A DNA stretch of 64,000 nt, taken from Paenirhizobium cremeum (lineage in GTDB: Bacteria; Pseudomonadota; Alphaproteobacteria; Rhizobiales; Rhizobiaceae). How positions within the stretch are numbered: position 1 is the first letter of the stretch; every line of letters begins with the position of its first letter. Positions 1-64,000 of this stretch are shown in pieces. The notes beneath the pieces are model-generated. The model worked only from the letters and a program-made list of their open reading frames with translations, did no database searches and was not told the origin of the DNA. Location of the stretch: positions 427,251 to 491,250 of the forward strand of contig NZ_JAGGCS010000001.1 of the NCBI RefSeq assembly GCF_022884085.1, given 5' to 3'. A program made the translations under genes and the position numbers.

Positions 1-461
1 CGGGCACGATCATCAAGGTCGTCGACCCCGGCAAGCCGAAGCAGGGTCAGGTGGCAAGGATCGTCGCCGACAAGGGGCTGAAGCAGGTCTTCGCCTATGC
101 CGCCGACGGCTCGCTGATCGCCGCCTATCCGGCCAGCATCGGTTCGGCCGATACACCGTCGCCCTCCGGCACGGTAACGGTGGAGCGTATCGCCTTCGAC
201 CCCGGCTATACCTACAATCCGAAGATCAATTTCCAGCAGGGAGCGAACGACAAGATTCTCTCGATCCCGCCCGGCCCGAACGGTCCTGTCGGCACGGTCT
301 GGATGGCGCTCTCCCGCCCCACTTACGGCATTCACGGCACGCCGGAACCGTCGAAGATCGGCCGCACCCAGAGCCATGGCTGCATTCGCCTTTCGAACTG
401 GGATGCGACGGAACTCGCCAAGATGACCAAGCCGGGGGTGACGGTCGAGTTCATCGACTGA
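1..461 (+). CDS. L,D-transpeptidase (YkuD domain), 5' truncated by window edge
   Basis: The open frame runs in from the left edge (first full codon at base 3), so the N-terminus, including any signal peptide, is missing. The visible part is the C-terminal YkuD catalytic domain. It has the family signature: HGTPEP for the first histidine, then SHGCIRLSNWDA with the catalytic cysteine and the SHGCxR motif. Family members cross-link peptidoglycan 3-3 or attach proteins to it in the periplasm. The gene ends at TGA 459-461. A strong bidirectional hairpin separates it from the convergent parA-like gene. Family assignment is secure; the exact substrate is not visible. Confidence 0.9.
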   Translation, partial: GTIIKVVDPGKPKQGQVARIVADKGLKQVFAYAADGSLIAAYPASIGSADTPSPSGTVTVERIAFDPGYTYNPKINFQQGANDKILSIPPGPNGPVGTVWMALSRPTYGIHGTPEPSKIGRTQSHGCIRLSNWDATELAKMTKPGVTVEFID

Positions 462-503
462 GCCAAGCGAAGCCGTCCGCTGAAATACAGAAATCGACAT
501 GCA

Positions 504-539
504 AAAAGAGCCGCGGGACATCCATCCGGCGGCTCTTTT
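504..539. terminator. Bidirectional intrinsic terminator
   Basis: Perfect 11-bp inverted repeat (AAAAGAGCCGC at 504-514, GCGGCTCTTTT at 529-539) with a 14-base loop. It has an A-run on the left and a T-run on the right. It lies between the stop codons of two convergent genes and would terminate both. Confidence 0.85.
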
Positions 540-569
540 CGTTATCGCTGCTTGGGAGGAGCAAGTATT

Positions 570-1289
570 TCAGGCCGCGCTGCGAACGACCTTGAACAGG
601 CGGCGCGACTGCTGGGTGCGCACGATGCGGACCGGGAGCAATTGCATGACTTCACCGGCAAATGCGCGGGCATTTTCGCGAGCACGGTCGAGATTGCTGA
701 TCTTCGCTGCATCCATCGAATACAGCGTGCCGCCACAGTCGAAGATTTCCCGGTAAGCGCTACGCTCGGCAATCGGCGTATTGATGACATTGACGCCCCG
801 CGCGGCCAGCAGGCCCTTGATGGTGAGCAGGGCCCGCGTGGTCACCATAGAGGTCACGCGGGTCAGGACGACGGAATGGGCAATCTTCAGCCGGCCGGTC
901 TCCTCCATCAGCTTGATGAGGTCGAGGATCTGCGCTCCGCCGCGCGCATCCATAGCACAGCCCTGTACGGGGATCATCACGTGATCGGAAAGCCCGATCG
1001 CGGTCGTGACGATGGCGTCCCGGGCACCGGCAAGGTCGATGATCGTGTAATCGGCCGTGCGAGCCAGTTCGCGAATATGCCCCTGAATGGAGGCGACTGA
1101 GACCTCCGAGATGACCTCGATATTGTGCTGGGGGCCGGAAAGCTCATGCCACTGGGTAATCCAGCGCTGCGGGTCCGCATCGAGGATCGCGACGCGATAA
1201 CCCTGGTGGGCAAGCTCGGTTGCGAGAAGAAGGGCTGCGGTGGTCTTGCCGGCACCGCCTTTGGCATTGGCAAACGAGATGACTGGCAT
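570..1289 (-). CDS. ParA/MinD-family ATPase
   Basis: 239-residue P-loop ATPase. The N-terminus carries the deviant Walker A box KGGAGKTT (residues 10-17, signature Lys10 and catalytic Lys15), followed by the A' motif ILDADPQ and later IIDLAGA. ParA-family proteins position plasmids, chromosomes or protein complexes. No parB or centromere-like repeat array is seen beside it, so it is an orphan ParA. The start is ATG at 1289, with AGGGA about 7 bases upstream. The gene is monocistronic, convergent with the L,D-transpeptidase gene, and has a terminator at 504-539. The cargo cannot be told from sequence. Confidence 0.85.
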   Translation of the reverse strand: MPVISFANAKGGAGKTTAALLLATELAHQGYRVAILDADPQRWITQWHELSGPQHNIEVISEVSVASIQGHIRELARTADYTIIDLAGARDAIVTTAIGLSDHVMIPVQGCAMDARGGAQILDLIKLMEETGRLKIAHSVVLTRVTSMVTTRALLTIKGLLAARGVNVINTPIAERSAYREIFDCGGTLYSMDAAKISNLDRARENARAFAGEVMQLLPVRIVRTQQSRRLFKVVRSAA

Positions 1290-1659
1290 GCTTGATCCCT
1301 GAAGCTGTGAACCGAGCCAATCATCAGCTCCTGCGGTCGCCTCCTGTTCATCGAGGCGGTCCGCAAATTATTCGCCATCATGGTTAAGAAAGAGCAAATA
1401 AACCCGCATGCACCCTCCCCAAAAATGGGAGGACGCGCGCAAAACACGATGAAAAACAACGGGTATTCCGAAGCCGCGCTTAGCCGCGCAATGGCAGGCA
1501 TGCCCCGATATTTTTCCGCCAAACGCGAGCGGCTTTCAGATCGGCGGGCTTGGCCATGTTCCCGTCCGGTCCGCCGGCATCTCCCTCCCCGCTGGCCCGA
1601 ACGACGATGGCCCGGCTTGGTCAAAGCCGGGCCATCGTTCAGGTTTCGCGTCGTTTCGA
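1290..1659. other. 370-base intergenic region
   Basis: No gene is supported here. It holds the parA-like promoter side, a small inverted repeat (CCTCCC 1414-1419, GGGAGG 1427-1432) in an A-rich stretch, and a long hairpin at 1604-1638 near the end of the alcohol dehydrogenase gene. Short open frames crossing it lack ribosome-binding sites and family resemblance. Confidence 0.6.
1604..1638 (-). terminator. Hairpin downstream of the iron alcohol dehydrogenase operon
   Basis: Stem of 15 bp, built on GATGGCCCGGCTT (1606-1618) and AAGCCGGGCCATC (1624-1636), with a 5-base loop. It sits about 20 bases beyond the last gene of the minus-strand operon. The T-run is weak, so termination is likely but not certain. 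Confidence 0.65.
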
Positions 1660-2805
1660 TCAGAAGCAGTCTTCGTACAGCGCCTTGGTGTTTTCCAGCG
1701 TCATCTTGACCGGATTGCCGCCGGCGCTCGGATCCTCGATCGCCATGGCCGACATCTCGTCGATCCGGCTCTTGTCGAGGCCGAGGGCGCCAAGGGTTTC
1801 CGGAACGCCAAGTTCGGCGCGCAGCTTGAGCACCCAGTTGTAGAAGCCGTCGAAACCGCCTTCGATGCCGAGATAGGCGGCGGCCGCAGCGATCTTGCCT
1901 TCGATGGCGGAGCGGTTGAAGCGCAGCACGGCCGGCATGACCACGGCGTTGGTCATGCCGTGATGGGTGTTGTAGATGGCGCCGATCGGATGCGAGATTG
2001 CATGGATCGCGCCGAGACCCTTCTGGAACGAGACGGCGCCCATCGCTGCCGCCGACATCATGTTGGTGCGTGCCTCGATATCCGTACCGTCATGGAAGGC
2101 GCGCGGCAGGAATTCCTTCACGAGACGCATGCCCTCCAGCGCGATGCCCTGGCTCATCGGATGGTAGAAGGGCGAGGAATAGGCTTCCAGGCAATGGGCG
2201 AGCGCATCCATGCCGGTGCCGGCCGTAATCGCCTTCGGCATGCCGACGGTCAGTTCCGGGTCGCAGATAACGACGCCCGGCAGGAACTTCGGATGGAAGA
2301 TGATCTTCTTTACATGGGTCTTCGAATTGGTGATGACCGATGCGCGGCCGACTTCCGACCCGGTGCCGGCGGTCGTCGGCACGGCGACGATCGGCGCGAT
2401 GCCCTCGACATTGGCGCGGGTCCACCAGTCGCCGATATCCTCGAAATCCCAGACCGGCCGCGTCTGGCCGACCATGAAGGCGACGCACTTGGCGAGGTCG
2501 AGGCCGGAACCGCCGCCGAAGGCGACGACGCCGTCATGGCCGCCGTCCTTGAAGGCCTTGATGCCGGCCTCCAGGTTAATCTCGTTCGGGTTCGGGTCGA
2601 CGTCTGCGAAGATCGCCCGGCCAAGACCGCCCTCGGCCATCACGTCGAGTGCGGCCTGCGTGATCTGCATCGAGGCCAGCCCCCGGTCGGTAATCAGGAG
2701 CGGCTTCTTCATGCCGAGCGACTTGCAGGCGTCGGCCAGTTCCTTGATCCGGCCGCGGCCCATCTTGATGGCGGTGGGATAGCTCCAGTTTGCGACGATG
2801 TTCAT
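1660..2805 (-). CDS. Iron-containing (type III) alcohol dehydrogenase
   Basis: 381 residues. The start ATG at 2805 overlaps the stop of the upstream aldehyde dehydrogenase gene (ATGA), which means translational coupling and settles the start against a longer frame. The nucleotide-binding motif GGGSGLD is at residues 97-103. All four metal ligands of the family can be placed: Asp200, His204, His268 and His282 (AIHAISHPIG...HHG). Members oxidise alcohols with NAD(P) in the cytoplasm. As the last gene of an operon with a permease, a glutamine-synthetase-like ligase, an aldehyde dehydrogenase and an amidohydrolase, it probably oxidises the hydroxyl group of a gamma-glutamylated amino alcohol. That substrate is inference. 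Confidence 0.9.
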   Translation of the reverse strand: MNIVANWSYPTAIKMGRGRIKELADACKSLGMKKPLLITDRGLASMQITQAALDVMAEGGLGRAIFADVDPNPNEINLEAGIKAFKDGGHDGVVAFGGGSGLDLAKCVAFMVGQTRPVWDFEDIGDWWTRANVEGIAPIVAVPTTAGTGSEVGRASVITNSKTHVKKIIFHPKFLPGVVICDPELTVGMPKAITAGTGMDALAHCLEAYSSPFYHPMSQGIALEGMRLVKEFLPRAFHDGTDIEARTNMMSAAAMGAVSFQKGLGAIHAISHPIGAIYNTHHGMTNAVVMPAVLRFNRSAIEGKIAAAAAYLGIEGGFDGFYNWVLKLRAELGVPETLGALGLDKSRIDEMSAMAIEDPSAGGNPVKMTLENTKALYEDCF

Positions 2806-4187
2806 TTCGTGACTTTCTTGAGGTGGTAGGATTTCGGACGGGTAAGATTGTGGAAGCCGAGCACAGAGAGCGAGCCGCCGCGGCCGGTTTCCTTGACGCC
2901 CGTCCAGCACAGGGCCGGATCGAGATAATCGGCGCGGTTCATGAAGACGGTGCCGGTTTCGATTTCGCGCCCGAGACACCCCGCCCGTTCGGGGTCCTGC
3001 GTCCACAGCGAGGCGGTGAGGCCGTACTTGCTGTCGTTCATCAGCGATAGCGCTTCCTCGTCGTTCCTGACCTTCATGATGCCGACAGCCGGGCCGAAGG
3101 TTTCCTCCCGCATGAACGACATGGAATGGTCCACATCGACCAGAACCTGCGGCATCAGGTAGGCGTGGCCATCGTCCTGCGGAAAGAGCTTCGGATCGAC
3201 GAGCGCCTTGGCGCCCTTGGCGACAGCCTCGGCGATCTGTTCACGCACATGGGCGGCAAACCGGCGATGCGCCATCGGGCCGAGCGTCGTTTCCGGATCG
3301 AGCGGGTTACCGAGCTTGTAGTTCGACACCCAGGCGACCGACTTTTCGACGAATGCGTCGTACAGGCTCTCGTGCACGTAGATGCGCTCGATGCCGCAGC
3401 AGCACTGACCGGAATTGTAGGTCGCGCCGTCCATCAGCGTGTCGACAGCGGCGTCAAGGTCGGCGTCCTCCATCACATAGCCCGGATCCTTGCCTCCGAG
3501 CTCGAGGCCGAGGCCCGCGAAGGTGGAGGCAGCAGCGCGCTCGATGGAGCGTCCGCCTTCGACGGAACCGGTGAAGTTGATGAAGTTGAAGCTGCCGGTC
3601 GCGATCAGCGCCGAAGTCGTCGCATGGTCGAGGAACAGGTTGACGAAGACGTCATCCGGAACGCCGGCCTCGACGAAAGCCCTGACCAGTCGTTCGCCGA
3701 CGAGGAGCGTCTGCGTGGCGTGCTTGATGACGACAGTGTTGCCGGCCATCAGCGCCGGGGCGACGGTGTTGATCGCCGTCATGTACGGATAGTTCCACGG
3801 CGCGATCACGAAAACCACGCCGTGCGGTTCGCGCTCGATGCGACGCTCGAAGGTGCTGCTTTCCTCGATCACGAGCGGAGCAAGCGCATCGGCCGCAATG
3901 GAGGCGACATAGTTCGATCGTTCGTTGAACCCCTTGTATTCGCCGCCGTAACGCACCGGACGCCCCATCATCCAGGCCAGTTCCGGCACGACTTCGTCCG
4001 ACATCTCGTTCAGCCGGGCAACGCCCTTGAGGACGAGTTGCACCCGCTCTTCCAGCGGGCGGCGCGCCCAGGCCTTCTGGGCCTTGCGCGCCCGTTCCAC
4101 GGCAGCCTTTGCCGCCTCCAGCGACATGGCCTCGCGCTCGGCGAACACCGAGCAATCGACCGGCGAAATGCATTGAATCATTGTCAT
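2802..4187 (-). CDS. Aldehyde dehydrogenase family protein
   Basis: 461 residues. ATG at 4187 is preceded by AAGGAG with 7-base spacing, which fixes the start downstream of a longer open frame. The catalytic Glu lies in LELGGKD (Glu229) and the nucleophile in the YNSGQCC motif (Cys263, within a run of three cysteines). The Rossmann region GNTVVIKHA is intact. Members oxidise an aldehyde to the acid with NAD(P). The protein is close in type to the aldehyde dehydrogenases of glutamylated amine pathways (PuuC, IpuH/I type). Its stop codon overlaps the start of the iron alcohol dehydrogenase gene by 4 bases, so the two oxidations are co-translated. The preceding gap to the ligase gene is 282 bases. 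Confidence 0.9.
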   Translation of the reverse strand: MTMIQCISPVDCSVFAEREAMSLEAAKAAVERARKAQKAWARRPLEERVQLVLKGVARLNEMSDEVVPELAWMMGRPVRYGGEYKGFNERSNYVASIAADALAPLVIEESSTFERRIEREPHGVVFVIAPWNYPYMTAINTVAPALMAGNTVVIKHATQTLLVGERLVRAFVEAGVPDDVFVNLFLDHATTSALIATGSFNFINFTGSVEGGRSIERAAASTFAGLGLELGGKDPGYVMEDADLDAAVDTLMDGATYNSGQCCCGIERIYVHESLYDAFVEKSVAWVSNYKLGNPLDPETTLGPMAHRRFAAHVREQIAEAVAKGAKALVDPKLFPQDDGHAYLMPQVLVDVDHSMSFMREETFGPAVGIMKVRNDEEALSLMNDSKYGLTASLWTQDPERAGCLGREIETGTVFMNRADYLDPALCWTGVKETGRGGSLSVLGFHNLTRPKSYHLKKVTK

Positions 4188-4469
4188 TCCATTGCTCCTT
4201 GAAAGCCCTTGAGGCCAGTAGCCCGACCTTGCCCGCCGCGCCATTGGCCAAGATGGCGCAGCCGCTCAACGCTGATCGATCCCGACCGCCGGACCGCGGT
4301 ACGGGATCGAGTGCCCGGGACTGCCCTGCCCCCTGTTCCTCATCGATTCCACAGGGACATGTTCGTATTCTATTGCGGTTTGGCCGGCACAGAAATCTTC
4401 CGAAAGGAATATGCCTGCTACCTGTCGAAGACATCCGACAAAGACGCTCCGCCGGAGGAAAAACGAACG

Positions 4470-5840
4470 TCAGGCCCTCTCGAACCCTCTGGCCACCTCC
4501 CAGTCGGTTACCTTGCGGTCGTATTCTTCCTGTTCCCATTCAGCAGCGCGGACATAGTGATCGACCACGGCGTCACCAAAGGCGGCCCGCAGCATAGCCG
4601 AGCCGGAAAGCGCTGCGGTCGCGGCCCTCAGCGTCCGCGGGATCTCGCGAACGCCCTGCGCGCCGTAGGCATCGCCGGTGAAGGCCGGCTCCAATTCCAT
4701 CCTCTTTTCGATCCCGTCGATGCCAGCCGCAAGCAGGGCTGCCATGGCGAGATAGGGATTGAGATCCGAGCCGCCGACGCGGCATTCGACGCGGATCGCC
4801 TTGGTGTCCTCGCCGCAGAGCCGGTAGCCGGCCGTGCGGTTGTCCTTGGACCAGATCGCCTTGGTCGGCGCGAAAGTGCCGGCCATGAAGCGTTTGTAGG
4901 AATTGATGTAGGGCGCGAGGAAATAGGTGATCTCGCTCGCATGGGCGAGAAGACCGGCCATGTAGTGCTTCATTGTGGACGACATGCCGTGTTCGCCGTT
5001 TTCGTCGAAGAACAGCGGGGTCTTGCCGTCGGACGTCCACAGCGATTGATGGATGTGGGATGAGGAGCCCGCGGCATTGTAATGCCACTTGGCGAGGAAG
5101 GTGATCGCCTTGCCGCGCGACCAGGCGATTTCCTTGCAGGCATTCTTGATGATCGCATGACGGTCGGCCATGGTCAGCGCGTCGGCGTAGCGGACGTTGA
5201 TCTCCTCCTGCCCGGCAGATGCCTCGCCCTTGGAATTCTCGACGGGAATGCCCGCGCCCTGCAGGCCCTTGCGGATCGCCCGCATCACGTCTTCTTCCTT
5301 GGTCGTCTGGAAGATATGGTAATCCTCGTTGTAACCCGAGGCGAGCTGCAGGTCGCGATAACCGGACATCCGCGCATCGTCATAGGTCTGGTCGAACAGG
5401 AAGAATTCGAGTTCGCTCGCCATATAGGCCTTCATGCCCATGGCCTCCAGGCGGGCGACCTGCTTCTTCAGGATGGCGCGGGGAGAATGGGGCACTTCGT
5501 CATGGGTGTGATGGTCAAGCACGTCGCACAGCACGAGCGCCGTACCTTCGAGCCACGGAACGCGCCGGAGCGTCGAGAGATCGGGCTTCATGGTGTAGTC
5601 GCCATAGCCCTTTTCCCAACTCGTGGATTTGTAGCCGGGGACGGTCTCCATCTCCATGTCGGTCGCAAGCAGATAGTTGCAGCTGTGGGTTTCCTTATAG
5701 GCGCTCTCGATGAAATACTCCGCCTGGAAGCGCTTGCCCATCAGGCGGCCCTGCATGTCGACCTGGCACGCCAGCACCGTGTCGATGCGACCGTCGGCGA
5801 CATCTTTTTTCAAATCGTCGAATGTATAATTCATGCTCAT
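4470..5840 (-). CDS. Glutamine synthetase family gamma-glutamyl-amine ligase (PuuA/IpuC-like)
   Basis: 456 residues with the glutamine synthetase N-terminal beta-grasp and C-terminal catalytic domains. Visible motifs are SELEFFLFDQ (metal and glutamate binding), GEASAGQEEINVRYADAL, the AGSSSHIHQSLW segment and RVECRVGGSDLNPYLAMAA. The length and the absence of the C-terminal adenylylation Tyr motif point to the PuuA/GlnT branch rather than housekeeping GlnA. Such enzymes join glutamate to an amine with ATP. Two in-frame ATGs (5840, 5834) are possible starts. The flanking permease and the two downstream oxidoreductases support amine or amino-alcohol catabolism. The exact amine is unknown. Confidence 0.88.
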   Translation of the reverse strand: MSMNYTFDDLKKDVADGRIDTVLACQVDMQGRLMGKRFQAEYFIESAYKETHSCNYLLATDMEMETVPGYKSTSWEKGYGDYTMKPDLSTLRRVPWLEGTALVLCDVLDHHTHDEVPHSPRAILKKQVARLEAMGMKAYMASELEFFLFDQTYDDARMSGYRDLQLASGYNEDYHIFQTTKEEDVMRAIRKGLQGAGIPVENSKGEASAGQEEINVRYADALTMADRHAIIKNACKEIAWSRGKAITFLAKWHYNAAGSSSHIHQSLWTSDGKTPLFFDENGEHGMSSTMKHYMAGLLAHASEITYFLAPYINSYKRFMAGTFAPTKAIWSKDNRTAGYRLCGEDTKAIRVECRVGGSDLNPYLAMAALLAAGIDGIEKRMELEPAFTGDAYGAQGVREIPRTLRAATAALSGSAMLRAAFGDAVVDHYVRAAEWEQEEYDRKVTDWEVARGFERA

Positions 5841-5915
5841 GTTGACCGCCTACAAGGTGAAGATACGTCTCACATCGGCGATCTCTACGCCGAATCCGAT
5901 TCTGGTCTCATTCTG

Positions 5916-5946
5916 CGGCCCGGAACAGATTGACTGCTCCGGGCCG
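5916..5946 (-). terminator. Hairpin between permease and ligase genes
   Basis: CGGCCCGGA (5916-5924) pairs with TCCGGGCCG (5938-5946). It lies just after the permease stop codon in the 129-base gap to the ligase gene. There is no good T-run, so it may attenuate or protect transcripts rather than end them. Confidence 0.45.
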
Positions 5947-5969
5947 TATCTCAACTGCGGCACGTTGGC

Positions 5970-7523
5970 TCAGGCAACTTCGCCGACGGCCTTTTCCGCA
6001 GCGGCAATCTGTGCCTGCCGGCGAGCGACTTCCTCGCCGATCGGCGGGCCCTTGAAACGCTTGTTTTCGAAAGCCAGCCACACGATCGCCGTCAGCACGA
6101 GGAAGCCCACGGTGATCGGCAACGCCCAGTCGTTCGGCGGCTGGATGCCGATGTAGAAGATCACCGCCATCGATACGATGACAAGCACGGAGACCAGTCG
6201 GTAGCCGCCGATACCCATGCTCCACGGCCCCATCTTCGACCACTTCGGCGTGCCGATTGCCACGAAACCGAGCGCGATCGGCAAAGCGAAGGAAAGGAAG
6301 AGGAAGATGACCGTGCACGACACCACGATCGAATAGGCCGGCGTTCCGGCAATGGTGATCGCCGAGGTGAACCAGACGAACAGCACCGCGAGAATTGAGC
6401 CGGTCCAGATGGCGGCAACCGGTGTGCGGTATTTCGGGCTCACCTTCGAAAGCGCCGCGGAACCGGGCAGACCCTTGTCACGCGAAAACGCGAAGATCAT
6501 GCGGGACAGCGAGGTCACCGTCGCGAGGCCGCACAGGAACTGTGACACGAAGATGAGGAAGTACAGTATCTCCTTCATCGTCGGATTGACCTGCGCATCC
6601 ATTGCCCAGAAGAACACGTTCCAGCCCTGCTTGGCGGCATCGTCCATGTTCGGGATCATCAGAACGAACGAGCACAGCATGATATAGCCGAACAAGGCCG
6701 ACCAGATGACCGAGCTGACCATGCCCTTGGGCACGGAATGAGCGGCCTTGACAGTCTCCTCGGACGTATGGGCCGAGGCGTCATAGCCGGTGATGGTGTA
6801 GATCGGCAGCAGCAGCCCGAGCAGGAACGCCATGGTGCCGGAAACCGCGGTCGGCCAGACCAGCGAGGCGCCTTCCGTTCCGGTGTAGTTGGAGAAGGTG
6901 AAGAGCCGGCCGATTTCATAGCTCGGCGCGGAAATCAGGCACACGACCGTCAGGAGGATCGCGGTGGCGAAGATCAGATAGCCCGAAAAGTCGGTGAGCT
7001 TCGCGGTCAGACCGATGCCGAAATGGTTGATGAGCGCCTGCAGGCCGGTAATCAGCGCCACGAAGACGACGCGGTGCGTCAGCGTGTCCTCCAGGCCGAT
7101 ATAGGAGCCGAAAGCGCCGAAGAAGAAGTAGAAGGTGCCGACATTGATGGCGCCGAGAACCGTGACGAGGCCGAGCAGGTTGAGCCAGGCAGCCAGCCAG
7201 CCGGTGAACCGGTTACCGAGGATCGAGCCCCAGTGATAGAGCCCTCCCGCCGTGGGATAGGCCGAGCCGATCTGGGCAAGCCCCAGGGCGAACAGACCCG
7301 AAATCAGGCACCCCAGCGGCCAGCCGAGGCCGATGGCGGCCCCGCCCGCTCCCGAGGTCGCCTGTCCGAGCGAGTTGATGCCGCCCGACAGGATGCAGAT
7401 GATCGAAAAGGAGATCGCAAAGTTCGAGAACGAACTCATGCGACGCTCGAGTTCCTGGGCGTAGCCCATGGAGTGCAATATGTGTATGTCGTGTTTTTTA
7501 TCCTGCTCGGTATAATCAGACAT
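5970..7523 (-). CDS. APC-family amino acid/amine permease
   Basis: 517 residues with about 12 hydrophobic segments. The N-terminal FAISFSIICILSGGINSLG is typical of the amino acid/choline transporter branch of the APC superfamily, with the GGAAIGLGWPLG loop following. The start is taken at ATG 7523 because GGGGGA lies 5 bases upstream; an in-frame TTG 12 bases earlier is less likely. It would bring the substrate of the downstream ligase into the cell by proton symport. It sits between the amidohydrolase and the ligase in one transcription unit. Substrate specificity cannot be read from sequence. Confidence 0.88.
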   Translation of the reverse strand: MSDYTEQDKKHDIHILHSMGYAQELERRMSSFSNFAISFSIICILSGGINSLGQATSGAGGAAIGLGWPLGCLISGLFALGLAQIGSAYPTAGGLYHWGSILGNRFTGWLAAWLNLLGLVTVLGAINVGTFYFFFGAFGSYIGLEDTLTHRVVFVALITGLQALINHFGIGLTAKLTDFSGYLIFATAILLTVVCLISAPSYEIGRLFTFSNYTGTEGASLVWPTAVSGTMAFLLGLLLPIYTITGYDASAHTSEETVKAAHSVPKGMVSSVIWSALFGYIMLCSFVLMIPNMDDAAKQGWNVFFWAMDAQVNPTMKEILYFLIFVSQFLCGLATVTSLSRMIFAFSRDKGLPGSAALSKVSPKYRTPVAAIWTGSILAVLFVWFTSAITIAGTPAYSIVVSCTVIFLFLSFALPIALGFVAIGTPKWSKMGPWSMGIGGYRLVSVLVIVSMAVIFYIGIQPPNDWALPITVGFLVLTAIVWLAFENKRFKGPPIGEEVARRQAQIAAAEKAVGEVA

Positions 7524-7634
7524 GACGTCCCCCAATTAACCGATCATCCGCGGGATTGCGGACAATTCCGTTGGTCTCGCCATCGACCGTTTCGATGGCT
7601 GGTTTGCAGATCACCTGCTCCCCGGGGTCATTTC

Positions 7635-8408
7635 TTATTGCTGGCATGTGCTGATCGCCGCGCGGATCAGTCCAGCCAGATAGTCGGCCATAACCCCTTG
7701 GCCGACTGTATCTGCGATCAGGTCGTTTCGAACCTCGATCATCACGTTGAGGTGCCCGTGCGGAAGCCCGTGCAGCCTCAGAGTATGGGTAACGCCGTCC
7801 TCGGGACCGTACGGCGAGTTCCTTTCGACGCGGAAGGGACCGCCTTCCGCCGCCGCCAGCATGGCATCGGCCAGCCGGCGGTCCGTATCGTGGAGAATGC
7901 CGATCTCGACCGCGCGCGGCTTGCCGAGATAGACCGGCGTGAAACTGTGCACCGTCACCAGAACCGTCTGCCGCCCCCCTGCCGTCCGGTCGGCAATGAT
8001 CGCCGCGATCCGGTCGTGAAACGGCACGTAGAGAGCGGCTGTGCGGGCGTAACGCTCCGCCGGAGACAGATCCCGGTTGCCGGGAATTTCGTAGATCTCG
8101 CTCACCTCCGGCATGGCGGCCGGAGCTTCCGGAGGACGATTGCAATCGTAAACGAGCCGGGAGAAGCGTTGGTGGACGAGCGTTGCATCGAGATGTGCGG
8201 AAAGGGCTCGCGCCACCGCCAAAGCGCCGGGGTCCCACGCAATGTGGCTGGAAAGCGCCTGCTCATCCAGTCCGAGATCGCCGACGCTCGCCGGCAGCCT
8301 TTGCGAAGCATGCTCGCAGACGAGAAGTGCGACCCCCGCTCCTTGCGGATTGTCGACGCCGACGGCTTCGCCTTCTGCTGCCGTAAGGATATCCGACCTC
8401 AAGAGCAT
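7635..8408 (-). CDS. N-formylglutamate amidohydrolase family protein (HutG-like fold)
   Basis: 257 residues. Family motifs are visible in order: CEHAS near residue 31, a DPGA segment, FSRLVYDCNRP, VTVHSFTP, and ERNSPYGPEDG near the C-terminus. These form the zinc site and substrate pocket of deformylases acting on N-substituted glutamate. No other histidine-degradation gene is nearby, so a role in the Hut pathway is unlikely. As first gene of an operon with a gamma-glutamyl ligase, it is a plausible hydrolase of a gamma-glutamyl product. That is inference. ATG 8408 has GGGGGA about 6 bases upstream. Transcription is divergent from the RpiR-type gene. Confidence 0.82.
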   Translation of the reverse strand: MLLRSDILTAAEGEAVGVDNPQGAGVALLVCEHASQRLPASVGDLGLDEQALSSHIAWDPGALAVARALSAHLDATLVHQRFSRLVYDCNRPPEAPAAMPEVSEIYEIPGNRDLSPAERYARTAALYVPFHDRIAAIIADRTAGGRQTVLVTVHSFTPVYLGKPRAVEIGILHDTDRRLADAMLAAAEGGPFRVERNSPYGPEDGVTHTLRLHGLPHGHLNVMIEVRNDLIADTVGQGVMADYLAGLIRAAISTCQQ

Positions 8409-8449
8409 GCGAGTTCCCCCGGACCTTCATGGTCCTCATCGTTGAGAAG

Positions 8450-8478
8450 AGAATTCTTCACGATTGCGAGACTGTCAA
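8450..8478 (-). promoter_or_regulatory. Candidate sigma70 promoter for the amidohydrolase operon
   Basis: On the minus strand a perfect -35 box TTGACA (8478-8473) is followed after 17 bases by AATTCT (8455-8450), a weak -10. It lies about 45 bases before the amidohydrolase start. A small repeat (GAAGA/TCTTC) surrounds the -10. Confidence 0.45.
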
Positions 8479-8501
8479 TCCGCCTCTGAAAATTTCTCTT
8501 C

Positions 8502-8540
8502 ATCCCCTGCATTGACACGCGGGGTCGTGCAGGGGATAAA
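8502..8540 (+). promoter_or_regulatory. Promoter and overlapping inverted repeat upstream of the rpiR-type gene
   Basis: TTGACA at 8512-8517 and GATAAA at 8535-8540 are spaced by exactly 17 bases, a good sigma70 promoter. A perfect 10-bp inverted repeat, ATCCCCTGCA (8502-8511) and TGCAGGGGAT (8528-8537), touches the -35 and overlaps the -10. It could be an autoregulatory operator. A transcript from here excludes the upstream TTG at 8464 as start codon. Confidence 0.6.
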
Positions 8541-8589
8541 TTTTGGGCGAGGCCGGCAGAAGATCGGCCCGAGGGGAAAAGGACGATCA

Positions 8590-9462
8590 TTGCCGAACGC
8601 TTCGAAGAGAGTTGCGGACGTCATACAGGCGCGTTTCGAGGATCTGACGCGCGCAGAACGGCAATTGGCCGAAAGCCTGCTGGACAATTATCCCGTCTCC
8701 GGCCTCGGCAGCATCACCACAGTCGCCGACAATGCCGGCGTTTCGACGCCCACCGTCGCCCGCATGGTGCAGAAGCTGGGCTACAGGGGTTATGCCGAAT
8801 TCCAGTCCCACCTGCATCAGGAACTCGAAGCCACACTATCGAACCCGATCGCAAAACACGACCGCTGGGCCTCCAACGCACCGGGAACCCATATCCTCAA
8901 CCGCTTTGCGGAAGCGGTGATGAACAACATGCGCCAAAGCCTCGGCGAACTGGACACGGCGTCCTTCGATGAAGCTGCCCGCCTCCTCTCCGACCAGCGC
9001 CGAAGCCTTTATTTCGTCGGAGGACGCATCACCGGTGCGCTTGCCGAGTACTTCTTCACCCATATGCAGGTCATCCGGCCGAAGACAACGCTGATGTCGT
9101 CGAACACCAGCGCCTGGCCGCAGCACGTGCTCAACATGAATCCCGGCGACGTGCTGGTGATCTTCGATATCCGCCGCTACGAGGCAGACATGGCGACGCT
9201 GGCGCAGGTCGCCAAAACGAGCGGCGTCGAGATCATCCTGTTCACCGATGTCTGGAGTTCACCGGTCTCCAAATACGCCCGACACTGTTTCAAGGTGGCG
9301 GTGGAAGCGCCCTCCGCCTGGGATTCGTCCGTTGTCACATTGTTTGTCGTGGAAGCCCTGATCGAGGCTGTGCAGAGTTCGTCATGGGCGGAAACCCGTG
9401 AGCGCATCAATACGCTGGAAGGACTGTTCGAACAGGCCCGCCTGTTCCGCAAACCCCGCTAG
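8590..9462 (+). CDS. RpiR/MurR-family transcriptional regulator (HTH + SIS)
   Basis: About 290 residues from TTG 8590, which has AAGGAC upstream and lies 50 bases after a sigma70 promoter. The open frame extends to 8464, but that start would be upstream of the promoter. The N-terminal HTH (about residues 1-75) includes TTVADNAGVSTPTVARMVQKLG. A SIS domain follows (about 120-255, with LYFVGGRITGALAEYFF and FDIRRYEADM). SIS domains in this family usually sense phosphosugars, although many members control amino acid or amine uptake. It is divergent from the amidohydrolase operon and upstream of an ABC operon, so it may control both. Confidence 0.87.
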   Translation: MPNASKRVADVIQARFEDLTRAERQLAESLLDNYPVSGLGSITTVADNAGVSTPTVARMVQKLGYRGYAEFQSHLHQELEATLSNPIAKHDRWASNAPGTHILNRFAEAVMNNMRQSLGELDTASFDEAARLLSDQRRSLYFVGGRITGALAEYFFTHMQVIRPKTTLMSSNTSAWPQHVLNMNPGDVLVIFDIRRYEADMATLAQVAKTSGVEIILFTDVWSSPVSKYARHCFKVAVEAPSAWDSSVVTLFVVEALIEAVQSSSWAETRERINTLEGLFEQARLFRKPR

Positions 9463-9608
9463 TACGACACCTAAAATGCAAGGGAGGAGACCAAACGGAA
9501 CGAGAAAGCCGGGAGCCGGCTAACGGCTCCACCGAAAATGTCACATTCTTATCATGCAAGCCGAATATCTGTCCCGCATCGCTGTATAACCAACCAAGGA
9601 GAACTTCA

Positions 9609-10715
9609 GTGATTACGAATTTCCGCCGCATGCTGTCGCTGACGACCGCCATTGTCGTCGCGTCCTCCGCCGTCGCTTACGCCGAACCGAGCGCCGAGCT
9701 GATCGAGGCTGCCAAGAAGGAAGGCATGCTCACCACGATCGCCCTGCCCCACGACTGGTGCGGCTATGGCTCCGTGATCGAGGGTTTCAAGAAGAAGTAT
9801 CCGGAAATCTCGGTCAATGAACTGAACCCGGATGCCGGCTCCGCTGACGAACTTGAAGCCATCAAGGCCAACAAGGACAATAAGGGTCCGCAGGCTCCTG
9901 ACGTCATCGACGTCGGTCTCGCCTTCGGTCCGCAGGCAAAGGCCGAAGGCCTGCTGCAGCCTTACAAGGTCTCCACCTGGGACGAAATCCCGGACAACAT
10001 CAAGGACGCCGAAGGCTACTGGTACGGCGACTACTATGGCGTCATGTCCTTCATCGTGAACAAGGACATCGTCAAGGAAACCCCGAAGGACTGGGCTGAC
10101 CTGCTGAAGGCCGACTATGCCGGCCAGTTCGCCCTCGCCGGTGACCCGCGCGCCTCCAACCAGGCCATTCTCGGCGTTCTCGCCGCTGGTCTCGCTTCCG
10201 GAGCAAAGGCCGGCAAGGAAGCTGGCGAAGCCGGTCTGAAGTACTTCGCCGAACTGAACAAGGCCGGCAACTTCGTGCCCGTCATCGGCAAGTCTGGCAC
10301 GCTCGCCCAGGGTTCGACCCCGATCGTCGTCGCCTGGGACTACAACGCCCTGTCCTGGAAGGACACGCTCGCCGGCAACCCGCCGGTCGACGTCGTCGTC
10401 CCGGAAAGCGGCGTTCTCGCCGGCGTCTACGTTCAGGGCATCTCGGCCTACGCTCCGCATCCGAACGCCGCCAAGCTCTGGATGGAATACCTGTACTCCG
10501 ACGAAGGCCAGACCGCATGGCTCGCCGGCTACTGCCACCCGGCCCGCTTCAACGCCATGTCGAAGGCTGGCAAGATCCCGCAGGCTCTGCTCGACAAGCT
10601 GCCGCCGGCTGCATCCTATGAAAAGGCCTACTTCCCGACGCTTGAGGAAGTCGATGCCAACAAGGCTGCCGTCACCGCTGGCTGGGACAGCGTCGTCGGC
10701 GCCAACGTGCAGTAA
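9609..10715 (+). CDS. ABC transporter substrate-binding protein (family 1, spermidine/iron/phosphonate type)
   Basis: 368 residues starting at GTG 9609, with AAGGAG 7 bases upstream. A Sec signal peptide is visible (LSLTTAIVVASSAVAYA, cleavage near residue 25). The mature part resembles periplasmic binding proteins of the PotD/FbpA class, with paired lobes and the segments YYGVMSFIVNKDIV and GYCHPARFNAMSK. It should bind its ligand in the periplasm and deliver it to the two downstream permeases. A strong hairpin after the stop codon separates it from the permease genes. The ligand cannot be read from sequence. Confidence 0.88.
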   Translation: MITNFRRMLSLTTAIVVASSAVAYAEPSAELIEAAKKEGMLTTIALPHDWCGYGSVIEGFKKKYPEISVNELNPDAGSADELEAIKANKDNKGPQAPDVIDVGLAFGPQAKAEGLLQPYKVSTWDEIPDNIKDAEGYWYGDYYGVMSFIVNKDIVKETPKDWADLLKADYAGQFALAGDPRASNQAILGVLAAGLASGAKAGKEAGEAGLKYFAELNKAGNFVPVIGKSGTLAQGSTPIVVAWDYNALSWKDTLAGNPPVDVVVPESGVLAGVYVQGISAYAPHPNAAKLWMEYLYSDEGQTAWLAGYCHPARFNAMSKAGKIPQALLDKLPPAASYEKAYFPTLEEVDANKAAVTAGWDSVVGANVQ

Positions 10716-10732
10716 TTTTGCCATTGAAATAC

Positions 10733-10758
10733 CCGCCCCGGTCTTGAGGCCGGGGCGG
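10733..10758 (+). terminator. Attenuating hairpin after the binding-protein gene
   Basis: CCGCCCCGG (10733-10741) and CCGGGGCGG (10750-10758) form a perfect 9-bp stem followed by ATTTTG. It probably reduces read-through into the permease genes, so that binding protein is made in excess. Confidence 0.75.
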
Positions 10759-10832
10759 ATTTTGCCTTTTATGAAACGACTTGAAAGCATTAAAACTAAA
10801 GCCGCGCATGACGGGCGGCAGGGGACAAATCG

Positions 10833-11723
10833 ATGGCAAACGAAAGTCCGGTCGTCGGCAAGCAAGCCGGCATCGCCGATCGGCTCCCGCTACAATGGCT
10901 GGGCGTTGCACCTTTTCTGATATTCGCGACGCTGTTCCTGCTCCTGCCGACGATGAAGATCGTCATCGGCGCCTTCCAGACACCGGACGGCAGCTTCACC
11001 CTTCAGAACGTCGCAGACCTTTTTACGCCGTCGATTTTGTCGGCCTACTGGATTTCCATCAAGATAAGCTTTGCCTCGGCTTTCCTCGGTTGCCTGATCG
11101 GCTTTGCAATGGCCACGGCCGTCGTCCTCGGCGGCCTGCCGTCCGGCATCCGCGCACCGCTCCTCACCTTCTCCGGCGTGGCCTCGAACTTCGCCGGCGT
11201 TCCGCTTGCCTTCGCCTTCCTGGCGACGCTCGGCCCGGTCGGCATCGTCACCGTCTTCCTGCGCACGCAGATCGGTATTGACCTGCGCTCGCTCGGCTTC
11301 AACATTCTGTCCTTCTGGGGTCTGACCATCACCTACCTGTTCTTCCAGATCCCGCTGATGATCCTCATCATCACGCCCGCGATCGACGGATTGAAGCGGG
11401 AATGGAAGGAGGCGGCCTCGATCCTCGGCGCAACGAACGGGCAATACTGGCTCATGGTCGCCTTCCCGATCCTGCTGCCCTCGCTGCTCGGCACCATGGC
11501 GCTGCTCTTCGCCAACGCCTTCGGCGCCGTGGCAACCGCAATCGCGCTGACGGGATCGTCCCTCAACATCGTGCCAATCCTGCTCTTCGCCCAGATCCGC
11601 GGCGACGTTCTCGGCAACCCCAATCTGGGCTATGCTCTCGCTTTCGGCATGATCTTTGTCACCGGCATCGCCAACGCCCTCTACATCTGGCTGCGCGCCC
11701 GCAGCGAAAGGTGGCTGAAATGA
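10833..11723 (+). CDS. ABC transporter permease (PotB-like)
   Basis: 296 residues and about six membrane helices. The first helix is PFLIFATLFLLLP. The conserved cytoplasmic EAA loop is visible as EWKEAASILGATNGQYW, the docking site for the ATPase. ATG 10833 has GGGGAC upstream. The last codons overlap the start of the next permease (ATGA at 11720). It forms the inner-membrane channel with that protein. Confidence 0.9.
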   Translation: MANESPVVGKQAGIADRLPLQWLGVAPFLIFATLFLLLPTMKIVIGAFQTPDGSFTLQNVADLFTPSILSAYWISIKISFASAFLGCLIGFAMATAVVLGGLPSGIRAPLLTFSGVASNFAGVPLAFAFLATLGPVGIVTVFLRTQIGIDLRSLGFNILSFWGLTITYLFFQIPLMILIITPAIDGLKREWKEAASILGATNGQYWLMVAFPILLPSLLGTMALLFANAFGAVATAIALTGSSLNIVPILLFAQIRGDVLGNPNLGYALAFGMIFVTGIANALYIWLRARSERWLK

Positions 11724-12502
11724 AGAAGATCTGGGCCTGGGGGGCCTTGCTGTTCGGCCTCCTCTACTTCGCCCTGCCGCTGATCGGCATGACGAATTTT
11801 TCGCTGAAGATGCGCCGCGGCGAATATTCGTTCGACGCCTACGCCAAGGTTTTGGGCGATCCGCGCTTCCAGGAAACCTTCACCTATTCTGTGACGATGG
11901 CGCTGGTCACTATTGTCTTCGGCGTCCTGCTTGTCGTGCCGACGGCCTATTGGGTGCGCCTGCGCATGCCGGGCATGCGCCCCTTCATCGAGTTCATCAC
12001 GCTATTGCCGCTGGTGATTCCGGCCATCGTCATCGTCTTCGGCTATATCCGGCTCTACAATACGTCGAGCTGGCTGCCGCTGACCGGCTCGCTCATGGGA
12101 ACGAATATTCTTCTGATGTTCGGCTACGCGACCCTGTCGCTGCCCTACATGTACCGTGCCGTCGATACAGGTCTGCAGTCCATCGACGTTCGCACGCTGA
12201 CGGAAGCTGCCCAGAGCCTCGGCGCGAGCTGGGCGCGCATCCTGTTCCGCATCATTTTGCCGAACGTGCTGATTTCGGTTCTGTCGGGCGCTTTCCTCAC
12301 ATTCGCAATCGTCATCGGCGAATTCACCATGGCCGCCCTGCTCAACCGTCCGGCCTTCGGCCCCTATATGCAGCTGCTCGGCGCAAACCGCGCCTACGAG
12401 CCGGCGGCGCTTGCCGTGATCGCCTTCGGCATCACCTGGGGATGCCTCGGCCTGATCCAGCTCGTCTCCCGTTTCCAGAAAACAACGCAACGTCCAGCCT
12501 GA
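11720..12502 (+). CDS. ABC transporter permease (PotC-like)
   Basis: 260 residues. ATG 11720 overlaps the preceding stop codon (ATGA), so the start is fixed by coupling, although an open frame extends further upstream inside the first permease gene. It has about six membrane helices. The EAA loop is LTEAAQSLGASWARILFRI. It is the second half of the heterodimeric channel, and the ATPase gene follows after 10 bases. Confidence 0.9.
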   Translation: MKKIWAWGALLFGLLYFALPLIGMTNFSLKMRRGEYSFDAYAKVLGDPRFQETFTYSVTMALVTIVFGVLLVVPTAYWVRLRMPGMRPFIEFITLLPLVIPAIVIVFGYIRLYNTSSWLPLTGSLMGTNILLMFGYATLSLPYMYRAVDTGLQSIDVRTLTEAAQSLGASWARILFRIILPNVLISVLSGAFLTFAIVIGEFTMAALLNRPAFGPYMQLLGANRAYEPAALAVIAFGITWGCLGLIQLVSRFQKTTQRPA

Positions 12503-12512
12503 GAACACCGCC

Positions 12513-13571
12513 ATGTCGTTTCTGACCCTGACCAATATCCAGAAATCCTTCGGGCCGGTGCAAGTCGTTCACGACTTCAACATGGCGATCGAGAAGGGCG
12601 AATTCATCTCCTTCCTCGGCCCATCGGGCTGCGGCAAGACGACAATCCTGCGCATGGTCGCGGGCTTCGAAACGCCGACCGGCGGCACGATCGTCATCAA
12701 CGGCCGCGATCAGTCGAGCCTGAAACCCAACCAGCGCAATATCGGCATGGTGTTCCAGGCCTATGCGCTTTTTCCCAACATGAACGTATTCGAGAACGTC
12801 GCCTTCGGCCTGAAGATCGCCGGTATTCCGAAGGCGGAAATCGAAAAGCGAGTGAAGGAGATGCTCGATCTCATCCATCTCGGCCATCTCGGAGACCGCT
12901 ATCCCTACCAGATGTCCGGTGGCCAGCAGCAGCGCGTGGCGCTTGCCCGCGCGCTGGCGCCGAAGCCGCAGGTCCTGTTGCTGGACGAGCCGCTGTCGGC
13001 GCTCGATGCCAAGATCCGCGTTTCGCTGCGCGAGGAAATCCGCCAGATCCAGCAGAAGCTCGGCATCACCACCATCTTCGTCACCCACGACCAGGAAGAG
13101 GCTCTCTCTATCTCTGACCGCGTGGTGGTCATGAATGCCGGGCGGGCCGACCAGATCGGCACGCCCTTCGAGATCTACAACAAGCCTGCTACCCGTTTCG
13201 TCGCCTCCTTCGTCGGCACGCTCAACCTCATCGAGGCGACGGTGCTCGATCCCGCGGCCGGCAGCGTTCGCATCGGCGACACCGAAGTGAAGCTCAGGGA
13301 CACCGTTTCGGCGGCCGCCGGCGGCAAGGTGCAACTCGCCATGCGTCCGGAAGCCGGATCGCTGGCGGACAGCCGCAAAAGCGATACCACCCTCCACGGA
13401 CAGGTCGTGTCGAGCCACTTCCTCGGCTCGGTCATCCGCACCCGCCTGAACGTCGGCGGCAACACCATCTCCTTCGACATGTTCAACGATCCGGGCGTCA
13501 GCCCGCCGGTTGTCGGCGATACGGTGGCGCTGAGGATCGATTCCGGCGACCTGCTGGTCCTGCAGGACTGA
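12513..13571 (+). CDS. ABC transporter ATP-binding protein (PotA/FbpC-like)
   Basis: 352 residues. Walker A GPSGCGKTT (about residues 36-44), Q-loop region MVFQAYALFPNMNV, signature MSGGQQQRVALARAL, Walker B VLLLDEPLSALD and H-loop FVTHDQEEAL are all intact. A C-terminal TOBE domain (about 275-350) is typical of the spermidine, iron and sugar importers. It powers uptake by the two upstream permeases. Fourth gene of a compact operon that probably continues into the DhaL gene after 145 bases. Confidence 0.93.
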   Translation: MSFLTLTNIQKSFGPVQVVHDFNMAIEKGEFISFLGPSGCGKTTILRMVAGFETPTGGTIVINGRDQSSLKPNQRNIGMVFQAYALFPNMNVFENVAFGLKIAGIPKAEIEKRVKEMLDLIHLGHLGDRYPYQMSGGQQQRVALARALAPKPQVLLLDEPLSALDAKIRVSLREEIRQIQQKLGITTIFVTHDQEEALSISDRVVVMNAGRADQIGTPFEIYNKPATRFVASFVGTLNLIEATVLDPAAGSVRIGDTEVKLRDTVSAAAGGKVQLAMRPEAGSLADSRKSDTTLHGQVVSSHFLGSVIRTRLNVGGNTISFDMFNDPGVSPPVVGDTVALRIDSGDLLVLQD

Positions 13572-13716
13572 AGGCTGTAGCTGCTGCACTGCAATAACGG
13601 CTTGAACCGGACCTGAAAATTCCGTCTACTTGTCTTGACCGTCAAAGGGGTACGGAAAGGGCCAGGATGAGAAGCGGGTGCGAACGACAGCTGACCAATA
13701 TCAGGGAGGCGTTGGC

Positions 13717-14346
13717 ATGACGGCTCCCGCAATCACCACCGTCTCCCTGCTGGAGGCCTTTTCCGAGATCGCGGCGGCGATGACGGAAAACCGTAGCATG
13801 CTTTCCCGCGTCGACCGCATCGATGGCGACGGTGACCATGGCGAGACCATGGCCCGCGTCTTCTGCGGTGTCGAAACCCACCTTGCGACGCTGGAACCGG
13901 ATGAGGCAACACCGGCCGAACTCTTCGATATCGTTGCCGAAAGCCTGATGACCTTCGACGCCGCGTCGGCCCGGCTCTACGCCAGTGCGTTTCGCCGCGC
14001 CGGAACCGCCACGATGCACAAGAAAGCGCTGACGGCCGCTGACTTCGCCAAGGCGTTCAAGGAAATGGCGGCCGGCATTGCGGCCCACGGCAAGGCCGGA
14101 AGCGAAACCAGAAACATCGCCGACATCTGGCAGGTTGCGGCCGCCGCCTATGCGGAGGCCGCCGCGAACAACGACGATCCCGCCGCCTGTCTGGCCGCAG
14201 CGCTCGTGGCTGCCGAAGACGGCGTTGAGACGGGTGCGATGATCCATGGCGCCGATGCCAACTTCGTCAACGGCCGGCGTCCGCCCGATGCCGGGGCGCT
14301 CTCCGCCCTGCTGATGATCCGGGCATTGCGCGACAGCTTCCGCTGA
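13717..14346 (+). CDS. Stand-alone DhaL-domain (dihydroxyacetone kinase L-type) protein
   Basis: 209 residues from ATG 13717 with AGGGAGG 6 bases upstream. The metal/ADP-binding signature of DhaL is visible near residues 32-41 (RIDGDGDHGETM), with helical bundle segments such as FDAASARLYASAFRRAG. In the PTS-type kinase DhaL carries ADP and works with DhaK and DhaM. Neither is present in the window. The gene is downstream of an ABC operon controlled by a SIS-type regulator, so it may phosphorylate an imported compound with an unlinked partner. Its function here is unknown. Confidence 0.75.
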   Translation: MTAPAITTVSLLEAFSEIAAAMTENRSMLSRVDRIDGDGDHGETMARVFCGVETHLATLEPDEATPAELFDIVAESLMTFDAASARLYASAFRRAGTATMHKKALTAADFAKAFKEMAAGIAAHGKAGSETRNIADIWQVAAAAYAEAAANNDDPAACLAAALVAAEDGVETGAMIHGADANFVNGRRPPDAGALSALLMIRALRDSFR

Positions 14347-14352
14347 TCCCGC

Positions 14353-15156
14353 TCAGGCCGTCGTCGGCAGCGTCTCGAGGTAAAGCGACAGAAGCTGGAT
14401 CTGAGAGGATATGCCGAGCTTTCGATAGACATTGCGGCGGTGCACCTTCACCGTGCCGGTCGCGATGTTGAGCCTCAGTCCGATGGACTCGGACGAATGC
14501 CCCTGCAGGACGAGTTCGATGATTGCGGCCTCCCGGGCCGTCAGGTTGAGATCCCGCCAGATGCGCTGCGGACCGGGACCGTCCCCATGGCCGCGTTTGC
14601 GGCTGGCCCGCGCCGCATCGAAACGCTTGCCGGTATCCGCCCAGAAATGCCGCACGATCGCGGCGACCAGGGGTTCGGCCTGCTTGAGAAGCGCGAACTC
14701 GCTTGCCGAGAAGACCCCGGATACCTCCTTGCGCATCAGGGAGAGCACGATTGTCACATCGCCCGGAAGCGTGACGAAGAAGCCCACCTCTTCGGCAAGG
14801 CCGGTCTGCCCGTAATAGGTCCGGTAATATTCGCTGGAAAAGAACCGGTCGGGCGCCAGCTCCCGCATGCGGAAAACGCCGGCGCCGGCCGCGGTCGCAT
14901 TCCAGTAGAACGGATCGAGCAGATAGGCTCCGTCCTGATAGAGGCTGACGAAGAGCTCGTGCTCCTTCTCGTTGAAGGTGGCATAGAGATCGATCGGCCG
15001 TTGCTCCCCCCGGTAGGCGAAGACCACGACATGATCGAAACGCGTGAGGCTTGCCATCAGCCGGCGGAAGCGTTCCCCCACATCGGCATCGGCAAGCGCC
15101 TCCACACCGACCAGCGAGGCCGCGGCCTGAAACAGGTTTCCATGGTCGATCGGCAT
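14353..15156 (-). CDS. LuxR-type HTH transcriptional regulator
   Basis: 267 residues from ATG 15156. The C-terminal HTH (about residues 195-255: LTAREAAIIELVLQGHSSES, then ATGTVKVHRRNVYRKLGI) is a clear LuxR/FixJ domain. The N-terminal 170 residues look like a GAF-type sensor, without a receiver domain and without a clear acyl-homoserine-lactone pocket. It is convergent with the DhaL gene (6-base gap) and divergent from a polyamine-type ABC operon, its likely target. An in-frame extension to 15228 lacks a good ribosome site. Confidence 0.85.
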   Translation of the reverse strand: MPIDHGNLFQAAASLVGVEALADADVGERFRRLMASLTRFDHVVVFAYRGEQRPIDLYATFNEKEHELFVSLYQDGAYLLDPFYWNATAAGAGVFRMRELAPDRFFSSEYYRTYYGQTGLAEEVGFFVTLPGDVTIVLSLMRKEVSGVFSASEFALLKQAEPLVAAIVRHFWADTGKRFDAARASRKRGHGDGPGPQRIWRDLNLTAREAAIIELVLQGHSSESIGLRLNIATGTVKVHRRNVYRKLGISSQIQLLSLYLETLPTTA

Positions 15157-15252
15157 TGCCTCTAGATCCTTTGCATGTCCGCGGTCTCTCCTCCGGAGCG
15201 CGGCAGAAGTATATCTTCCATGACACAATTTGCAGCAAAATACCTCTCTCGG

Positions 15253-15262
15253 GGTATATACC
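15253..15262. promoter_or_regulatory. Perfect palindrome GGTATATACC between luxR-type gene and ABC operon
   Basis: A 10-bp perfect palindrome in the 200-base divergent intergenic region. A second, longer-spaced repeat (CTCTTC 15283-15288, GAAGAG 15314-15319) lies nearer the ABC genes. Either could be an operator for the divergent regulator. Confidence 0.3.
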
Positions 15263-15356
15263 GCGAAATGAAGGCAGGACTACTCTTCTGCCTAGCGACG
15301 GTGGCAAGGCAACGAAGAGTGCCAATATAAAAAACCTCTAGCCGCGGGGAACAGAC

Positions 15357-16451
15357 GTGACGCAAACGTCAGTCAACGACATCGAATTCCGGTCCGTCAC
15401 CAAGAATTATGGTGCCGTGACCGCAGTGAAGAACATTGAACTCGCAGTTCCGAAAGGTGCGTTTCTGGCGCTCCTCGGGCCATCCGGCTGCGGCAAGACC
15501 ACTTGCCTCAGGATGATCGGCGGCTTCGAGCAGCCGAGCGAAGGCGAGGTGATGATCGCCGGCACTCCGATGCGTGGCGTGCCGGCCTATCGCCGCCCGG
15601 TGAACATGGTGTTCCAGCACTATGCGCTCTTTCCGCATTTCGACGTTGAGAACAACGTCGCCTATGGCCTGAGACAGCTCCGCCCTCGCCTGCCCGGCGC
15701 AGAAATCACGAAAAGGGTTGCCTCCGCGCTCGAAATGGTCCGGCTCGGCGGCTTTGCCAAACGACGGATCCATGAACTCTCCGGCGGTCAGCAACAGCGC
15801 GTGGCGCTTGCCCGGGCGCTGGTGAACCGTCCCTCGGTCCTCCTGCTCGACGAACCTTTGGCAGCACTCGACAAGAACCTGCGCACTGCCATGCAGATAG
15901 AACTGCAGACGATCCAGCGGGAACTCGGCATCACCTTCGTGCTCGTCACCCATGACCAGGAAGAGGCGCTGTCGATGAGCGATCTCGTCTGCGTCATGAA
16001 TGCCGGCCGGATCGTCCAGCTCGCTCCGCCGCAGGAAGTCTACGACAACCCCGCAGACCTCTTCGTCGCCGGATTCGTCGGCAAGACCAACCGCCTGGAA
16101 GGCGAAATCGAGGCGCGCGGCACCGATCGCTGCATGGTCCGCCTCGGCAACGGCCTGACGATCACCGCACCGGTGAAACGGGAGCTTTCGACCGGCAAGG
16201 CGATCCTGTCCGTGCGCCCCGAGGCAATCGCGCTTTCGACCGCCACGGACGCGGCAGCCAACGTCCTGAAAGGTCGTGTGACCAACCGGATCTTCCTCGG
16301 GTCGAGCGTCGAATATTGCGTGGCTGTGCCCGGCATCGGCGATGTGCTCGTCACCACGGAACGCCAGCCGGCCGAAACCGGCCTGCACGATCCGGGCACG
16401 GAGGTCGCGCTCGGCTTCGACCCGCAGACCGTTCACATTTTTTCAGCATGA
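15357..16451 (+). CDS. ABC transporter ATP-binding protein (PotA-like)
   Basis: 364 residues from GTG 15357. Walker A GPSGCGKTT, Q-loop MVFQHYALFPHFDV, signature LSGGQQQRVALARAL, Walker B VLLLDEPLAALD and H-loop LVTHDQEEALSM are present, with a C-terminal TOBE domain. First gene of a PotABCD-type operon (ATPase, binding protein, permease, permease) followed by an SDR. Family importers take up polyamines or related cations. Regulation is probably by the divergent LuxR-type protein. Confidence 0.92.
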   Translation: MTQTSVNDIEFRSVTKNYGAVTAVKNIELAVPKGAFLALLGPSGCGKTTCLRMIGGFEQPSEGEVMIAGTPMRGVPAYRRPVNMVFQHYALFPHFDVENNVAYGLRQLRPRLPGAEITKRVASALEMVRLGGFAKRRIHELSGGQQQRVALARALVNRPSVLLLDEPLAALDKNLRTAMQIELQTIQRELGITFVLVTHDQEEALSMSDLVCVMNAGRIVQLAPPQEVYDNPADLFVAGFVGKTNRLEGEIEARGTDRCMVRLGNGLTITAPVKRELSTGKAILSVRPEAIALSTATDAAANVLKGRVTNRIFLGSSVEYCVAVPGIGDVLVTTERQPAETGLHDPGTEVALGFDPQTVHIFSA

Positions 16452-16497
16452 CGCGCATTACAAGAAAACATCACGCAAGAACAAAGGGAACAGCAAC

Positions 16498-17658
16498 ATG
16501 AGCAGGAAAGAAAAGGATAATTCGCTAATCACGCCCGAACGCTTCATGGATGAGTTCATGCGTCTGAAGTGTGGTTCCGTAACCCGCCGCCACTTCCTCG
16601 GCGTAACCGGTCTCGGCCTTGCCGCCACGGTCATGGGCGGCGCGATGCGGCCGTTCGGGTCAATGGCGATGGCCGAGGATCTCGGCAAACAGATGTCGAT
16701 CGCCACATGGCCAAACTATCATGACCCTGCAACCTTCGAGTCCTTCACCGCAGCGACCGGCGTCGCCGTCGAGGTCAACGTCTTCGGCTCCAACGAGGAG
16801 ATGCTGGCCAAGCTCCAGGCGGGCGCCTCCGGCTGGGATCTGTTCGTACCGACCAACTACACGATCTCCACTTATGTCCAGCTCGGCCTGATCGACGAAC
16901 TGGATCTGTCGAAGATACCGAATTTCTCGGCGTCCACCGAGAGCCTGCGCTTCACATCGGAAGGCAAGATCGACGGCAAGACCTTTGCACTGCCAAAGAA
17001 CTGGGGCACCACCGGTTTTGCGGTAAGCACCGACAAGATCAAGAAGCCCATGACAAGCTGGAAGGACTTCTTCGAGATCGCCATGACCGAGGCGGACGGC
17101 CGCGCCATGGTACATGACTACCAGCTCACCACCATCGGCAGCGCCCTGGTCTCGCTTGGCTACTCCTTCAACTCGATCAAGCCGGAGGAGCTCGCCAAGG
17201 CCGAGGAACTGCTGCTCAAGGTGAAGCCGCATCTCTTCGCGATCAACAGCGATTACCAGCCCGCCATGCGCGCCGGCGATGCCTGGCTGACCATGTGCTG
17301 GACCAATGACGGCGCCCAGCTCAATCGCGACATTCCCGATATCGCCTATATCCTCGGCAAGGACGGCGGCGAGATCTGGACCGACTATTACGCGATCCCG
17401 AAGGACGCCCCGAACAAGGCGGCCGGCTATGCGCTCCTGAACTTCCTGATGGACCCGGCCGTCGCGGTGAAGGAACACGTCGCCAACGGCGCTCCGGCGA
17501 CCGACAGCCGCGTCATCGACCTGCTGCCGAAGGAAGTCACCTCGAACAAGATCGTCTATCCGGACGAAGCAGCGCTGACGCCGCTCGAATTCGGCGCCGC
17601 CGTGACGCTGACCGATCCCGGCCGCGCCGAACTGATGGCGCGGTTCAAATCGGCCTGA
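16498..17658 (+). CDS. Polyamine-type (PotD/PotF-like) substrate-binding protein, Tat-exported
   Basis: 386 residues from ATG 16498. The N-terminus has a long leader with a twin-arginine motif (SVTRRHFLGVTG, residues 27-38) and the hydrophobic stretch LGLAATVMGGAM, so export should be by Tat in folded form. The mature part has PotD-like features: IATWPNYHDP near the start, GWDLFVPTNYTIS, and YYAIPKDAPNKAAGY. The WPNY and GWDLFVP segments line the ligand site in this family. Ligand is probably a polyamine-like cation, by family only. Confidence 0.88.
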   Translation: MSRKEKDNSLITPERFMDEFMRLKCGSVTRRHFLGVTGLGLAATVMGGAMRPFGSMAMAEDLGKQMSIATWPNYHDPATFESFTAATGVAVEVNVFGSNEEMLAKLQAGASGWDLFVPTNYTISTYVQLGLIDELDLSKIPNFSASTESLRFTSEGKIDGKTFALPKNWGTTGFAVSTDKIKKPMTSWKDFFEIAMTEADGRAMVHDYQLTTIGSALVSLGYSFNSIKPEELAKAEELLLKVKPHLFAINSDYQPAMRAGDAWLTMCWTNDGAQLNRDIPDIAYILGKDGGEIWTDYYAIPKDAPNKAAGYALLNFLMDPAVAVKEHVANGAPATDSRVIDLLPKEVTSNKIVYPDEAALTPLEFGAAVTLTDPGRAELMARFKSA

Positions 17659-17696
17659 ATATGAAGCCGGGCGATTCATCGCCGCCCGCTTCCCAT

Positions 17697-17729
17697 CCCC
17701 CGCCGATACAAGGCGGACCACGGCGGGGG
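17697..17729 (+). terminator. Hairpin between binding-protein and permease genes
   Basis: CCCCCGCCG (17697-17705) pairs perfectly with CGGCGGGGG (17721-17729). It lies in the 108-base gap after the binding-protein gene and probably lowers expression of the permeases relative to the binding protein. Confidence 0.6.
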
Positions 17730-17766
17730 TCTTCCGTTCAAACTCCTTCAGGATCGATTTCGACCC

Positions 17767-18630
17767 ATGGCCAGTCTCGACACAAGGAAACGGCTTGTGA
17801 CCGCGGCGCTGATCGCGCCGGCGGCCCTGTGGCTGTTCTTCTTCCTGGTGCTGCCCTTCATCGCCATGATGGTCTTCTCGTTCGGCGAACGCGGCGCGGC
17901 CGGCGGCTACCAGCCAGGCTTCACGCTGGAGCATTACGCCAATCTCGGCGCCCGCTCGATGGCCTATGTCAACACGCTGACGCTAGCGCCGATCGGCTCT
18001 CTGCTCTGTCTGCTAATCGCCTATCCGGCGGCCTATTACCTCGCGGTCAAGGCGAGCCCAAGCCACCGGCTTCTCCTCGTCTCGCTCGTCATCATCCCCT
18101 TCTGGACGAGCCTGCTCGTGCGCACCTATGCCTGGATGTACATTTTGGGCTCCCGCGGCATTCCGAACCTGCTTGATATGATCGGCATCGATAACGTCCG
18201 CATGCTCAACACGCCCGGCGCAGTCCTGCTCGGCATCGTCTACGGCTATCTGCCGCTGATGATTATGCCGATCTATGTCAGCCTCGAAAAACTCGACAGG
18301 CGCCTGCTGGAGGCCTCAGCGGATCTTGGCGCCAAGCCGATCTCGACCTTTTTCAGCGTCACCCTGCCGCTCTCCCTGCCCGGCGTCATGACAGGCGTGG
18401 CGCTCGTCACCATCCTGCTGCTCGGCGAATACCTGATCCCGCAGCTTCTCGGCGGCGGCAAGGTCTTCTTCCTCGGCAATGCGCTGGTCGACCTCTTTCT
18501 GCAATCGCGCAACTGGCCCTTTGGCTCTGCGATTGCCGTCACCCTCGTGCTCATCGTCGTCATCGTCCTAATGATCGCCATGCGGATTGCCTGGCGTGTC
18601 TCGGGTACAAGGCAAGTGGATCTCGTCTGA
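17767..18630 (+). CDS. ABC transporter permease (PotB-like)
   Basis: 287 residues, about six membrane helices (first: LIAPAALWLFFFLVLPFIAMM). The EAA-loop is LLEASADLGAKPISTFFSV. ATG 17767. Its TGA overlaps the ATG of the next gene by one base (18630). It is one channel half of the PotABCD-type importer. Confidence 0.9.
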   Translation: MASLDTRKRLVTAALIAPAALWLFFFLVLPFIAMMVFSFGERGAAGGYQPGFTLEHYANLGARSMAYVNTLTLAPIGSLLCLLIAYPAAYYLAVKASPSHRLLLVSLVIIPFWTSLLVRTYAWMYILGSRGIPNLLDMIGIDNVRMLNTPGAVLLGIVYGYLPLMIMPIYVSLEKLDRRLLEASADLGAKPISTFFSVTLPLSLPGVMTGVALVTILLLGEYLIPQLLGGGKVFFLGNALVDLFLQSRNWPFGSAIAVTLVLIVVIVLMIAMRIAWRVSGTRQVDLV

Positions 18631-19454
18631 TGCGCGCCTTCATCACCAGCGTCTACCTGTTCCTTTATGCGCCGATCGCGCTCGTCGTCCTGTTCTCGTT
18701 CAATGCCGGCCGCAACGCATCCGAATTCATCGGCTTCTCGACCCAGTGGTATGGCAAGGCGCTCGGCAATACCTTCCTGATGAACGCCCTGTGGAACAGC
18801 CTTGTCATCGGCCTGACCAGCGCCCTCCTCGCTGCTCTCTTCGGCACCATGGCGGCGCTTGCGATGGAACGCATGTCTCCGCGCATGCGGGCGATCTTCG
18901 ATGGCTTGTTTTCCGCGGCAATCGTCGTTCCGGGTGTCGTCATCGGCATCGCGACGCTCGTCGCGCTGGTCGAGGTCTTCAATTTCGTCAATCCGGTGCT
19001 GACGGCGATCTGGCCGGGAGAAGCCGCGCCGAAACTCGGGCTCGGCTATGGCTCCGTGATCGCCGCCCACGGCCTGTTCAGCATGGCGCTTGTGACCATG
19101 ATCGTCAAAGCGCGTATCGCCAGCCTCGGCCGGGATATCGTGGAAGCCTCGAGCGACCTCTACGCCACGCCGTTCACCACCTTCCGCTCCATTGTCCTGC
19201 CGCAGATCCTGCCATCCATCGTGGCCGGCTTCCTGCTTGCCTTCACCTTCTCCTTCGACGATTTCATCATCGCGTTCTTCGTCGCGGGCTCGAAGACCAC
19301 GCTGCCAATGTATGTCTTCGCCTCGATCCGCCGCGGCATCACGCCGGAGATCAACGCCGTTGCATCCATGGTGCTCGCCGCCTCACTGCTGATGATCGTC
19401 GGCGCACGCAGCCTGATGCGCGAGCGCAAGCCGGCCTCTTCGGAAACGGAGTAA
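18630..19454 (+). CDS. ABC transporter permease (PotC-like)
   Basis: 274 residues with about six membrane helices. The EAA-loop is IVEASSDLYATPFTTFRSI, followed by the typical FTFSFDDFIIAFFVAG segment of PotC proteins. The start codon overlaps the previous stop by one base. It pairs with the upstream permease. The SDR gene starts 5 bases downstream, so they are co-transcribed. Confidence 0.9.
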   Translation: MRAFITSVYLFLYAPIALVVLFSFNAGRNASEFIGFSTQWYGKALGNTFLMNALWNSLVIGLTSALLAALFGTMAALAMERMSPRMRAIFDGLFSAAIVVPGVVIGIATLVALVEVFNFVNPVLTAIWPGEAAPKLGLGYGSVIAAHGLFSMALVTMIVKARIASLGRDIVEASSDLYATPFTTFRSIVLPQILPSIVAGFLLAFTFSFDDFIIAFFVAGSKTTLPMYVFASIRRGITPEINAVASMVLAASLLMIVGARSLMRERKPASSETE

Positions 19455-19459
19455 ATCCC

Positions 19460-20221
19460 ATGATCCTCAAGGACCGCGTCGCCATCGTCACCGGCGCCGG
19501 CTCGGGCATCGGCCGCGCTTCGGCCGCGATCATCGCCCGCGAGGGCGCCCATGTCGTCGTCGCCGACCGGAACGCCGACGCCGCGCAATCCGCCGTCGCG
19601 GACATCGAGGCAGCAGGTGGTTCGGCTGAGGCGCTCGTTCTCGACGTCACCGACGATGCCGCCCTCAGCGATGGTTTTGCCAGCGTGCTCGCCCGTCATG
19701 GCAGGATCGACATCCTGCACAACCATGCAGGAGCCCAGGTCGAAGGCGATCTGGAAACCGTCACCGTCGAAGGCTTCGATCGTTCTTGGGACCTGAACGT
19801 GCGCGCCCATTTCATGGCGGCCCGCCTCGTTATGCCGGCGATGAAGGCCGCCGGTCGTGGAGCCATCGTCAACACCTCGTCATCCTCGGGCATCCTCTAC
19901 GACCGCGAGATGATCGCCTACACGACGTCGAAACATGCGGTTATCGCCATGACGAAACAGATGGCCGGTGACTATGCGAAGTTCGGCATCCGGGTAAACG
20001 CCCTTTGCCCCGGCTGGGTCGACACCCCGTTCAACGATCCCTTCATCCGCCAGATGGGCGGACGACAGGAGCTTGAAACCTATATCCGGCGAAAGGTGCC
20101 GCTCGGCCGCTTCGGCAGCACCGAGGAGATCGCCGAAGCCGTCCTCTTCCTCGTCTCCGACCGCTCGTCCTATATGACCGGCCAGGTCCTCGTGATCGAC
20201 GGCGGCGAAACCGTATCCTGA
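19460..20221 (+). CDS. Short-chain dehydrogenase/reductase (SDR)
   Basis: 253 residues from ATG 19460. The cofactor motif TGAGSGIGRA (residues 11-20), NHAG (in place of NNAG), the catalytic Ser in NTSSSSG and the YTTSK (Tyr-x3-Lys) pair are intact. The C-terminal VSDRSSYMTGQVLVIDGG is typical of classical NAD(P) SDRs. It is the last gene of the polyamine-type ABC operon and presumably oxidises the imported compound or a product of it. A 3-hydroxybutyrate dehydrogenase role for the acetoacetate made by the neighbouring carnitine pathway is possible but unsupported by specific residues. Confidence 0.88.
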   Translation: MILKDRVAIVTGAGSGIGRASAAIIAREGAHVVVADRNADAAQSAVADIEAAGGSAEALVLDVTDDAALSDGFASVLARHGRIDILHNHAGAQVEGDLETVTVEGFDRSWDLNVRAHFMAARLVMPAMKAAGRGAIVNTSSSSGILYDREMIAYTTSKHAVIAMTKQMAGDYAKFGIRVNALCPGWVDTPFNDPFIRQMGGRQELETYIRRKVPLGRFGSTEEIAEAVLFLVSDRSSYMTGQVLVIDGGETVS

Positions 20222-20231
20222 GCGGCCAAGA

Positions 20232-21215
20232 CTACGCGGCCAACCCGCTGCCCGGCCGCAACCGCCGGCGGGTGTCGGAAGCGCTTTCCCTAAAATGCGC
20301 CCGGTAGCTGCGGGCAAAGGCCGAAGCCGAATTGAAACCGGTCAGCGCCGCGATATCGGCAAAGGCAAGCCGCGTCTCGATCACCTTGCGCCGCGCCGCA
20401 TTGAGCCTGAGAGCCAGATAATGCACATGCGGCGGCGCGCCGATTGTCTCTCGGAACAGGGATTGCAGGTAACGGTCGCTGACCCCGACGCGCCGCGCGA
20501 GCCGCGCCAGCGTCAGCGGCTGCTCGATATGCTCCTCCATCAACCGCATGGCATGGCTGACCCTCGGATCGGCCAGCCGCACGCTGCCGGTCGACGGCAT
20601 CGCCGCCGCATCGCCCGGCGTCCCGCCCTGCTCGTAGATGAACTGCCGCGACACCTCCAACGCCATGGAATAGCCGTGACGGCGACGGATCAGCTCCAGC
20701 ATCAGGTCGAGCGTCGGCAGAGAACCGCCGGTGGTGATACGTTTTCCATCGATCACATAGCGCTCCCGAACGGTGCGCACCTGCGGATAGGAGGAGGAAA
20801 ACTCCTCGTAGTCCTCCCAGTGCGAGGTTGCCGAGAAACCGTCGAGCAACGCCGTTTCGGCCAGCAGCCATGTACCGGATTCGATCCCGGCGACGACGCT
20901 CCGATGGCGGGCGGACTTTGCCAGCAGGGTTTTCAGCGCGGAGGTCGCATAACGCCGCCAGTTGTGGCTCGACAGCACGAACAGCGGGGTTGTTTCGTTC
21001 TCCGGCCGGAAGACCGCGTCGACCGGTACGGGAATGCGGCTCTTCGTCTCGATCGCCAGCCCGTCCGGGCTCATGATGCGCCAGCGGTAAAGGTCAAGAC
21101 CGCTGACCCGGTTGGCGACGCGCAACGGCTCGATCACCGAGGCCACTAGGATGAGATTGGTTTCCGGAACGACAAGAATGTCGAGCTCCGTCGTCTGGAT
21201 CGGGTCTTCCGCCAT
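20232..21215 (-). CDS. GlxA-family transcriptional regulator (DJ-1/PfpI-like + AraC HTH)
   Basis: 327 residues. The N-terminal DJ-1/PfpI-like domain (about 10-190) has GIESGTWLLAE where catalytic members have Cys, so it is a ligand sensor and not an enzyme. The C-terminal AraC/XylS domain (about 225-320) includes LARLARRVGVSDRYLQSLF and FADIAALTGFNSASAFARSY. This architecture is shared with CdhR and GbdR, which respond to carnitine and glycine betaine. It is divergent from the carnitine operon and probably activates it. It converges with the SDR gene, 10 bases between stops. Confidence 0.88.
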   Translation of the reverse strand: MAEDPIQTTELDILVVPETNLILVASVIEPLRVANRVSGLDLYRWRIMSPDGLAIETKSRIPVPVDAVFRPENETTPLFVLSSHNWRRYATSALKTLLAKSARHRSVVAGIESGTWLLAETALLDGFSATSHWEDYEEFSSSYPQVRTVRERYVIDGKRITTGGSLPTLDLMLELIRRRHGYSMALEVSRQFIYEQGGTPGDAAAMPSTGSVRLADPRVSHAMRLMEEHIEQPLTLARLARRVGVSDRYLQSLFRETIGAPPHVHYLALRLNAARRKVIETRLAFADIAALTGFNSASAFARSYRAHFRESASDTRRRLRPGSGLAA

Positions 21216-21239
21216 GCAAGGGTCTTTTGAAAGAGCATC

Positions 21240-21271
21240 GGATCAGTTCCGATACTGTATAGAATTGATCC
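21240..21271. promoter_or_regulatory. Inverted repeat, candidate operator of the GlxA/CdhR-like regulator
   Basis: GGATCAGTTC (21240-21249) and GAATTGATCC (21262-21271) are complementary at 9 of 10 positions and separated by 12 bases. The centre-to-centre distance is about two helical turns. It lies in the 123-base region between the regulator gene and the carnitine operon, near possible -35 (TTGAAA 21227) and -10 (GATACT 21251) boxes. Confidence 0.5.
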
Positions 21272-21338
21272 GTTCACGCAAAGCACGTTCCTCAAAACTG
21301 GCCCGTAATAGCTCTAACAAAAGAGGGAGAACCTGACC

Positions 21339-22253
21339 GTGCCACTAGCCATGAATCGCGACGTCTTCATCACCTGCGCCGTTACCGGCGCCGGCGACAC
21401 CACTTCCAGGTCGAAGCACGTACCGATTACCCCCCAGCAGATCGCCGAAAGCGCCATCGATGCAGCAAAGGCAGGCGCCGCCGTCGTTCACTGCCACGTC
21501 CGCGAGCCGGAAACCGGTGCAGCAAGCCGCCGCAACGAACTCTACAGGGAAGTCACCGACCGCATTCGCGCAGCCGATGTCGACGTGGTCCTCAACCTCA
21601 CCGCCGGCATGGGCGGCGATCTGATTTTCGGCGATGTCGAAAGCCCCCTTCCCTTGAACCCCAAGGGCACCGACATGGCCGGCGCCAGCGAGCGCGTCTC
21701 CCATGTCGCCGAATGCCTGCCGGAAATCTGCACGCTCGACTGCGGCACGATGAACTTCAACCTCGGCGACTACGTGATGACCAACACGCCGTCGATGCTG
21801 CGCGCCATGGCGAAGCTGATGACGGACCTCGGCGTTCGCCCCGAGATTGAGGCCTTCGACACCGGCCACCTCTGGTTCGCCAAGCAGCTCGCCGAAGAAG
21901 GCCTGATCGAGGACCCGGTCCTGATCCAGCTCTGCATGGGTATTCCCTGGGGCGCGCCCGATGACCTCAACACCTTCATGGCGATGGTCAACAACGTGCC
22001 CTCGCACTGGACCTTCTCGGCCTTCTCCATCGGCCGCAACGCCATGGCCTATCCGGCAGCCGCCGTACTCGCCGGCGGCAATGTTCGCGTCGGCCTCGAG
22101 GACAACCTCTATGTCGGCAAGGGCCAGCTCGCCACCAACGCCCAGCTCGTCGAAAAGGCCGTGCAGGTCATCGAAGGCATGGGCGCCCGCGTCATCGGCC
22201 CGGCCGAAGTGCGCGAAAAGCTGAAGCTGGTGAAGCGCGCGCCGCGCAGCTGA
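21339..22253 (+). CDS. Beta-keto acid cleavage enzyme (BKACE, DUF849), probably 3-dehydrocarnitine cleavage
   Basis: 304 residues from GTG 21339 (GAGGGAGA 8 bases upstream); ATG 21351 is an alternative. The TIM-barrel BKACE family uses a zinc ion: the HCHVREPETG motif supplies two His ligands, and LNLTAGMGG and DCGTMNFN line the site. BKACEs condense a beta-keto acid with acetyl-CoA and release acetoacetate plus a new acyl-CoA. Next to L-carnitine dehydrogenase, the substrate should be 3-dehydrocarnitine and the products acetoacetate and betainyl-CoA, as known from Sinorhizobium and Pseudomonas carnitine degradation. First gene of the operon. Confidence 0.9.
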   Translation: MPLAMNRDVFITCAVTGAGDTTSRSKHVPITPQQIAESAIDAAKAGAAVVHCHVREPETGAASRRNELYREVTDRIRAADVDVVLNLTAGMGGDLIFGDVESPLPLNPKGTDMAGASERVSHVAECLPEICTLDCGTMNFNLGDYVMTNTPSMLRAMAKLMTDLGVRPEIEAFDTGHLWFAKQLAEEGLIEDPVLIQLCMGIPWGAPDDLNTFMAMVNNVPSHWTFSAFSIGRNAMAYPAAAVLAGGNVRVGLEDNLYVGKGQLATNAQLVEKAVQVIEGMGARVIGPAEVREKLKLVKRAPRS

Positions 22254-22291
22254 TCCGGAACAGGCAACCGAGAGATACAGGGAATTTCTGC

Positions 22292-23782
22292 ATGACCAAG
22301 ATCAACAAGGCCGCCTGTGTCGGCGGCGGCGTCATCGGCGGGGCCTGGGCCGCCCGCTTCCTGCTCGCCGGCATAGACGTCTCGATGTACGACCCGCATC
22401 CGGAGGCGACCCGTATCGTCGGCGAAGTGCTGGCCAATGCCGAGCGCGCCTATGGCATGCTGACCATGGCGCCGCTGCCGCCGCGCGGCACGCTTTCCTT
22501 CGCCAAAAGCATTGAGGAAGCCGTGCAAGATGCTGACTGGATTCAGGAAAGCGTACCGGAACGGCTGGAGCTGAAGCGCGGCGTCCTGACCCAGATCGAC
22601 GCGGCCGCAAGCCCGTCCGCCCTGATCGGCTCCTCCACTTCCGGCCTGATGCCGACCGACCTCCAGCGCGACATGAAGCATCCCGAACGCTTCTTCGTCG
22701 CCCATCCCTACAATCCCGTTTACCTTCTGCCACTGGTCGAACTCGTCGGCGGCCAGAAGACCTCGAAGGAAACCATCGCGAAAGCCAAGGAACTTGCCGC
22801 CACCATCGGCATGGAAGGCGTGGTCATTGCCAAGGAGATAGAGGCCTTCGTCGGCGACCGCCTGCTCGAAGCCCTGTGGCGCGAAGCGCTCTGGCTGATT
22901 CAGGACGACATCTGCGATACCGAAACCCTCGACAACGTGATCCGCTATTCGTTCGGCATGCGCTGGGCGCAGATGGGTCTGTTCGAAACCTATCGTATCG
23001 CCGGCGGCGAGGCTGGCATGCGCCACTTCCTCGCCCAGTTCGGCCCCTGCCTCCAGTGGCCCTGGACCAAGTTCACCGATGTCGTCGATCTCGACGACGC
23101 GCTGGTCGACAAGATCGGCAGCCAGTCGGACGCGCAATCCGGCGCCTATGGCATCCGCGAACTCGAACGCATCCGCGACGAAAACCTCGTCGGCATCATG
23201 CAGGCGCTGAAGGGCGGAAACGGCGGCAAGGGCTGGGGCGCAGGCAAGCTGCTGGCCGATTTCGAATCCCGCCTCTGGGCCAATGCCGGCAAGCTCTCGG
23301 TCGATACCGACGCCGCAAAGCCGCTCCGCCTTCTCGACGTCAAGGTCAACCCGTCCTGGGCCGACTATAACGGCCACATGACCGAATTCCGCTACCTTCA
23401 GGTCTTCGGCGACACCTCGGACGCACTGCTCAGGTTGATCGGCGTGGATGACGCTTACGTGAAGGACGGCCACAGCTACTACACGGTGGAGACACACATT
23501 CGCCATCTCGGCGAAGCCAAGGTCAACGAAGCGCTCTACTCCACCTGCCAGGTTCTTTCCGTGGATGAAAAACGCATCCACGTCTTCCACACGATCCACC
23601 GCGCTGCGGACGACGAGACAATCGCCACCGCCGAGCAGATGCTGCTGCATGTCGATGCCAAGGCCGGCAAGGCGGCACCTGCTCCGGAAAGCGTGCTTTC
23701 GAAGGTGAAGGCAATCGCCGAAGCCCATGCGAGCCTGCCGAAGCCTGAAGCGGCGGGACGGCATGTGGGACAGAAGAAATGA
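22292..23782 (+). CDS. lcdH: L-carnitine dehydrogenase fused to a betainyl-CoA thioesterase domain
   Basis: 496 residues. Residues 1-~320 are a 3-hydroxyacyl-CoA-dehydrogenase-like NAD enzyme with VGGGVIGGAWAA (glycine-rich loop at 10-21), and the catalytic region HPYNPVYLLPLVE. Residues ~340-470 form a hotdog thioesterase (DYNGHMTEFRYLQVFGD). Rhizobial carnitine dehydrogenases have this fusion: the first domain oxidises L-carnitine to 3-dehydrocarnitine, and the second hydrolyses the betainyl-CoA made by the BKACE, giving glycine betaine. The order BKACE-LcdH matches. A strong hairpin follows the stop codon. Confidence 0.9.
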   Translation: MTKINKAACVGGGVIGGAWAARFLLAGIDVSMYDPHPEATRIVGEVLANAERAYGMLTMAPLPPRGTLSFAKSIEEAVQDADWIQESVPERLELKRGVLTQIDAAASPSALIGSSTSGLMPTDLQRDMKHPERFFVAHPYNPVYLLPLVELVGGQKTSKETIAKAKELAATIGMEGVVIAKEIEAFVGDRLLEALWREALWLIQDDICDTETLDNVIRYSFGMRWAQMGLFETYRIAGGEAGMRHFLAQFGPCLQWPWTKFTDVVDLDDALVDKIGSQSDAQSGAYGIRELERIRDENLVGIMQALKGGNGGKGWGAGKLLADFESRLWANAGKLSVDTDAAKPLRLLDVKVNPSWADYNGHMTEFRYLQVFGDTSDALLRLIGVDDAYVKDGHSYYTVETHIRHLGEAKVNEALYSTCQVLSVDEKRIHVFHTIHRAADDETIATAEQMLLHVDAKAGKAAPAPESVLSKVKAIAEAHASLPKPEAAGRHVGQKK

Positions 23783-23791
23783 AGTCAGACC

Positions 23792-23832
23792 TTGCCACTC
23801 CCGCCGGTCCTGCAGGCCGGCGGGAGTGGCAA
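23792..23832 (+). terminator. Strong hairpin inside the carnitine operon
   Basis: A perfect 16-bp stem (TTGCCACTCCCGCCGG at 23792-23807, complement at 23817-23832) with a 9-base loop, then AAAACGG. It separates the BKACE/dehydrogenase pair from the acyl-CoA genes and may terminate or tune transcription. Confidence 0.7.
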
Positions 23833-23869
23833 AACGGCACGTCACTAATGGAGAATTGGGGGGAAGTGC

Positions 23870-25030
23870 ATGAATTTCGGGCTGACCGAAGAACAGGAAA
23901 TGATCGTCAGGACGGTGCGGGATTTCGTCGAGACGGAAATCTACCCGCATGAGGACGAAGTTGAGCGAACCGGCATTGTGCCGCCGGAACTCGGGCAGGA
24001 CATTGCTCGCAAATGCAAGGAAATCGGCTTCTTCGGCTGCAATTTCCCGGAAGAGGTCGGCGGCGCCGGCCTCGATCACACGACCTTCACCCTGGTCGAA
24101 CGCGAACTCGGCCGCGGATCGATGGCGCTGACGGTATTTTTCGGACGGCCCTCCGGCATCCTCATGGCCTGCAACGACGAGCAGAAGGAAAGATATCTGC
24201 TTCCGGCCGTGCGCGGCGACAAGTTCGACGCCCTCGCCATGACCGAGCCGGATGCCGGCTCCGACGTCCGGGGCATGAAGTGTTTCGCGCGACCTGACGG
24301 CAACGACTGGATCGTCAACGGCACCAAGCATTTCATCAGCCATGCCAACATCGCCGACTTCGTCATCGTCTTCATCGCCACCGGCGAGGAACAAACCCCA
24401 CGCGGCCCGAAGAAGCTCATCACCTGCTTCCTCGTCGACCGGGGAACACCCGGCTTCGAGATCCGCGACGGATACTCCTCAGTCTCCCATCGCGGCTACA
24501 AGAACTGCATCCTCACCTTTGACGAATGCCGCCTGCCGAAGAGCCAGATCCTGGGAGAGCTGCACAAGGGCTTCGACATCGCCAACGACTGGCTCTATGC
24601 GACCCGCCTGACGGTTGCGGCAACCTCGGTCGGCCGGGCGCGGCGCGCCTTCGACTATGCGCTTTCCTACGCCGCCGAACGCAAGCAGTTCGGCAAGCCG
24701 ATTGGCACCAATCAGGGCGTGTCGTTCAAGCTCGCCGACATGATTACCGAGATCGACGCCGCCGACCTCCTGACGCTCTCGGCGGCATGGCGGCTCGATC
24801 AGGGACTGCCCTCCAACCGCGAAATCGCCTCAGCCAAGGTCTTCGCCACGGAGATGCTCGCCCGCGTCACCGATGAGGCAATCCAGATCTATGGCGGCAT
24901 GGGCCTGATGGACGACCTGCCGCTTGCCCGCTTCTGGCGCGATGCCCGCGTCGAACGCATATGGGACGGCACCTCGGAAATACAGCGGCACATCATCAGC
25001 CGCGAACTGCTTAGACCGTTGGGAGCGTGA
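23870..25030 (+). CDS. Acyl-CoA dehydrogenase (CaiA-like candidate)
   Basis: 386 residues with all three ACAD domains. The FAD-binding signature is AMTEPDAGSDVRGMK, and the C-terminal signature QIYGGMGLMDDLPLARFWRD is followed by RIWDGTSEIQRH. In MCAD-like enzymes the catalytic Glu is in YEGT; here that position is Asp, so either an Asp base or a base elsewhere is used. ATG 23870 with GGGGGAAG upstream. Being co-directional with a CoA ligase and CaiD, it probably oxidises gamma-butyrobetainyl-CoA to crotonobetainyl-CoA. Substrate is inferred from context. Confidence 0.85.
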   Translation: MNFGLTEEQEMIVRTVRDFVETEIYPHEDEVERTGIVPPELGQDIARKCKEIGFFGCNFPEEVGGAGLDHTTFTLVERELGRGSMALTVFFGRPSGILMACNDEQKERYLLPAVRGDKFDALAMTEPDAGSDVRGMKCFARPDGNDWIVNGTKHFISHANIADFVIVFIATGEEQTPRGPKKLITCFLVDRGTPGFEIRDGYSSVSHRGYKNCILTFDECRLPKSQILGELHKGFDIANDWLYATRLTVAATSVGRARRAFDYALSYAAERKQFGKPIGTNQGVSFKLADMITEIDAADLLTLSAAWRLDQGLPSNREIASAKVFATEMLARVTDEAIQIYGGMGLMDDLPLARFWRDARVERIWDGTSEIQRHIISRELLRPLGA

Positions 25031-25067
25031 GGATGAAACCGATCGCTCCCGTGGAGAACGTTAGCCC

Positions 25068-27122
25068 ATGATCCGTCCCCTCGACCGCCTGATCCGTCCG
25101 AAATCGATCGCCGTCTATGGCGGCAAGGAGGCGCGCCGGGTCATCGAGCAATGCGACAAGATGGGGTTCGCCGGCGAGATCTGGCCGGTTCATCCGAAGC
25201 TGGACGAGATCTTCGGCCGCAAATGCTATCGCAGCACGGCCGACCTCCCCGCACCGCCCGACGCATCCTTTGTCGGCGTCAACCGGGAACTGACCATCGA
25301 CATCATCCGCGACCTGTCCGCCATCGGCGCGGGCGGCGCTGTCTGTTACGCCTCCGGTTTTCGTGAGGCAATGAGCGAATTGTCTGATGGCGGCGACCTG
25401 CAGGAAGCGCTCGTGGCCGCCGCCGGCGACATGCCGATCATCGGTCCCAACTGCTATGGCCTCATCAACATGCTGGACGGCGCCCTTCTCTGGCCGGACC
25501 AGCACGGCATGGTCCGCGCGACGAAAGGCGTCGCCATCCTCACGCAGTCGTCCAACATAGCCTGCAACATCTCCATGCAGACCCGCGGACTGCCGCTCGC
25601 CTATCTGATGACGGCCGGAAACCAGGCCCAGACAGGCCTTTCCGGCCTCGCCTGCGCCGTGCTTGAAGACCCACGCGTTACCGCTGTCGGACTCCATATC
25701 GAAGGCTTCGACGACATCCGCACCCTTGAGCGGCTGGCGCTGCGGGCCCGCGAGCTGAAGAAACCCGTCATTGCGCTGAAGGTCGGCAAGTCCGAAGCGG
25801 CGCGGAAGGCGACCGTCTCGCACACGGCGTCCCTCGCCGGCAACGACGCCGTCTCGGGCGCGATTCTGGAGCGTCTCGGCATCGGCCGGGTCCACAGCCT
25901 GCCGGCCATGCTGGAAACGCTGAAGCTGCTGCATCTCTACGGACCGCTCGAAAATAGCGATATCTCCTCCATGAGCTGCTCCGGTGGCGAGGCCTCGCTG
26001 ATGTCGGATGCCGCGGTCGGCCGGAACATCCACTATCGTGACCTGAAGCCCGAGCAACTGGGTCCCCTGCGTGAAAGCCTGGGCGAAATGGTGACGCTCG
26101 CCAATCCGCTCGATTATCACACCTTCGTCTGGGGCAATCTGGAACGCCAGACCACGGCCTTCACCGCAATGATGTCCGGTGGCTACACGATGAACCTTGT
26201 CGTACTCGATTTCCCACGCGGCGACCGTTGCGATTCCAGCGACTGGATGACGACGGTCGATGCCGTCGTGGCCGCCGCCCGCGCGACAGGCGCGCGCGCA
26301 GGTGTCGTCGCAAGCCTTGGCGAGAATATGCCGGAAGATATCGCGCTCGGCCTGATGGAAGAAAAGGTGGTGCCCTTCTCTGGTATCGACGAGGCGCTGA
26401 CCGCAGTAGAAACGGCAGCAGCAATCGGTTCCGCCTGGACAAAGCCGACGCCCGCCCCTCTGATAGATGCTGCCATCGTTGACGGCGAAGCCGTAATGCT
26501 CTTCGAGGACCAGGCCAAGGCAGAGCTTGCAGCTTTTGGCGTCCCCATCCCGAAAGGTCAGGTCGTTCGGACACCGGACGAGGCAGCAAAGGCAGCCGGC
26601 GAGATCGGCTTCCCGGTCGTGCTCAAGGGTCTCGGCGTTGCTCACAAGACCGAATCCGGCGCGGTTCGTCTCGACCTGCGCGATGCTGTTGCTGTGCGTG
26701 AAGCCGCGGCGCTAATGGTCTCCGTCGCAAACGGTTTTCTTGTCGAGGAAATGGCGCCAAAGCCGGTTGCCGAAATCATTATCGGCGCGATGCACGATCC
26801 CGTCGCCGGCCCGGTGCTGACGATTGGCGCGGGCGGAATTCTCGTTGAACTGCTCGAGGATAGCGCCATCCTGACACTGCCGACGACGTCGGATGCCATC
26901 AGTGAAACGATCGGACGCCTTAAGGTTTCGAAATTGCTGGACGGCTACCGCGGTGGACGGGCCGGCGACAAGAATGCATTGATACAAACCGTCGCAGCCG
27001 TGGCACATTATGTCGCAACCAATGCGACGAAAGTCGAAGAAGTCGACGTTAATCCCGTGATGGTGCTGCCGCATGGCATGGGCGTCGTCGCCGTCGACGC
27101 CCTGATCCGGAAGAGGAATTGA
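25068..27122 (+). CDS. NDP-forming acyl-CoA synthetase (CoA-binding, ligase and ATP-grasp domains)
   Basis: 684 residues. Residues ~1-130 form a CoA-binding Rossmann domain (RPKSIAVYGG...). Residues ~140-450 are the succinyl-CoA-synthetase-like ligase part with the phosphohistidine segment VSHTASLAGND (His near 251). Residues ~470-684 are an ATP-grasp domain (GFPVVLKGLGVAHKTESGAV, FLVEEMAPK). The fused order resembles the acetate-CoA ligase (NDP-forming) family. It would activate a carboxylic acid such as gamma-butyrobetaine, crotonobetaine or carnitine to its CoA ester, replacing the AMP-forming CaiC of enterobacteria. It ends 4 bases before caiD. Confidence 0.88.
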   Translation: MIRPLDRLIRPKSIAVYGGKEARRVIEQCDKMGFAGEIWPVHPKLDEIFGRKCYRSTADLPAPPDASFVGVNRELTIDIIRDLSAIGAGGAVCYASGFREAMSELSDGGDLQEALVAAAGDMPIIGPNCYGLINMLDGALLWPDQHGMVRATKGVAILTQSSNIACNISMQTRGLPLAYLMTAGNQAQTGLSGLACAVLEDPRVTAVGLHIEGFDDIRTLERLALRARELKKPVIALKVGKSEAARKATVSHTASLAGNDAVSGAILERLGIGRVHSLPAMLETLKLLHLYGPLENSDISSMSCSGGEASLMSDAAVGRNIHYRDLKPEQLGPLRESLGEMVTLANPLDYHTFVWGNLERQTTAFTAMMSGGYTMNLVVLDFPRGDRCDSSDWMTTVDAVVAAARATGARAGVVASLGENMPEDIALGLMEEKVVPFSGIDEALTAVETAAAIGSAWTKPTPAPLIDAAIVDGEAVMLFEDQAKAELAAFGVPIPKGQVVRTPDEAAKAAGEIGFPVVLKGLGVAHKTESGAVRLDLRDAVAVREAAALMVSVANGFLVEEMAPKPVAEIIIGAMHDPVAGPVLTIGAGGILVELLEDSAILTLPTTSDAISETIGRLKVSKLLDGYRGGRAGDKNALIQTVAAVAHYVATNATKVEEVDVNPVMVLPHGMGVVAVDALIRKRN

Positions 27123-27126
27123 CTGC

Positions 27127-27909
27127 ATGACCGACCCCATCCGCACCAGACGCGAAGGCGGCATCCTCGAAGTCACCATCGACCGCCCTAAGGCCAATGC
27201 CATCGACCTGAAGACCAGCCGCATCATGGGCGAGGTTTTCCGCGATTTTCGCGACGATCCGGAGCTGCGCGTCGCCATCGTGACCGCCGCCGGTGAGAAA
27301 TTCTTCTGTGCTGGCTGGGATCTCAAAGCCGCCGCCGCCGGCGATGCTGTCGACGGAGACTATGGCATCGGCGGTTTCGGCGGCATGCAGGAACTGCGCG
27401 ACCTCAACAAGCCGATCATCGCCGCGATCAACGGCATATGCTGCGGCGGCGGTTTCGAGATCGCCTTGTCGACCGATCTTATCCTCGCGGCGGAACACGC
27501 GACCTTCGCGCTTCCCGAAATCCGCTCGGGCACCGTGGCGGACGCCGCCTCGATCAAGCTGCCGAAGCGCATCCCTTATCACATCGCCATGGACATGCTG
27601 CTGACGGGCCGCTGGCTCGATGCGCAGGAAGGCCATCGCTGGGGCTTCGTCAACGAAATCCTTCCCGCCGACAAGCTGATGGAGCGAGCCTGGGAACTCG
27701 CCCGTCTGCTCGAAAGCGGCCCGCCGCTGGTCTATGCGGCGATCAAGGAAATCGTCCGCGATGCCGAGGGCAAGGACTTTCCGACCGCGATGAACAAGAT
27801 CACCAAGCGGCAATATCGCACGGTCGATATTCTCTATTCGAGCAAGGATCAGCTCGAAGGCGCCCGCGCCTTCGCGGAAAAGCGCGATCCCCTGTGGAAA
27901 GGACGATAG
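27127..27909 (+). CDS. caiD: Crotonobetainyl-CoA hydratase / carnitinyl-CoA dehydratase
   Basis: 260 residues of the enoyl-CoA hydratase family, with long stretches shared with Escherichia coli CaiD: LDRPKANAID-like N-terminus, AGWDLKAAA, GGGFEIAL, FALPEIRSG, and the C-terminal end FAEKRDP.WKGR. The two catalytic glutamates (in GGGFE and LPE) are conserved. The enzyme interconverts crotonobetainyl-CoA and L-carnitinyl-CoA. In this operon it should feed L-carnitine into the dehydrogenase/BKACE branch. Last gene of the catabolic block; the importer genes follow after 120 bases. Confidence 0.88.
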   Translation: MTDPIRTRREGGILEVTIDRPKANAIDLKTSRIMGEVFRDFRDDPELRVAIVTAAGEKFFCAGWDLKAAAAGDAVDGDYGIGGFGGMQELRDLNKPIIAAINGICCGGGFEIALSTDLILAAEHATFALPEIRSGTVADAASIKLPKRIPYHIAMDMLLTGRWLDAQEGHRWGFVNEILPADKLMERAWELARLLESGPPLVYAAIKEIVRDAEGKDFPTAMNKITKRQYRTVDILYSSKDQLEGARAFAEKRDPLWKGR

Positions 27910-28029
27910 AAAGATCGAGGGAGGCCTTCGGAGACCCGGCCTGATGCCACGGCATCGAAACGGTCCCCGCATCACGGAACAAAAACAACATGCCGGATGC
28001 GCCCAACCAACCAGAGAAGGAACAGGCTA

Positions 28030-29619
28030 ATGAACGATTATACGAAATACCTCGCAGGTCGTGTCACATCCGCCGGCATGAACCGTCGTGAATTCATGGG
28101 GCGGGCCATGGCCGCAGGCTTGACGCTTACGGCCGCAAGCAGCCTTTTCGCCGCCAGCGCCGAAGCCCAGGAACCCAAGAAGGGCGGTCACCTGAAGCTC
28201 GGCCTTGAAGGCGGCTCCGCCACCGACAGCAAGGACCCCGCAAAATTCCTGTCCCAGTTCATGTTCTGCGTCGGCCGTTGCTGGGGCGACATGCTGGTCG
28301 AAAGCGACCCGCTGACCGGCGCTGCCGTTCCTGCTCTTGCCGAGAGCTGGGAGCCCTCCGCGGACGCCGCCACCTGGACCTTCAAGATCCGCAAGGGCGT
28401 GCAGTTCCACGACGGCAAGGAACTGACGGTCGACGATGTTGTCGCCACGCTCAAGCGCCACACCGACGAAAAGTCGGAATCGGGCGCACTCGGCGTGATG
28501 AAGTCGATCAAGGAAATCAAGAAGGACGGCGACAATCTCGTTCTCGTGCTCACCGAGGGCAATGCGGACATGCCGCTGCTCCTCACCGACTACCACCTCG
28601 TCATCCAGCCGAATGGCGGCAATGACGATCCGCTGGCCTCGATCGGCACCGGCCCCTACAAGCTGACGAGCTTCGAGGCCGGCGTTCGCGCGACCTTCGA
28701 AAAGAACCCGAACGACTGGCGTTCCGACCGCGGCTATGTCGACTCGATCGAGATCATCGGCATGAACGATGCCACCGCCCGCATCGCGGCGCTGTCGTCA
28801 GGTCAGGTTCACTACATCAACCGCGTCGATCCGAAGACGGTGGCGCTCCTGAAGCGCGCCCCGAATGTCGAGATCCTCAACACCTCCGGCCGCGGCCACT
28901 ACGTCTTCATCATGCACTGCAACACCGCGCCGTTCGACAATAACGATCTGCGGCTTGCGCTGAAATACGCCATGGACCGCGAGACAATGGTGGAAAAGAT
29001 CCTCGGCGGCTACGGCAAGGTCGGCAACGACTTCCCGATCAACAACACCTACGCCCTCTTCCCCGAAGGCATCGAGCAGCGCGCCTACGATCCCGACAAG
29101 GCGGCTTTCCACTTCAAGAAGTCGGGTCATTCCGGCTCGGTGCTGTTGCGCACCTCGGAAGTCGCGTTCCCCGGCGCCGTCGATGCGGCGGTCCTCTACC
29201 AGCAGAGCGCCAAGAAGGCCGGCATCGACATCGAAGTGAAGCGCGAGCCGGGTGACGGATACTGGTCGAACGTCTGGAACGTCCAGCCCTTCTCCACCTC
29301 CTACTGGGGCGGTCGCCCGACCCAGGACCAGATGTATTCCACCGCCTATCTTTCGACGGCGGACTGGAACGACACCCGCTTCCTGCGTCCGGACTTCGAC
29401 AAACTCCTGCTGCAGGCCCGCTCGGAACTCGACGAGACCAAGCGCAAGGAAATGTATCGCGAGATGGCGATGATGGTCCGCGACGAAGGCGGCCTGATCC
29501 TGCCGATGTTCAACGACTTCGTGAACGCGGCAAGCACTAAGGTGAAGGGCTACGTTCACGATATCGGCAACGACATGTCGAACGGCTACGTCGCCACCCG
29601 CGTCTGGCTCGAAAGTTGA
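28030..29619 (+). CDS. Peptide/opine-type ABC substrate-binding protein (SBP_bac_5)
   Basis: 529 residues from ATG 28030 with GAAGGAA upstream. A twin-arginine-type leader (MNRREFMGRAM, then LTLTAASSLFAASAEA) suggests Tat export. The mature part is a class C binding protein (family 5): GGHLKLGLEGG, LAESWEPSADAATWTFKIR, and the C-terminal GLILPMFNDF. Known ligands of the family are peptides, opines, nickel complexes and oligosaccharides. It is followed by its permeases and a double ATPase, and preceded by the carnitine genes, so it may import a carnitine-related compound. It has a close paralogue at 35488. Confidence 0.88.
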   Translation: MNDYTKYLAGRVTSAGMNRREFMGRAMAAGLTLTAASSLFAASAEAQEPKKGGHLKLGLEGGSATDSKDPAKFLSQFMFCVGRCWGDMLVESDPLTGAAVPALAESWEPSADAATWTFKIRKGVQFHDGKELTVDDVVATLKRHTDEKSESGALGVMKSIKEIKKDGDNLVLVLTEGNADMPLLLTDYHLVIQPNGGNDDPLASIGTGPYKLTSFEAGVRATFEKNPNDWRSDRGYVDSIEIIGMNDATARIAALSSGQVHYINRVDPKTVALLKRAPNVEILNTSGRGHYVFIMHCNTAPFDNNDLRLALKYAMDRETMVEKILGGYGKVGNDFPINNTYALFPEGIEQRAYDPDKAAFHFKKSGHSGSVLLRTSEVAFPGAVDAAVLYQQSAKKAGIDIEVKREPGDGYWSNVWNVQPFSTSYWGGRPTQDQMYSTAYLSTADWNDTRFLRPDFDKLLLQARSELDETKRKEMYREMAMMVRDEGGLILPMFNDFVNAASTKVKGYVHDIGNDMSNGYVATRVWLES

Positions 29620-29663
29620 CGAAAATGAGGCAGGGCCGCATGATGCGCCCCTGACATTTCACG

Positions 29664-29695
29664 GGGATCCGCACGCCGACAGGACTGCGGGTCCC
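29664..29695 (+). terminator. Hairpin between binding-protein and permease genes
   Basis: GGGATCCGCA (29664-29673) pairs with TGCGGGTCCC (29686-29695) over 10 bp with one G-T pair, followed by GCTCGATTTTT. It is a likely attenuator favouring the binding protein. Confidence 0.6.
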
Positions 29696-29727
29696 GCTCG
29701 ATTTTTCATAAAGCCATACCGGAGCCC

Positions 29728-30732
29728 ATGACCCATTTGCCTGACGCCGGTTCGCCGTCACTCAGATTTCGCGAACGATATCCGCTGGTTGCGCTGATCC
29801 TTCAGCGCCTCCTCCTCAGTCTCGGCCTGCTGATCGCCGTATCCATGTTGATCTATGGCGGTGTCGAAGCGCTGCCGGGCGATTTCGCGACGACCTATCT
29901 CGGCCAGTCGGCCACGCCGCAGGCCGTTGCCAACATCCGTTCGGAACTCGGCCTCGACCGTCCCATCGTCGCCCGATATTTCGAATGGCTCGGCAACGCG
30001 CTGCATGGCGATTTCGGTACCTCTTGGGCAAGCCGCAATTCCGTGACGGAGCAGATCGGCAAGCGCTTGGGCAATTCGCTGGCGCTTGCGGGACTGGCGG
30101 CGGCGATATCCGTGCCGCTGGCCGTAGGTCTCGGCATGCTGGCTGTGCATTTCCGCAACCGGATGCCGGACCGCATCATCAACATCGTGTCCCTGGCTGC
30201 GATCTCGCTTCCCGAATTCTTCATCGGCTACCTGCTGATCCTGTTCTTCGCCATCAACTTCGGCATCGCCACCTTCCCCGCGACCGTGCATGACGGCATG
30301 ACCATATCCGAACGGCTGCAGGCCATGGCGCTGCCGACGGCAACACTCGTTCTCGTCGTTCTCGCCCATATGATGCGCATGACCCGCGCCGCTATCCTGT
30401 CGGTCATGTCTTCGGCCTATATGGAAACCGCGGAACTCAAGGGCCTTTCCGCCTTCCGCGCCATCGTAAGGCATGCAGCGCCCAACGCGCTCGCCCCGAT
30501 CGTCAACGTCGTGGCGCTCAACCTTGCCTATCTCGTGGTCGGCGTGGTCGTGGTCGAGGTGGTCTTCGTCTATCCCGGCATGGGCCAGTACATGGTTGAC
30601 GCCGTGACCGTCCGCGACATGCCCGTCGTGCAGGCCTGCGGCCTGATCTTCGCCGCCGTCTACATCTTCCTGAACATGCTGGCCGATATCATCGCGATCA
30701 TCGCCAATCCGAGACTGAGGCATCCCCGATGA
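29728..30732 (+). CDS. ABC transporter permease (DppB/OppB-like)
   Basis: 334 residues and six membrane helices with the large periplasmic loop typical of OppB/DppB. Visible are RLLLSLGLLIAVSMLIYGG, the segment LGLDRPIVARYFEWLGNALHGDFGTSW (shown here as family hallmark only by its first part GLDRPIVARY) and the EAA-like ETAELKGLSAFRAIVRHA. It overlaps the next gene by 4 bases (ATGA at 30729). Confidence 0.9.
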   Translation: MTHLPDAGSPSLRFRERYPLVALILQRLLLSLGLLIAVSMLIYGGVEALPGDFATTYLGQSATPQAVANIRSELGLDRPIVARYFEWLGNALHGDFGTSWASRNSVTEQIGKRLGNSLALAGLAAAISVPLAVGLGMLAVHFRNRMPDRIINIVSLAAISLPEFFIGYLLILFFAINFGIATFPATVHDGMTISERLQAMALPTATLVLVVLAHMMRMTRAAILSVMSSAYMETAELKGLSAFRAIVRHAAPNALAPIVNVVALNLAYLVVGVVVVEVVFVYPGMGQYMVDAVTVRDMPVVQACGLIFAAVYIFLNMLADIIAIIANPRLRHPR

Positions 30733-31556
30733 GGCTGAGAGATATCCCTGTTAGCGCCTGGGTCGGCATTCTCGGCATCCTCACGGCTTTCGTCTGTGCC
30801 ATCTTCGCGCCCTATATCGCCCCGTTCGGCGAACGCGACATCGTCGGCGGCGTATGGGAACCGATAGGCGGCTCCTATCTGCTCGGCACCGACAATCTCG
30901 GCCGCGACCTCCTGTCCCGCATGATCTATGGCGCCCGCACGACACTTTTCGTGGCGCTTGCCGCAACCGTCCTGTCCTTCTCGCTCGGTATCTTCCTGAG
31001 CTTTACGGCGGCGGTCTCGCGCGGCCTGATCGATCAGACGCTATCGCGCTTCAACGACCTGATGATGTCGATCCCGACGCTGATCTTCGCACTGGTCGTT
31101 CTGGCCGTCCTGCCGCAGAACCTTTTTGTCCTGATCCTCGTCATGGCGGTCCTCGACTCGACCCGCGTCTACCGCCTCGGCCGCGCCGTGGCGCTCGATG
31201 TCGCGGTGATGGAATTCGTGGAAGCGGCAAGACTTCGCGGCGAAGGCACGCTATGGATCATCTTCCGGGAAATCCTGCCCAACACGCTTTCGCCGCTTCT
31301 GGCCGAATTCGGCCTGCGCTTCGCCTTCTCCATCCTGTTCCTCTCCACCCTCTCCTTCCTCGGCCTTGGCATCCAGCCGCCGGCCGCCGACTGGGGCGGC
31401 ATGGTGAAGGACAACAAGGACGGCATCATTTTCGGCATTTCCGCAGCCCTCGTGCCGGGCTCGGCCATTGCCGCCCTTGCCGTCTGCGTCAACCTGGTGG
31501 TCGACTGGCTGCTGAAACGAACCTCCAGCCTGAAGGGAGGCCGCGGCGATGCCTGA
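30729..31556 (+). CDS. ABC transporter permease (DppC/OppC-like)
   Basis: 275 residues. N-terminal helix, then the GTDNLGRDLLSRMIYGAR motif characteristic of the DppC branch, four to five further helices and the EAA loop FVEAARLRGEGTLWIIFRE. Its start overlaps the preceding gene by 4 bases and its end overlaps the ATPase gene by 8 bases, so the whole importer is translationally coupled. Confidence 0.91.
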   Translation: MRLRDIPVSAWVGILGILTAFVCAIFAPYIAPFGERDIVGGVWEPIGGSYLLGTDNLGRDLLSRMIYGARTTLFVALAATVLSFSLGIFLSFTAAVSRGLIDQTLSRFNDLMMSIPTLIFALVVLAVLPQNLFVLILVMAVLDSTRVYRLGRAVALDVAVMEFVEAARLRGEGTLWIIFREILPNTLSPLLAEFGLRFAFSILFLSTLSFLGLGIQPPAADWGGMVKDNKDGIIFGISAALVPGSAIAALAVCVNLVVDWLLKRTSSLKGGRGDA

Positions 31557-33180
31557 ACTTCTTTCCGTCCGCAATCTCAAGATCGAAGCCACCAGCTATC
31601 CGCCGGGCGAGCCGCCGAAGAACGTCACCATCGTCGAAGGCGTCTCCTTCGACCTGCAAAAGGGCAAGGTTCTCGGCCTGATCGGCGAGTCCGGCGCCGG
31701 CAAGTCCACCATCGGCCTGTCGGCACTCGCCTATGGCCGCGGCGGCGTGCGCATCACCGGCGGCGAAGTGCTGCTGGACGGCGAAAACATCCTGGCGCTC
31801 GACAAGGGCGGCATCCGCAAGGTGCGCGGCGCGCGCGTCTGTTATGTGGCGCAGTCCGCCGCCGCCGCCTTCAACCCGGCCCACAAGCTCGGCGACCAGG
31901 TGATCGAGGCAACGCTCACCCACGGGCTGATGACCGTCGAGGAAGCCCGCGCCCGCGCCGTCTACCTCTTCGGGGTGCTCGGCCTACCGGACCCGAAACA
32001 CTTCGGCGACCGCTATCCGCATCAGGTATCCGGCGGCCAGTTGCAGCGCGCCATGACGGCCATGGCGCTCTGCCCGAACCCCGAACTGATCGTCTTCGAC
32101 GAGCCGACCACGGCCCTTGATGTCACCACCCAGATCGATGTCCTTGCCGCGATCAAGCACGCTATCGAGGAAACCCACACCGCAGCGCTCTATATCACCC
32201 ACGATCTCGCGGTGGTCGCCCAGATCTCCGACGATATCATGGTCCTGCGCCACGGAAAGACTGTCGAATACGGTTCGACGCAGCAGATCATTGAGGAGCC
32301 CCGGCAGGACTATACTCGCGCCCTGGTCAATGTCCGACAGGCAAGGAAGGACGAGGCCGCCGATCAGTCGAGCGCGCTGCTGAAGGTCGAGAACGTTACG
32401 GCAGGCTATCCGAATGGCTTCAGGGTCCTGCACGACGTTTCACTGCACCTGCCGAAGGGCCAGACACTGGCGGTCGTCGGCGAGAGCGGATCGGGCAAGT
32501 CGACGCTCGCCCGCGTCATCACCGGCCTCCTTCCCCCGCTTCAGGGCAGTATCAACTTCGACGGACGCCAACTGCCGCCGGCGCTCTCCGGCCGCGCACG
32601 CGACGACCTGCGCCGCATCCAGCTTATCTATCAGATGGCCGACACGGCGATGAACCCGCGCCAGACCGTTCGCGACATCATCGGCCGTCCGCTGACTTTC
32701 TACTATGGCCTCCATGGAGCGGCGAAGACGGCCCGGGTCAAGGAACTGCTGGAACAGATCGAAATGGGTTCCGGCTTCGTCGATCGCTTCCCCGCAGAGC
32801 TTTCAGGCGGCCAGAAGCAGCGCGTGGCGATTGCCCGGGCGCTTGCGGCAAAGCCCGAACTGCTGCTCTGCGACGAGCCAACCTCGGCGCTTGATCCGCT
32901 GGTCGCGGAAGGCATCCTGAAGCTCCTCATGCGCCTGCAAGAGGAAACCAAGCTTTCCTACGTGTTCATCACCCATGACATCGCCATCGTCCGCGCCATC
33001 GCCGACAGCGTCGCCGTGATGCATCGAGGCCGGCTGGTGCGCTTCGGCCCCAAATCGAAGGTGCTGGAGCCTCCTTTCGACGATTATACGGACCTGCTGC
33101 TGAAATCCGTCCCCGAAATGGAAATCGGCTGGCTGGAAAAGGCCTTGGCGACCCGGAAGATGGCAAGCGCCGGAAATTGA
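31549..33180 (+). CDS. ABC transporter fused double ATPase (DppDF-like)
   Basis: 543 residues with two complete nucleotide-binding domains. First domain: Walker [10 protein letters not shown], signature [15 protein letters not shown], Walker [12 protein letters not shown]. Second domain (from about residue 280): GESGSGKST, signature [15 protein letters not shown], Walker [12 protein letters not shown]. The domains correspond to separate DppD and DppF in other bacteria. Starts 8 bases before the stop of the permease gene. It energises the importer; no separate ATPase gene is needed. Confidence 0.93.
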
Positions 33181-33191
33181 AGCGTTTGCCG

Positions 33192-33212
33192 CCCGGCCTC
33201 CATCCGGCCGGG
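33192..33212 (+). terminator. Hairpin after the importer operon
   Basis: CCCGGCC (33192-33198) pairs with GGCCGGG (33206-33212) 11 bases after the ATPase stop. No T-run follows, so factor-independent termination would be weak. Confidence 0.4.
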
Positions 33213-33373
33213 AGAGAAGAACGCCCGACCGATTTCACTTAGGTGTTGCAGCACATACTTGTTGCAATGCGGCAACGCTTTGGAATACTATACAATCAAA
33301 AGTAATAATTGCAGACACTCTTATCTATTTATTTGCGCAGCAGCGCGTTCATTTTCCCGGAGCATCGATCGAA

Positions 33374-34522
33374 ATGATGCGGTTTACCTCACTCGACTCC
33401 CTTCGGGGAATTGCGGCTCTGACGGTCGTTCTTCACCATATCTTCCTCACTTTTCCGCAGGCGATCGTACCGATCGATCTTTCCAGCCTGTCGGTCTGGC
33501 TGGACCCGGTCACGTATCTGCGATATTCGCCGCTGCGCACCATCGTCGGCGGAAGGCCCGCCGTTATTCTTTTCTTCGCCTTGAGCGGCTTCGTGCTGGC
33601 CCTGCCCTTTGCGGTCGGTCGAAGCACGCCCTATCCGAGCTATCTGGTGAAGCGCTTCTGCCGGATTTATATCCCCTTCGCCGCCTCCATCGCCTTTGCC
33701 GCTGTGCTCGCATCGCTGTCGCCGGCAGGGCCGATCCAGGGCCTCAGCGACTGGTTCAACATGAAATCCTGGACAGAACCGGTCACCATCAGGCTCATCC
33801 TCAGCCACCTTCTGATGCTCGGCACGCAATCCACCATGGACCTCAACAACGTCATGTGGAGCCTGGTGCACGAAATGCGGATTTCGCTGTTCTTTCCCCT
33901 GATCGCACTTTTCCTCCTCCGCGCCCGGCGGATCGCATTGCCGGTCTTTTTCATTGTCTGGCTTCTCGCCAGCGCGATCATCATGCTGTTCAAGCCGGAC
34001 CCGCTGACACGGTCGCTGCTCGATACGGCCATCTATACGCTGTTCTTCGCCCTCGGCGCGCAGATGGCGATCGACCGCACACGAATTACGGACATCGTGT
34101 CGACCCTTAGCCGTCCCGCATTGTGGAGTGGCCTGGCGCTTGCGTTCACCCTTTTCGCAGTGCCGCCCGGCCTGCCGGGAGCGGAGCTTCTATACGGACT
34201 GGCCTCCGTCATGGTCATCGCCGCAGCCCTTGAAAACAACGGTTTTCGCACAGCGCTGGAACATGACGGATGCCAGTGGCTTGGCCGGATTTCCTACAGC
34301 CTCTACCTGTTCCATCTTCCCATCCTGCTGTTCCTGTTCCGCTGGTTCTACGGCGAAATTCATCCCGCGCTGATTATCGCGGCAGCGATTGCGATAATCG
34401 TGCCGGTCGCTGCATTGGCCTACAAAAGCGTGGAGGTCCCCTCCATGGCGCTTGGTCGTCGCCTCGGCGCCGCTTTGGCTCCAGAAACCGGCAAGGTCAG
34501 GCAATCGAGCGGGGTTTCCTGA
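33374..34522 (+). CDS. Acyltransferase family 3 (OafA/NodX-like) membrane protein
   Basis: 382 residues with about ten membrane helices. The N-terminal SLRGIAALTVVLHHI holds the conserved RG and catalytic-type His of the family; FFALSGFVLALPF follows. These integral membrane enzymes transfer acyl groups (often acetyl or succinyl) to surface polysaccharides, lipids or secreted compounds. Two ATGs at the start (33374, 33377). An AT-rich upstream stretch with TATACAAT near 33290 gives it its own promoter. No polysaccharide genes are nearby, so the acceptor is unknown. Confidence 0.85.
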   Translation: MMRFTSLDSLRGIAALTVVLHHIFLTFPQAIVPIDLSSLSVWLDPVTYLRYSPLRTIVGGRPAVILFFALSGFVLALPFAVGRSTPYPSYLVKRFCRIYIPFAASIAFAAVLASLSPAGPIQGLSDWFNMKSWTEPVTIRLILSHLLMLGTQSTMDLNNVMWSLVHEMRISLFFPLIALFLLRARRIALPVFFIVWLLASAIIMLFKPDPLTRSLLDTAIYTLFFALGAQMAIDRTRITDIVSTLSRPALWSGLALAFTLFAVPPGLPGAELLYGLASVMVIAAALENNGFRTALEHDGCQWLGRISYSLYLFHLPILLFLFRWFYGEIHPALIIAAAIAIIVPVAALAYKSVEVPSMALGRRLGAALAPETGKVRQSSGVS

Positions 34523-34561
34523 AACCGGGCGCCGAAACCTTCGGCATCGGTACCATCCGTC

Positions 34562-35362
34562 TCAATATTCCGTCGGCACGGTCAGGATCTCCGCCGACGG
34601 ATCTTCGAGAAACGCTCGAACCGTCGGCGGCAAATGCCGCGACGCAAGCGGCAGAACACCGCAGCGCGACAGCACCTGACGAATGTCCGGCTCCCGTCCG
34701 ATATAGCGCCAGATCATCCGCGACGCATAAGGCAGGTTTTCCTTTCGCCAGGACACTCCCATCGTCGTGCCGCGCAGGTAGACCCGCTGATGCGCTTCGA
34801 ACGGCATCAGGATCGTTTGCGAAAGCATTGTGTTACGGCCGATATTGCGCTCGGTAATGAAGATGCGGTTCCGCCAGAAGGCCGCCAGCCCGACATATTT
34901 CGAAAATTGCAGGATCTCCCGCTCGGCATCGCGTATGCGCTCCACCGAGCGAACGCGGATCAACCCGTCCTCCTCGTAAAGCCTGCTGTAGGAGCAGACC
35001 ACCAGCCCCGGCCAAGAGAGCGACAGGTGATACGTCTGATAATATCCAACATGCCGTCTTAGCGCTGCGATATCGCCCGGGAACCCCTGGAAAACATCGG
35101 CGACGCCCTCCGCTCCCCCGAGTGAAGGCCTATGAAGCTTCTGCCCGAAGGAGTGCTCCGGGAGCTGAAAATCGGCCGGCGTCAGGCCGAAGAACGTGGC
35201 GATCCGCGCCAGATTATGGGCAGACGGCTTCGCCTCGCCATTGATGTAGCGATTGAATTGCTGACGGTTGATCCCGATCTCCCGGCAGACCTGCGAGATC
35301 GAGTGCCGCGTTGCGCAGGCCGTCCTGAGGTTTTCGACAAAGGCATCCATTTTCGATTCCAT
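34562..35362 (-). CDS. XRE-type HTH transcriptional regulator with C-terminal sensor-like domain
   Basis: 266 residues. The HTH lies at about residues 18-62 (ISQVCREIGINRQQFNRYIN then a LARIATFFGLTPADF segment). The remaining 200 residues have no recognised domain; they contain a mixed alpha/beta pattern with several Tyr- and Trp-rich strands (YYQTYHLSLSWPG). It is divergent from the orphan binding-protein gene at 35488, across a 125-base region with three copies of ATAGCG. It probably controls the 35488-43 kb catabolic cluster. ATG at 35362 or 35350. Confidence 0.75.
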   Translation of the reverse strand: MESKMDAFVENLRTACATRHSISQVCREIGINRQQFNRYINGEAKPSAHNLARIATFFGLTPADFQLPEHSFGQKLHRPSLGGAEGVADVFQGFPGDIAALRRHVGYYQTYHLSLSWPGLVVCSYSRLYEEDGLIRVRSVERIRDAEREILQFSKYVGLAAFWRNRIFITERNIGRNTMLSQTILMPFEAHQRVYLRGTTMGVSWRKENLPYASRMIWRYIGREPDIRQVLSRCGVLPLASRHLPPTVRAFLEDPSAEILTVPTEY

Positions 35363-35363
35363 G

Positions 35364-35420
35364 CGCTATTTCAGCACGGAATAGATAGCGTAAACCAGCA
35401 TAAAAGAGCGTCAGATAGCG
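35364..35420. promoter_or_regulatory. Repeated AGATAGCG motif in divergent promoter region
   Basis: AGATAGCG occurs at 35383-35390 and 35413-35420, exactly 30 bases apart (about three helical turns). The inverted core CGCTAT is at 35364-35369, next to the regulator's start codon. The layout suggests cooperative binding by the adjacent HTH regulator. Confidence 0.45.
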
Positions 35421-35487
35421 AAATTGCGCGCCGCATTTGCCGCGATACGGTCAGCCCCGGATTTTGAAACAAATAGGGGAACCGACC

Positions 35488-37077
35488 ATGTCCGAATTCA
35501 CCAGAAACACCAACGGCCTTATCCTGCCGATGAGCGTCAACCGCCGCGCTTTCCTCGGCGGCACGGCAGCCCTTGGCGGCCTTGCAGCCCTCGGCGGCGG
35601 CCTTCTTCCCCAATCCGCGCGGGCACAGGAAGCCAAACGCGGCGGCCATCTCAAGCTCGGCCTCAAGGGCGGCGCGACCAGCGACGTTCTCGATCCCGCC
35701 AGCTACAGCGCCTCGGTGCTCTTTGTGATCGGCCGTCTCTGGGGCGATACCCTCGTCGAGTCGGATCCGAAGACCGGCGCGCCGCTGCCCGCGCTTGCCA
35801 CCTCCTGGGAGCCTTCCGCCGACGCCTCCGTCTGGACCTTCAAGATCCGCAGCGACGTTGCTTTCCATGACGGCAGCAAGATGACTGTCTCCGACATCGT
35901 CGCCACACTGAAGCGCCATTCCGACGCAAATTCCAAGTCCGGCGCACTCGGCCTGCTCTCCTCCATCACCGCGATCGAGGAAAAAGCCGGCGATCTCGTC
36001 CTGACGCTCAAGGAAGGCAATGCCGACCTGCCGCTGATGCTGACGGACTACCATCTGATTATCCAGCCCAAGGGTGGCGTAGAAAACCCGGCCGCCGCCA
36101 TCGGCACCGGTCCCTATGTGCTGAGGAGTTTCGAGCCAGGCGTCCGCGCAACCTTCGAGAAGAACGCAAGCGACTGGCGCTCCGACCGCGGTTATGTCGA
36201 GAGCGTCGAAATCATCGTCATGAACGATGCAACCGCCCGTATCGCCGCTCTGTCCTCGGGTCAGGTCCATTTCATCAATACCGTCGATCCGAAGACCGTG
36301 CCGCTCCTGAAGCGTGCGCCGAAGGTCGAGATCGTGCGCAGCTCGGGCAAGGGCTTCTACAGCTTCCTGATGCATTGCGACACGGCACCTTTCGACAATA
36401 ACGACCTGCGTCTCGCCCTGAAATACGCCGTCGACCGTCAGGCGATCCTCGATCAGGTTCTCGGCGGCTTCGGCACGCTCGGCAACGATTATCCAGTGAA
36501 CGGCAACTACGCTCTGGCCCCGGAAAACATCGAGCAGCGCATGTACGACCCGGACAAGGCAGCCTTCCACTTCAAGAAGTCCGGCCTCGACCGCCCGGTC
36601 CTGCTGCGCACGTCCGATGCGGCCTTCCCCGGTGCCGTGGATGCGGCAATCCTCTTCCAGGAAAGCGCCAAGAAGGCGGGCATCGAGATCGAGGTAAAGC
36701 GTGAGCCGGAAGACGGCTACTGGACGAATGTCTGGAACGCGCAGCCCTTCTGCGCATCCTACTGGGGCGGCCGTCCGACGCAGGATTCCCGCTACTCCAC
36801 CTCCTATCTCTCGACGGCGGAATGGAATGACACCCGTTTCAAGCGCGAGGATTTCGACAAGATGCTGCTCGAGGCTCGCTCCGAGCTCGACGACACCAAG
36901 CGCAAGGCACTCTACCACAGCATGGCGCTGATGGTTCGCGACGAAGGCGGCCTCATCCTGCCGGTGTTCAACGACTACATCATGGCGTCTTCGAACACGC
37001 TCAAGGGCTTCGTCGATGATATCGGCAATGACATGTCGAACGGCTATATCGGTAGCCGCGTCTGGTTCGACGCCTGA
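35488..37077 (+). CDS. Orphan SBP_bac_5 substrate-binding protein, paralogue of the 28030 gene
   Basis: 529 residues from ATG 35488 with GGGGAA upstream. It has a twin-arginine-type leader (VNRRAFLGGTAALGG) and cleavage near SARAQ. It aligns along its whole length with the binding protein at 28030: GGHLKLGLKGG, SWEPSADAS.WTFKIR, WGGRPTQDS and the terminal DIGNDMSNGY are shared. No permease or ATPase genes accompany it, so it probably shares the importer at 29728-33180 and widens its ligand range. The next gene encodes a CocE/NonD hydrolase. Confidence 0.88.
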   Translation: MSEFTRNTNGLILPMSVNRRAFLGGTAALGGLAALGGGLLPQSARAQEAKRGGHLKLGLKGGATSDVLDPASYSASVLFVIGRLWGDTLVESDPKTGAPLPALATSWEPSADASVWTFKIRSDVAFHDGSKMTVSDIVATLKRHSDANSKSGALGLLSSITAIEEKAGDLVLTLKEGNADLPLMLTDYHLIIQPKGGVENPAAAIGTGPYVLRSFEPGVRATFEKNASDWRSDRGYVESVEIIVMNDATARIAALSSGQVHFINTVDPKTVPLLKRAPKVEIVRSSGKGFYSFLMHCDTAPFDNNDLRLALKYAVDRQAILDQVLGGFGTLGNDYPVNGNYALAPENIEQRMYDPDKAAFHFKKSGLDRPVLLRTSDAAFPGAVDAAILFQESAKKAGIEIEVKREPEDGYWTNVWNAQPFCASYWGGRPTQDSRYSTSYLSTAEWNDTRFKREDFDKMLLEARSELDDTKRKALYHSMALMVRDEGGLILPVFNDYIMASSNTLKGFVDDIGNDMSNGYIGSRVWFDA

Positions 37078-37100
37078 AAACGCAGGATAGGAAGCCCATC

Positions 37101-39101
37101 ATGCCAGGCACACGCCCCTTCCAAGTCATCGAGAACCAGTGGATCGTCCTGAAGGACGGCACACGTCTTGCCGCCCGCATCTGGATGCCGGACGGGGCGG
37201 AAGCCGATCCCGTGCCGGCGGTTTTCGAGTTCCTGCCCTACCGCAAGCGCGACGGAACCTGCCTGCGCGACGAGTCGACCTATCCGTCCTTCGCGGAGGC
37301 CGGCATTGCCGGCGTCCGCGTCGACATCCGCGGCTCCGGTGAATCGGATGGCGTCATCGACGGCGAATACACTCCGCTCGAGCTCGCCAACGCCTGCGAA
37401 CTCATCGCCTGGATCGCCGAACAGCCGTGGTCGAACGGCTCGGTCGGCATGATGGGCATCTCCTGGGGCGGCTTCAACTGCCTGCAGGTGGCGGCGATGC
37501 GGCCGCCTGCCCTGAAGGCGGTCATTTCGATCGCATCCACCACCGATCGCTACAACGACGATATCCACTACAAGGACGGTTGCCATCTCTCGGCCCAGCT
37601 TTCCTGGGCAGCAACCATGCAGGGCTACCAGTCCCGCTCCCCGGACCCGGCGCTCGTTGGCGACCGCTGGAAGGAAATGTGGCTCGAACGGCTGGAAAAC
37701 GAACCCTTCTTCATGGAGGAATGGCTCTCGCACCAGCGCCGTGACGACTTCTGGAAACACGGCTCGATCTGTGAAGACTTTTCCGCTTTCCAGGTGCCCG
37801 CGCTGGTGATTGCCGGCTGGGCCGACGGCTATCGCAACACGCCGCTCAAGGCCGCGGAAGGCTTGGGCGGCAAGGCCAAGGCGTTGATCGGCCCCTGGGT
37901 CCACAAATATCCGCATTTCGCCTGGCCGAAGCCGCGCGCCGATTTTCTCGGCGAGGCAATCCGCTGGTGGAACCGCTGGCTGCGTGACGAAGCGAACGGT
38001 ATCGAGGATACGCCGCAGGTGCGAGCCTACATCATGGACGGCATCCGCCCCGCTCCGCGCCGCGACGTCGACCCCGGCCGCTGGATTGCCAAGGCTGCAT
38101 GGAGCGAGCCGGAATACCAGTCCTTCGCGGTCGATACCCACGGAGCGCTCGTCACCGGCAAGCCGGCAGGCACGGCTGCAACCGACGTCTTCCTGAAATC
38201 GCCGCTCGATACCGGCACAGCCTCGGGCGAGTGGTTCACCCTGAAGCCGGATGCCGAACTGGCGCTCGACCAGCGCGGCGATGACGCCGGCTCCCTCTGC
38301 TTCGAGACCGCACCGCTCACGCAGGATGTCGATTATCTCGGCCGCCCCGTCGTCACGCTGGAAGTGGCCTGCGATGCGGACTGGGCGAACCTGATTGCCC
38401 GCGTCGTCGATGTCCATCCCGACGGCACCGCCTATCGCGTCTCCTTCGGCGTCCTCAATCTGGCGCATCGTGAGAGCAATGCCGAACCGAAGGCCATGCC
38501 GCATGGCAAGAAGGTCAAGGTAACCGTCACGCTCGACGCCTGCGGTTACCGTTTCCGGACGGGTCACAGAATCCGCCTTGCGCTTTCGACCGCCTACTGG
38601 CCGATGGTTCTGCCGGCGCCCTTCGATCCCGGCCTCACCATCGATGCGGCAAGCCTGTCGCTCGCCCTTCCCCTCCTTGGTGCGCATGACGAAATCGCGG
38701 TGAAGGAGCCGGACAATCCGGACCCTCTGCCGACTTACATCACCCATGAACCGGGTGAGACCCAGCGGCAGGTACTGCGCGATCTCTCCGGCAACAGCAC
38801 GACCTACTACATTCTGGAGGATACAGGACTTTCAGAACATCCCGACACCGGCCTTTCCACCCGCCAGATCCGCGAGGAAGCCTGGTCGATCACCCCAGGC
38901 GATCCGCTGTCCATGGCGGGAACCTCGACCTGGACCTGCGATATGGTCCGTCCCGGCTGGACGGTTCGCTCGGTCGCGACCACGACCATGACCTGCACCG
39001 AGACCGAATGGGTGATCGGGGCGCACGTCACGGCCCACGAAGGCGAGACCCTTGCCTTCGAGCGACACTTCGAGCGCCGTATCGCACGTGATTTCATGTG
39101 A
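37101..39101 (+). CDS. CocE/NonD family serine hydrolase
   Basis: 666 residues. The alpha/beta-hydrolase part (about 15-320) has RVDIRGSGESDG and the nucleophile elbow GISWGG (Ser near 122), Asp in VIAGWADGYR and His in GPWVHKYPHF. The C-terminal part is a jelly-roll PepX_C domain. Members include cocaine esterase, X-prolyl dipeptidyl peptidase and glutaryl-acylases. No signal peptide is visible, so it acts in the cytoplasm, on an ester or amide probably brought in through the neighbouring binding protein. ATG 37101, 23 bases after the binding-protein stop. Confidence 0.87.
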   Translation: MPGTRPFQVIENQWIVLKDGTRLAARIWMPDGAEADPVPAVFEFLPYRKRDGTCLRDESTYPSFAEAGIAGVRVDIRGSGESDGVIDGEYTPLELANACELIAWIAEQPWSNGSVGMMGISWGGFNCLQVAAMRPPALKAVISIASTTDRYNDDIHYKDGCHLSAQLSWAATMQGYQSRSPDPALVGDRWKEMWLERLENEPFFMEEWLSHQRRDDFWKHGSICEDFSAFQVPALVIAGWADGYRNTPLKAAEGLGGKAKALIGPWVHKYPHFAWPKPRADFLGEAIRWWNRWLRDEANGIEDTPQVRAYIMDGIRPAPRRDVDPGRWIAKAAWSEPEYQSFAVDTHGALVTGKPAGTAATDVFLKSPLDTGTASGEWFTLKPDAELALDQRGDDAGSLCFETAPLTQDVDYLGRPVVTLEVACDADWANLIARVVDVHPDGTAYRVSFGVLNLAHRESNAEPKAMPHGKKVKVTVTLDACGYRFRTGHRIRLALSTAYWPMVLPAPFDPGLTIDAASLSLALPLLGAHDEIAVKEPDNPDPLPTYITHEPGETQRQVLRDLSGNSTTYYILEDTGLSEHPDTGLSTRQIREEAWSITPGDPLSMAGTSTWTCDMVRPGWTVRSVATTTMTCTETEWVIGAHVTAHEGETLAFERHFERRIARDFM

Positions 39102-39160
39102 TCGGCGTGCTTTGATAGCCCGCCGCCGAAATGTCGGCGGCGAGTCTGAAGGAGAGTGTC

Positions 39161-40204
39161 ATGAAGGCGATGTTCTACGAGCGTTTTGGCGAAGCCCCGG
39201 AAGTGATCGAGGTTCCGGACCCTTCACCGCCGCCTGCGGGGGTCGTCCTCCGGATCACGGCGACGGGCCTTTGCCGCAGCGACTGGCACGGCTGGATGGG
39301 ACACGATCCGGATATCGGACTGCCGCATGTTCCCGGCCATGAATTTGCCGGTGTGGTCGAGGCCGTTGGCCCGGAGGTGAAACGCTTCAAGGTCGGCGAC
39401 CGCGTGACCGTTCCGTTTGTCTCCGGCTGTGGCCATTGCTTCGAATGCAAATCGGGCAACAGCCAGGTCTGCGAGGAACAGTTCCAGCCCGGCTTCACCC
39501 ATTGGGGCAGCTATGCCGAATTCATGGCGCTCGACTACGCAGACCACAATCTCGTGAAGCTTCCCGACGCGATCGACGATGCGACGGCGGCAAGCCTCGG
39601 CTGCCGCTTCGCAACCTCGTTCCGTGCGGTCGTCGATCAGGGACGCCTCAAGGGCGGCGAGTGGCTGGCCGTGCACGGCTGCGGCGGCGTCGGCCTTTCC
39701 GCCATCATGATCGGCAAGGCGCTCGGCGCCAACGTCGTTGCCGTCGACATCTCCGAAGAAAAGCTGGCGCTCGCCCGCTCGCTTGGCGCATCCGTCGCGA
39801 TCAATTCAACGCGCGAGACGGACGTCGCCGTTGCCGTGCGCGACGCAACCGGCGGCGGCGTTCACGTTTCCATCGATGCGCTGGGCCACCCTTCGACATG
39901 CTGCAACTCGATCGTCAACCTGCGCCGGCGCGGCCGCCACGTACAGGTCGGACTGATGCTCGCCGACCACGCCACACCGCAACTGCCGATGGACCGGGTC
40001 ATCGCCCATGAACTGGAAATCTACGGTAGTCACGGCATGCAATCCTGGCGCTATGACGCCATGCTCGCGATGATCGGAGCCGGCACGCTGAAGCCCCAGC
40101 AGCTTATCGGGCGCCACATATCCCTGACGGAGGCCGTTCCGGCCCTCATGGCGATGGACCGTTTCGCCGAAAGCGGCATCACCATCATCGACCGTTTCGA
40201 GTAG
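39161..40204 (+). CDS. Zinc-dependent alcohol dehydrogenase (MDR family)
   Basis: 347 residues from ATG 39161 (GAAGGAG upstream). [12 protein letters not shown] is the GHE zinc signature; the catalytic Cys is in GLCRSDWHG. The structural-zinc loop [16 protein letters not shown] retains its four cysteines. The NAD(P)-binding motif is [10 protein letters not shown]. It oxidises an alcohol or reduces an aldehyde. It follows the CocE/NonD gene in one direction, so it may process the alcohol released by that hydrolase. Confidence 0.9.
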
Positions 40205-40263
40205 AAACGCCGTCCGCAGCGCGCCGCCGGCGCGGGCTCGCAAACATGTCGGGAAAAGCCGCC

Positions 40264-40698
40264 TTACGAAAACATCCGCGTCTCGTTCTGCCTGCTTCCG
40301 GCACTGAGTTCCTGCAGCAGGCGCAATGCCTTCTCGGCATCGGCAGCCGGCACGAAGATGTGGTCGTGATGAAAGGCCGCGACCACATTCGCGGCAATAC
40401 CGTTGCGCGCCAGTTCGCCGGAGACTGCGGCAGTCAGGCCGACGGCTTCCAGAGATGAATGCACGTCGAGCGTGATCTGTCGCATCGGCATTGCCTCGAT
40501 CAGTCCGTGAGCCCTGGCCTTGTCGTCGGAGAGGATCAGCGTCAGCCCCTCTTTCTCCCGGAAGGTTCCGAGCGGATCGAGCAAGCCAAGGTCCAGGCCA
40601 TGCCCCGGCGCCAGATGAATGAAGACGAAGAGGCCGGGCGCAAGCCGCGGCTCCATCTCCGCCAGCAGTCGTGCCGGATCGACGATGCCGCTACTCAT
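40264..40698 (-). CDS. ACT-domain protein
   Basis: 144 residues made of two ACT-type subdomains. The first (about 10-65) reads PGLFVFIHLAP...EGLTLILSDD; the second (about 70-135) contains QITLDVHSSLEAVGLTAAVS and FVPAADAEKALRLLQEL. ACT domains bind amino acids and regulate enzymes. It is a single gene on the minus strand, its start 128 bases from the divergent transporter gene. Its partner is unknown. Confidence 0.8.
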   Translation of the reverse strand: MSSGIVDPARLLAEMEPRLAPGLFVFIHLAPGHGLDLGLLDPLGTFREKEGLTLILSDDKARAHGLIEAMPMRQITLDVHSSLEAVGLTAAVSGELARNGIAANVVAAFHHDHIFVPAADAEKALRLLQELSAGSRQNETRMFS

Positions 40699-40825
40699 CT
40701 GCGCTTCCCCGTATTCTCAAGGCATTCAGACCCGATTCGCCGATGAAATGACTTGCAATGCCATCCGCTTTGCCGCATTCCCGGCCCGGCGCACCGGACG
40801 CGCCGTATTTCAGGACGCCTCCCAT

Positions 40826-42163
40826 ATGACCTCCCTCCCCTTGACGCATACCGCTTCCCGCCCCCTCGACGACCGCGACTACAAGACGCTTGGCCTCTCC
40901 GCACTCGGTGGCGCTCTCGAATTTTATGATTTCATCATCTTCGTCTTCTTTGCAACGGTGATCGGCAAGCTGTTCTTTCCCGAGGGCATGCCGGACTGGC
41001 TGGTTCTGATCCAGACCTTCGGCATCTTCGCCGCCGGTTATCTGGTTCGCCCGCTCGGAGGCATCGTTCTCGCTCATTTCGGGGACCGTTTCGGCCGCAA
41101 GCGCGTTTTCGCCTTCTCCATCCTGCTGATGGCGCTCTCGACGCTCGGCATGGCGCTCATGCCGACCTATGAGAGCATAGGCGTGGCCGCACCCGTTCTG
41201 CTCATCGTCCTGCGCATGCTGCAGGGCGCGGCAATCGGCGGCGAGGTTCCCGGAGCCTGGACCTTCGTGGCCGAGCATGTACCCGCCCGCCGCACCGGTC
41301 TGGCCTGCGGCATCCTGACATCAGGTCTGTCGCTCGGCATCCTTCTGGGATCGATGATCGCCACGCTGATAAACACCGTCTTCCTCCCCGATGAAGTGGC
41401 GTCCTATGCCTGGCGCATCCCCTTCCTGCTTGGCGGCATCTTCGGCCTGATCGCGGTCTATCTTCGCCGCTGGCTCGAGGAGACGCCCGTCTTCGCCGAA
41501 ATGAAGCGCAGCAACGCGCTCTCGGCCGGCCTGCCGCTCAAGGCCGTGCTGCGCGATCATCCGCGCGCGGTCATCATCTCGGCTCTGCTGACCTGGGTTC
41601 TGTCCGCCGCAATCGTCGTCACCACGCTAATGACGGCGACCTTCCTGCAGAAGCTCTACGGCTACACCGCCCGCGAGGCCCTGGCTGCGACCTCTTTCGG
41701 AACGCTCTTCCTGATGATCGGCGTGGTCGCCGCTGGAGCCATCATCGACCGTATCGGCAGCGGACTTTTCTTCACCTTCGGCAGCATCTTCTTTGCTGCC
41801 GCAACCTTCGCCTTCTACACCTACGCCGCAACCTCGCTCGAAGTTCTCTTCGCGCTCTATGCCGTGATGGGTCTTGCGGTCGGCATGGTCGGCGCGGTGC
41901 CCTACGTCATGGTGCGCGCCTTCCCGGCTCCGGTCCGTTTCTCCGGCCTGTCGTTTTCCTACAACATTTCCTATGCCGTCTTCGGCGGACTGACGCCGAT
42001 CGCGGTCACCACCATGCTCGCCGTCAACCCCATGGCCCATGCATGGTATCTGCTGTTCGTGGCGGCTCTTGCCTTCGCCATAGGCATCTATCTGCTCATC
42101 CACGGTGACAAGGTCGAGGCGCACGGCGCAGAACAGGAAAAGCCTCTCCTCGTCGCGGCCTGA
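40826..42163 (+). CDS. MFS transporter, metabolite:H+ symporter (MHS) type
   Basis: 445 residues from ATG 40826; the frame is open further upstream but overlaps the ACT gene's promoter side. Twelve membrane helices. Hallmarks of the MHS/ProP branch: GALEFYDFIIFVFFA in helix 1, HFGDRFGRKRVF in loop 2-3, and RMLQGAAIGGEVPGAW in helix 4. Members import betaines, proline, carboxylates and related osmolytes with protons. Given the local carnitine/betaine genes, a zwitterion or organic acid is possible. Confidence 0.88.
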   Translation: MTSLPLTHTASRPLDDRDYKTLGLSALGGALEFYDFIIFVFFATVIGKLFFPEGMPDWLVLIQTFGIFAAGYLVRPLGGIVLAHFGDRFGRKRVFAFSILLMALSTLGMALMPTYESIGVAAPVLLIVLRMLQGAAIGGEVPGAWTFVAEHVPARRTGLACGILTSGLSLGILLGSMIATLINTVFLPDEVASYAWRIPFLLGGIFGLIAVYLRRWLEETPVFAEMKRSNALSAGLPLKAVLRDHPRAVIISALLTWVLSAAIVVTTLMTATFLQKLYGYTAREALAATSFGTLFLMIGVVAAGAIIDRIGSGLFFTFGSIFFAAATFAFYTYAATSLEVLFALYAVMGLAVGMVGAVPYVMVRAFPAPVRFSGLSFSYNISYAVFGGLTPIAVTTMLAVNPMAHAWYLLFVAALAFAIGIYLLIHGDKVEAHGAEQEKPLLVAA

Positions 42164-42165
42164 TA

Positions 42166-43074
42166 TCAGATCGTTTCCGCCAGCCGGGATACGGCGAAAC
42201 AAAGGGCACCGAAGCCATCTTCGGCGCCCTTGCTCATATGGCGGGCGCGCAGCCAGGCATGCACCATCTGCGGCTCCTCGCGAAACCACACTTCAACCCC
42301 GGCTTCGGCAAGCCGCATCGCATAAAGCCGGCCGTCATCCCGGAGCGGGTCGAAATGTGCTGCTGTCACGTAGGTCGGCGGCAGACCGGCAAAGCTCTTC
42401 GCCCGCAACGGAAAAGCGACCGCATCGTCCTCGGGCGCCTGCAGCACCTCCCGATAATATCGGACATCGGCGGTCGAAAGGCCGGGGGCGTCGCTCATTT
42501 CGGCATAGGAGCCGGTAATGAGGTCACCGCCGAGCCCCGGATAGACCAGCGCCTGCCCGAGGATCTGCGCCGTCCTGCCCTCGTCCCGCGCCCGGAGAGC
42601 AAGGCCGGCGACAAGATTGCCGCCGGCGCTGTCGCCGATCAGCACCAACCGGTCTCCGTCGGCGATCAGCGCATCGAGCACAGCCTGACAATCCTCATGC
42701 TGCGCCGGCCAGACATGCTCCGGCGCCAGCCGATAGTCGATCGCGGTGAGTTCTGCCCCGACGCGATCCGCAATTTCGGCGCAGATGGCATCATGGCTTT
42801 CGAGCGAGCCGACCACGAAACCGCCGCCATGGATATAAACCAGCCTCACGGCAGTCTTCAGCTGCGCCGGCCGATAGAGACGCACCGGCACGCCGGCCAC
42901 CTCTCCGTCCAGCTTCACAAGCCCCTCCGGCGGCGCGGGGGAGAATTCGGCGCACAAAGCGTTGTACCAGAGGCGTTGCTGTCCGATCGGGGCGTCGACA
43001 GCGTCAGGCGGATAGAAGTTGTCGCACCTTTCGAGAAAGGCGAGAATGCCCGGTTCCGTCGGCATGGGTTTCAT
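42166..43074 (-). CDS. Alpha/beta hydrolase, hormone-sensitive-lipase (GDXG) family
   Basis: 302 residues from ATG 43074 (GGGAG upstream); an open extension to 43116 lacks a ribosome site. HGGGFVVGS (oxyanion hole), nucleophile elbow GDSAGGN, Asp in the HFDPLRDDG segment and His in MVHAWLRA make a complete triad. HSL-type esterases cleave short esters in the cytoplasm. Convergent with the transporter gene (3-base gap). Substrate unknown. Confidence 0.88.
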   Translation of the reverse strand: MKPMPTEPGILAFLERCDNFYPPDAVDAPIGQQRLWYNALCAEFSPAPPEGLVKLDGEVAGVPVRLYRPAQLKTAVRLVYIHGGGFVVGSLESHDAICAEIADRVGAELTAIDYRLAPEHVWPAQHEDCQAVLDALIADGDRLVLIGDSAGGNLVAGLALRARDEGRTAQILGQALVYPGLGGDLITGSYAEMSDAPGLSTADVRYYREVLQAPEDDAVAFPLRAKSFAGLPPTYVTAAHFDPLRDDGRLYAMRLAEAGVEVWFREEPQMVHAWLRARHMSKGAEDGFGALCFAVSRLAETI

Positions 43075-43225
43075 CGCTCTGTCTCCCTTGGCACGATACG
43101 GTGGATCGCATGACATTTTTCATGGTCATGCCCACCCCACCGGATCATCATCCGCACCATACGAGTCGTTGTGACTCCGATCCTGCAGAAATGCTCTTCC
43201 ATTTGCGCCCTTGAGAGTTCCAGAC

Positions 43226-44095
43226 ATGGCTTTTTCCATCGATATCCTCGACACCATCTCCGATCCCGGCAAGGCGGACCGCCCCAACGAGGACAGGTTC
43301 GGCTTCAACCCCGATGCCGCCTTCGTTCTGGATGGCGCGACCGGGCTCGGAGACCGGCAGTTCATGGAAGGCCATGGCAGCGATGCGGCATGGATGGCGG
43401 AATTCGCCGCAACCCGGCTCGGCGAAAGGCTCGATGGCGTGGTCGACGTGGCAGAAGCGATCCGTGGGATTTCTTCAGAAGCGCGCGATGCCTTTCATGC
43501 CGTCGCCGGTGAGCAGCCACGCTACGCCTGGCCGAGTTGCAGCCTGACGGGACTGCGCCGCACACCGACGGGTTTCGAGTATTTCGGCCTCGGAGACAGT
43601 TGCCTCTATCTGCTTGACGACAACGGCCGCGGCGACTTCGTGATCCCCATTCCCGGCGCCTATGAATGGGAGCAGCTTGCCGCGCAGAAGCATATCGAGC
43701 GGGCTGGTGGCATCGGCTCATCCGGCAGCGCCGTCGGCGACCCCGACACACTGGAGGATCTGCGCAAGGGTCGCTCGCGGCACAACACCACGGAAAGCAA
43801 TGTCTGGACCTTCGGCATGGTGCCGGAAGCAGCCGACCGTCTTTACCGGCAACCGGTGGAGATCACCGGAGGGGCAACTGCAATCCTCTGCTCGGATGGT
43901 CTGGCCGACCTCGTCGCCCTTTACAAGGTCTACGATCCCGCGGGACTGGTGCGGCGCGCCGAAACCGAGGGGTTATTGCCTCTGGTCGAGGAACTCCGCC
44001 GCTTCGAACGAGAGATCGACCCTGATGGCCTGCGGTTTCCACGCTTCAAGCAAAGTGATGACACCACGGCTATCTTGCTGCGGCTGAAGGCCTGA
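43226..44095 (+). CDS. PP2C-like protein phosphatase
   Basis: 289 residues from ATG 43226. The PP2C metal motifs are visible: RPNEDRFG near the N-terminus, VLDGATG (in place of DGxGG), GDSCLYLL, LCSDGLADLV and SDDTTAILLRL at the end. PP2C enzymes remove phosphate from Ser/Thr. No Ser/Thr kinase or anti-sigma gene is adjacent, so the partner is not visible. The gene stands alone, divergent from the esterase gene. Confidence 0.8.
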   Translation: MAFSIDILDTISDPGKADRPNEDRFGFNPDAAFVLDGATGLGDRQFMEGHGSDAAWMAEFAATRLGERLDGVVDVAEAIRGISSEARDAFHAVAGEQPRYAWPSCSLTGLRRTPTGFEYFGLGDSCLYLLDDNGRGDFVIPIPGAYEWEQLAAQKHIERAGGIGSSGSAVGDPDTLEDLRKGRSRHNTTESNVWTFGMVPEAADRLYRQPVEITGGATAILCSDGLADLVALYKVYDPAGLVRRAETEGLLPLVEELRRFEREIDPDGLRFPRFKQSDDTTAILLRLKA

Positions 44096-44186
44096 CGGCC
44101 AACCCGAAAAATGATTCACACCCAAGGCGATAGCGCAAAAAGCGGAATCGTTTTCGCAAGGCATTCAAGCGATACAGAAATAGCTG

Positions 44187-44337
44187 CCCCTCATCCGCCT
44201 GCCGGCGCTTTCTCCCCGTCAACGGGGAGAAAAAGCACGTCGCAGCGTCTCCATTCCCTCCCCGCTTACGGTCGAAGGAACTTGCCGCGCCGTTTCTTCT
44301 CCCTCGCCCCGCTTGCGGGAAGAGGGCGGGTGAGGAG
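44187..44337. repeat. Rhizobial intergenic mosaic palindrome (RIME-like)
   Basis: A 150-base imperfect palindromic unit between the PP2C gene and metH. The outer arms are CTCATCCGCC and GGCGGGTGAG. Inside, TTTCTCCCCGT (44209-44219) pairs with ACGGGGAGAAA (44222-44232), and a second hairpin uses CTCCCTCGCCCCGC and GGGAAGAGGGCGGG. This pattern is common in Rhizobiaceae intergenic regions. It lies beyond the metH stop and could shape the 3' ends of both convergent transcripts. Confidence 0.65.
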
Positions 44338-44360
44338 CAAAGCGACCACGTGTAGCCGAC

Positions 44361-48116
<3,756 letters not shown>

Positions 48117-48155
48117 CTGGCCAGCCTTCCTTGCAAATGACAATGAATCGAAATC

Positions 48156-48175
48156 ACATAAAGACATCTTTATGT
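48156..48175. promoter_or_regulatory. Palindromic operator upstream of metH
   Basis: ACATAAAGA (48156-48164) and TCTTTATGT (48167-48175) are perfectly complementary, with a 2-base centre. On the metH strand it directly follows a TTGACA box (48178-48173), so a bound repressor would block the promoter. Its position 40-60 bases before metH suggests a methionine-cycle regulator of the ArsR/SahR kind. The protein is inferred. Confidence 0.65.
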
Positions 48176-48308
48176 CAACATGCGTTTATCCATTTCAATT
48201 GCGACATGCAAAACAGGAGAATGCCGCAACCGCGACCCCGGTTGCGCGGTGACAATCCACCGGTTTCGCTATAAGAGGTTTCAAACGATTAGAATTCGGG
48301 AGGATCGC

Positions 48309-49565
48309 ATGCTGGAAACAACCGCCCACACAGCCATTGCCGCGAACTGGAGCGACCGCCCCTATCATCGCAAATGGCTGCTCGATCTGGCTGACGGCCT
48401 CTTTTCCTTCTTTCAGCGGCAAGCCATCAACCCGAAGGGCGGCTTCTTCGACCTCACGCGTGACGGCAAGCCGCTCAACACCGACAATCCCGTCCGCAGC
48501 ATCCACATGGCCGCGCGCATGGTCCATTGTTATGCAATCGGCGACCTGCTCGGTCGGCCGGGCGCCGCTGACGTGGTCGACCACGGCATGAAATTCCTCT
48601 GGGAGCGCCATCGCGACACCGAGCACGGCGGTTATTTCTGGCAGGTGGACGACAATGGCGCGGCCGATGCCGGCAAGCAGGGCTATGGCCACGCCTTCGT
48701 GCTTCTGGCTGCCTCCTCCGCCAAGGTCGTGGGCCATCCGCTGGCCGACGCCATGCTGACCGATATCACCGAAGTTCTCGAAACCCGTTTCTGGGAGGAA
48801 CGCTTCGGCGCCATCGCCGAGGAGTTTTCCCGCGACTGGCAGCCTGTTCCCGGCTATCGCGGCCAGAACTCCAACATGCACCTCACGGAAGCCCTGATGG
48901 CAGCTTTCGAGGCAACCGGTGACAACGGCTATCTCGCCAAGGCCGAGAGCATCGCGGATCTGCTGATCCGCCGCCGCGCCGCCGAACAGGGTTATCGCGT
49001 TCCGGAACATTTCGACGAGGTCTGGACGCTCGACCGGATCTATTACCATGAGAACGAGATGTTCCGCCCCTCCGGCACCACGCCGGGGCATTGGCTGGAA
49101 TGGGCCCGCCTGATCCTTCAGCTCTGGGTGCTCGGCGGCAAGCGTCACGACTGGATGCCGGAAGCCGCCCGAGGCCTGTTCTTCCAGTCCATGTCACTCG
49201 GCTGGGACAAGGAGAAAGGCGGCTTCTTCTACACGCTCGACTGGGAAAACGTGCCCGACAAGCGCTTCAAGCTGTGGTGGCCGCTGTGCGAGGGTGCGGG
49301 CGCTGCCCATTTCCTCAACCAGTTGAGCCCGAGCGACTTCCACGAGGAAAGCTATCGCAAGATCTGGAGTTTCATCGCCAGCAACAACCTCGACCCCGCC
49401 TTCGGCGGCTGGCACGAGGAACTGACGGAAGACCTCCGCCCGGCCAACACCCTTTTCCCCGGCAAGGGCGACATCTACCACGCCCTGCAGGCCTGCCTCA
49501 TTCCCCTCTTCCCGGCGACGGGCAGCCTGACCAGGGTCATCCGGGAAACCGGCGGCGCGATCTGA
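48309..49565 (+). CDS. AGE-family (N-acylglucosamine 2-epimerase/YihS-like) sugar isomerase
   Basis: 418 residues from ATG 48309 with GGGAGGA 5 bases upstream. (alpha/alpha)6-barrel pattern with the conserved histidines of the family: the SIHMAARMVH, KQGYGHAFVLLA, NSNMHLTEALMAAFEATGD and PGHWLEWARL segments. The motif set is that of the mannose isomerase/YihS/cellobiose-2-epimerase group. It interconverts aldose and ketose or epimerises at C2. No sugar genes flank it, so its sugar is unknown. Divergent from metH, and convergent with the export operon. Confidence 0.87.
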   Translation: MLETTAHTAIAANWSDRPYHRKWLLDLADGLFSFFQRQAINPKGGFFDLTRDGKPLNTDNPVRSIHMAARMVHCYAIGDLLGRPGAADVVDHGMKFLWERHRDTEHGGYFWQVDDNGAADAGKQGYGHAFVLLAASSAKVVGHPLADAMLTDITEVLETRFWEERFGAIAEEFSRDWQPVPGYRGQNSNMHLTEALMAAFEATGDNGYLAKAESIADLLIRRRAAEQGYRVPEHFDEVWTLDRIYYHENEMFRPSGTTPGHWLEWARLILQLWVLGGKRHDWMPEAARGLFFQSMSLGWDKEKGGFFYTLDWENVPDKRFKLWWPLCEGAGAAHFLNQLSPSDFHEESYRKIWSFIASNNLDPAFGGWHEELTEDLRPANTLFPGKGDIYHALQACLIPLFPATGSLTRVIRETGGAI

Positions 49566-49573
49566 CGCCGCCC

Positions 49574-50776
49574 TTACTCCGCGCGCGTTTCAACGAGCGA
49601 TCCCTCGCTGATCGTATCGCTGGGATGCAGGATGACGGTGTCGCCTTGCTCCAGACCCGCGGCGAGTTCGGCGGTCTCATCGTTCATGTGGCCGATCTCG
49701 ACCTTGATCTGGCGCGCGCGACCGTCGCGGATGGCAAAGACCGCCCACTCCCGCCCGTTACGGAACAGGGCGCTGATCGGCACCTGCAGCACATTGTCGC
49801 CCTGCCAGAGCGTCAGGCGGGCGTAGATGCGAAATCCATGCCCCAGGCGCGGGTCCTTGTCCTCCAGGTCGAGGATCAAATTGACCCGCTGTTCCTCGAT
49901 GCCAAGCGCGGAAACCTTGGTGAAGCCCGCCGGCTCGATGCGTCGCACCCTCGCGGCAAGCGCGTGCTCGCCGCCCCAGTCGATGATCTCGGCCTGAGCG
50001 CCGGGAACGACCCGCACCGCATCCGATGACAGGAGGTCGACGACGATTTCCAGATTGCCGGGATCGCCGATCTCGGCGATCTTCGTGCCTGCCGCAACCG
50101 GCTGCTCGCTCTTGGCCATGACGCCCAGGACCACCCCGTTGACCGGCGCCGTGACGTAGACGCAGCAATTGCGCTCGCGCGACGCATCGGACGACTGCGG
50201 CTGGATGAGGCGGGCCTCGGCGCTGGCAAGCTCCGCCTTGCGCAGCTCAATCGCCGCCTTGGCCGAGCCAAGCTGCGCCTCCAGCACCTCAACCTCGGTC
50301 GTCGCTTTCTGCAATGCGCTTTCCGCGAGGAATTCGGTCTTGGCGAGCCGAAGCGCCCGGGCGAGATTGTCACGCGCGAATTGCAGATCGGACTGGAACC
50401 GCTTGTATTCAATCTCCGCCATGGAGACGGCAGCGCGGGCGGCTTCCCGCGCGGCCAGAAGCTCGGCCTGGCTGCGGAGATCGATCAGCGGGGGATCGAG
50501 CGGGTGGATGGCCGCCACCACCGTGACATCAGCGGTCACCTTGTCGCCCTCCTCCAGCACCGTGCGCGCCAGATGCCCGGCGATCGGCGCCGAAACGGTA
50601 TAAACGTCACGGACCCGCGTGACGCCTTCCTGCGAGACGCTGACCTTCATCGCGCCGCGCGTAACCGCGCCCGCATCGACGGCCTGCGGTTTTTCCCGCA
50701 AGGCATAGGCGAAACCGGCGATAATCGCAGCAACCACCAGCGTCCAGACGAACCGCTTGATCCATTTTTCCCGCAT
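49574..50776 (-). CDS. HlyD-family periplasmic adaptor of an ABC exporter
   Basis: 400 residues. One N-terminal membrane anchor (VWTLVVAAIIAGFAYAL), split biotinyl-lipoyl parts (SAPIAGHLAR and TAPVNGVVLGVM), a coiled-coil hairpin (about 100-195) and beta-barrel domains. It links an inner-membrane ABC permease with an outer-membrane channel, or stimulates MacB-type activity. It is last in the operon, starting 7 bases after the permease stop. No TolC gene is in the window. Confidence 0.88.
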   Translation of the reverse strand: MREKWIKRFVWTLVVAAIIAGFAYALREKPQAVDAGAVTRGAMKVSVSQEGVTRVRDVYTVSAPIAGHLARTVLEEGDKVTADVTVVAAIHPLDPPLIDLRSQAELLAAREAARAAVSMAEIEYKRFQSDLQFARDNLARALRLAKTEFLAESALQKATTEVEVLEAQLGSAKAAIELRKAELASAEARLIQPQSSDASRERNCCVYVTAPVNGVVLGVMAKSEQPVAAGTKIAEIGDPGNLEIVVDLLSSDAVRVVPGAQAEIIDWGGEHALAARVRRIEPAGFTKVSALGIEEQRVNLILDLEDKDPRLGHGFRIYARLTLWQGDNVLQVPISALFRNGREWAVFAIRDGRARQIKVEIGHMNDETAELAAGLEQGDTVILHPSDTISEGSLVETRAE

Positions 50777-50782
50777 GGAGCC

Positions 50783-53146
50783 TTACTCCCTGGCTTTCAG
50801 TACGCCCACGAGATCCAGCGCATCGATGCGCCGGCGCACGATCAGCGCCGACAACAGCGATGCGCCGAGCACCACGAGGCTCGCGATTGCAAATGTCGAT
50901 GAATTGATGACGAAGGGAATGCGGAAGAGATCGCTGGAGACCCCCTCCACCACCAGTTTCGAAAAGAGATAACCGAGCAACCAGCCGAGCGGCTGGGCGG
51001 CAAGGACGACCACCGCAAGCTCGGTCAGAAGCACGCCGGATACTTCCGCCGGCGTAAAGCCGAGCACCCGCAGGCTCGCAAGCTCGCGTGCTCTCTCGGA
51101 AAGCTGTATCCGCGCCGAATTATAGACGAGCCCGAAGGCGACGATGACCGCGAGCGTCGTATAGACCACCTGCATCGTCGATATGTTCTGCTCGACCGTC
51201 GCCCGGAAGCGGTCGCGCGACAGCCCGATCAGCATCGCAAAGGCAATGGCCGGCGTCTGCTTGAGTTCCGCGTAGAGCGCCTCCTTCTGCGCCATGTCGA
51301 GCGATACCCGCACACCGGTAATCCGCCGCCCGTCGCCGATCAGCCGGTCGAGCGCGTCGATGCGCATATAGGCGTCCGTGCCGACAAGGCTCTGCGCGAT
51401 GCCGGTCACAGGAACCAGGATGCTCCGATGGTCCTTCTCGACCAACTCCACTTCCACCAGATCGCCGACCCGCGCGCCGAGCAAGTCCGCGACCCGGCCG
51501 ATAAGAAGAATGCCGTGGCCCGGGGGCGGGATCGGCCGCATATCCCCATCCATGATCCGCCCGAGATCGGCATTCCCGCCGATGCCGAAGACCGTCAGGT
51601 CCTTCTCCCGCGAGCCTTTGCGCACTTTGACCGCGAGCGCCCGGAACGGTTCGGCCCGCGTCACCCCCGGCAAGTGCCGCACCGCGTCAAGCGCCGCCAC
51701 GGACCGGTCCTGATCGAAGAACAGGCTGGCGTCCTGCCGCTCCATGCGGAAGAAGATTTCGTTGACCATATACCCGACGGAATCGGAGGAAAACATCGAG
51801 ACCACCAGCAGGGCCACGGAAAAGGCGCTGCCAAGCGAGGTGAGAAACGCCCTGAGCGGCGTGCGGACAATCTGACGGAAAGCCATGATCGTCAGCTGCG
51901 AGACGAGCGGCACGCCCCGCGGCCGCCTGGAAAACAGCGAACGGAAGCGGAGCGGTGCCGGCGGCTGCATGGCGACGGCGGCCGGCAGCACGATGACCGA
52001 CCAGATCGCCCGAATGGCGCCGGCAAAGGCCGCCGCGACACAGATGCCGCCCGAGATGAGATAAAGGTCGAAGCTCTCCCGGAAGATCAGGAACGGAAAA
52101 GAGAAGAAGCGGGCATAGAGCTGGGTCAAGCCGCGCCCTGTCCAGTTGCCGGCGGCAAAACCGATCGTCACGCCGATCAGTGCGATCACTATGGTGAGTT
52201 TCAGATAGTGCCAGGCGACCTCGGTCTCGCGGTAGCCGAGCGCCTTCAAGAGCCCGATCTGCTCCCGCTCCAGCGCGATCAGCCGCGTCAAGATCATGTT
52301 GACGAGGAAGGCCGAGACGAACAGGAAGATCGGCGGGATGATCGCCGCCATCGCCCGCAGTTGGTCGAGTTCGTTTTCGATGAAGGTGTGGGAGATCTGG
52401 TCCTTGCGCGGAAAGGCGCCGCGCCCGCCATACCGGTCGAGCAGGTCGTCGAGCTTCTCCCGCACCTCCTCGGTATCGACGCCCCGCAGCGTCGTCAGCG
52501 CCGCGTTGTTGAAGGCCTCGCCCATGTCGAAAATGCCCTCGAGCGCATCGCGCGACATGTAGAACACGCCGAAGCGGCGTGGATCGGGCACCATGTCGCC
52601 CGGCCCGATCGTATAGATGTATTCTGGCGACAACACGATGCCCGTCACTGTCAGTTCCTGCTTGCGGCCGTCCATGATCGCGGAAAAGCGGCTGCCTTCA
52701 GTAAGGCGATGCGCGCTGGCGAAGCTTTCCAGCACAGCCACCTCCTGCGGCCGTCCGGGTTCCGGCAACCGGCCGCTGCGGATATAGAGCCAGTTGACCG
52801 CGGGTTGACCATGGTCGGGCAGCGACACCGCGACCCCGGTCGCCGGTTCCACCATGCCCTCCATGTCGAGCAGCACGTATTCGACGATCCGGAGTTCGAC
52901 GCTGCCGATACCGTCGATCGCAAGCATCCGGTCCCGCAGGTGCAAGGGCGCGCGGTTCGCCTCCACGAACAGGTTGGCGAAGCGATAGCGATCGTAGAAA
53001 ACGCGCCGCGTCTCTTCCAGCGAGCGATAGGAGCCGATGGCGATGATGATGGTCATCACCCCGCAGGCCATGACCAGCGCGACCGCCATCACCTGCGCCC
53101 ACAGCCGGATCACGTCGCGATAGAGCTTCCGGTTAAGCATCGACAT
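50783..53146 (-). CDS. ABC transporter permease with two FtsX domains
   Basis: 787 residues. An N-terminal helix (AVALVMACGVMTIIIAIGSY) and a long periplasmic domain are followed by a first FtsX-type helix bundle (about 270-400), a second periplasmic part and a second FtsX bundle (about 670-780, VVYTTLAVIVAFGLVYNSARI). This duplicated form is found in lipoprotein- or glycolipid-type exporters. It begins 2 bases after the ATPase stop codon, so translation is coupled. Substrate not deducible. Confidence 0.87.
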   Translation of the reverse strand: MSMLNRKLYRDVIRLWAQVMAVALVMACGVMTIIIAIGSYRSLEETRRVFYDRYRFANLFVEANRAPLHLRDRMLAIDGIGSVELRIVEYVLLDMEGMVEPATGVAVSLPDHGQPAVNWLYIRSGRLPEPGRPQEVAVLESFASAHRLTEGSRFSAIMDGRKQELTVTGIVLSPEYIYTIGPGDMVPDPRRFGVFYMSRDALEGIFDMGEAFNNAALTTLRGVDTEEVREKLDDLLDRYGGRGAFPRKDQISHTFIENELDQLRAMAAIIPPIFLFVSAFLVNMILTRLIALEREQIGLLKALGYRETEVAWHYLKLTIVIALIGVTIGFAAGNWTGRGLTQLYARFFSFPFLIFRESFDLYLISGGICVAAAFAGAIRAIWSVIVLPAAVAMQPPAPLRFRSLFSRRPRGVPLVSQLTIMAFRQIVRTPLRAFLTSLGSAFSVALLVVSMFSSDSVGYMVNEIFFRMERQDASLFFDQDRSVAALDAVRHLPGVTRAEPFRALAVKVRKGSREKDLTVFGIGGNADLGRIMDGDMRPIPPPGHGILLIGRVADLLGARVGDLVEVELVEKDHRSILVPVTGIAQSLVGTDAYMRIDALDRLIGDGRRITGVRVSLDMAQKEALYAELKQTPAIAFAMLIGLSRDRFRATVEQNISTMQVVYTTLAVIVAFGLVYNSARIQLSERARELASLRVLGFTPAEVSGVLLTELAVVVLAAQPLGWLLGYLFSKLVVEGVSSDLFRIPFVINSSTFAIASLVVLGASLLSALIVRRRIDALDLVGVLKARE

Positions 53147-53148
53147 GG

Positions 53149-53856
53149 CTACCAGCTCACATCCGAAGGCTGGAGCCGGACCGGATTGGTGACGGACTCC
53201 TCGATCCGCCCGTCGCGGAAGGAGAAGACGCGGTGCGCGATCTGGCGGATGGCGGCATTGTGGGTGATGATCGCCATCGTCGTATTGAATTCGGCATTCA
53301 CGCGGCAGAGAACCTCCAACACCAGAATGCCGGTCTTCGAATCGAGTGCGCCCGTCGGCTCGTCGCAGAACAACACTTCCGGCCGCTTGACGATGGCGCG
53401 GGCGATCGCCACGCGCTGCTGCTCGCCGCCCGAAAGCTGCGCCGGAAAATGATCCATGCGCTCCTTGAGACCGACCATCGCAAGGGCCTCTCCCGCATCC
53501 ATGGGATTGCGGGCGATCTCCGTCACCAGCGCAACGTTTTCGTAGGCCGTGAGACTGGGAATGAGATTGTAGAACTGGAAGACGAAACCGACATGATCGC
53601 GCCGGTATCGCGTCAGTTGCCTCTCCGTGTGCTCGGTGAGTTCGTGGTCGGCGAAGCGCACCCGACCGGAGGTCGCCCGGTCGAGTCCGCCCATGATGTT
53701 GAGCAGCGTCGACTTGCCGCTGCCCGACGGCCCGAGCAGAACCGCCATCTCACCACGCTCCAGCGTCAGGTCGACGCAGCGAAGCGCCTGCACCTCGACA
53801 TCGCCGGTGCGGTATGACTTGGTGACGTCCCTGACCTCGAAAAGCGCTTCGCTCAT
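53149..53856 (-). CDS. ABC transporter ATP-binding protein (LolD/MacB-like)
   Basis: 235 residues. Walker [10 protein letters not shown], signature [14 protein letters not shown], Walker [13 protein letters not shown] and H-loop [12 protein letters not shown] are all intact, with the LolD/MacB-type segment [24 protein letters not shown] (only its middle, [11 protein letters not shown], is diagnostic). First gene of the three-gene export operon (ATPase, permease, adaptor). Confidence 0.92.
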
Positions 53857-53955
53857 TTCCCACCATGATTGAACGGGGAAAGGCTACCCGAACAGGAGGG
53901 CACAGGCTTTGACCATTGTCAAAGCCTACGAAAGCTCCAACTCGGACGCTTCCGC

Positions 53956-55080
53956 TTAGAAGGTGATGACGTGCCGGATCACCTTGGCCTCGTGCAGCAG
54001 GTCGAAGGCCTCGTTGATGCCCTCAAGCGGACCGGTCGATGACAGGAGCCGGTTCACCGGCAGTTTCCCGGCCTGATAAAGCGCGATGAAACGCGGAATA
54101 TCCCGCACGGGCACGCAGCTTCCCATGTAACTGCCGCGCACCACCCGCTCATCCGCCACCAGCCCGACTGCGGGAATGGAAAACTGGGCGGAAGGCGGCG
54201 CAAGCCCCGCGCTGGCCGTCGTCCCTCCCCGCCGCGTGATCTTGTAGGCCGTTTCGAATGCCCGCGCCGACCCGGCCATTTCCACCGCGTGATCGACGCC
54301 GCCGCGGGTCGCCTCGCGCACCCGCTCCGCAATGTCGGGATCACCCCCAAGGAAGGTATCGGTCGCCCCGAGTTCGCGCGCCTTGTCGAGCTTTTCCTGC
54401 GCCAGATCGATGGCGACGACGCGTGTCGCGCCCGAGGCCACCGCCCCGAGAACAGCGGCAAGCCCGACGCCACCCAGACCGACGACGGCCACGCTCTGGC
54501 CCGGCTGAACCCTGCATGTATTGACGATCGCCCCGACCCCGGTGAGCACCGCGCAGCCGAACAGCGCCATTTCCGCCATCAGTAGCTCTGCCTCGACCTT
54601 GACCGCCGAATAACGGGAAACAACCGCATATTCCGCAAAGCCGGAAACCCCGAGATGGTGGTGAAGCGGCACTTCCTCGCAGGAAAGCCGCGAGCCGCCG
54701 CCGAGCAACTCCCCCCGGCCGTTTGCCTCGGCGCCGGGAATGCAGAGCGCCGAACGCCCTTCCGCACAAGGCAGGCAATGCCCGCAGGAGGGCAGGAAGG
54801 TCGTCACCACCCGGTCGCCGGGCCGGATGTCGTGCACCCCGCTTCCAACCGCCTCCACCGTTCCCGCCGCCTCATGTCCGAGCACCATCGGCATCGGCCG
54901 CGGCCGGTCGCCGTTGATGACCGAAAGATCGGAATGGCAGAGCCCCGCCGCCCCGATCCGCACCAGCAGTTCCTCCGGCCCCGGCCCCGCCAGCTCCACC
55001 ATCTCGATGGAAAGCGGTCGCGTCACCGAAAACGGCGGCTTGACCGGCGATTGCCTCAAAATGGCGGCCCTGACCTTCAT
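53956..55080 (-). CDS. Zinc-dependent alcohol dehydrogenase (class III-like MDR)
   Basis: 374 residues. GLCHSDLSV holds the catalytic Cys, GHEAAGTVEAVG the GHE motif, and the structural-zinc loop PSCGHCLPCAEGRSALC is complete. The cofactor motif is VGLGGVGLAA, with Asp in VAIDLA indicating NAD. Length and the extra loop after the zinc site place it with the long-chain or aryl-alcohol dehydrogenases related to FrmA. Single gene, and the last conserved chromosomal gene before the accessory region. Confidence 0.9.
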   Translation of the reverse strand: MKVRAAILRQSPVKPPFSVTRPLSIEMVELAGPGPEELLVRIGAAGLCHSDLSVINGDRPRPMPMVLGHEAAGTVEAVGSGVHDIRPGDRVVTTFLPSCGHCLPCAEGRSALCIPGAEANGRGELLGGGSRLSCEEVPLHHHLGVSGFAEYAVVSRYSAVKVEAELLMAEMALFGCAVLTGVGAIVNTCRVQPGQSVAVVGLGGVGLAAVLGAVASGATRVVAIDLAQEKLDKARELGATDTFLGGDPDIAERVREATRGGVDHAVEMAGSARAFETAYKITRRGGTTASAGLAPPSAQFSIPAVGLVADERVVRGSYMGSCVPVRDIPRFIALYQAGKLPVNRLLSSTGPLEGINEAFDLLHEAKVIRHVITF

Positions 55081-55387
55081 GAATACGCTCCTCCTGCGAT
55101 CTCCCGTCGCAAGACATAACAGGAAATACCGGCCTTGCGTCTAGCCGACGAGAGGACTTCATGTCCGGATTCAAGGGAACAGGCCTCAACCTCGCTCCCT
55201 GAAGCCGCTATTCTGGGCGCTGCCGGTCTTTCGGCTAGTTTGCCATCCGAAAGTTTTACAGGGGCGGTGTCTGTCCTAGCGCGCCTGCCGGCACAGTCCT
55301 CAATTCTGCATCCGTTTCTTCCCGCATGCGCGGGCAACACACCTTCGGAAAGTTCGCCACCAAGGCAGAACGCGCTTCATTCCCGCA
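55081..55387. other. Intergenic region between chromosome backbone and accessory DNA
   Basis: 307 bases with the alcohol dehydrogenase promoter side on the left and no supported gene. No convincing family resemblance in any frame. It runs up to the left copy of the 15-bp repeat at 55419. Confidence 0.5.
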
Positions 55388-55418
55388 TTGCGGAAGACAC
55401 CTGTTTTAAATGAGGAAA

Positions 55419-55433
55419 TGGTGGGCCCGGAGG
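55419..55433. repeat. Left copy of 15-bp direct repeat, candidate attachment core (tRNA 3'-end like)
   Basis: TGGTGGGCCCGGAGG, repeated exactly at 57472-57486. Read on the minus strand it is a tRNA-like 3' end: CCTC of the T stem, CGGGCCC acceptor strand, A discriminator and CCA. Nothing to its right continues as a tRNA, so it is a fragment. Confidence 0.55.
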
Positions 55434-55585
55434 AACCTGTCGAGCCGCGTAAGCTATTGCAATCGCTTCTGTATTCCGGTCTCTTGCGTCGTGATGCCAA
55501 CACATTTGTGGGATTTTCTGGGACTACTGTGGACATTTCCCATGGCCGCATGAATATTTTGACGGCAACTGAGCGAGGGCGGCGA

Positions 55586-56449
55586 TTGAGCAAAGCGGGC
55601 GATCATCACTACGTTCCCCAGTTCCACTTGGGTAAGTGGAGCGATCAGCAAGGCAAGATCAGCCGGTGGGGGCGAATCCCGTTTAACAACAAGCTCGTCT
55701 GCACACCGGTCACCACCGCTGCCACGGCATACGTCCCCGGCCTCTACTCGTTGGCCCACGTCAACGATGAAGAGGCACAGCAAATTGAAATCAAGCTATT
55801 CGGAAAAATCGAGACCGCAGCGAAGCCGGTCCTTGACAAGCTGATCCGCCACGGACCCGCCAAGCTCTCGGTTGAAGAGCGATACTGGTGGACCATCTAC
55901 CTTAACGCCTCACTGCTGCGCGTCCCGCACATCGTGGAGATGGTCACGTCGAGCGTGCAGGAGCGGATATCTCAGGACCTTTCCCAACCGATCCCTGAGT
56001 TTGACGCCGCGAAAGGTGATAGACCAGAAAGCACGCTGTACGAGTGGGCTTCGAAGCACGCTCCAGCCCGTGTCGCTAACTCGGGACTGAAGGTCCTGGT
56101 GGACCTTATCCAAAGCGAGAAGGCTATCGACCGCATTATACACCTTCGATGGCTCGTCAAAGACGTCTCAACAGGACCGAGGCGGCTACTCCTTGGGGAC
56201 AACCCTTTTGAACGGGTCGGCGACCTGTACAAGTCACGCACCGCCATCTCGATACCGTTGTCTCCGACGCACCTTTTCATCGCCAGTGATGCGCCGGACA
56301 TTCTCGACCACTTTGCCAGGATGCCTGCTCGCGATGTGGTCAAGGCGAACAACCAATCATCCCTCATCAACGCGAAGAAGTTCGTTTACGGAAATGCGGA
56401 GCGCGACTTCATCGACGCCTACCTGCCGCGCCATCAGCTCAGCACGTAA
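55586..56449 (+). CDS. DUF4238 protein
   Basis: About 287 residues if TTG 55586 is used (GAGGGCGG upstream). The frame is open to 55388, and ATG 55547 is an alternative. The chosen start puts the family hallmark HHYVPQFHLGKW six residues from the N-terminus, as usual. Further family features are EERYWWTIYLNASLLRVPHI, LLLGDNPF and PLSPTHLFIAS. DUF4238 proteins have no established activity; they occur scattered on mobile elements. GC and codon use are lower than in the chromosomal genes. It ends overlapping the convergent NADAR gene by 16 bases. Confidence 0.75.
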   Translation: MSKAGDHHYVPQFHLGKWSDQQGKISRWGRIPFNNKLVCTPVTTAATAYVPGLYSLAHVNDEEAQQIEIKLFGKIETAAKPVLDKLIRHGPAKLSVEERYWWTIYLNASLLRVPHIVEMVTSSVQERISQDLSQPIPEFDAAKGDRPESTLYEWASKHAPARVANSGLKVLVDLIQSEKAIDRIIHLRWLVKDVSTGPRRLLLGDNPFERVGDLYKSRTAISIPLSPTHLFIASDAPDILDHFARMPARDVVKANNQSSLINAKKFVYGNAERDFIDAYLPRHQLST

Positions 56450-57096
56450 GCGCGCCACGTCTCCCATTCGACGCATTCGTCTGGAGAGAGGACGCCCCAG
56501 CGGCGAGCGGTTAACTCATGCTGAGGCTCACCAGTCACGTCCATGGCAAGTCCATCTGAAAATGTACCGGGTCCGGGGTTGCGCTCCCACCAATAGCACG
56601 AGGATTCTGGGTGCCAGAGCAGACACCATCCGGTGGCCGAACTAGCCGGGTGTAGCAAATGGTCACGCCGCTCAACAAGGAGGCGACCGAGATGATTTTC
56701 TCCCACGCCATCGCACACGCCCCAGAACTGATCGCCCCAGTGATTGCCCTCAACCAGATGGGCGTTCCCTGTAGCCAGCAGCCTTTTGGCGAGCGACGAC
56801 CGGGGGGCGAACTTCAAGGCCAGTAGTTCGCGCGTCACCCCGATCTTTACCTCATCCCAGTCCGCTCGCAGCATCACGCGGTTACCCAACTTTTTGGCAA
56901 GACCGGGAGATTTGGCAAAGACGATTTTCTTTCTTTCCGCCAGATCCTCAGCCTTAGCTGCTTGATAAGCATGTTCGACGCTCGCGACGGTGAATCCTTC
57001 CCACGGGAAAGGGCTCAGGTAAAAGTTGGAGAGAAATCGATAGTCCCCTCTGAACTCGTCAATCGCAGCCAGCACTTTCCTTTCCTTGGCGGGCAC
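56434..57096 (-). CDS. NADAR/YbiA-like N-glycosidase domain protein
   Basis: 220 residues from GTG 57096; GTG 57075, behind AAGGAAAGG, is an equally good start. The N-terminal 150 residues match the NADAR (DUF1768) domain: FRGDYRFLSNFYLSPF, VASVEHAYQAAKA, and NHWGDQFWGV. A C-terminal 70-residue extension (rich in Trp) is not recognised. NADAR domains cleave N-glycosidic bonds of ADP-ribosyl or riboflavin-pathway substrates, and some reverse guanine ADP-ribosylation. On a mobile module, a role in phage or toxin biology is possible. Confidence 0.82.
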   Translation of the reverse strand: MPAKERKVLAAIDEFRGDYRFLSNFYLSPFPWEGFTVASVEHAYQAAKAEDLAERKKIVFAKSPGLAKKLGNRVMLRADWDEVKIGVTRELLALKFAPRSSLAKRLLATGNAHLVEGNHWGDQFWGVCDGVGENHLGRLLVERRDHLLHPASSATGWCLLWHPESSCYWWERNPGPGTFSDGLAMDVTGEPQHELTARRWGVLSPDECVEWETWRAYVLS

Positions 57097-57312
57097 TGCC
57101 CGCGTCTGTGGGTGTGCCTGATTCTAGCGCACTGCTGGAAGTATATTCAACTATTCGTGGAATATCGTTCATCCAACTGATGGTTGGATTGTAGGGCTGT
57201 CAGCCGATGTGGTTCCGGTCATGGGACTCGAACCCGCAACGGGTCGGACTCGAACGAAGTGAGAAAAAGCGAATCAGTTCAAGCACTTGATTCAATGGAA
57301 GGAATCGAGAGT

Positions 57313-57365
57313 TTGTTGGCATCTCGGTAAACGGCGAAATCTGATGCCAACAACCGTGCCAACAA
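57313..57365. repeat. TGCCAACAA repeats, possible integrase arm sites
   Basis: TTGTTGGCATC (57313-57323) and GATGCCAACAA (57343-57353) are inverted copies; a third TGCCAACAA is at 57357-57365 in direct orientation. Tandem and inverted nonamers beside an attachment core are typical of arm-type sites of tyrosine recombinases. Confidence 0.4.
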
Positions 57366-57381
57366 ATTGGATCGCTGGGGT

Positions 57382-57468
57382 GTCCAGAGGCGTCCCAGGT
57401 AATCCAGAAAGCCCGGAAACGCTAGGGCTTGGGAGACGCCTGTGGACGGTATTGGACGTGTATGGACG
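57382..57468. repeat. Inverted repeat and three helically phased TGGACG repeats
   Basis: GTCCAGAGGCGTCCCA (57382-57397) is imperfectly complementary to 57430-57447. TGGACG follows at 57443, 57453 and 57463, exactly 10 bases apart, ending 4 bases before the 15-bp repeat. The phasing places all copies on one face of the helix. Confidence 0.5.
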
Positions 57469-57471
57469 AAT

Positions 57472-57486
57472 TGGTGGGCCCGGAGG
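57472..57486. repeat. Right copy of 15-bp direct repeat, candidate attachment core
   Basis: Identical to 55419-55433. It marks the boundary between the DUF4238/NADAR module and the mobilisation module. The flanks differ on both sides, so the identity ends exactly at 15 bases. Confidence 0.55.
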
Positions 57487-57640
57487 GCCTGCCGAATTCC
57501 AAGAAATTCAGCAGCTTAACCCCGTGTGGGACGAAGACCCCATTTTATAAAAATCAATGGCTTAGTAAAGCCGCCGTCCCACTTTTTCCGGCCGTTTCCG
57601 CCCCTTCTTTCCCGGTCGCGTGGCGACCAGGGAGGCGTGC

Positions 57641-58402
57641 ATGAGCGGGGCGCGGCCGTTTCGGGACGTGAAGCTGCAATGGCTTCAGCAGTTGAGCTGC
57701 GACAAGGATTTGAGCGACAGCGCGCGATCCGTGGCGCTCTACATCATCACCACGCATTTGAACGGCCACACCGAGAAGGCGTGGCCGTCCTATCAAACGA
57801 TTGCCGACGCGACCGGCAAGAGCGTCAAGACCATTCAGCGCGCCGTCCGTGAACTTGAAGTCAAAGGATGGTTCGAGGTCCAGCGCGGAAATGGCGTCGG
57901 GCACAACACAGAATATCGTCCCTCAGCGGCGTCGATTTTACGCGCATCGGACGCCCGCGAAAAGACGGACAAAGTTGTCACCCTTTACCCTGACAAAGGC
58001 GGTCAAAATCGTCCGGAAAGGCGGTCAGATGTGTCCAGCGAAGGGGGACAAATATGTCCACCAAACCCAGAGAAAGAAAAAATATATAAACCTAACCCGC
58101 GCGAGGACGCCCCGCCGCGCGTCGAGACGCGGCGAGCCGTCCCGCTCGTTTTCGTGGCCGAGACCAAGGCGGATCAGGTCGAGCAATGGCGCACCTGGTT
58201 ACGACGTCACGGCTTTCCCTCGATCGACACCTTGGGCATGCGGACGGTGAAAACCGGAAAACCGGGCTATGCCTTGCCCAGCTATTGGCCACCGGACGAT
58301 GCGAGCCCGAGTGCGCTGGATTGGATCGCTTTCTTCAGCCGTCGCCGTGACCACATCGCCGACGAAACCGCCCGGCAGACGACAGTCCGGAGGGTTTCAT
58401 GA
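57641..58402 (+). CDS. HTH_36 domain protein, replication-initiator-like
   Basis: 253 residues from ATG 57641 with AGGGAGG 6 bases upstream. The N-terminal winged HTH (about 20-90) reads SYQTIADATGKSVKTIQRAV followed by RELEVKGWFEV. The rest is polar and poorly conserved until a C-terminal LDWIAFFSRRRDH. Such proteins often start replication of, or regulate, plasmids and mobile islands. It overlaps mobC by 4 bases (ATGA), making it the first gene of the mob operon. Confidence 0.75.
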   Translation: MSGARPFRDVKLQWLQQLSCDKDLSDSARSVALYIITTHLNGHTEKAWPSYQTIADATGKSVKTIQRAVRELEVKGWFEVQRGNGVGHNTEYRPSAASILRASDAREKTDKVVTLYPDKGGQNRPERRSDVSSEGGQICPPNPEKEKIYKPNPREDAPPRVETRRAVPLVFVAETKADQVEQWRTWLRRHGFPSIDTLGMRTVKTGKPGYALPSYWPPDDASPSALDWIAFFSRRRDHIADETARQTTVRRVS

Positions 58403-58881
58403 CGGCTGGCGATTTGAAGGGAGCAAGGCGACCCCTGTCATACGGCGAGCCTTCTGACAGGGAGCCTTGTGAGGGGAGGCAGGCCTCCCCTTCAAACCCC
58501 ACCAAGAACGCCCGGCGATCGCCCAAAGGCGACCTCAATGCCGTCGTGGTTTTCCGTTGCACGGCATCGGAAAAGCAGGCGCTGACCACACGCGCGGCGC
58601 GGGCCGGTCTGCCCTTCGCCACGCTGATGCGGGAAGCGCTCGGCCTCACCGAGGCGCGCCGCCGCCGTCCGGTTCCCAAGGTGGACCCGGAGCTGGTGCG
58701 CGCCGTCGCCCGGATCGGCGGCAACCTCAACCAGATCGCGCGATGGCTGAACACGGCCCAGGCGCAGGGCCAGTTGTCCGCCATCGACGCAATCACGGTT
58801 GCCGCCCGCCTGGTCGCCATCGAGCGGGCGCTATCGGAAACGCTTGAGCAGTTCACGGCCAAGGATGGCGCGCCGTGCTGA
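58399..58881 (+). CDS. mobC: MobC/MbeC-like relaxosome accessory protein
   Basis: 160 residues. A 45-residue polar N-terminus is followed by a ribbon-helix-helix (VVVFRCTASEKQALTTRAAR) and the MobC signature RIGGNLNQIARWLN near residue 110. MobC proteins bind oriT and open the nick region for the relaxase. The start overlaps the previous stop (ATGA), and its end overlaps the relaxase start by 7 bases. The DNA for its variable N-terminus contains two perfect hairpins that may be the transfer origin. Confidence 0.85.
   Translation: MTAGDLKGARRPLSYGEPSDREPCEGRQASPSNPTKNARRSPKGDLNAVVVFRCTASEKQALTTRAARAGLPFATLMREALGLTEARRRRPVPKVDPELVRAVARIGGNLNQIARWLNTAQAQGQLSAIDAITVAARLVAIERALSETLEQFTAKDGAPC
58433..58490. 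promoter_or_regulatory. Candidate oriT (two hairpins) inside the 5' part of mobC
   Basis: CCCTGTCA (58433-58440) pairs with TGACAGGG (58455-58462), and GGGGAGGC (58473-58480) with GCCTCCCC (58483-58490); both stems are perfect 8-bp. They lie just before the relaxase gene, where relaxosome binding sites are expected. No nick site could be identified. Confidence 0.4.
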
Positions 58882-60500
58882 TCAAGTTCTTCCGAAACGG
58901 CCAGGGCGGCGGATCGGGACCGGTTGACTATCTGGTCGAGCGCGACGTCGTCGCTTACGACCAGAACCGCAACGCGATCCGCGACGAGCACGGTGAGATC
59001 ATGCTGTTTGCCCGCGAGCCGCTGCCGGAAGTGCTGCGTGGCGATGCCGACCGCATGCGCGCGCTGATCGACGCATGCCCGCACCAGCGGACCTATCGTG
59101 CCGGCGTCATCGCCTTCACGGCGGAAGACGCGCCGGACCCTGTCCAGCAACGGCAGGTCATGGACGCCTTCGAGAGCCTTGCCTTTGCCGGCCTCGAACC
59201 CGACCAGCACGATATGCTTTGGGTCCGCCATACCCATGAGGGCCGCGTCGAACTGCATTTCGTGACGCCGCGCATGGAGCTTGTGAGCGGTCGCAGCCTC
59301 AACATCGCGCCGCCTGGCTACCAGAAGCATTACGACGCCTTGCGCGATGTTCTGAACAAGGAACACGGCTGGAATGACCCAATGGCGCCGGAGCGCGCCC
59401 GCGAGACAGTCAGTCTCATCGAAAGCGTCAGGCGCGGCGATACCCGCGAGCTGATCCATGACTGGATCGTTCAGCGCATCGAGACCGGCCAAATCCATGA
59501 CCGCCCGAGCATGACCGAGGCCCTGACGGCGGCGGGTTTTGACCTGCCGCGCGCCGGCAAAAACTACATCACCGTGCGCGATCCGGAGACGGACGAGCGC
59601 TGGCGTCTGAAAGGAGACCTGTTCCGTGAAAACTGGACCCGAGAGAATACCCTTGAGCGAGCGCTTGAAAGAGCGGCTGGCGAGCCCAGCCGTTCCGGAA
59701 GCCGACTCGACGCCATCGCTCCCGACGAGCTTCGAGACCGATTGGAGCGAAGCCTTGAAGCGCGCGCAAGCTACAATCGAGACCGATATCCGCAGCTTCA
59801 CGGACGCGAACCGCCAGCACTTGAGCGAGGCACTGGCGACGACCGAGGCGGACGTGAACCGGCTCCGGTCGATGGTGCAGCCGTTCTTCCTGACCATGGG
59901 CGCGGTGACGTTGCTGATCGTCCTGTTGAGCTTCACCGCGAGCTGGTTTTGGGCGGGGCTGATGATCGACCGCGCCCAGAACGCCAGCCTTTGGCAAATG
60001 GGCTTGCAGATCAACCAGACCAGCAACGGCAAAGTCCTGACCTGGGACGTCAACCGCCTTCAGCTGACCACCTGCCAGGCCGGGCCCGCCAAAACACCAT
60101 GCCTGAAGATCGTCCAGGGAGATTGACCGATGACCACACCTACCAGACCACCGATGCCCGAGAGCCTGTCGCCGCTGGAGCGCGAATTGCTGGGTTACGT
60201 CGAGACGTTGATGAACGCATTGAGCAGCGGGACCGCGCAGTTCGAGGCGCTGGAGAAACGCTCGACCGACATAATCGAAAACCGGCAAGCGGCTTTGGAA
60301 GGATCGCTGAAATCGCTCATCGCGTCACAGGCTACGTTCATGAACGCCTGGCTCGCCTCCGGCAATCCTTCCAGCGACACGGCCTCGACCGAGCTGACGG
60401 AAGCGTTCGCCCTGCTGGAGCAAGCCGAAGCGATGCTGGAGGCGGTCGCGCCGCCGACGTGACAGCCCGACCGCCTGCGCCAAGTCGCGGCCGTAACTGA
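58875..60500 (+). CDS. mobA: ColE1/MbeA-type relaxase (MOB_P5-like) with overprinted 3' half
   Basis: 541 residues from GTG 58875. The N-terminus (KFFRNGQGGGSGPVDYL) and the following 200 residues match the ColE1 MbeA pattern (ALIDACP, AGVIAFTAED, TPRMELVSGR). The ColE1 metal motif H-x6-E-x-N reads here His119-Glu126-His128 (RHTHEGRVELHFV), so Asn is replaced by His. The relaxase domain ends near residue 250. Beyond it the protein is Arg/Asp/Pro-rich and of low complexity, because this DNA also encodes two proteins in another frame. It nicks oriT and leads DNA into the recipient. Confidence 0.88.
   Translation: MLIKFFRNGQGGGSGPVDYLVERDVVAYDQNRNAIRDEHGEIMLFAREPLPEVLRGDADRMRALIDACPHQRTYRAGVIAFTAEDAPDPVQQRQVMDAFESLAFAGLEPDQHDMLWVRHTHEGRVELHFVTPRMELVSGRSLNIAPPGYQKHYDALRDVLNKEHGWNDPMAPERARETVSLIESVRRGDTRELIHDWIVQRIETGQIHDRPSMTEALTAAGFDLPRAGKNYITVRDPETDERWRLKGDLFRENWTRENTLERALERAAGEPSRSGSRLDAIAPDELRDRLERSLEARASYNRDRYPQLHGREPPALERGTGDDRGGREPAPVDGAAVLPDHGRGDVADRPVELHRELVLGGADDRPRPERQPLANGLADQPDQQRQSPDLGRQPPSADHLPGRARQNTMPEDRPGRLTDDHTYQTTDAREPVAAGARIAGLRRDVDERIEQRDRAVRGAGETLDRHNRKPASGFGRIAEIAHRVTGYVHERLARLRQSFQRHGLDRADGSVRPAGASRSDAGGGRAADVTARPPAPSRGRN
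59626..60126 (+). CDS. MobB/MbeB-like membrane protein, nested in the relaxase gene
   Basis: 166 residues in the +1 frame relative to the relaxase, GTG 59626 behind AAAGGAG (9-base spacing). A predicted coiled-coil part (DWSEALKRAQATIETDIRSF and DANRQHLSEALATTEADVNR) precedes one strong membrane helix (FFLTMGAVTLLIVLLSFTAS). ColE1 MbeB has the same coiled-coil-plus-membrane plan and is likewise embedded in mbeA; it helps the relaxase meet the transfer machinery. Its stop is 3 bases before the next nested gene. Confidence 0.8.
   Translation: MKTGPERIPLSERLKERLASPAVPEADSTPSLPTSFETDWSEALKRAQATIETDIRSFTDANRQHLSEALATTEADVNRLRSMVQPFFLTMGAVTLLIVLLSFTASWFWAGLMIDRAQNASLWQMGLQINQTSNGKVLTWDVNRLQLTTCQAGPAKTPCLKIVQGD
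60130..60462 (+). CDS. MobD/MbeD-like protein, nested in the relaxase gene
   Basis: 110 residues in the same +1 frame as the MobB-like gene; ATG 60130 with AGGGAG upstream. LSPLERELLGYVETLMNAL resembles the N-terminal helix of MbeD/MobD proteins, followed by a long helical, coiled-coil-like region (STDIIENRQAALEGSLKSLI). It is entirely inside the relaxase gene, as mbeD is in ColE1. Exact role is not established in this group; MbeD is linked to plasmid entry exclusion and transfer. Confidence 0.75.
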   Translation: MTTPTRPPMPESLSPLERELLGYVETLMNALSSGTAQFEALEKRSTDIIENRQAALEGSLKSLIASQATFMNAWLASGNPSSDTASTELTEAFALLEQAEAMLEAVAPPT

Positions 60501-60528
60501 TCCTCATTTCCGTCCGGAGTTTCGAGCC

Positions 60529-62382
60529 ATGAATTTGATTATTCAGCCCTATCGCTATGCCCTTTCCATTGCCGTCGTGGCGGCCGGTTTCCTGCTGATG
60601 GAGACAGCGCCGTTGTTCTGGCCACCCATCTACCAAAACGCGCGCGCCGCGATCCTGGTCATGTTTTGCGGGTTTGCGCTGCTGACCTTGGTGGGAGACA
60701 CCCAGGGCCGCATCCGCAGCGCGTCGGGCTTAGCTGTGGGGGCTGCCCTCCTTGCCGCGTCTGCTCTCGCCCTTACCGACCCCACCATTGCGGCAGCCGT
60801 CCTGCTCGACAGCTTCAAGGCTTGGCGCAATGCCGGGTATTCCGGAATCGAGAGCATCCGAGGCATGGTTTCGACATGGAACCGCTTCACAGAGGTGCAA
60901 AAGCTTGGTGTGCAAACCAGCCTCGCCATCGGCCTGCCTGTGCCGCTGTTCCTCATTCTGCGAGCGATTTCGATTGCCGCCCCCGCTTCGTCTAGCCGGG
61001 TTTCAAAACAAGGCCCATGGCGCGCCCGGTGGATGAACCGGAACGAGTTGCGCCAGCTCCGGCACAACGACACGGGCTTGCCGCTCGGTCTCTCCGGCGG
61101 CGCGATGCTGCGCTATCGCCCCAACGCGAAGACCGGATGGCGTGCCGGCCACCATGTCGCCATCGCCGGCACGCGCGCCGGGAAAGGCGTGTCCGTCGTC
61201 ATTCCCTCAATCATCGACCATGACGGACCGGTCGCCGTCCTCGACATCAAGGGGGAAAACTTCGCCGTCACCCGCCGCTATCGCCGATCGCTCGGGCGCC
61301 AGGTCGTGGTTCTCAATCCCTTCGGCGTCATCGAGCCGTCGAAGGATCGTTTCAACCCACTCGACTATATCCGGCAAGCGCATCTGGTCCGTGACATCGA
61401 AGTCATTGCCGAGGGACTTGTTCGACCGGAAGGCGGAAACGGCTCGCACTTTGCCGAAATGGCGAAATCCATGATTGCCGCCGTGATCGAGGTCGTCATG
61501 ACCAAGCGCTTGGAAGCCGATCGCAACCTGATCACCGTCATGGACCTGCTGTTTTCGGCCGGCTTTGAAAAGACGCTGACGGAATGGGCCGGAGCGCCGG
61601 AGACCTTCGGCACTCGTCCGGCCGCAGCCGCCGCCACCTTCCTCGCAGCCGGCGAGAACGAGCGCGGTGCGATCAAAACGACAATCAAGAAGGCCTTCGA
61701 TTGGGCGCGTTCCGACGAACTGCGCAGTTTCCTCAGCGCCTCCACATGCTCGCTCGAAAACCTGTTTGAGGGACGAGCCGACCTCTTCATGGTCGTGCCG
61801 CTCGACCAGGTGGACGCTCAGGCCGTCTTTCTCCGGCTGCTGACAAACATCATTCTTGGAATGGCTGTCCGACTGGAGGGGGCCAGGAGGCCGAAAAAGA
61901 ATGTGCTGCTGGTGCTGGACGAGTTTGTCCGCCTCGGCCGGATGGAAAAGCTGATCAACATCGCCAACGTTGCCGCCGGCTGCGGCATCGAGGCGCTGTT
62001 CATCACCCAGGACAAGGGGCAAATCGAAAGCGTCTATGGCAAGGGCGACACCGCCAGCATTCTCGGCTCCTGCGTCACCACCCGCATTTTCGGTCTCGGC
62101 CGCGCCGAGTTCGAAACCGCCAATTGGGCCGCGAATGCCCTTGGCGATCAGACGGTGCTTACCCGCACGAAGCAATCGTCTGCGAAGTTCGGGGAGAGCC
62201 GCAAGACCTCAACTGTCGAGCAACGGCAGAAGCTCATGACCGCCGATCAGATCCTGGAAATGAAGACCGGTAAGATGCTGCTGCTCGCAGGATCGAAACC
62301 GCCAGCGCTGGTTGACGCGATCGTATCGCACCGGCATTCGGCATATCGAGGGAAGCTGGACCGGAATCCGATGGTACCGTAG
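60529..62382 (+). CDS. VirD4/TraG-family type IV coupling protein
   Basis: 617 residues. N-terminal membrane helices (about 10-30, 40-58, 65-85, 128-146) are followed by the ATPase core with Walker A AGTRAGKGVSVV (near residue 215) and Walker B LLVLDEFVRLG (near 465). TraG/VirD4 hallmarks such as DIKGENFAVT and FITQDKGQIESVYG are present. Coupling proteins bring the relaxosome to a type IV secretion channel. ATG 60529, 28 bases after the relaxase stop. No mating-pair-formation genes are in the window. Confidence 0.92.
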   Translation: MNLIIQPYRYALSIAVVAAGFLLMETAPLFWPPIYQNARAAILVMFCGFALLTLVGDTQGRIRSASGLAVGAALLAASALALTDPTIAAAVLLDSFKAWRNAGYSGIESIRGMVSTWNRFTEVQKLGVQTSLAIGLPVPLFLILRAISIAAPASSSRVSKQGPWRARWMNRNELRQLRHNDTGLPLGLSGGAMLRYRPNAKTGWRAGHHVAIAGTRAGKGVSVVIPSIIDHDGPVAVLDIKGENFAVTRRYRRSLGRQVVVLNPFGVIEPSKDRFNPLDYIRQAHLVRDIEVIAEGLVRPEGGNGSHFAEMAKSMIAAVIEVVMTKRLEADRNLITVMDLLFSAGFEKTLTEWAGAPETFGTRPAAAAATFLAAGENERGAIKTTIKKAFDWARSDELRSFLSASTCSLENLFEGRADLFMVVPLDQVDAQAVFLRLLTNIILGMAVRLEGARRPKKNVLLVLDEFVRLGRMEKLINIANVAAGCGIEALFITQDKGQIESVYGKGDTASILGSCVTTRIFGLGRAEFETANWAANALGDQTVLTRTKQSSAKFGESRKTSTVEQRQKLMTADQILEMKTGKMLLLAGSKPPALVDAIVSHRHSAYRGKLDRNPMVP

Positions 62383-62474
62383 GTTTGCGCTCGCCATTTA
62401 GTTGTTGTCTCTTCAAGCCTTGCCCGGAATGACGTTGGCGGGTATCCAGTTTTACACAGGATATGGGAGCGTGA

Positions 62475-63326
62475 ATGTCTACAATCTCCGTTGGCAAATA
62501 CGAGGTTTCGGTACCGACGGTGAAATCTCTGTTCATCGAAATGTACTTTCAAGACCTGCGGTTAGCGAGCGGCACGGGAACTCTGGTCGCTTTTGATCGC
62601 GAAAGTCACTGCGCTCTCGTTACCAACCGCCACAACGTCACCGGTCGTGATCAAGTGACCGGAAAATGTCTTAGCAAGAACGCCGCGATTCCCGACAGCG
62701 TAGTTATCCATTTTCACGGATCAGGAGAACGCGCTGGCGAGTGGCTACCAATTCGACTTCCCCTGTATCGTCAAGATGGAACACCCTACTGGATCGAGCA
62801 CCCGCGGTTAGGCGCGGTTGCTGATATTGTTGCACTCAATTTGAGCTGGGGCGGTGATGTCCTAAAGTACCCTTACTACCTAAATACGGCTCTCGATAGA
62901 AAATCGATTCAAGTCGGCCCCGCAGAAGCCGTCAGTGTAATAGGGTTTCCCTTTGGCCTGTCGTCGATACAACGATTTCCGATTTGGGCAACTGGTTTCC
63001 TTGCTCAAGAACTGGAATTGATTTCGCCAGACGACCCAACCTTTTTGATCGATTGCCGAACAAGGCAAGGGCAATCCGGTTCAGCCGTCATTGCCTACCG
63101 AGTAGGTAACCATCGTATCCTTGGGGCAGATGGACGAATTGCATCGGTTCTTTCTCCACACCCGGTTTGGGAGTTTCTTGGCATATATTCTGGGCGGCTA
63201 AATCCGGAATCGGATTTGGGGAAGGTTTGGCATGTGTCAGCTGTCGAGGAGCTTGTGATTGCTGCTGCTGAGGATGATGAAAGAAGACGTGTGAGAGCGG
63301 CGCAAAATGGAGCGGATCAGGCGTAG
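62475..63326 (+). CDS. Trypsin-like serine protease (cargo)
   Basis: 283 residues from ATG 62475 with GGGAGCG 6 bases upstream. The catalytic triad can be placed as His53 (VTNRHNVTG), Asp117 (VADIVALNL) and Ser201 (RQGQSGSAVI). No signal peptide or membrane segment, so it is cytoplasmic, unlike most bacterial trypsins. Base composition is clearly lower in GC than in the mob genes. Intracellular trypsin-like proteases on mobile DNA are often effectors in phage-defence modules; here no partner nuclease or sensor is visible, so this remains inference. Confidence 0.8.
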   Translation: MSTISVGKYEVSVPTVKSLFIEMYFQDLRLASGTGTLVAFDRESHCALVTNRHNVTGRDQVTGKCLSKNAAIPDSVVIHFHGSGERAGEWLPIRLPLYRQDGTPYWIEHPRLGAVADIVALNLSWGGDVLKYPYYLNTALDRKSIQVGPAEAVSVIGFPFGLSSIQRFPIWATGFLAQELELISPDDPTFLIDCRTRQGQSGSAVIAYRVGNHRILGADGRIASVLSPHPVWEFLGIYSGRLNPESDLGKVWHVSAVEELVIAAAEDDERRRVRAAQNGADQA

Positions 63327-63363
63327 CCTGCGCGTATCACTAGGCTGAAAGCTCAAGTCGATG

Positions 63364-63377
63364 TTCCCGTTCGGGAA
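63364..63377. promoter_or_regulatory. Operator palindrome 1 of HipB-type repressor
   Basis: TTCCCGTTCGGGAA, with 6-bp arms around TT. It shares its arms with the palindrome at 63413-63426, 49 bases away. This spacing fits two dimers of a HipB-type repressor with DNA bending between them. Confidence 0.65.
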
Positions 63378-63412
63378 ATTTCTCTCGAAAAGATAGCTGA
63401 TATGGCGTTTTT

Positions 63413-63426
63413 TTCCCGATCGGGAA
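63413..63426. promoter_or_regulatory. Operator palindrome 2 of HipB-type repressor
   Basis: TTCCCGATCGGGAA, a perfect 14-bp palindrome ending 5 bases before the repressor's ATG at 63432. It covers the ribosome-binding region, so the upstream ATG at 63402 is unlikely to be used. Confidence 0.7.
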
Positions 63427-63431
63427 CAAAT

Positions 63432-63662
63432 ATGGCGAAGCAAGTCAAAAATCCAGCCGACATCGGCGCCTTGGTTCGCAGCACGCGCAAGGATCAAAAC
63501 TTGCGCCAGGATGAGCTTGCCGGCGTTTCGGGCGTCGGCCTCCGGTTTATTGTCGATCTCGAAGCAGGCAAGCCGACAGCACAGATCGGAAAAGTCTTGC
63601 AGGTTCTACAAACGCTCGGCTGTTCGATCGATATTTTGGCTCCTGGCGCGCGTCGAAAATGA
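63432..63662 (+). CDS. HipB/Y4mF-type XRE transcriptional repressor
   Basis: 76 residues. A single Cro/C1-type HTH fills most of the protein: IGALVRSTRKDQNLRQDELA, VSGVGLRFIVDLEAGKPTAQ and a final GCSIDILAPG strand that in HipB forms the dimer interface. Two operator palindromes precede it, so it autoregulates. Family members are antitoxins paired with HipA kinases. No HipA is encoded downstream; only a short interrupted frame begins at the ATGA overlap. Confidence 0.82.
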   Translation: MAKQVKNPADIGALVRSTRKDQNLRQDELAGVSGVGLRFIVDLEAGKPTAQIGKVLQVLQTLGCSIDILAPGARRK

Positions 63663-63814
63663 CGGTAAGGGTTCCCGTTGTCTCGTGAGACAAAAGAGTT
63701 ATCGGGGGAATTCCAACATTGTGGGCGCGGCAACAGGTGCGGCCCTTTTGGGCGGATACCGATGCGGCAAATGCCCTGCACAACATATCGGCGGCGAGCA
63801 ATAGAAAAAAGTGA
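63659..63814 (+). pseudogene. Possible interrupted small ORF coupled to the HipB-type gene
   Basis: ATG 63659 overlaps the repressor stop (ATGA). The frame reads nine codons (MTVRVPVVS), meets TGA at 63686-63688, then stays open for 41 more codons to TGA 63812-63814, ending in ADTDAANALHNISAASNRKK. The second part looks protein-like, but no family is recognised. Either the remnant of a second gene or chance. Confidence 0.25.
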
Positions 63815-63971
63815 CAAGAATTATCCAAACCGCCTCAACTTAAAGCAGAACACTGCGCTTGACCGAAAGCCGATCTCAATCCATCGGTAAGCGCTGAAAA
63901 CATACGAAGTTTAAGAGCGATTGATATGATTGCTAATGTAATGGTCGGTAGTGCCCCCATGGGCTCGTTAA

Positions 63972-64000
63972 TGAACCGCCCCGGCTTGGCCGGAGACCGT
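63972..64000. mobile_element. Possible insertion-sequence terminus at the right window edge
   Basis: The last 29 bases begin TGAACCGCCCCGG and continue as CTTGGCCGGAGACCGT, resembling the terminal inverted repeats of IS3-group elements. Only one end is in the window and no transposase is visible. Confidence 0.35.

Follow-up and report, generated by a model that had tools for sequence, protein, structure and literature searches.

The window (by which we mean the whole 64,000-nucleotide stretch of DNA that was analysed) carries at 58399-60500 a mobC gene, a relaxase gene and two +1-frame open reading frames that lie inside the relaxase ORF. The ORF calls and the profile matches agree on this arrangement, which a sequence-only reading had described as a ColE1-type mobilization module with two nested genes. 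The block that is common to relatives is larger, extending from about 57470 to 62375, and takes in an HTH_36 gene (57620), oriT-like DNA (58422-58500) and a VirD4-like gene (60529-62382). All of this sits on a 723-kb contig and not on a small plasmid with a ColE1 origin. The features are as follows.

57472..57486, + strand: left end of the element, predicted attL; 15-bp core that in relatives exactly matches a tRNA 3' end on the reverse strand
57620..58402, + strand: HTH_36 protein (PF13730, 8.8e-13)
58422..58500, no strand assigned: predicted oriT with two inverted repeats and CCTTGTGAGGGG; falls within the 5' part of the listed mobC ORF
58399..58881, + strand: mobC, relaxosome accessory protein (PF05713, 6.4e-8; NikA-like, 2.5e-12; PF21983)
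58875..60500, + strand: relaxase (mobA, MbeA-like), 541 aa, H-E-H motif III (PF03432, 6.6e-6)
59611..59616, + strand: AAGGAG, the n1 Shine-Dalgarno, within the codons that specify RLKG in the relaxase
59626..60126, + strand: n1, MbeB-like membrane protein, 166 aa, GTG start, +1 frame inside the relaxase
60130..60462, + strand: n2, MbeD-like helical protein, 110 aa, ATG start, +1 frame inside the relaxase
60529..62382, + strand: VirD4/TraG-type coupling protein, T4CP (PF02534, 6.5e-62)
62475..63326, + strand: trypsin-like peptidase, likely cargo (PF13365, 4.4e-6)

One scan of representative genomes gave 202 relatives, 80 of which were read; together with the window and 2 plasmids they make up a comparison set of 83 loci. 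mobC is present in 81 of them, and the remaining two have at most 100 nt upstream. A relative of the HTH_36 gene stands upstream of mobC in 42 of the 83, and our guess is that its product serves in replication or regulation. None of the 80 genome loci holds a relative of the trypsin-like peptidase gene. Over the 13 kb around the module Rfam returned nothing at gathering scores, and the region 63357-63687, considered as a tmRNA, was rejected, Rfam giving no match to it at those scores.

The relaxase, the one PF03432 relaxase of its genome, matches the NCBIfam model of MbeA with 158 bits (E 3.9e-46), which is under the curated cut-off of 500 but marks its relaxase domain as homologous to MbeA. 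The third residue of motif III is histidine in 82 of the 83 loci, and asparagine in the enteric and G026 comparators. HEN is the signature of the ColE1 relaxase in the relevant part of PMC5030251, so that the window protein, with H-E-H, departs from the signature of MOBP5/HEN relaxases. The predicted oriT holds the inverted repeats CCCTGTCA/TGACAGGG and GGGGAGGC/GCCTCCCC along with the further word CCTTGTGAGGGG, and the three words are found together in 72 of the 79 loci with room upstream. Our guess is that the nick falls near CCTTG/YGAGG. The true start of mobC may lie after the oriT.

The first nested gene, n1, begins 9 nt after a GGAG, as it does in 79 of 82 loci. The glycine codon of RLKG that holds this Shine-Dalgarno is GGA in 80 of 82 loci, compared with a GGA share of 5.1% among 1443 Gly codons of relaxase residues 1-240. 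The second, n2, has a GGAG 8 nt before its start in the window, and in 73 of 75 loci it starts 0-6 nt past the n1 stop. The good ribosome sites that had been claimed for both genes are thus borne out, and so is the membrane helix of n1: the best 19-residue Kyte-Doolittle mean is 2.24 (residues 87-105), and a stretch above 1.6 occurs in 79 of 80 n1 proteins. AlphaFold models n1 as one long helix (pLDDT 74), a weak model because its pTM is 0.27, and Foldseek found no match for it in the PDB at E<=0.001. For n2 the model has two helices (pLDDT 77, pTM 0.47). None of the 49 protein matches to n1 has a Pfam domain, and they either lack a name or are called "hypothetical" or "uncharacterized".

The open +1 frame in the window genome alone is not more than chance. 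Synonymous codon shuffles of the window gene gave 1.41 expected stops against 2 observed (P(<=obs) 0.87), and the same test in four relatives gave P values of 0.17, 0.019, 0.43 and 0.052. These figures are what favours reading the nested ORFs as frames that stay open by accident in a GC-rich gene. The evidence for genes comes instead from conservation and from the shift in codon position that relatives show. Of the 83 loci, 80 have n1 open from the same codon and 76 have n2 as a separate ORF, and start, lengths and frames are conserved over the set, as are the Shine-Dalgarno, the membrane helix and the cysteines. Despite a full-length relaxase, n1 has a stop in L079, n2 is absent in L064 and a fusion joins the two in L023. 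The remaining exceptions (L040, L050, L052, L076, L092) also have a short relaxase. Codon positions were compared in four sets of relatives with 14, 18, 15 and 5 loci, the first made up of 541-aa relaxases, window included (excluded were L028, whose relaxase has 543 aa, and L040, which is frameshifted), and the others of loci of equal length. In all four sets, substitutions over n1 and n2 move away from the third relaxase codon position and towards the first, whose share of the differences rises from 0.16-0.20 to 0.45-0.53 over n1 and 0.43-0.55 over n2. Changes at position 3 resume after n2 clearly only in the 18-locus set (0.74); in the other three, with their short tails, the share is 0.45, 0.44 and 0.39. 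Because the substitutions shift to the third position of the nested frames, we judge the fortuitous origin refuted and leave it almost no probability. By these comparisons selection is acting on both frames of the relaxase/n1/n2 stretch. The two checks named in the sequence-only reading, a search for stops in the nested frames of homologues and a frame-specific comparison of substitutions, therefore both came out on the side of the genes, and the low complexity it had noted in the relaxase frame over n1 and n2 also held (3.27 bits, vs 3.69 in the first 250 residues, in 30-aa windows).

Whether n1 and n2 descend from the ColE1 genes is a separate matter, since they could be true overprinted genes whose membrane and helical proteins arose independently in the same place. 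A Pfam and NCBIfam search placed the nested proteins of the window in no family. For 31 members of each, Pfam MbeB_N (PF04837) and MbeD_MobD (PF04899) were not among the families listed (25 of 41 and 25 of 40), while the nested proteins of a Klebsiella plasmid match these models at 1e-17 and 3e-20. In HHalign comparisons n2 and the MbeD proteins are matched at 80% (1.4e-5) over 51 columns and at 67% (5.2e-5) over 23 columns, so the MbeD likeness originally proposed stands for a short N-terminal motif and not beyond it, a link that looks weaker than that of n1 to MbeB. The latter is matched at 97.2% (4.6e-11) over 141 columns, in keeping with the first description of n1, and by this profile comparison n1 is a distant MbeB homologue. 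The order of the nested genes, their frame and the n1 start after RLKG are, moreover, common to enteric, Aeromonas, cyanobacterial and alphaproteobacterial genes. An independent origin is in our view unlikely.

MbeB and MbeD have a role in ColE1 transfer. The ColE1-type mbeA/B/C/D module (MOBP5/HEN), as read in enteric plasmids, resembles the present one in that mobC overlaps the relaxase start, the relaxase N-terminus is 30-37% identical, and the MbeB and MbeD genes lie in the +1 frame just after RLKG (offset 688 vs 751 here). The ColE1 layout seen at the outset therefore holds for the gene order and the nested +1 genes, but not for the H-E-H motif, for the nested proteins, which fall outside the Pfam models, or for the T4CP gene that follows; nor is the module on a small plasmid, and its oriT DNA differs as far as the words searched show. 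That such modules are best known from enterobacterial plasmids also needs qualifying, since ColE1-like modules on alphaproteobacterial Paracoccus plasmids were published in 2013, as the relevant part of PMC3832669 describes. There pMARC2 and pAES4 are assigned to MOBP5(MOBHEN); their three ORFs, mobA, mobB and mobC, overlap, and their predicted oriT resembles the oriT-like DNA of the window. Like the window module, they are alphaproteobacterial, with H-E-H and nested ORFs (135 aa and 89 aa); unlike it, they are small plasmids, have two residues more between the first H and the E, and show no T4CP in the stretches read. The Neotabrizicola record and two Paracoccus records annotate the nested pair and omit the relaxase. 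The relaxase of CloDF13 belongs to another family. CloDF13 can be likened to the window element by description only, as a mobilizable element with its own coupling protein in the part of PMC11389934 drawn on here. The Mesorhizobium IMEs are, according to the portion of PMC8627217 consulted, rhizobial elements that are mobilizable and sit at tRNA genes, tRNA-Met among them, and those without traACD carry a virD4-like T4CP; unlike the window element, they have MOBF (traACD) or MOBQ relaxases, and that portion mentions no ColE1-like module with nested genes. In the open-licence literature we found no description of a rhizobial ColE1-like module with a T4CP.

The T4CP gene adjoins the relaxase in 20 of the 83 loci, which form one clade, mostly Rhizobiaceae, in a quick tree (97 rows, L040 left out; the placement of the long branches L006, L105, L109, L020 and others is unsure). 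The other 63 loci have no T4CP match, 7 of them with less than 1 kb of contig left. The exact 15-bp core stands at the left end of the block in 12 of 14 close loci, with one mismatch in L033 and a displaced start in L024. In 6 of the 14 genomes a second core lies at a tRNA gene on the same contig, and the sequences between the core repeats are elements of 12-21 kb with tRNA-Met(CAT) at the far end; an integrase is present in 5 of these 6. By sequence, then, these relatives have tRNA-end borders with an integrase, as expected of an IME. The window copy has its own relaxase and lacks a complete secretion pore, three VirB4-type genes lying on other contigs of the genome, which is a further IME trait; of the borders it shows the left end and one further core copy on its contig. 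The tRNA scans turned up a single odd call, at 29260 of the window, and none in a further 40 kb.

The window copy may be a stranded remnant, within a functional family, whose right end and integrase are gone and which can no longer move by itself. The stretches searched downstream of the module on this contig yielded neither an att core nor a tRNA nor an integrase; an integrase ORF that runs into the att core at the contig end lies on contig C26 of the genome; and relatives L018/L022, L020 and L144 show decay. The module ORFs of the window are nevertheless intact, and the window is among the 14 loci with the constrained pattern; contig ends may mask the true structure, and an integrase could act in trans. 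We lean slightly against the loss of mobility.

Our main reading, at a probability of about 0.8, is a ColE1-like mob module with nested genes held open by selection, followed by a VirD4-type gene, in an element that likely uses the type IV secretion pore of a helper to leave the cell. MobC and the H-E-H relaxase would nick the predicted oriT. n1 would be anchored by its membrane helix and, together with the helical n2, would hold the relaxosome at the membrane, with n2 translation probably coupled to that of n1, and the element's own T4CP would pass the strand on to a VirB-type pore that a helper provides in trans. As no integrase was found near the module on this contig, excision of the window copy would depend on one encoded elsewhere. 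A broader proposal, to which we give even odds, is that in an old branch of H-E-H relaxases (in alphaproteobacteria, gammaproteobacteria and cyanobacteria) two membrane-relaxosome genes have stayed overprinted on the 3' half of the relaxase gene, their ribosome site falling in relaxase-domain codons, and that a mostly rhizobial clade acquired its own T4CP and turned into a mobilizable element inserted at tRNA genes, for which the pore of a helper is enough.

With 202 relatives and three genes in one stretch, the family is a large natural collection in which overlapping genes can be studied, with measurable selection on both frames and a ribosome site fixed within conserved relaxase codons. The nested genes have been overlooked, their matches (for n1) having neither a Pfam domain nor an informative name. 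H-E-H stands between the usual three histidines and the H-E-N of ColE1, which opens the origin of the HEN active site to testing, and the attached T4CP allows one to ask which helper part a ColE1-like element really needs.

The module lies on a host contig of 723 kb within a 5.33-Mb genome, where it is laid out as follows.

57.5-62.4 kb: the whole block, comprising an HTH_36 gene, mobC and the genes below
58875-60500: 541-aa relaxase ORF
59626-60126: n1, the MbeB-like candidate, in the relaxase +1 frame
60130-60462: n2, the MbeD-like candidate, in the relaxase +1 frame
60529-62382: VirD4/TraG-type coupling protein (T4CP) gene

This block recurs in 15 close relatives, whose nucleotide identity in the main alignment is 91.8-93.5%. 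They are Rhizobiaceae for the most part, with one record labelled as an Arenimonas MAG. The left end falls at window position 57464-57472 in 14 of the 15 (the contig of L025 begins inside the block) and the right end at 62375-62376, again in 14 (the contig of L026 stops at 62191); the block of L024 is in two separate pieces. The relaxase has matches at E<=1e-20 in 11 of the 397 genomes searched from the order and 4 of the 385 from the class, the own genome counted, so the distribution is sporadic, as for mobile DNA.

The sequence-only reading had placed two genes inside the relaxase gene, and this stood up well when the nested frames of homologues were read for stop codons. From the 202 relatives in a genome scan, 80 loci were retained for reading, and the window plus two plasmids bring the total to 83. 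In 80 of these, the n1 frame runs without a stop for 100 codons or more from the identical codon (offset 751 of the relaxase gene), the exceptions being L040 and L052, with truncated relaxases, and L079, with a stop in n1 alone. Seventy-six loci have n2 as a separate ORF; it is fused to n1 in L023 and missing from L064, and in the other five (L040, L050, L052, L076, L092) the relaxase is also short. Decay is seen among relatives from other searches as well, the n1 part being lost in L018 and L022. At another locus, L020 (genome G555), the relaxase frame continues into the n1 frame to give a single reading frame, either through decay or as a fusion that arose naturally. Six Rhodobacterales loci (L009, L045, L069, L080, L101, L102) have a third ORF, 108-116 aa long, that begins just ahead of the relaxase stop, at an offset of about 1546.

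An open +1 frame in any single genome is weak evidence for nested genes: P is.87 for the window and.019-.43 for four relatives. The frame-specific comparison of substitutions among homologues bears the proposal out: in four locus sets, the differences move to the nested third position, which is relaxase codon position 1, over n1 and n2. Where the gene encodes the relaxase alone, relaxase codon position 3 takes 72% of the nucleotide differences among 14 close loci, and the peak shifts to position 1 over n1 (52%) and n2 (47%), where the nested frame is also better conserved than the relaxase frame (identity 91.2 vs 88.2% for n1, 91.1 vs 88.4% for n2). The same shift recurs in Rhodobacterales sets of 18, 15 and 5 loci. 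Past n2, the tail returns to the relaxase-only pattern in the 18-locus set (74% at position 3) but shows just 45%, 44% and 39% in the other three, where the tails are short. The relaxase frame over the nested genes still matters: it reaches at least 490 aa in 78/83 loci, it would be broken by shuffling the nested codons (P =.018 for the window and.003-.013 for four relatives), and in 19 aligned proteins eight residues past position 251 do not vary.

The n1 Shine-Dalgarno sequence lies within the RLKG-encoding codons of the relaxase gene; the glycine codon of this motif is GGA in 80 of 82 loci, against 5.1% GGA among 1443 glycine codons of residues 1-240. GGAG stands 9 nt ahead of the n1 start in 79/82 loci and 7 nt ahead in one. 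The n2 start follows the n1 stop by 0-6 nt in 73 of 75 loci, and its translation would therefore likely be coupled to that of n1.

As to what the two genes encode, the MbeB-like assignment of n1 is supported at the level of profiles, and n2 showed a short MbeD-like motif, while both fell short of the Pfam models that recover the Klebsiella plasmid proteins. In the n1 product a short N-terminal region precedes a long helix that includes the membrane segment; two cysteines in the C-terminal part are invariant across 31 aligned members. Its HHalign match to six gammaproteobacterial MbeB-type proteins (81%, 1.2e-5) rises to 97% (4.6e-11) with an eleven-protein set that takes in Rahnella, Paracoccus, cyanobacterial and Acinetobacter homologues. 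The motif near the n2 start, LTxLERxLLxxVExL, is similar to MTELExxLLxALE of MbeD over a short stretch. A profile search with n2 (7994 candidates) found at least 374 proteins at E<=0.01, and none of the 120 matches listed carries a Pfam domain or functional name.

The relaxase itself is MbeA-like and reads W-V-R-H-x-H-E-x-x-V-E-L-H-F, so that motif III is H-E-H, whereas that of ColE1 MbeA is H-E-N. The third motif residue is H in 82/83 loci, L040 being truncated ahead of it; L100 has lost the motif E. According to PMC5030251, three histidines serve in most characterised relaxases, ColE1 MbeA with its HEN being the exception. In a quick tree, nine HEN proteins form a single branch separate from the window relaxase family (SH-aLRT 99). 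H-E-H occurs in all six further plasmid relatives read: the spacing is that of the window relaxase in Rahnella pHW104 and an Aeromonas caviae plasmid, and longer in Paracoccus pMARC2 and pAES4 and in two cyanobacterial plasmids. The nested pair is present in five of the six, the A. caviae stretch ending too early to show it; in another Aeromonas plasmid, pAerXIV, the pair accompanies an H-H-H-like motif. By these comparisons H-E-H extends beyond the window clade, and the relaxase is thus not assigned to HEN in the strict sense. The relaxases encoded by the cyanobacterial Chondrocystis (L150) and Rippkaea (L152) plasmids measure 830 and 919 aa, their genes containing the nested pair as in the window; that of Rippkaea is annotated with a DUF3991 domain.

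A VirD4-like gene lies 3' of the relaxase in 20 of the 83 loci; a T4CP match is absent from the other 63, of which seven have less than 1 kb of contig remaining. The 19 T4CP loci included in the quick tree fall in one clade (SH-aLRT 95), together with L038 and L042, which have no T4CP match. Elements with their own coupling protein are an established category (PMC5704250, PMC11389934), and virD4 genes and tRNA-Met sites are also reported for rhizobial integrative and mobilizable elements, there with different relaxases (PMC8627217). Our search of open-licence papers found no ColE1-like module combined with a T4CP/tRNA-Met rhizobial element.

The left end in relatives is marked by a 15-bp att core, at 57472 in the window. 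Six of 14 genomes have a second core 12-21 kb off on the same contig, at the 3' end of an ARAGORN-called tRNA-Met(CAT) gene. An integrase abuts this core in five of the six, and in two more genomes where it is on another contig. The upstream flanks of the close loci share just two mutual matches of at least 150 bp, so the elements sit at different places. In the window genome, the stretches searched on the window contig showed no right end. Its contig C26 (L117; 6.6 kb), with UvrD-like helicase, HipA, HTH and tyrosine integrase genes, terminates exactly on the core, and the relatives' integrase is 80-85% identical to that of C26. Other contigs of this genome carry three VirB4-type genes and two further T4CPs. 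Between core copies at 55419 and 57472 are a DUF4238 gene and a NADAR-domain gene (minus strand), in the stretch 55388-57096, probably cargo from an adjacent or earlier insertion. A 76-aa ORF at 63433-63660, HipB-like by eye and matching no Pfam family at 0.001, recurs 3' of the T4CP gene in eight relatives (L025, L028, L030-L032, L034-L036), in four of which it is followed by a HipA relative (27-28% to C26 HipA). Two cores 91 bp apart next to tRNA-Met on one contig (G783 C1; L130/L144), where a left-end piece is apparently joined to a right-end piece, may possibly be the scar of an element deletion.

A candidate oriT is marked by three words, GCAAGGCGACCC, CTTGYGAGGG and CCTCCCCTTCRAACCCC, which co-occur about 395-560 nt upstream of the relaxase start, all three together in 72 of the 79 loci with enough upstream DNA. 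Read against the opposite strand, the predicted oriT of pMARC2/pAES4 is similar to its right half; any exact nick position within it would be a guess. Going by homology and layout, the relaxase and MobC would nick at this oriT, n1 and n2 would carry the relaxosome to the membrane, and the T4CP would hand it on to a helper-made pore.
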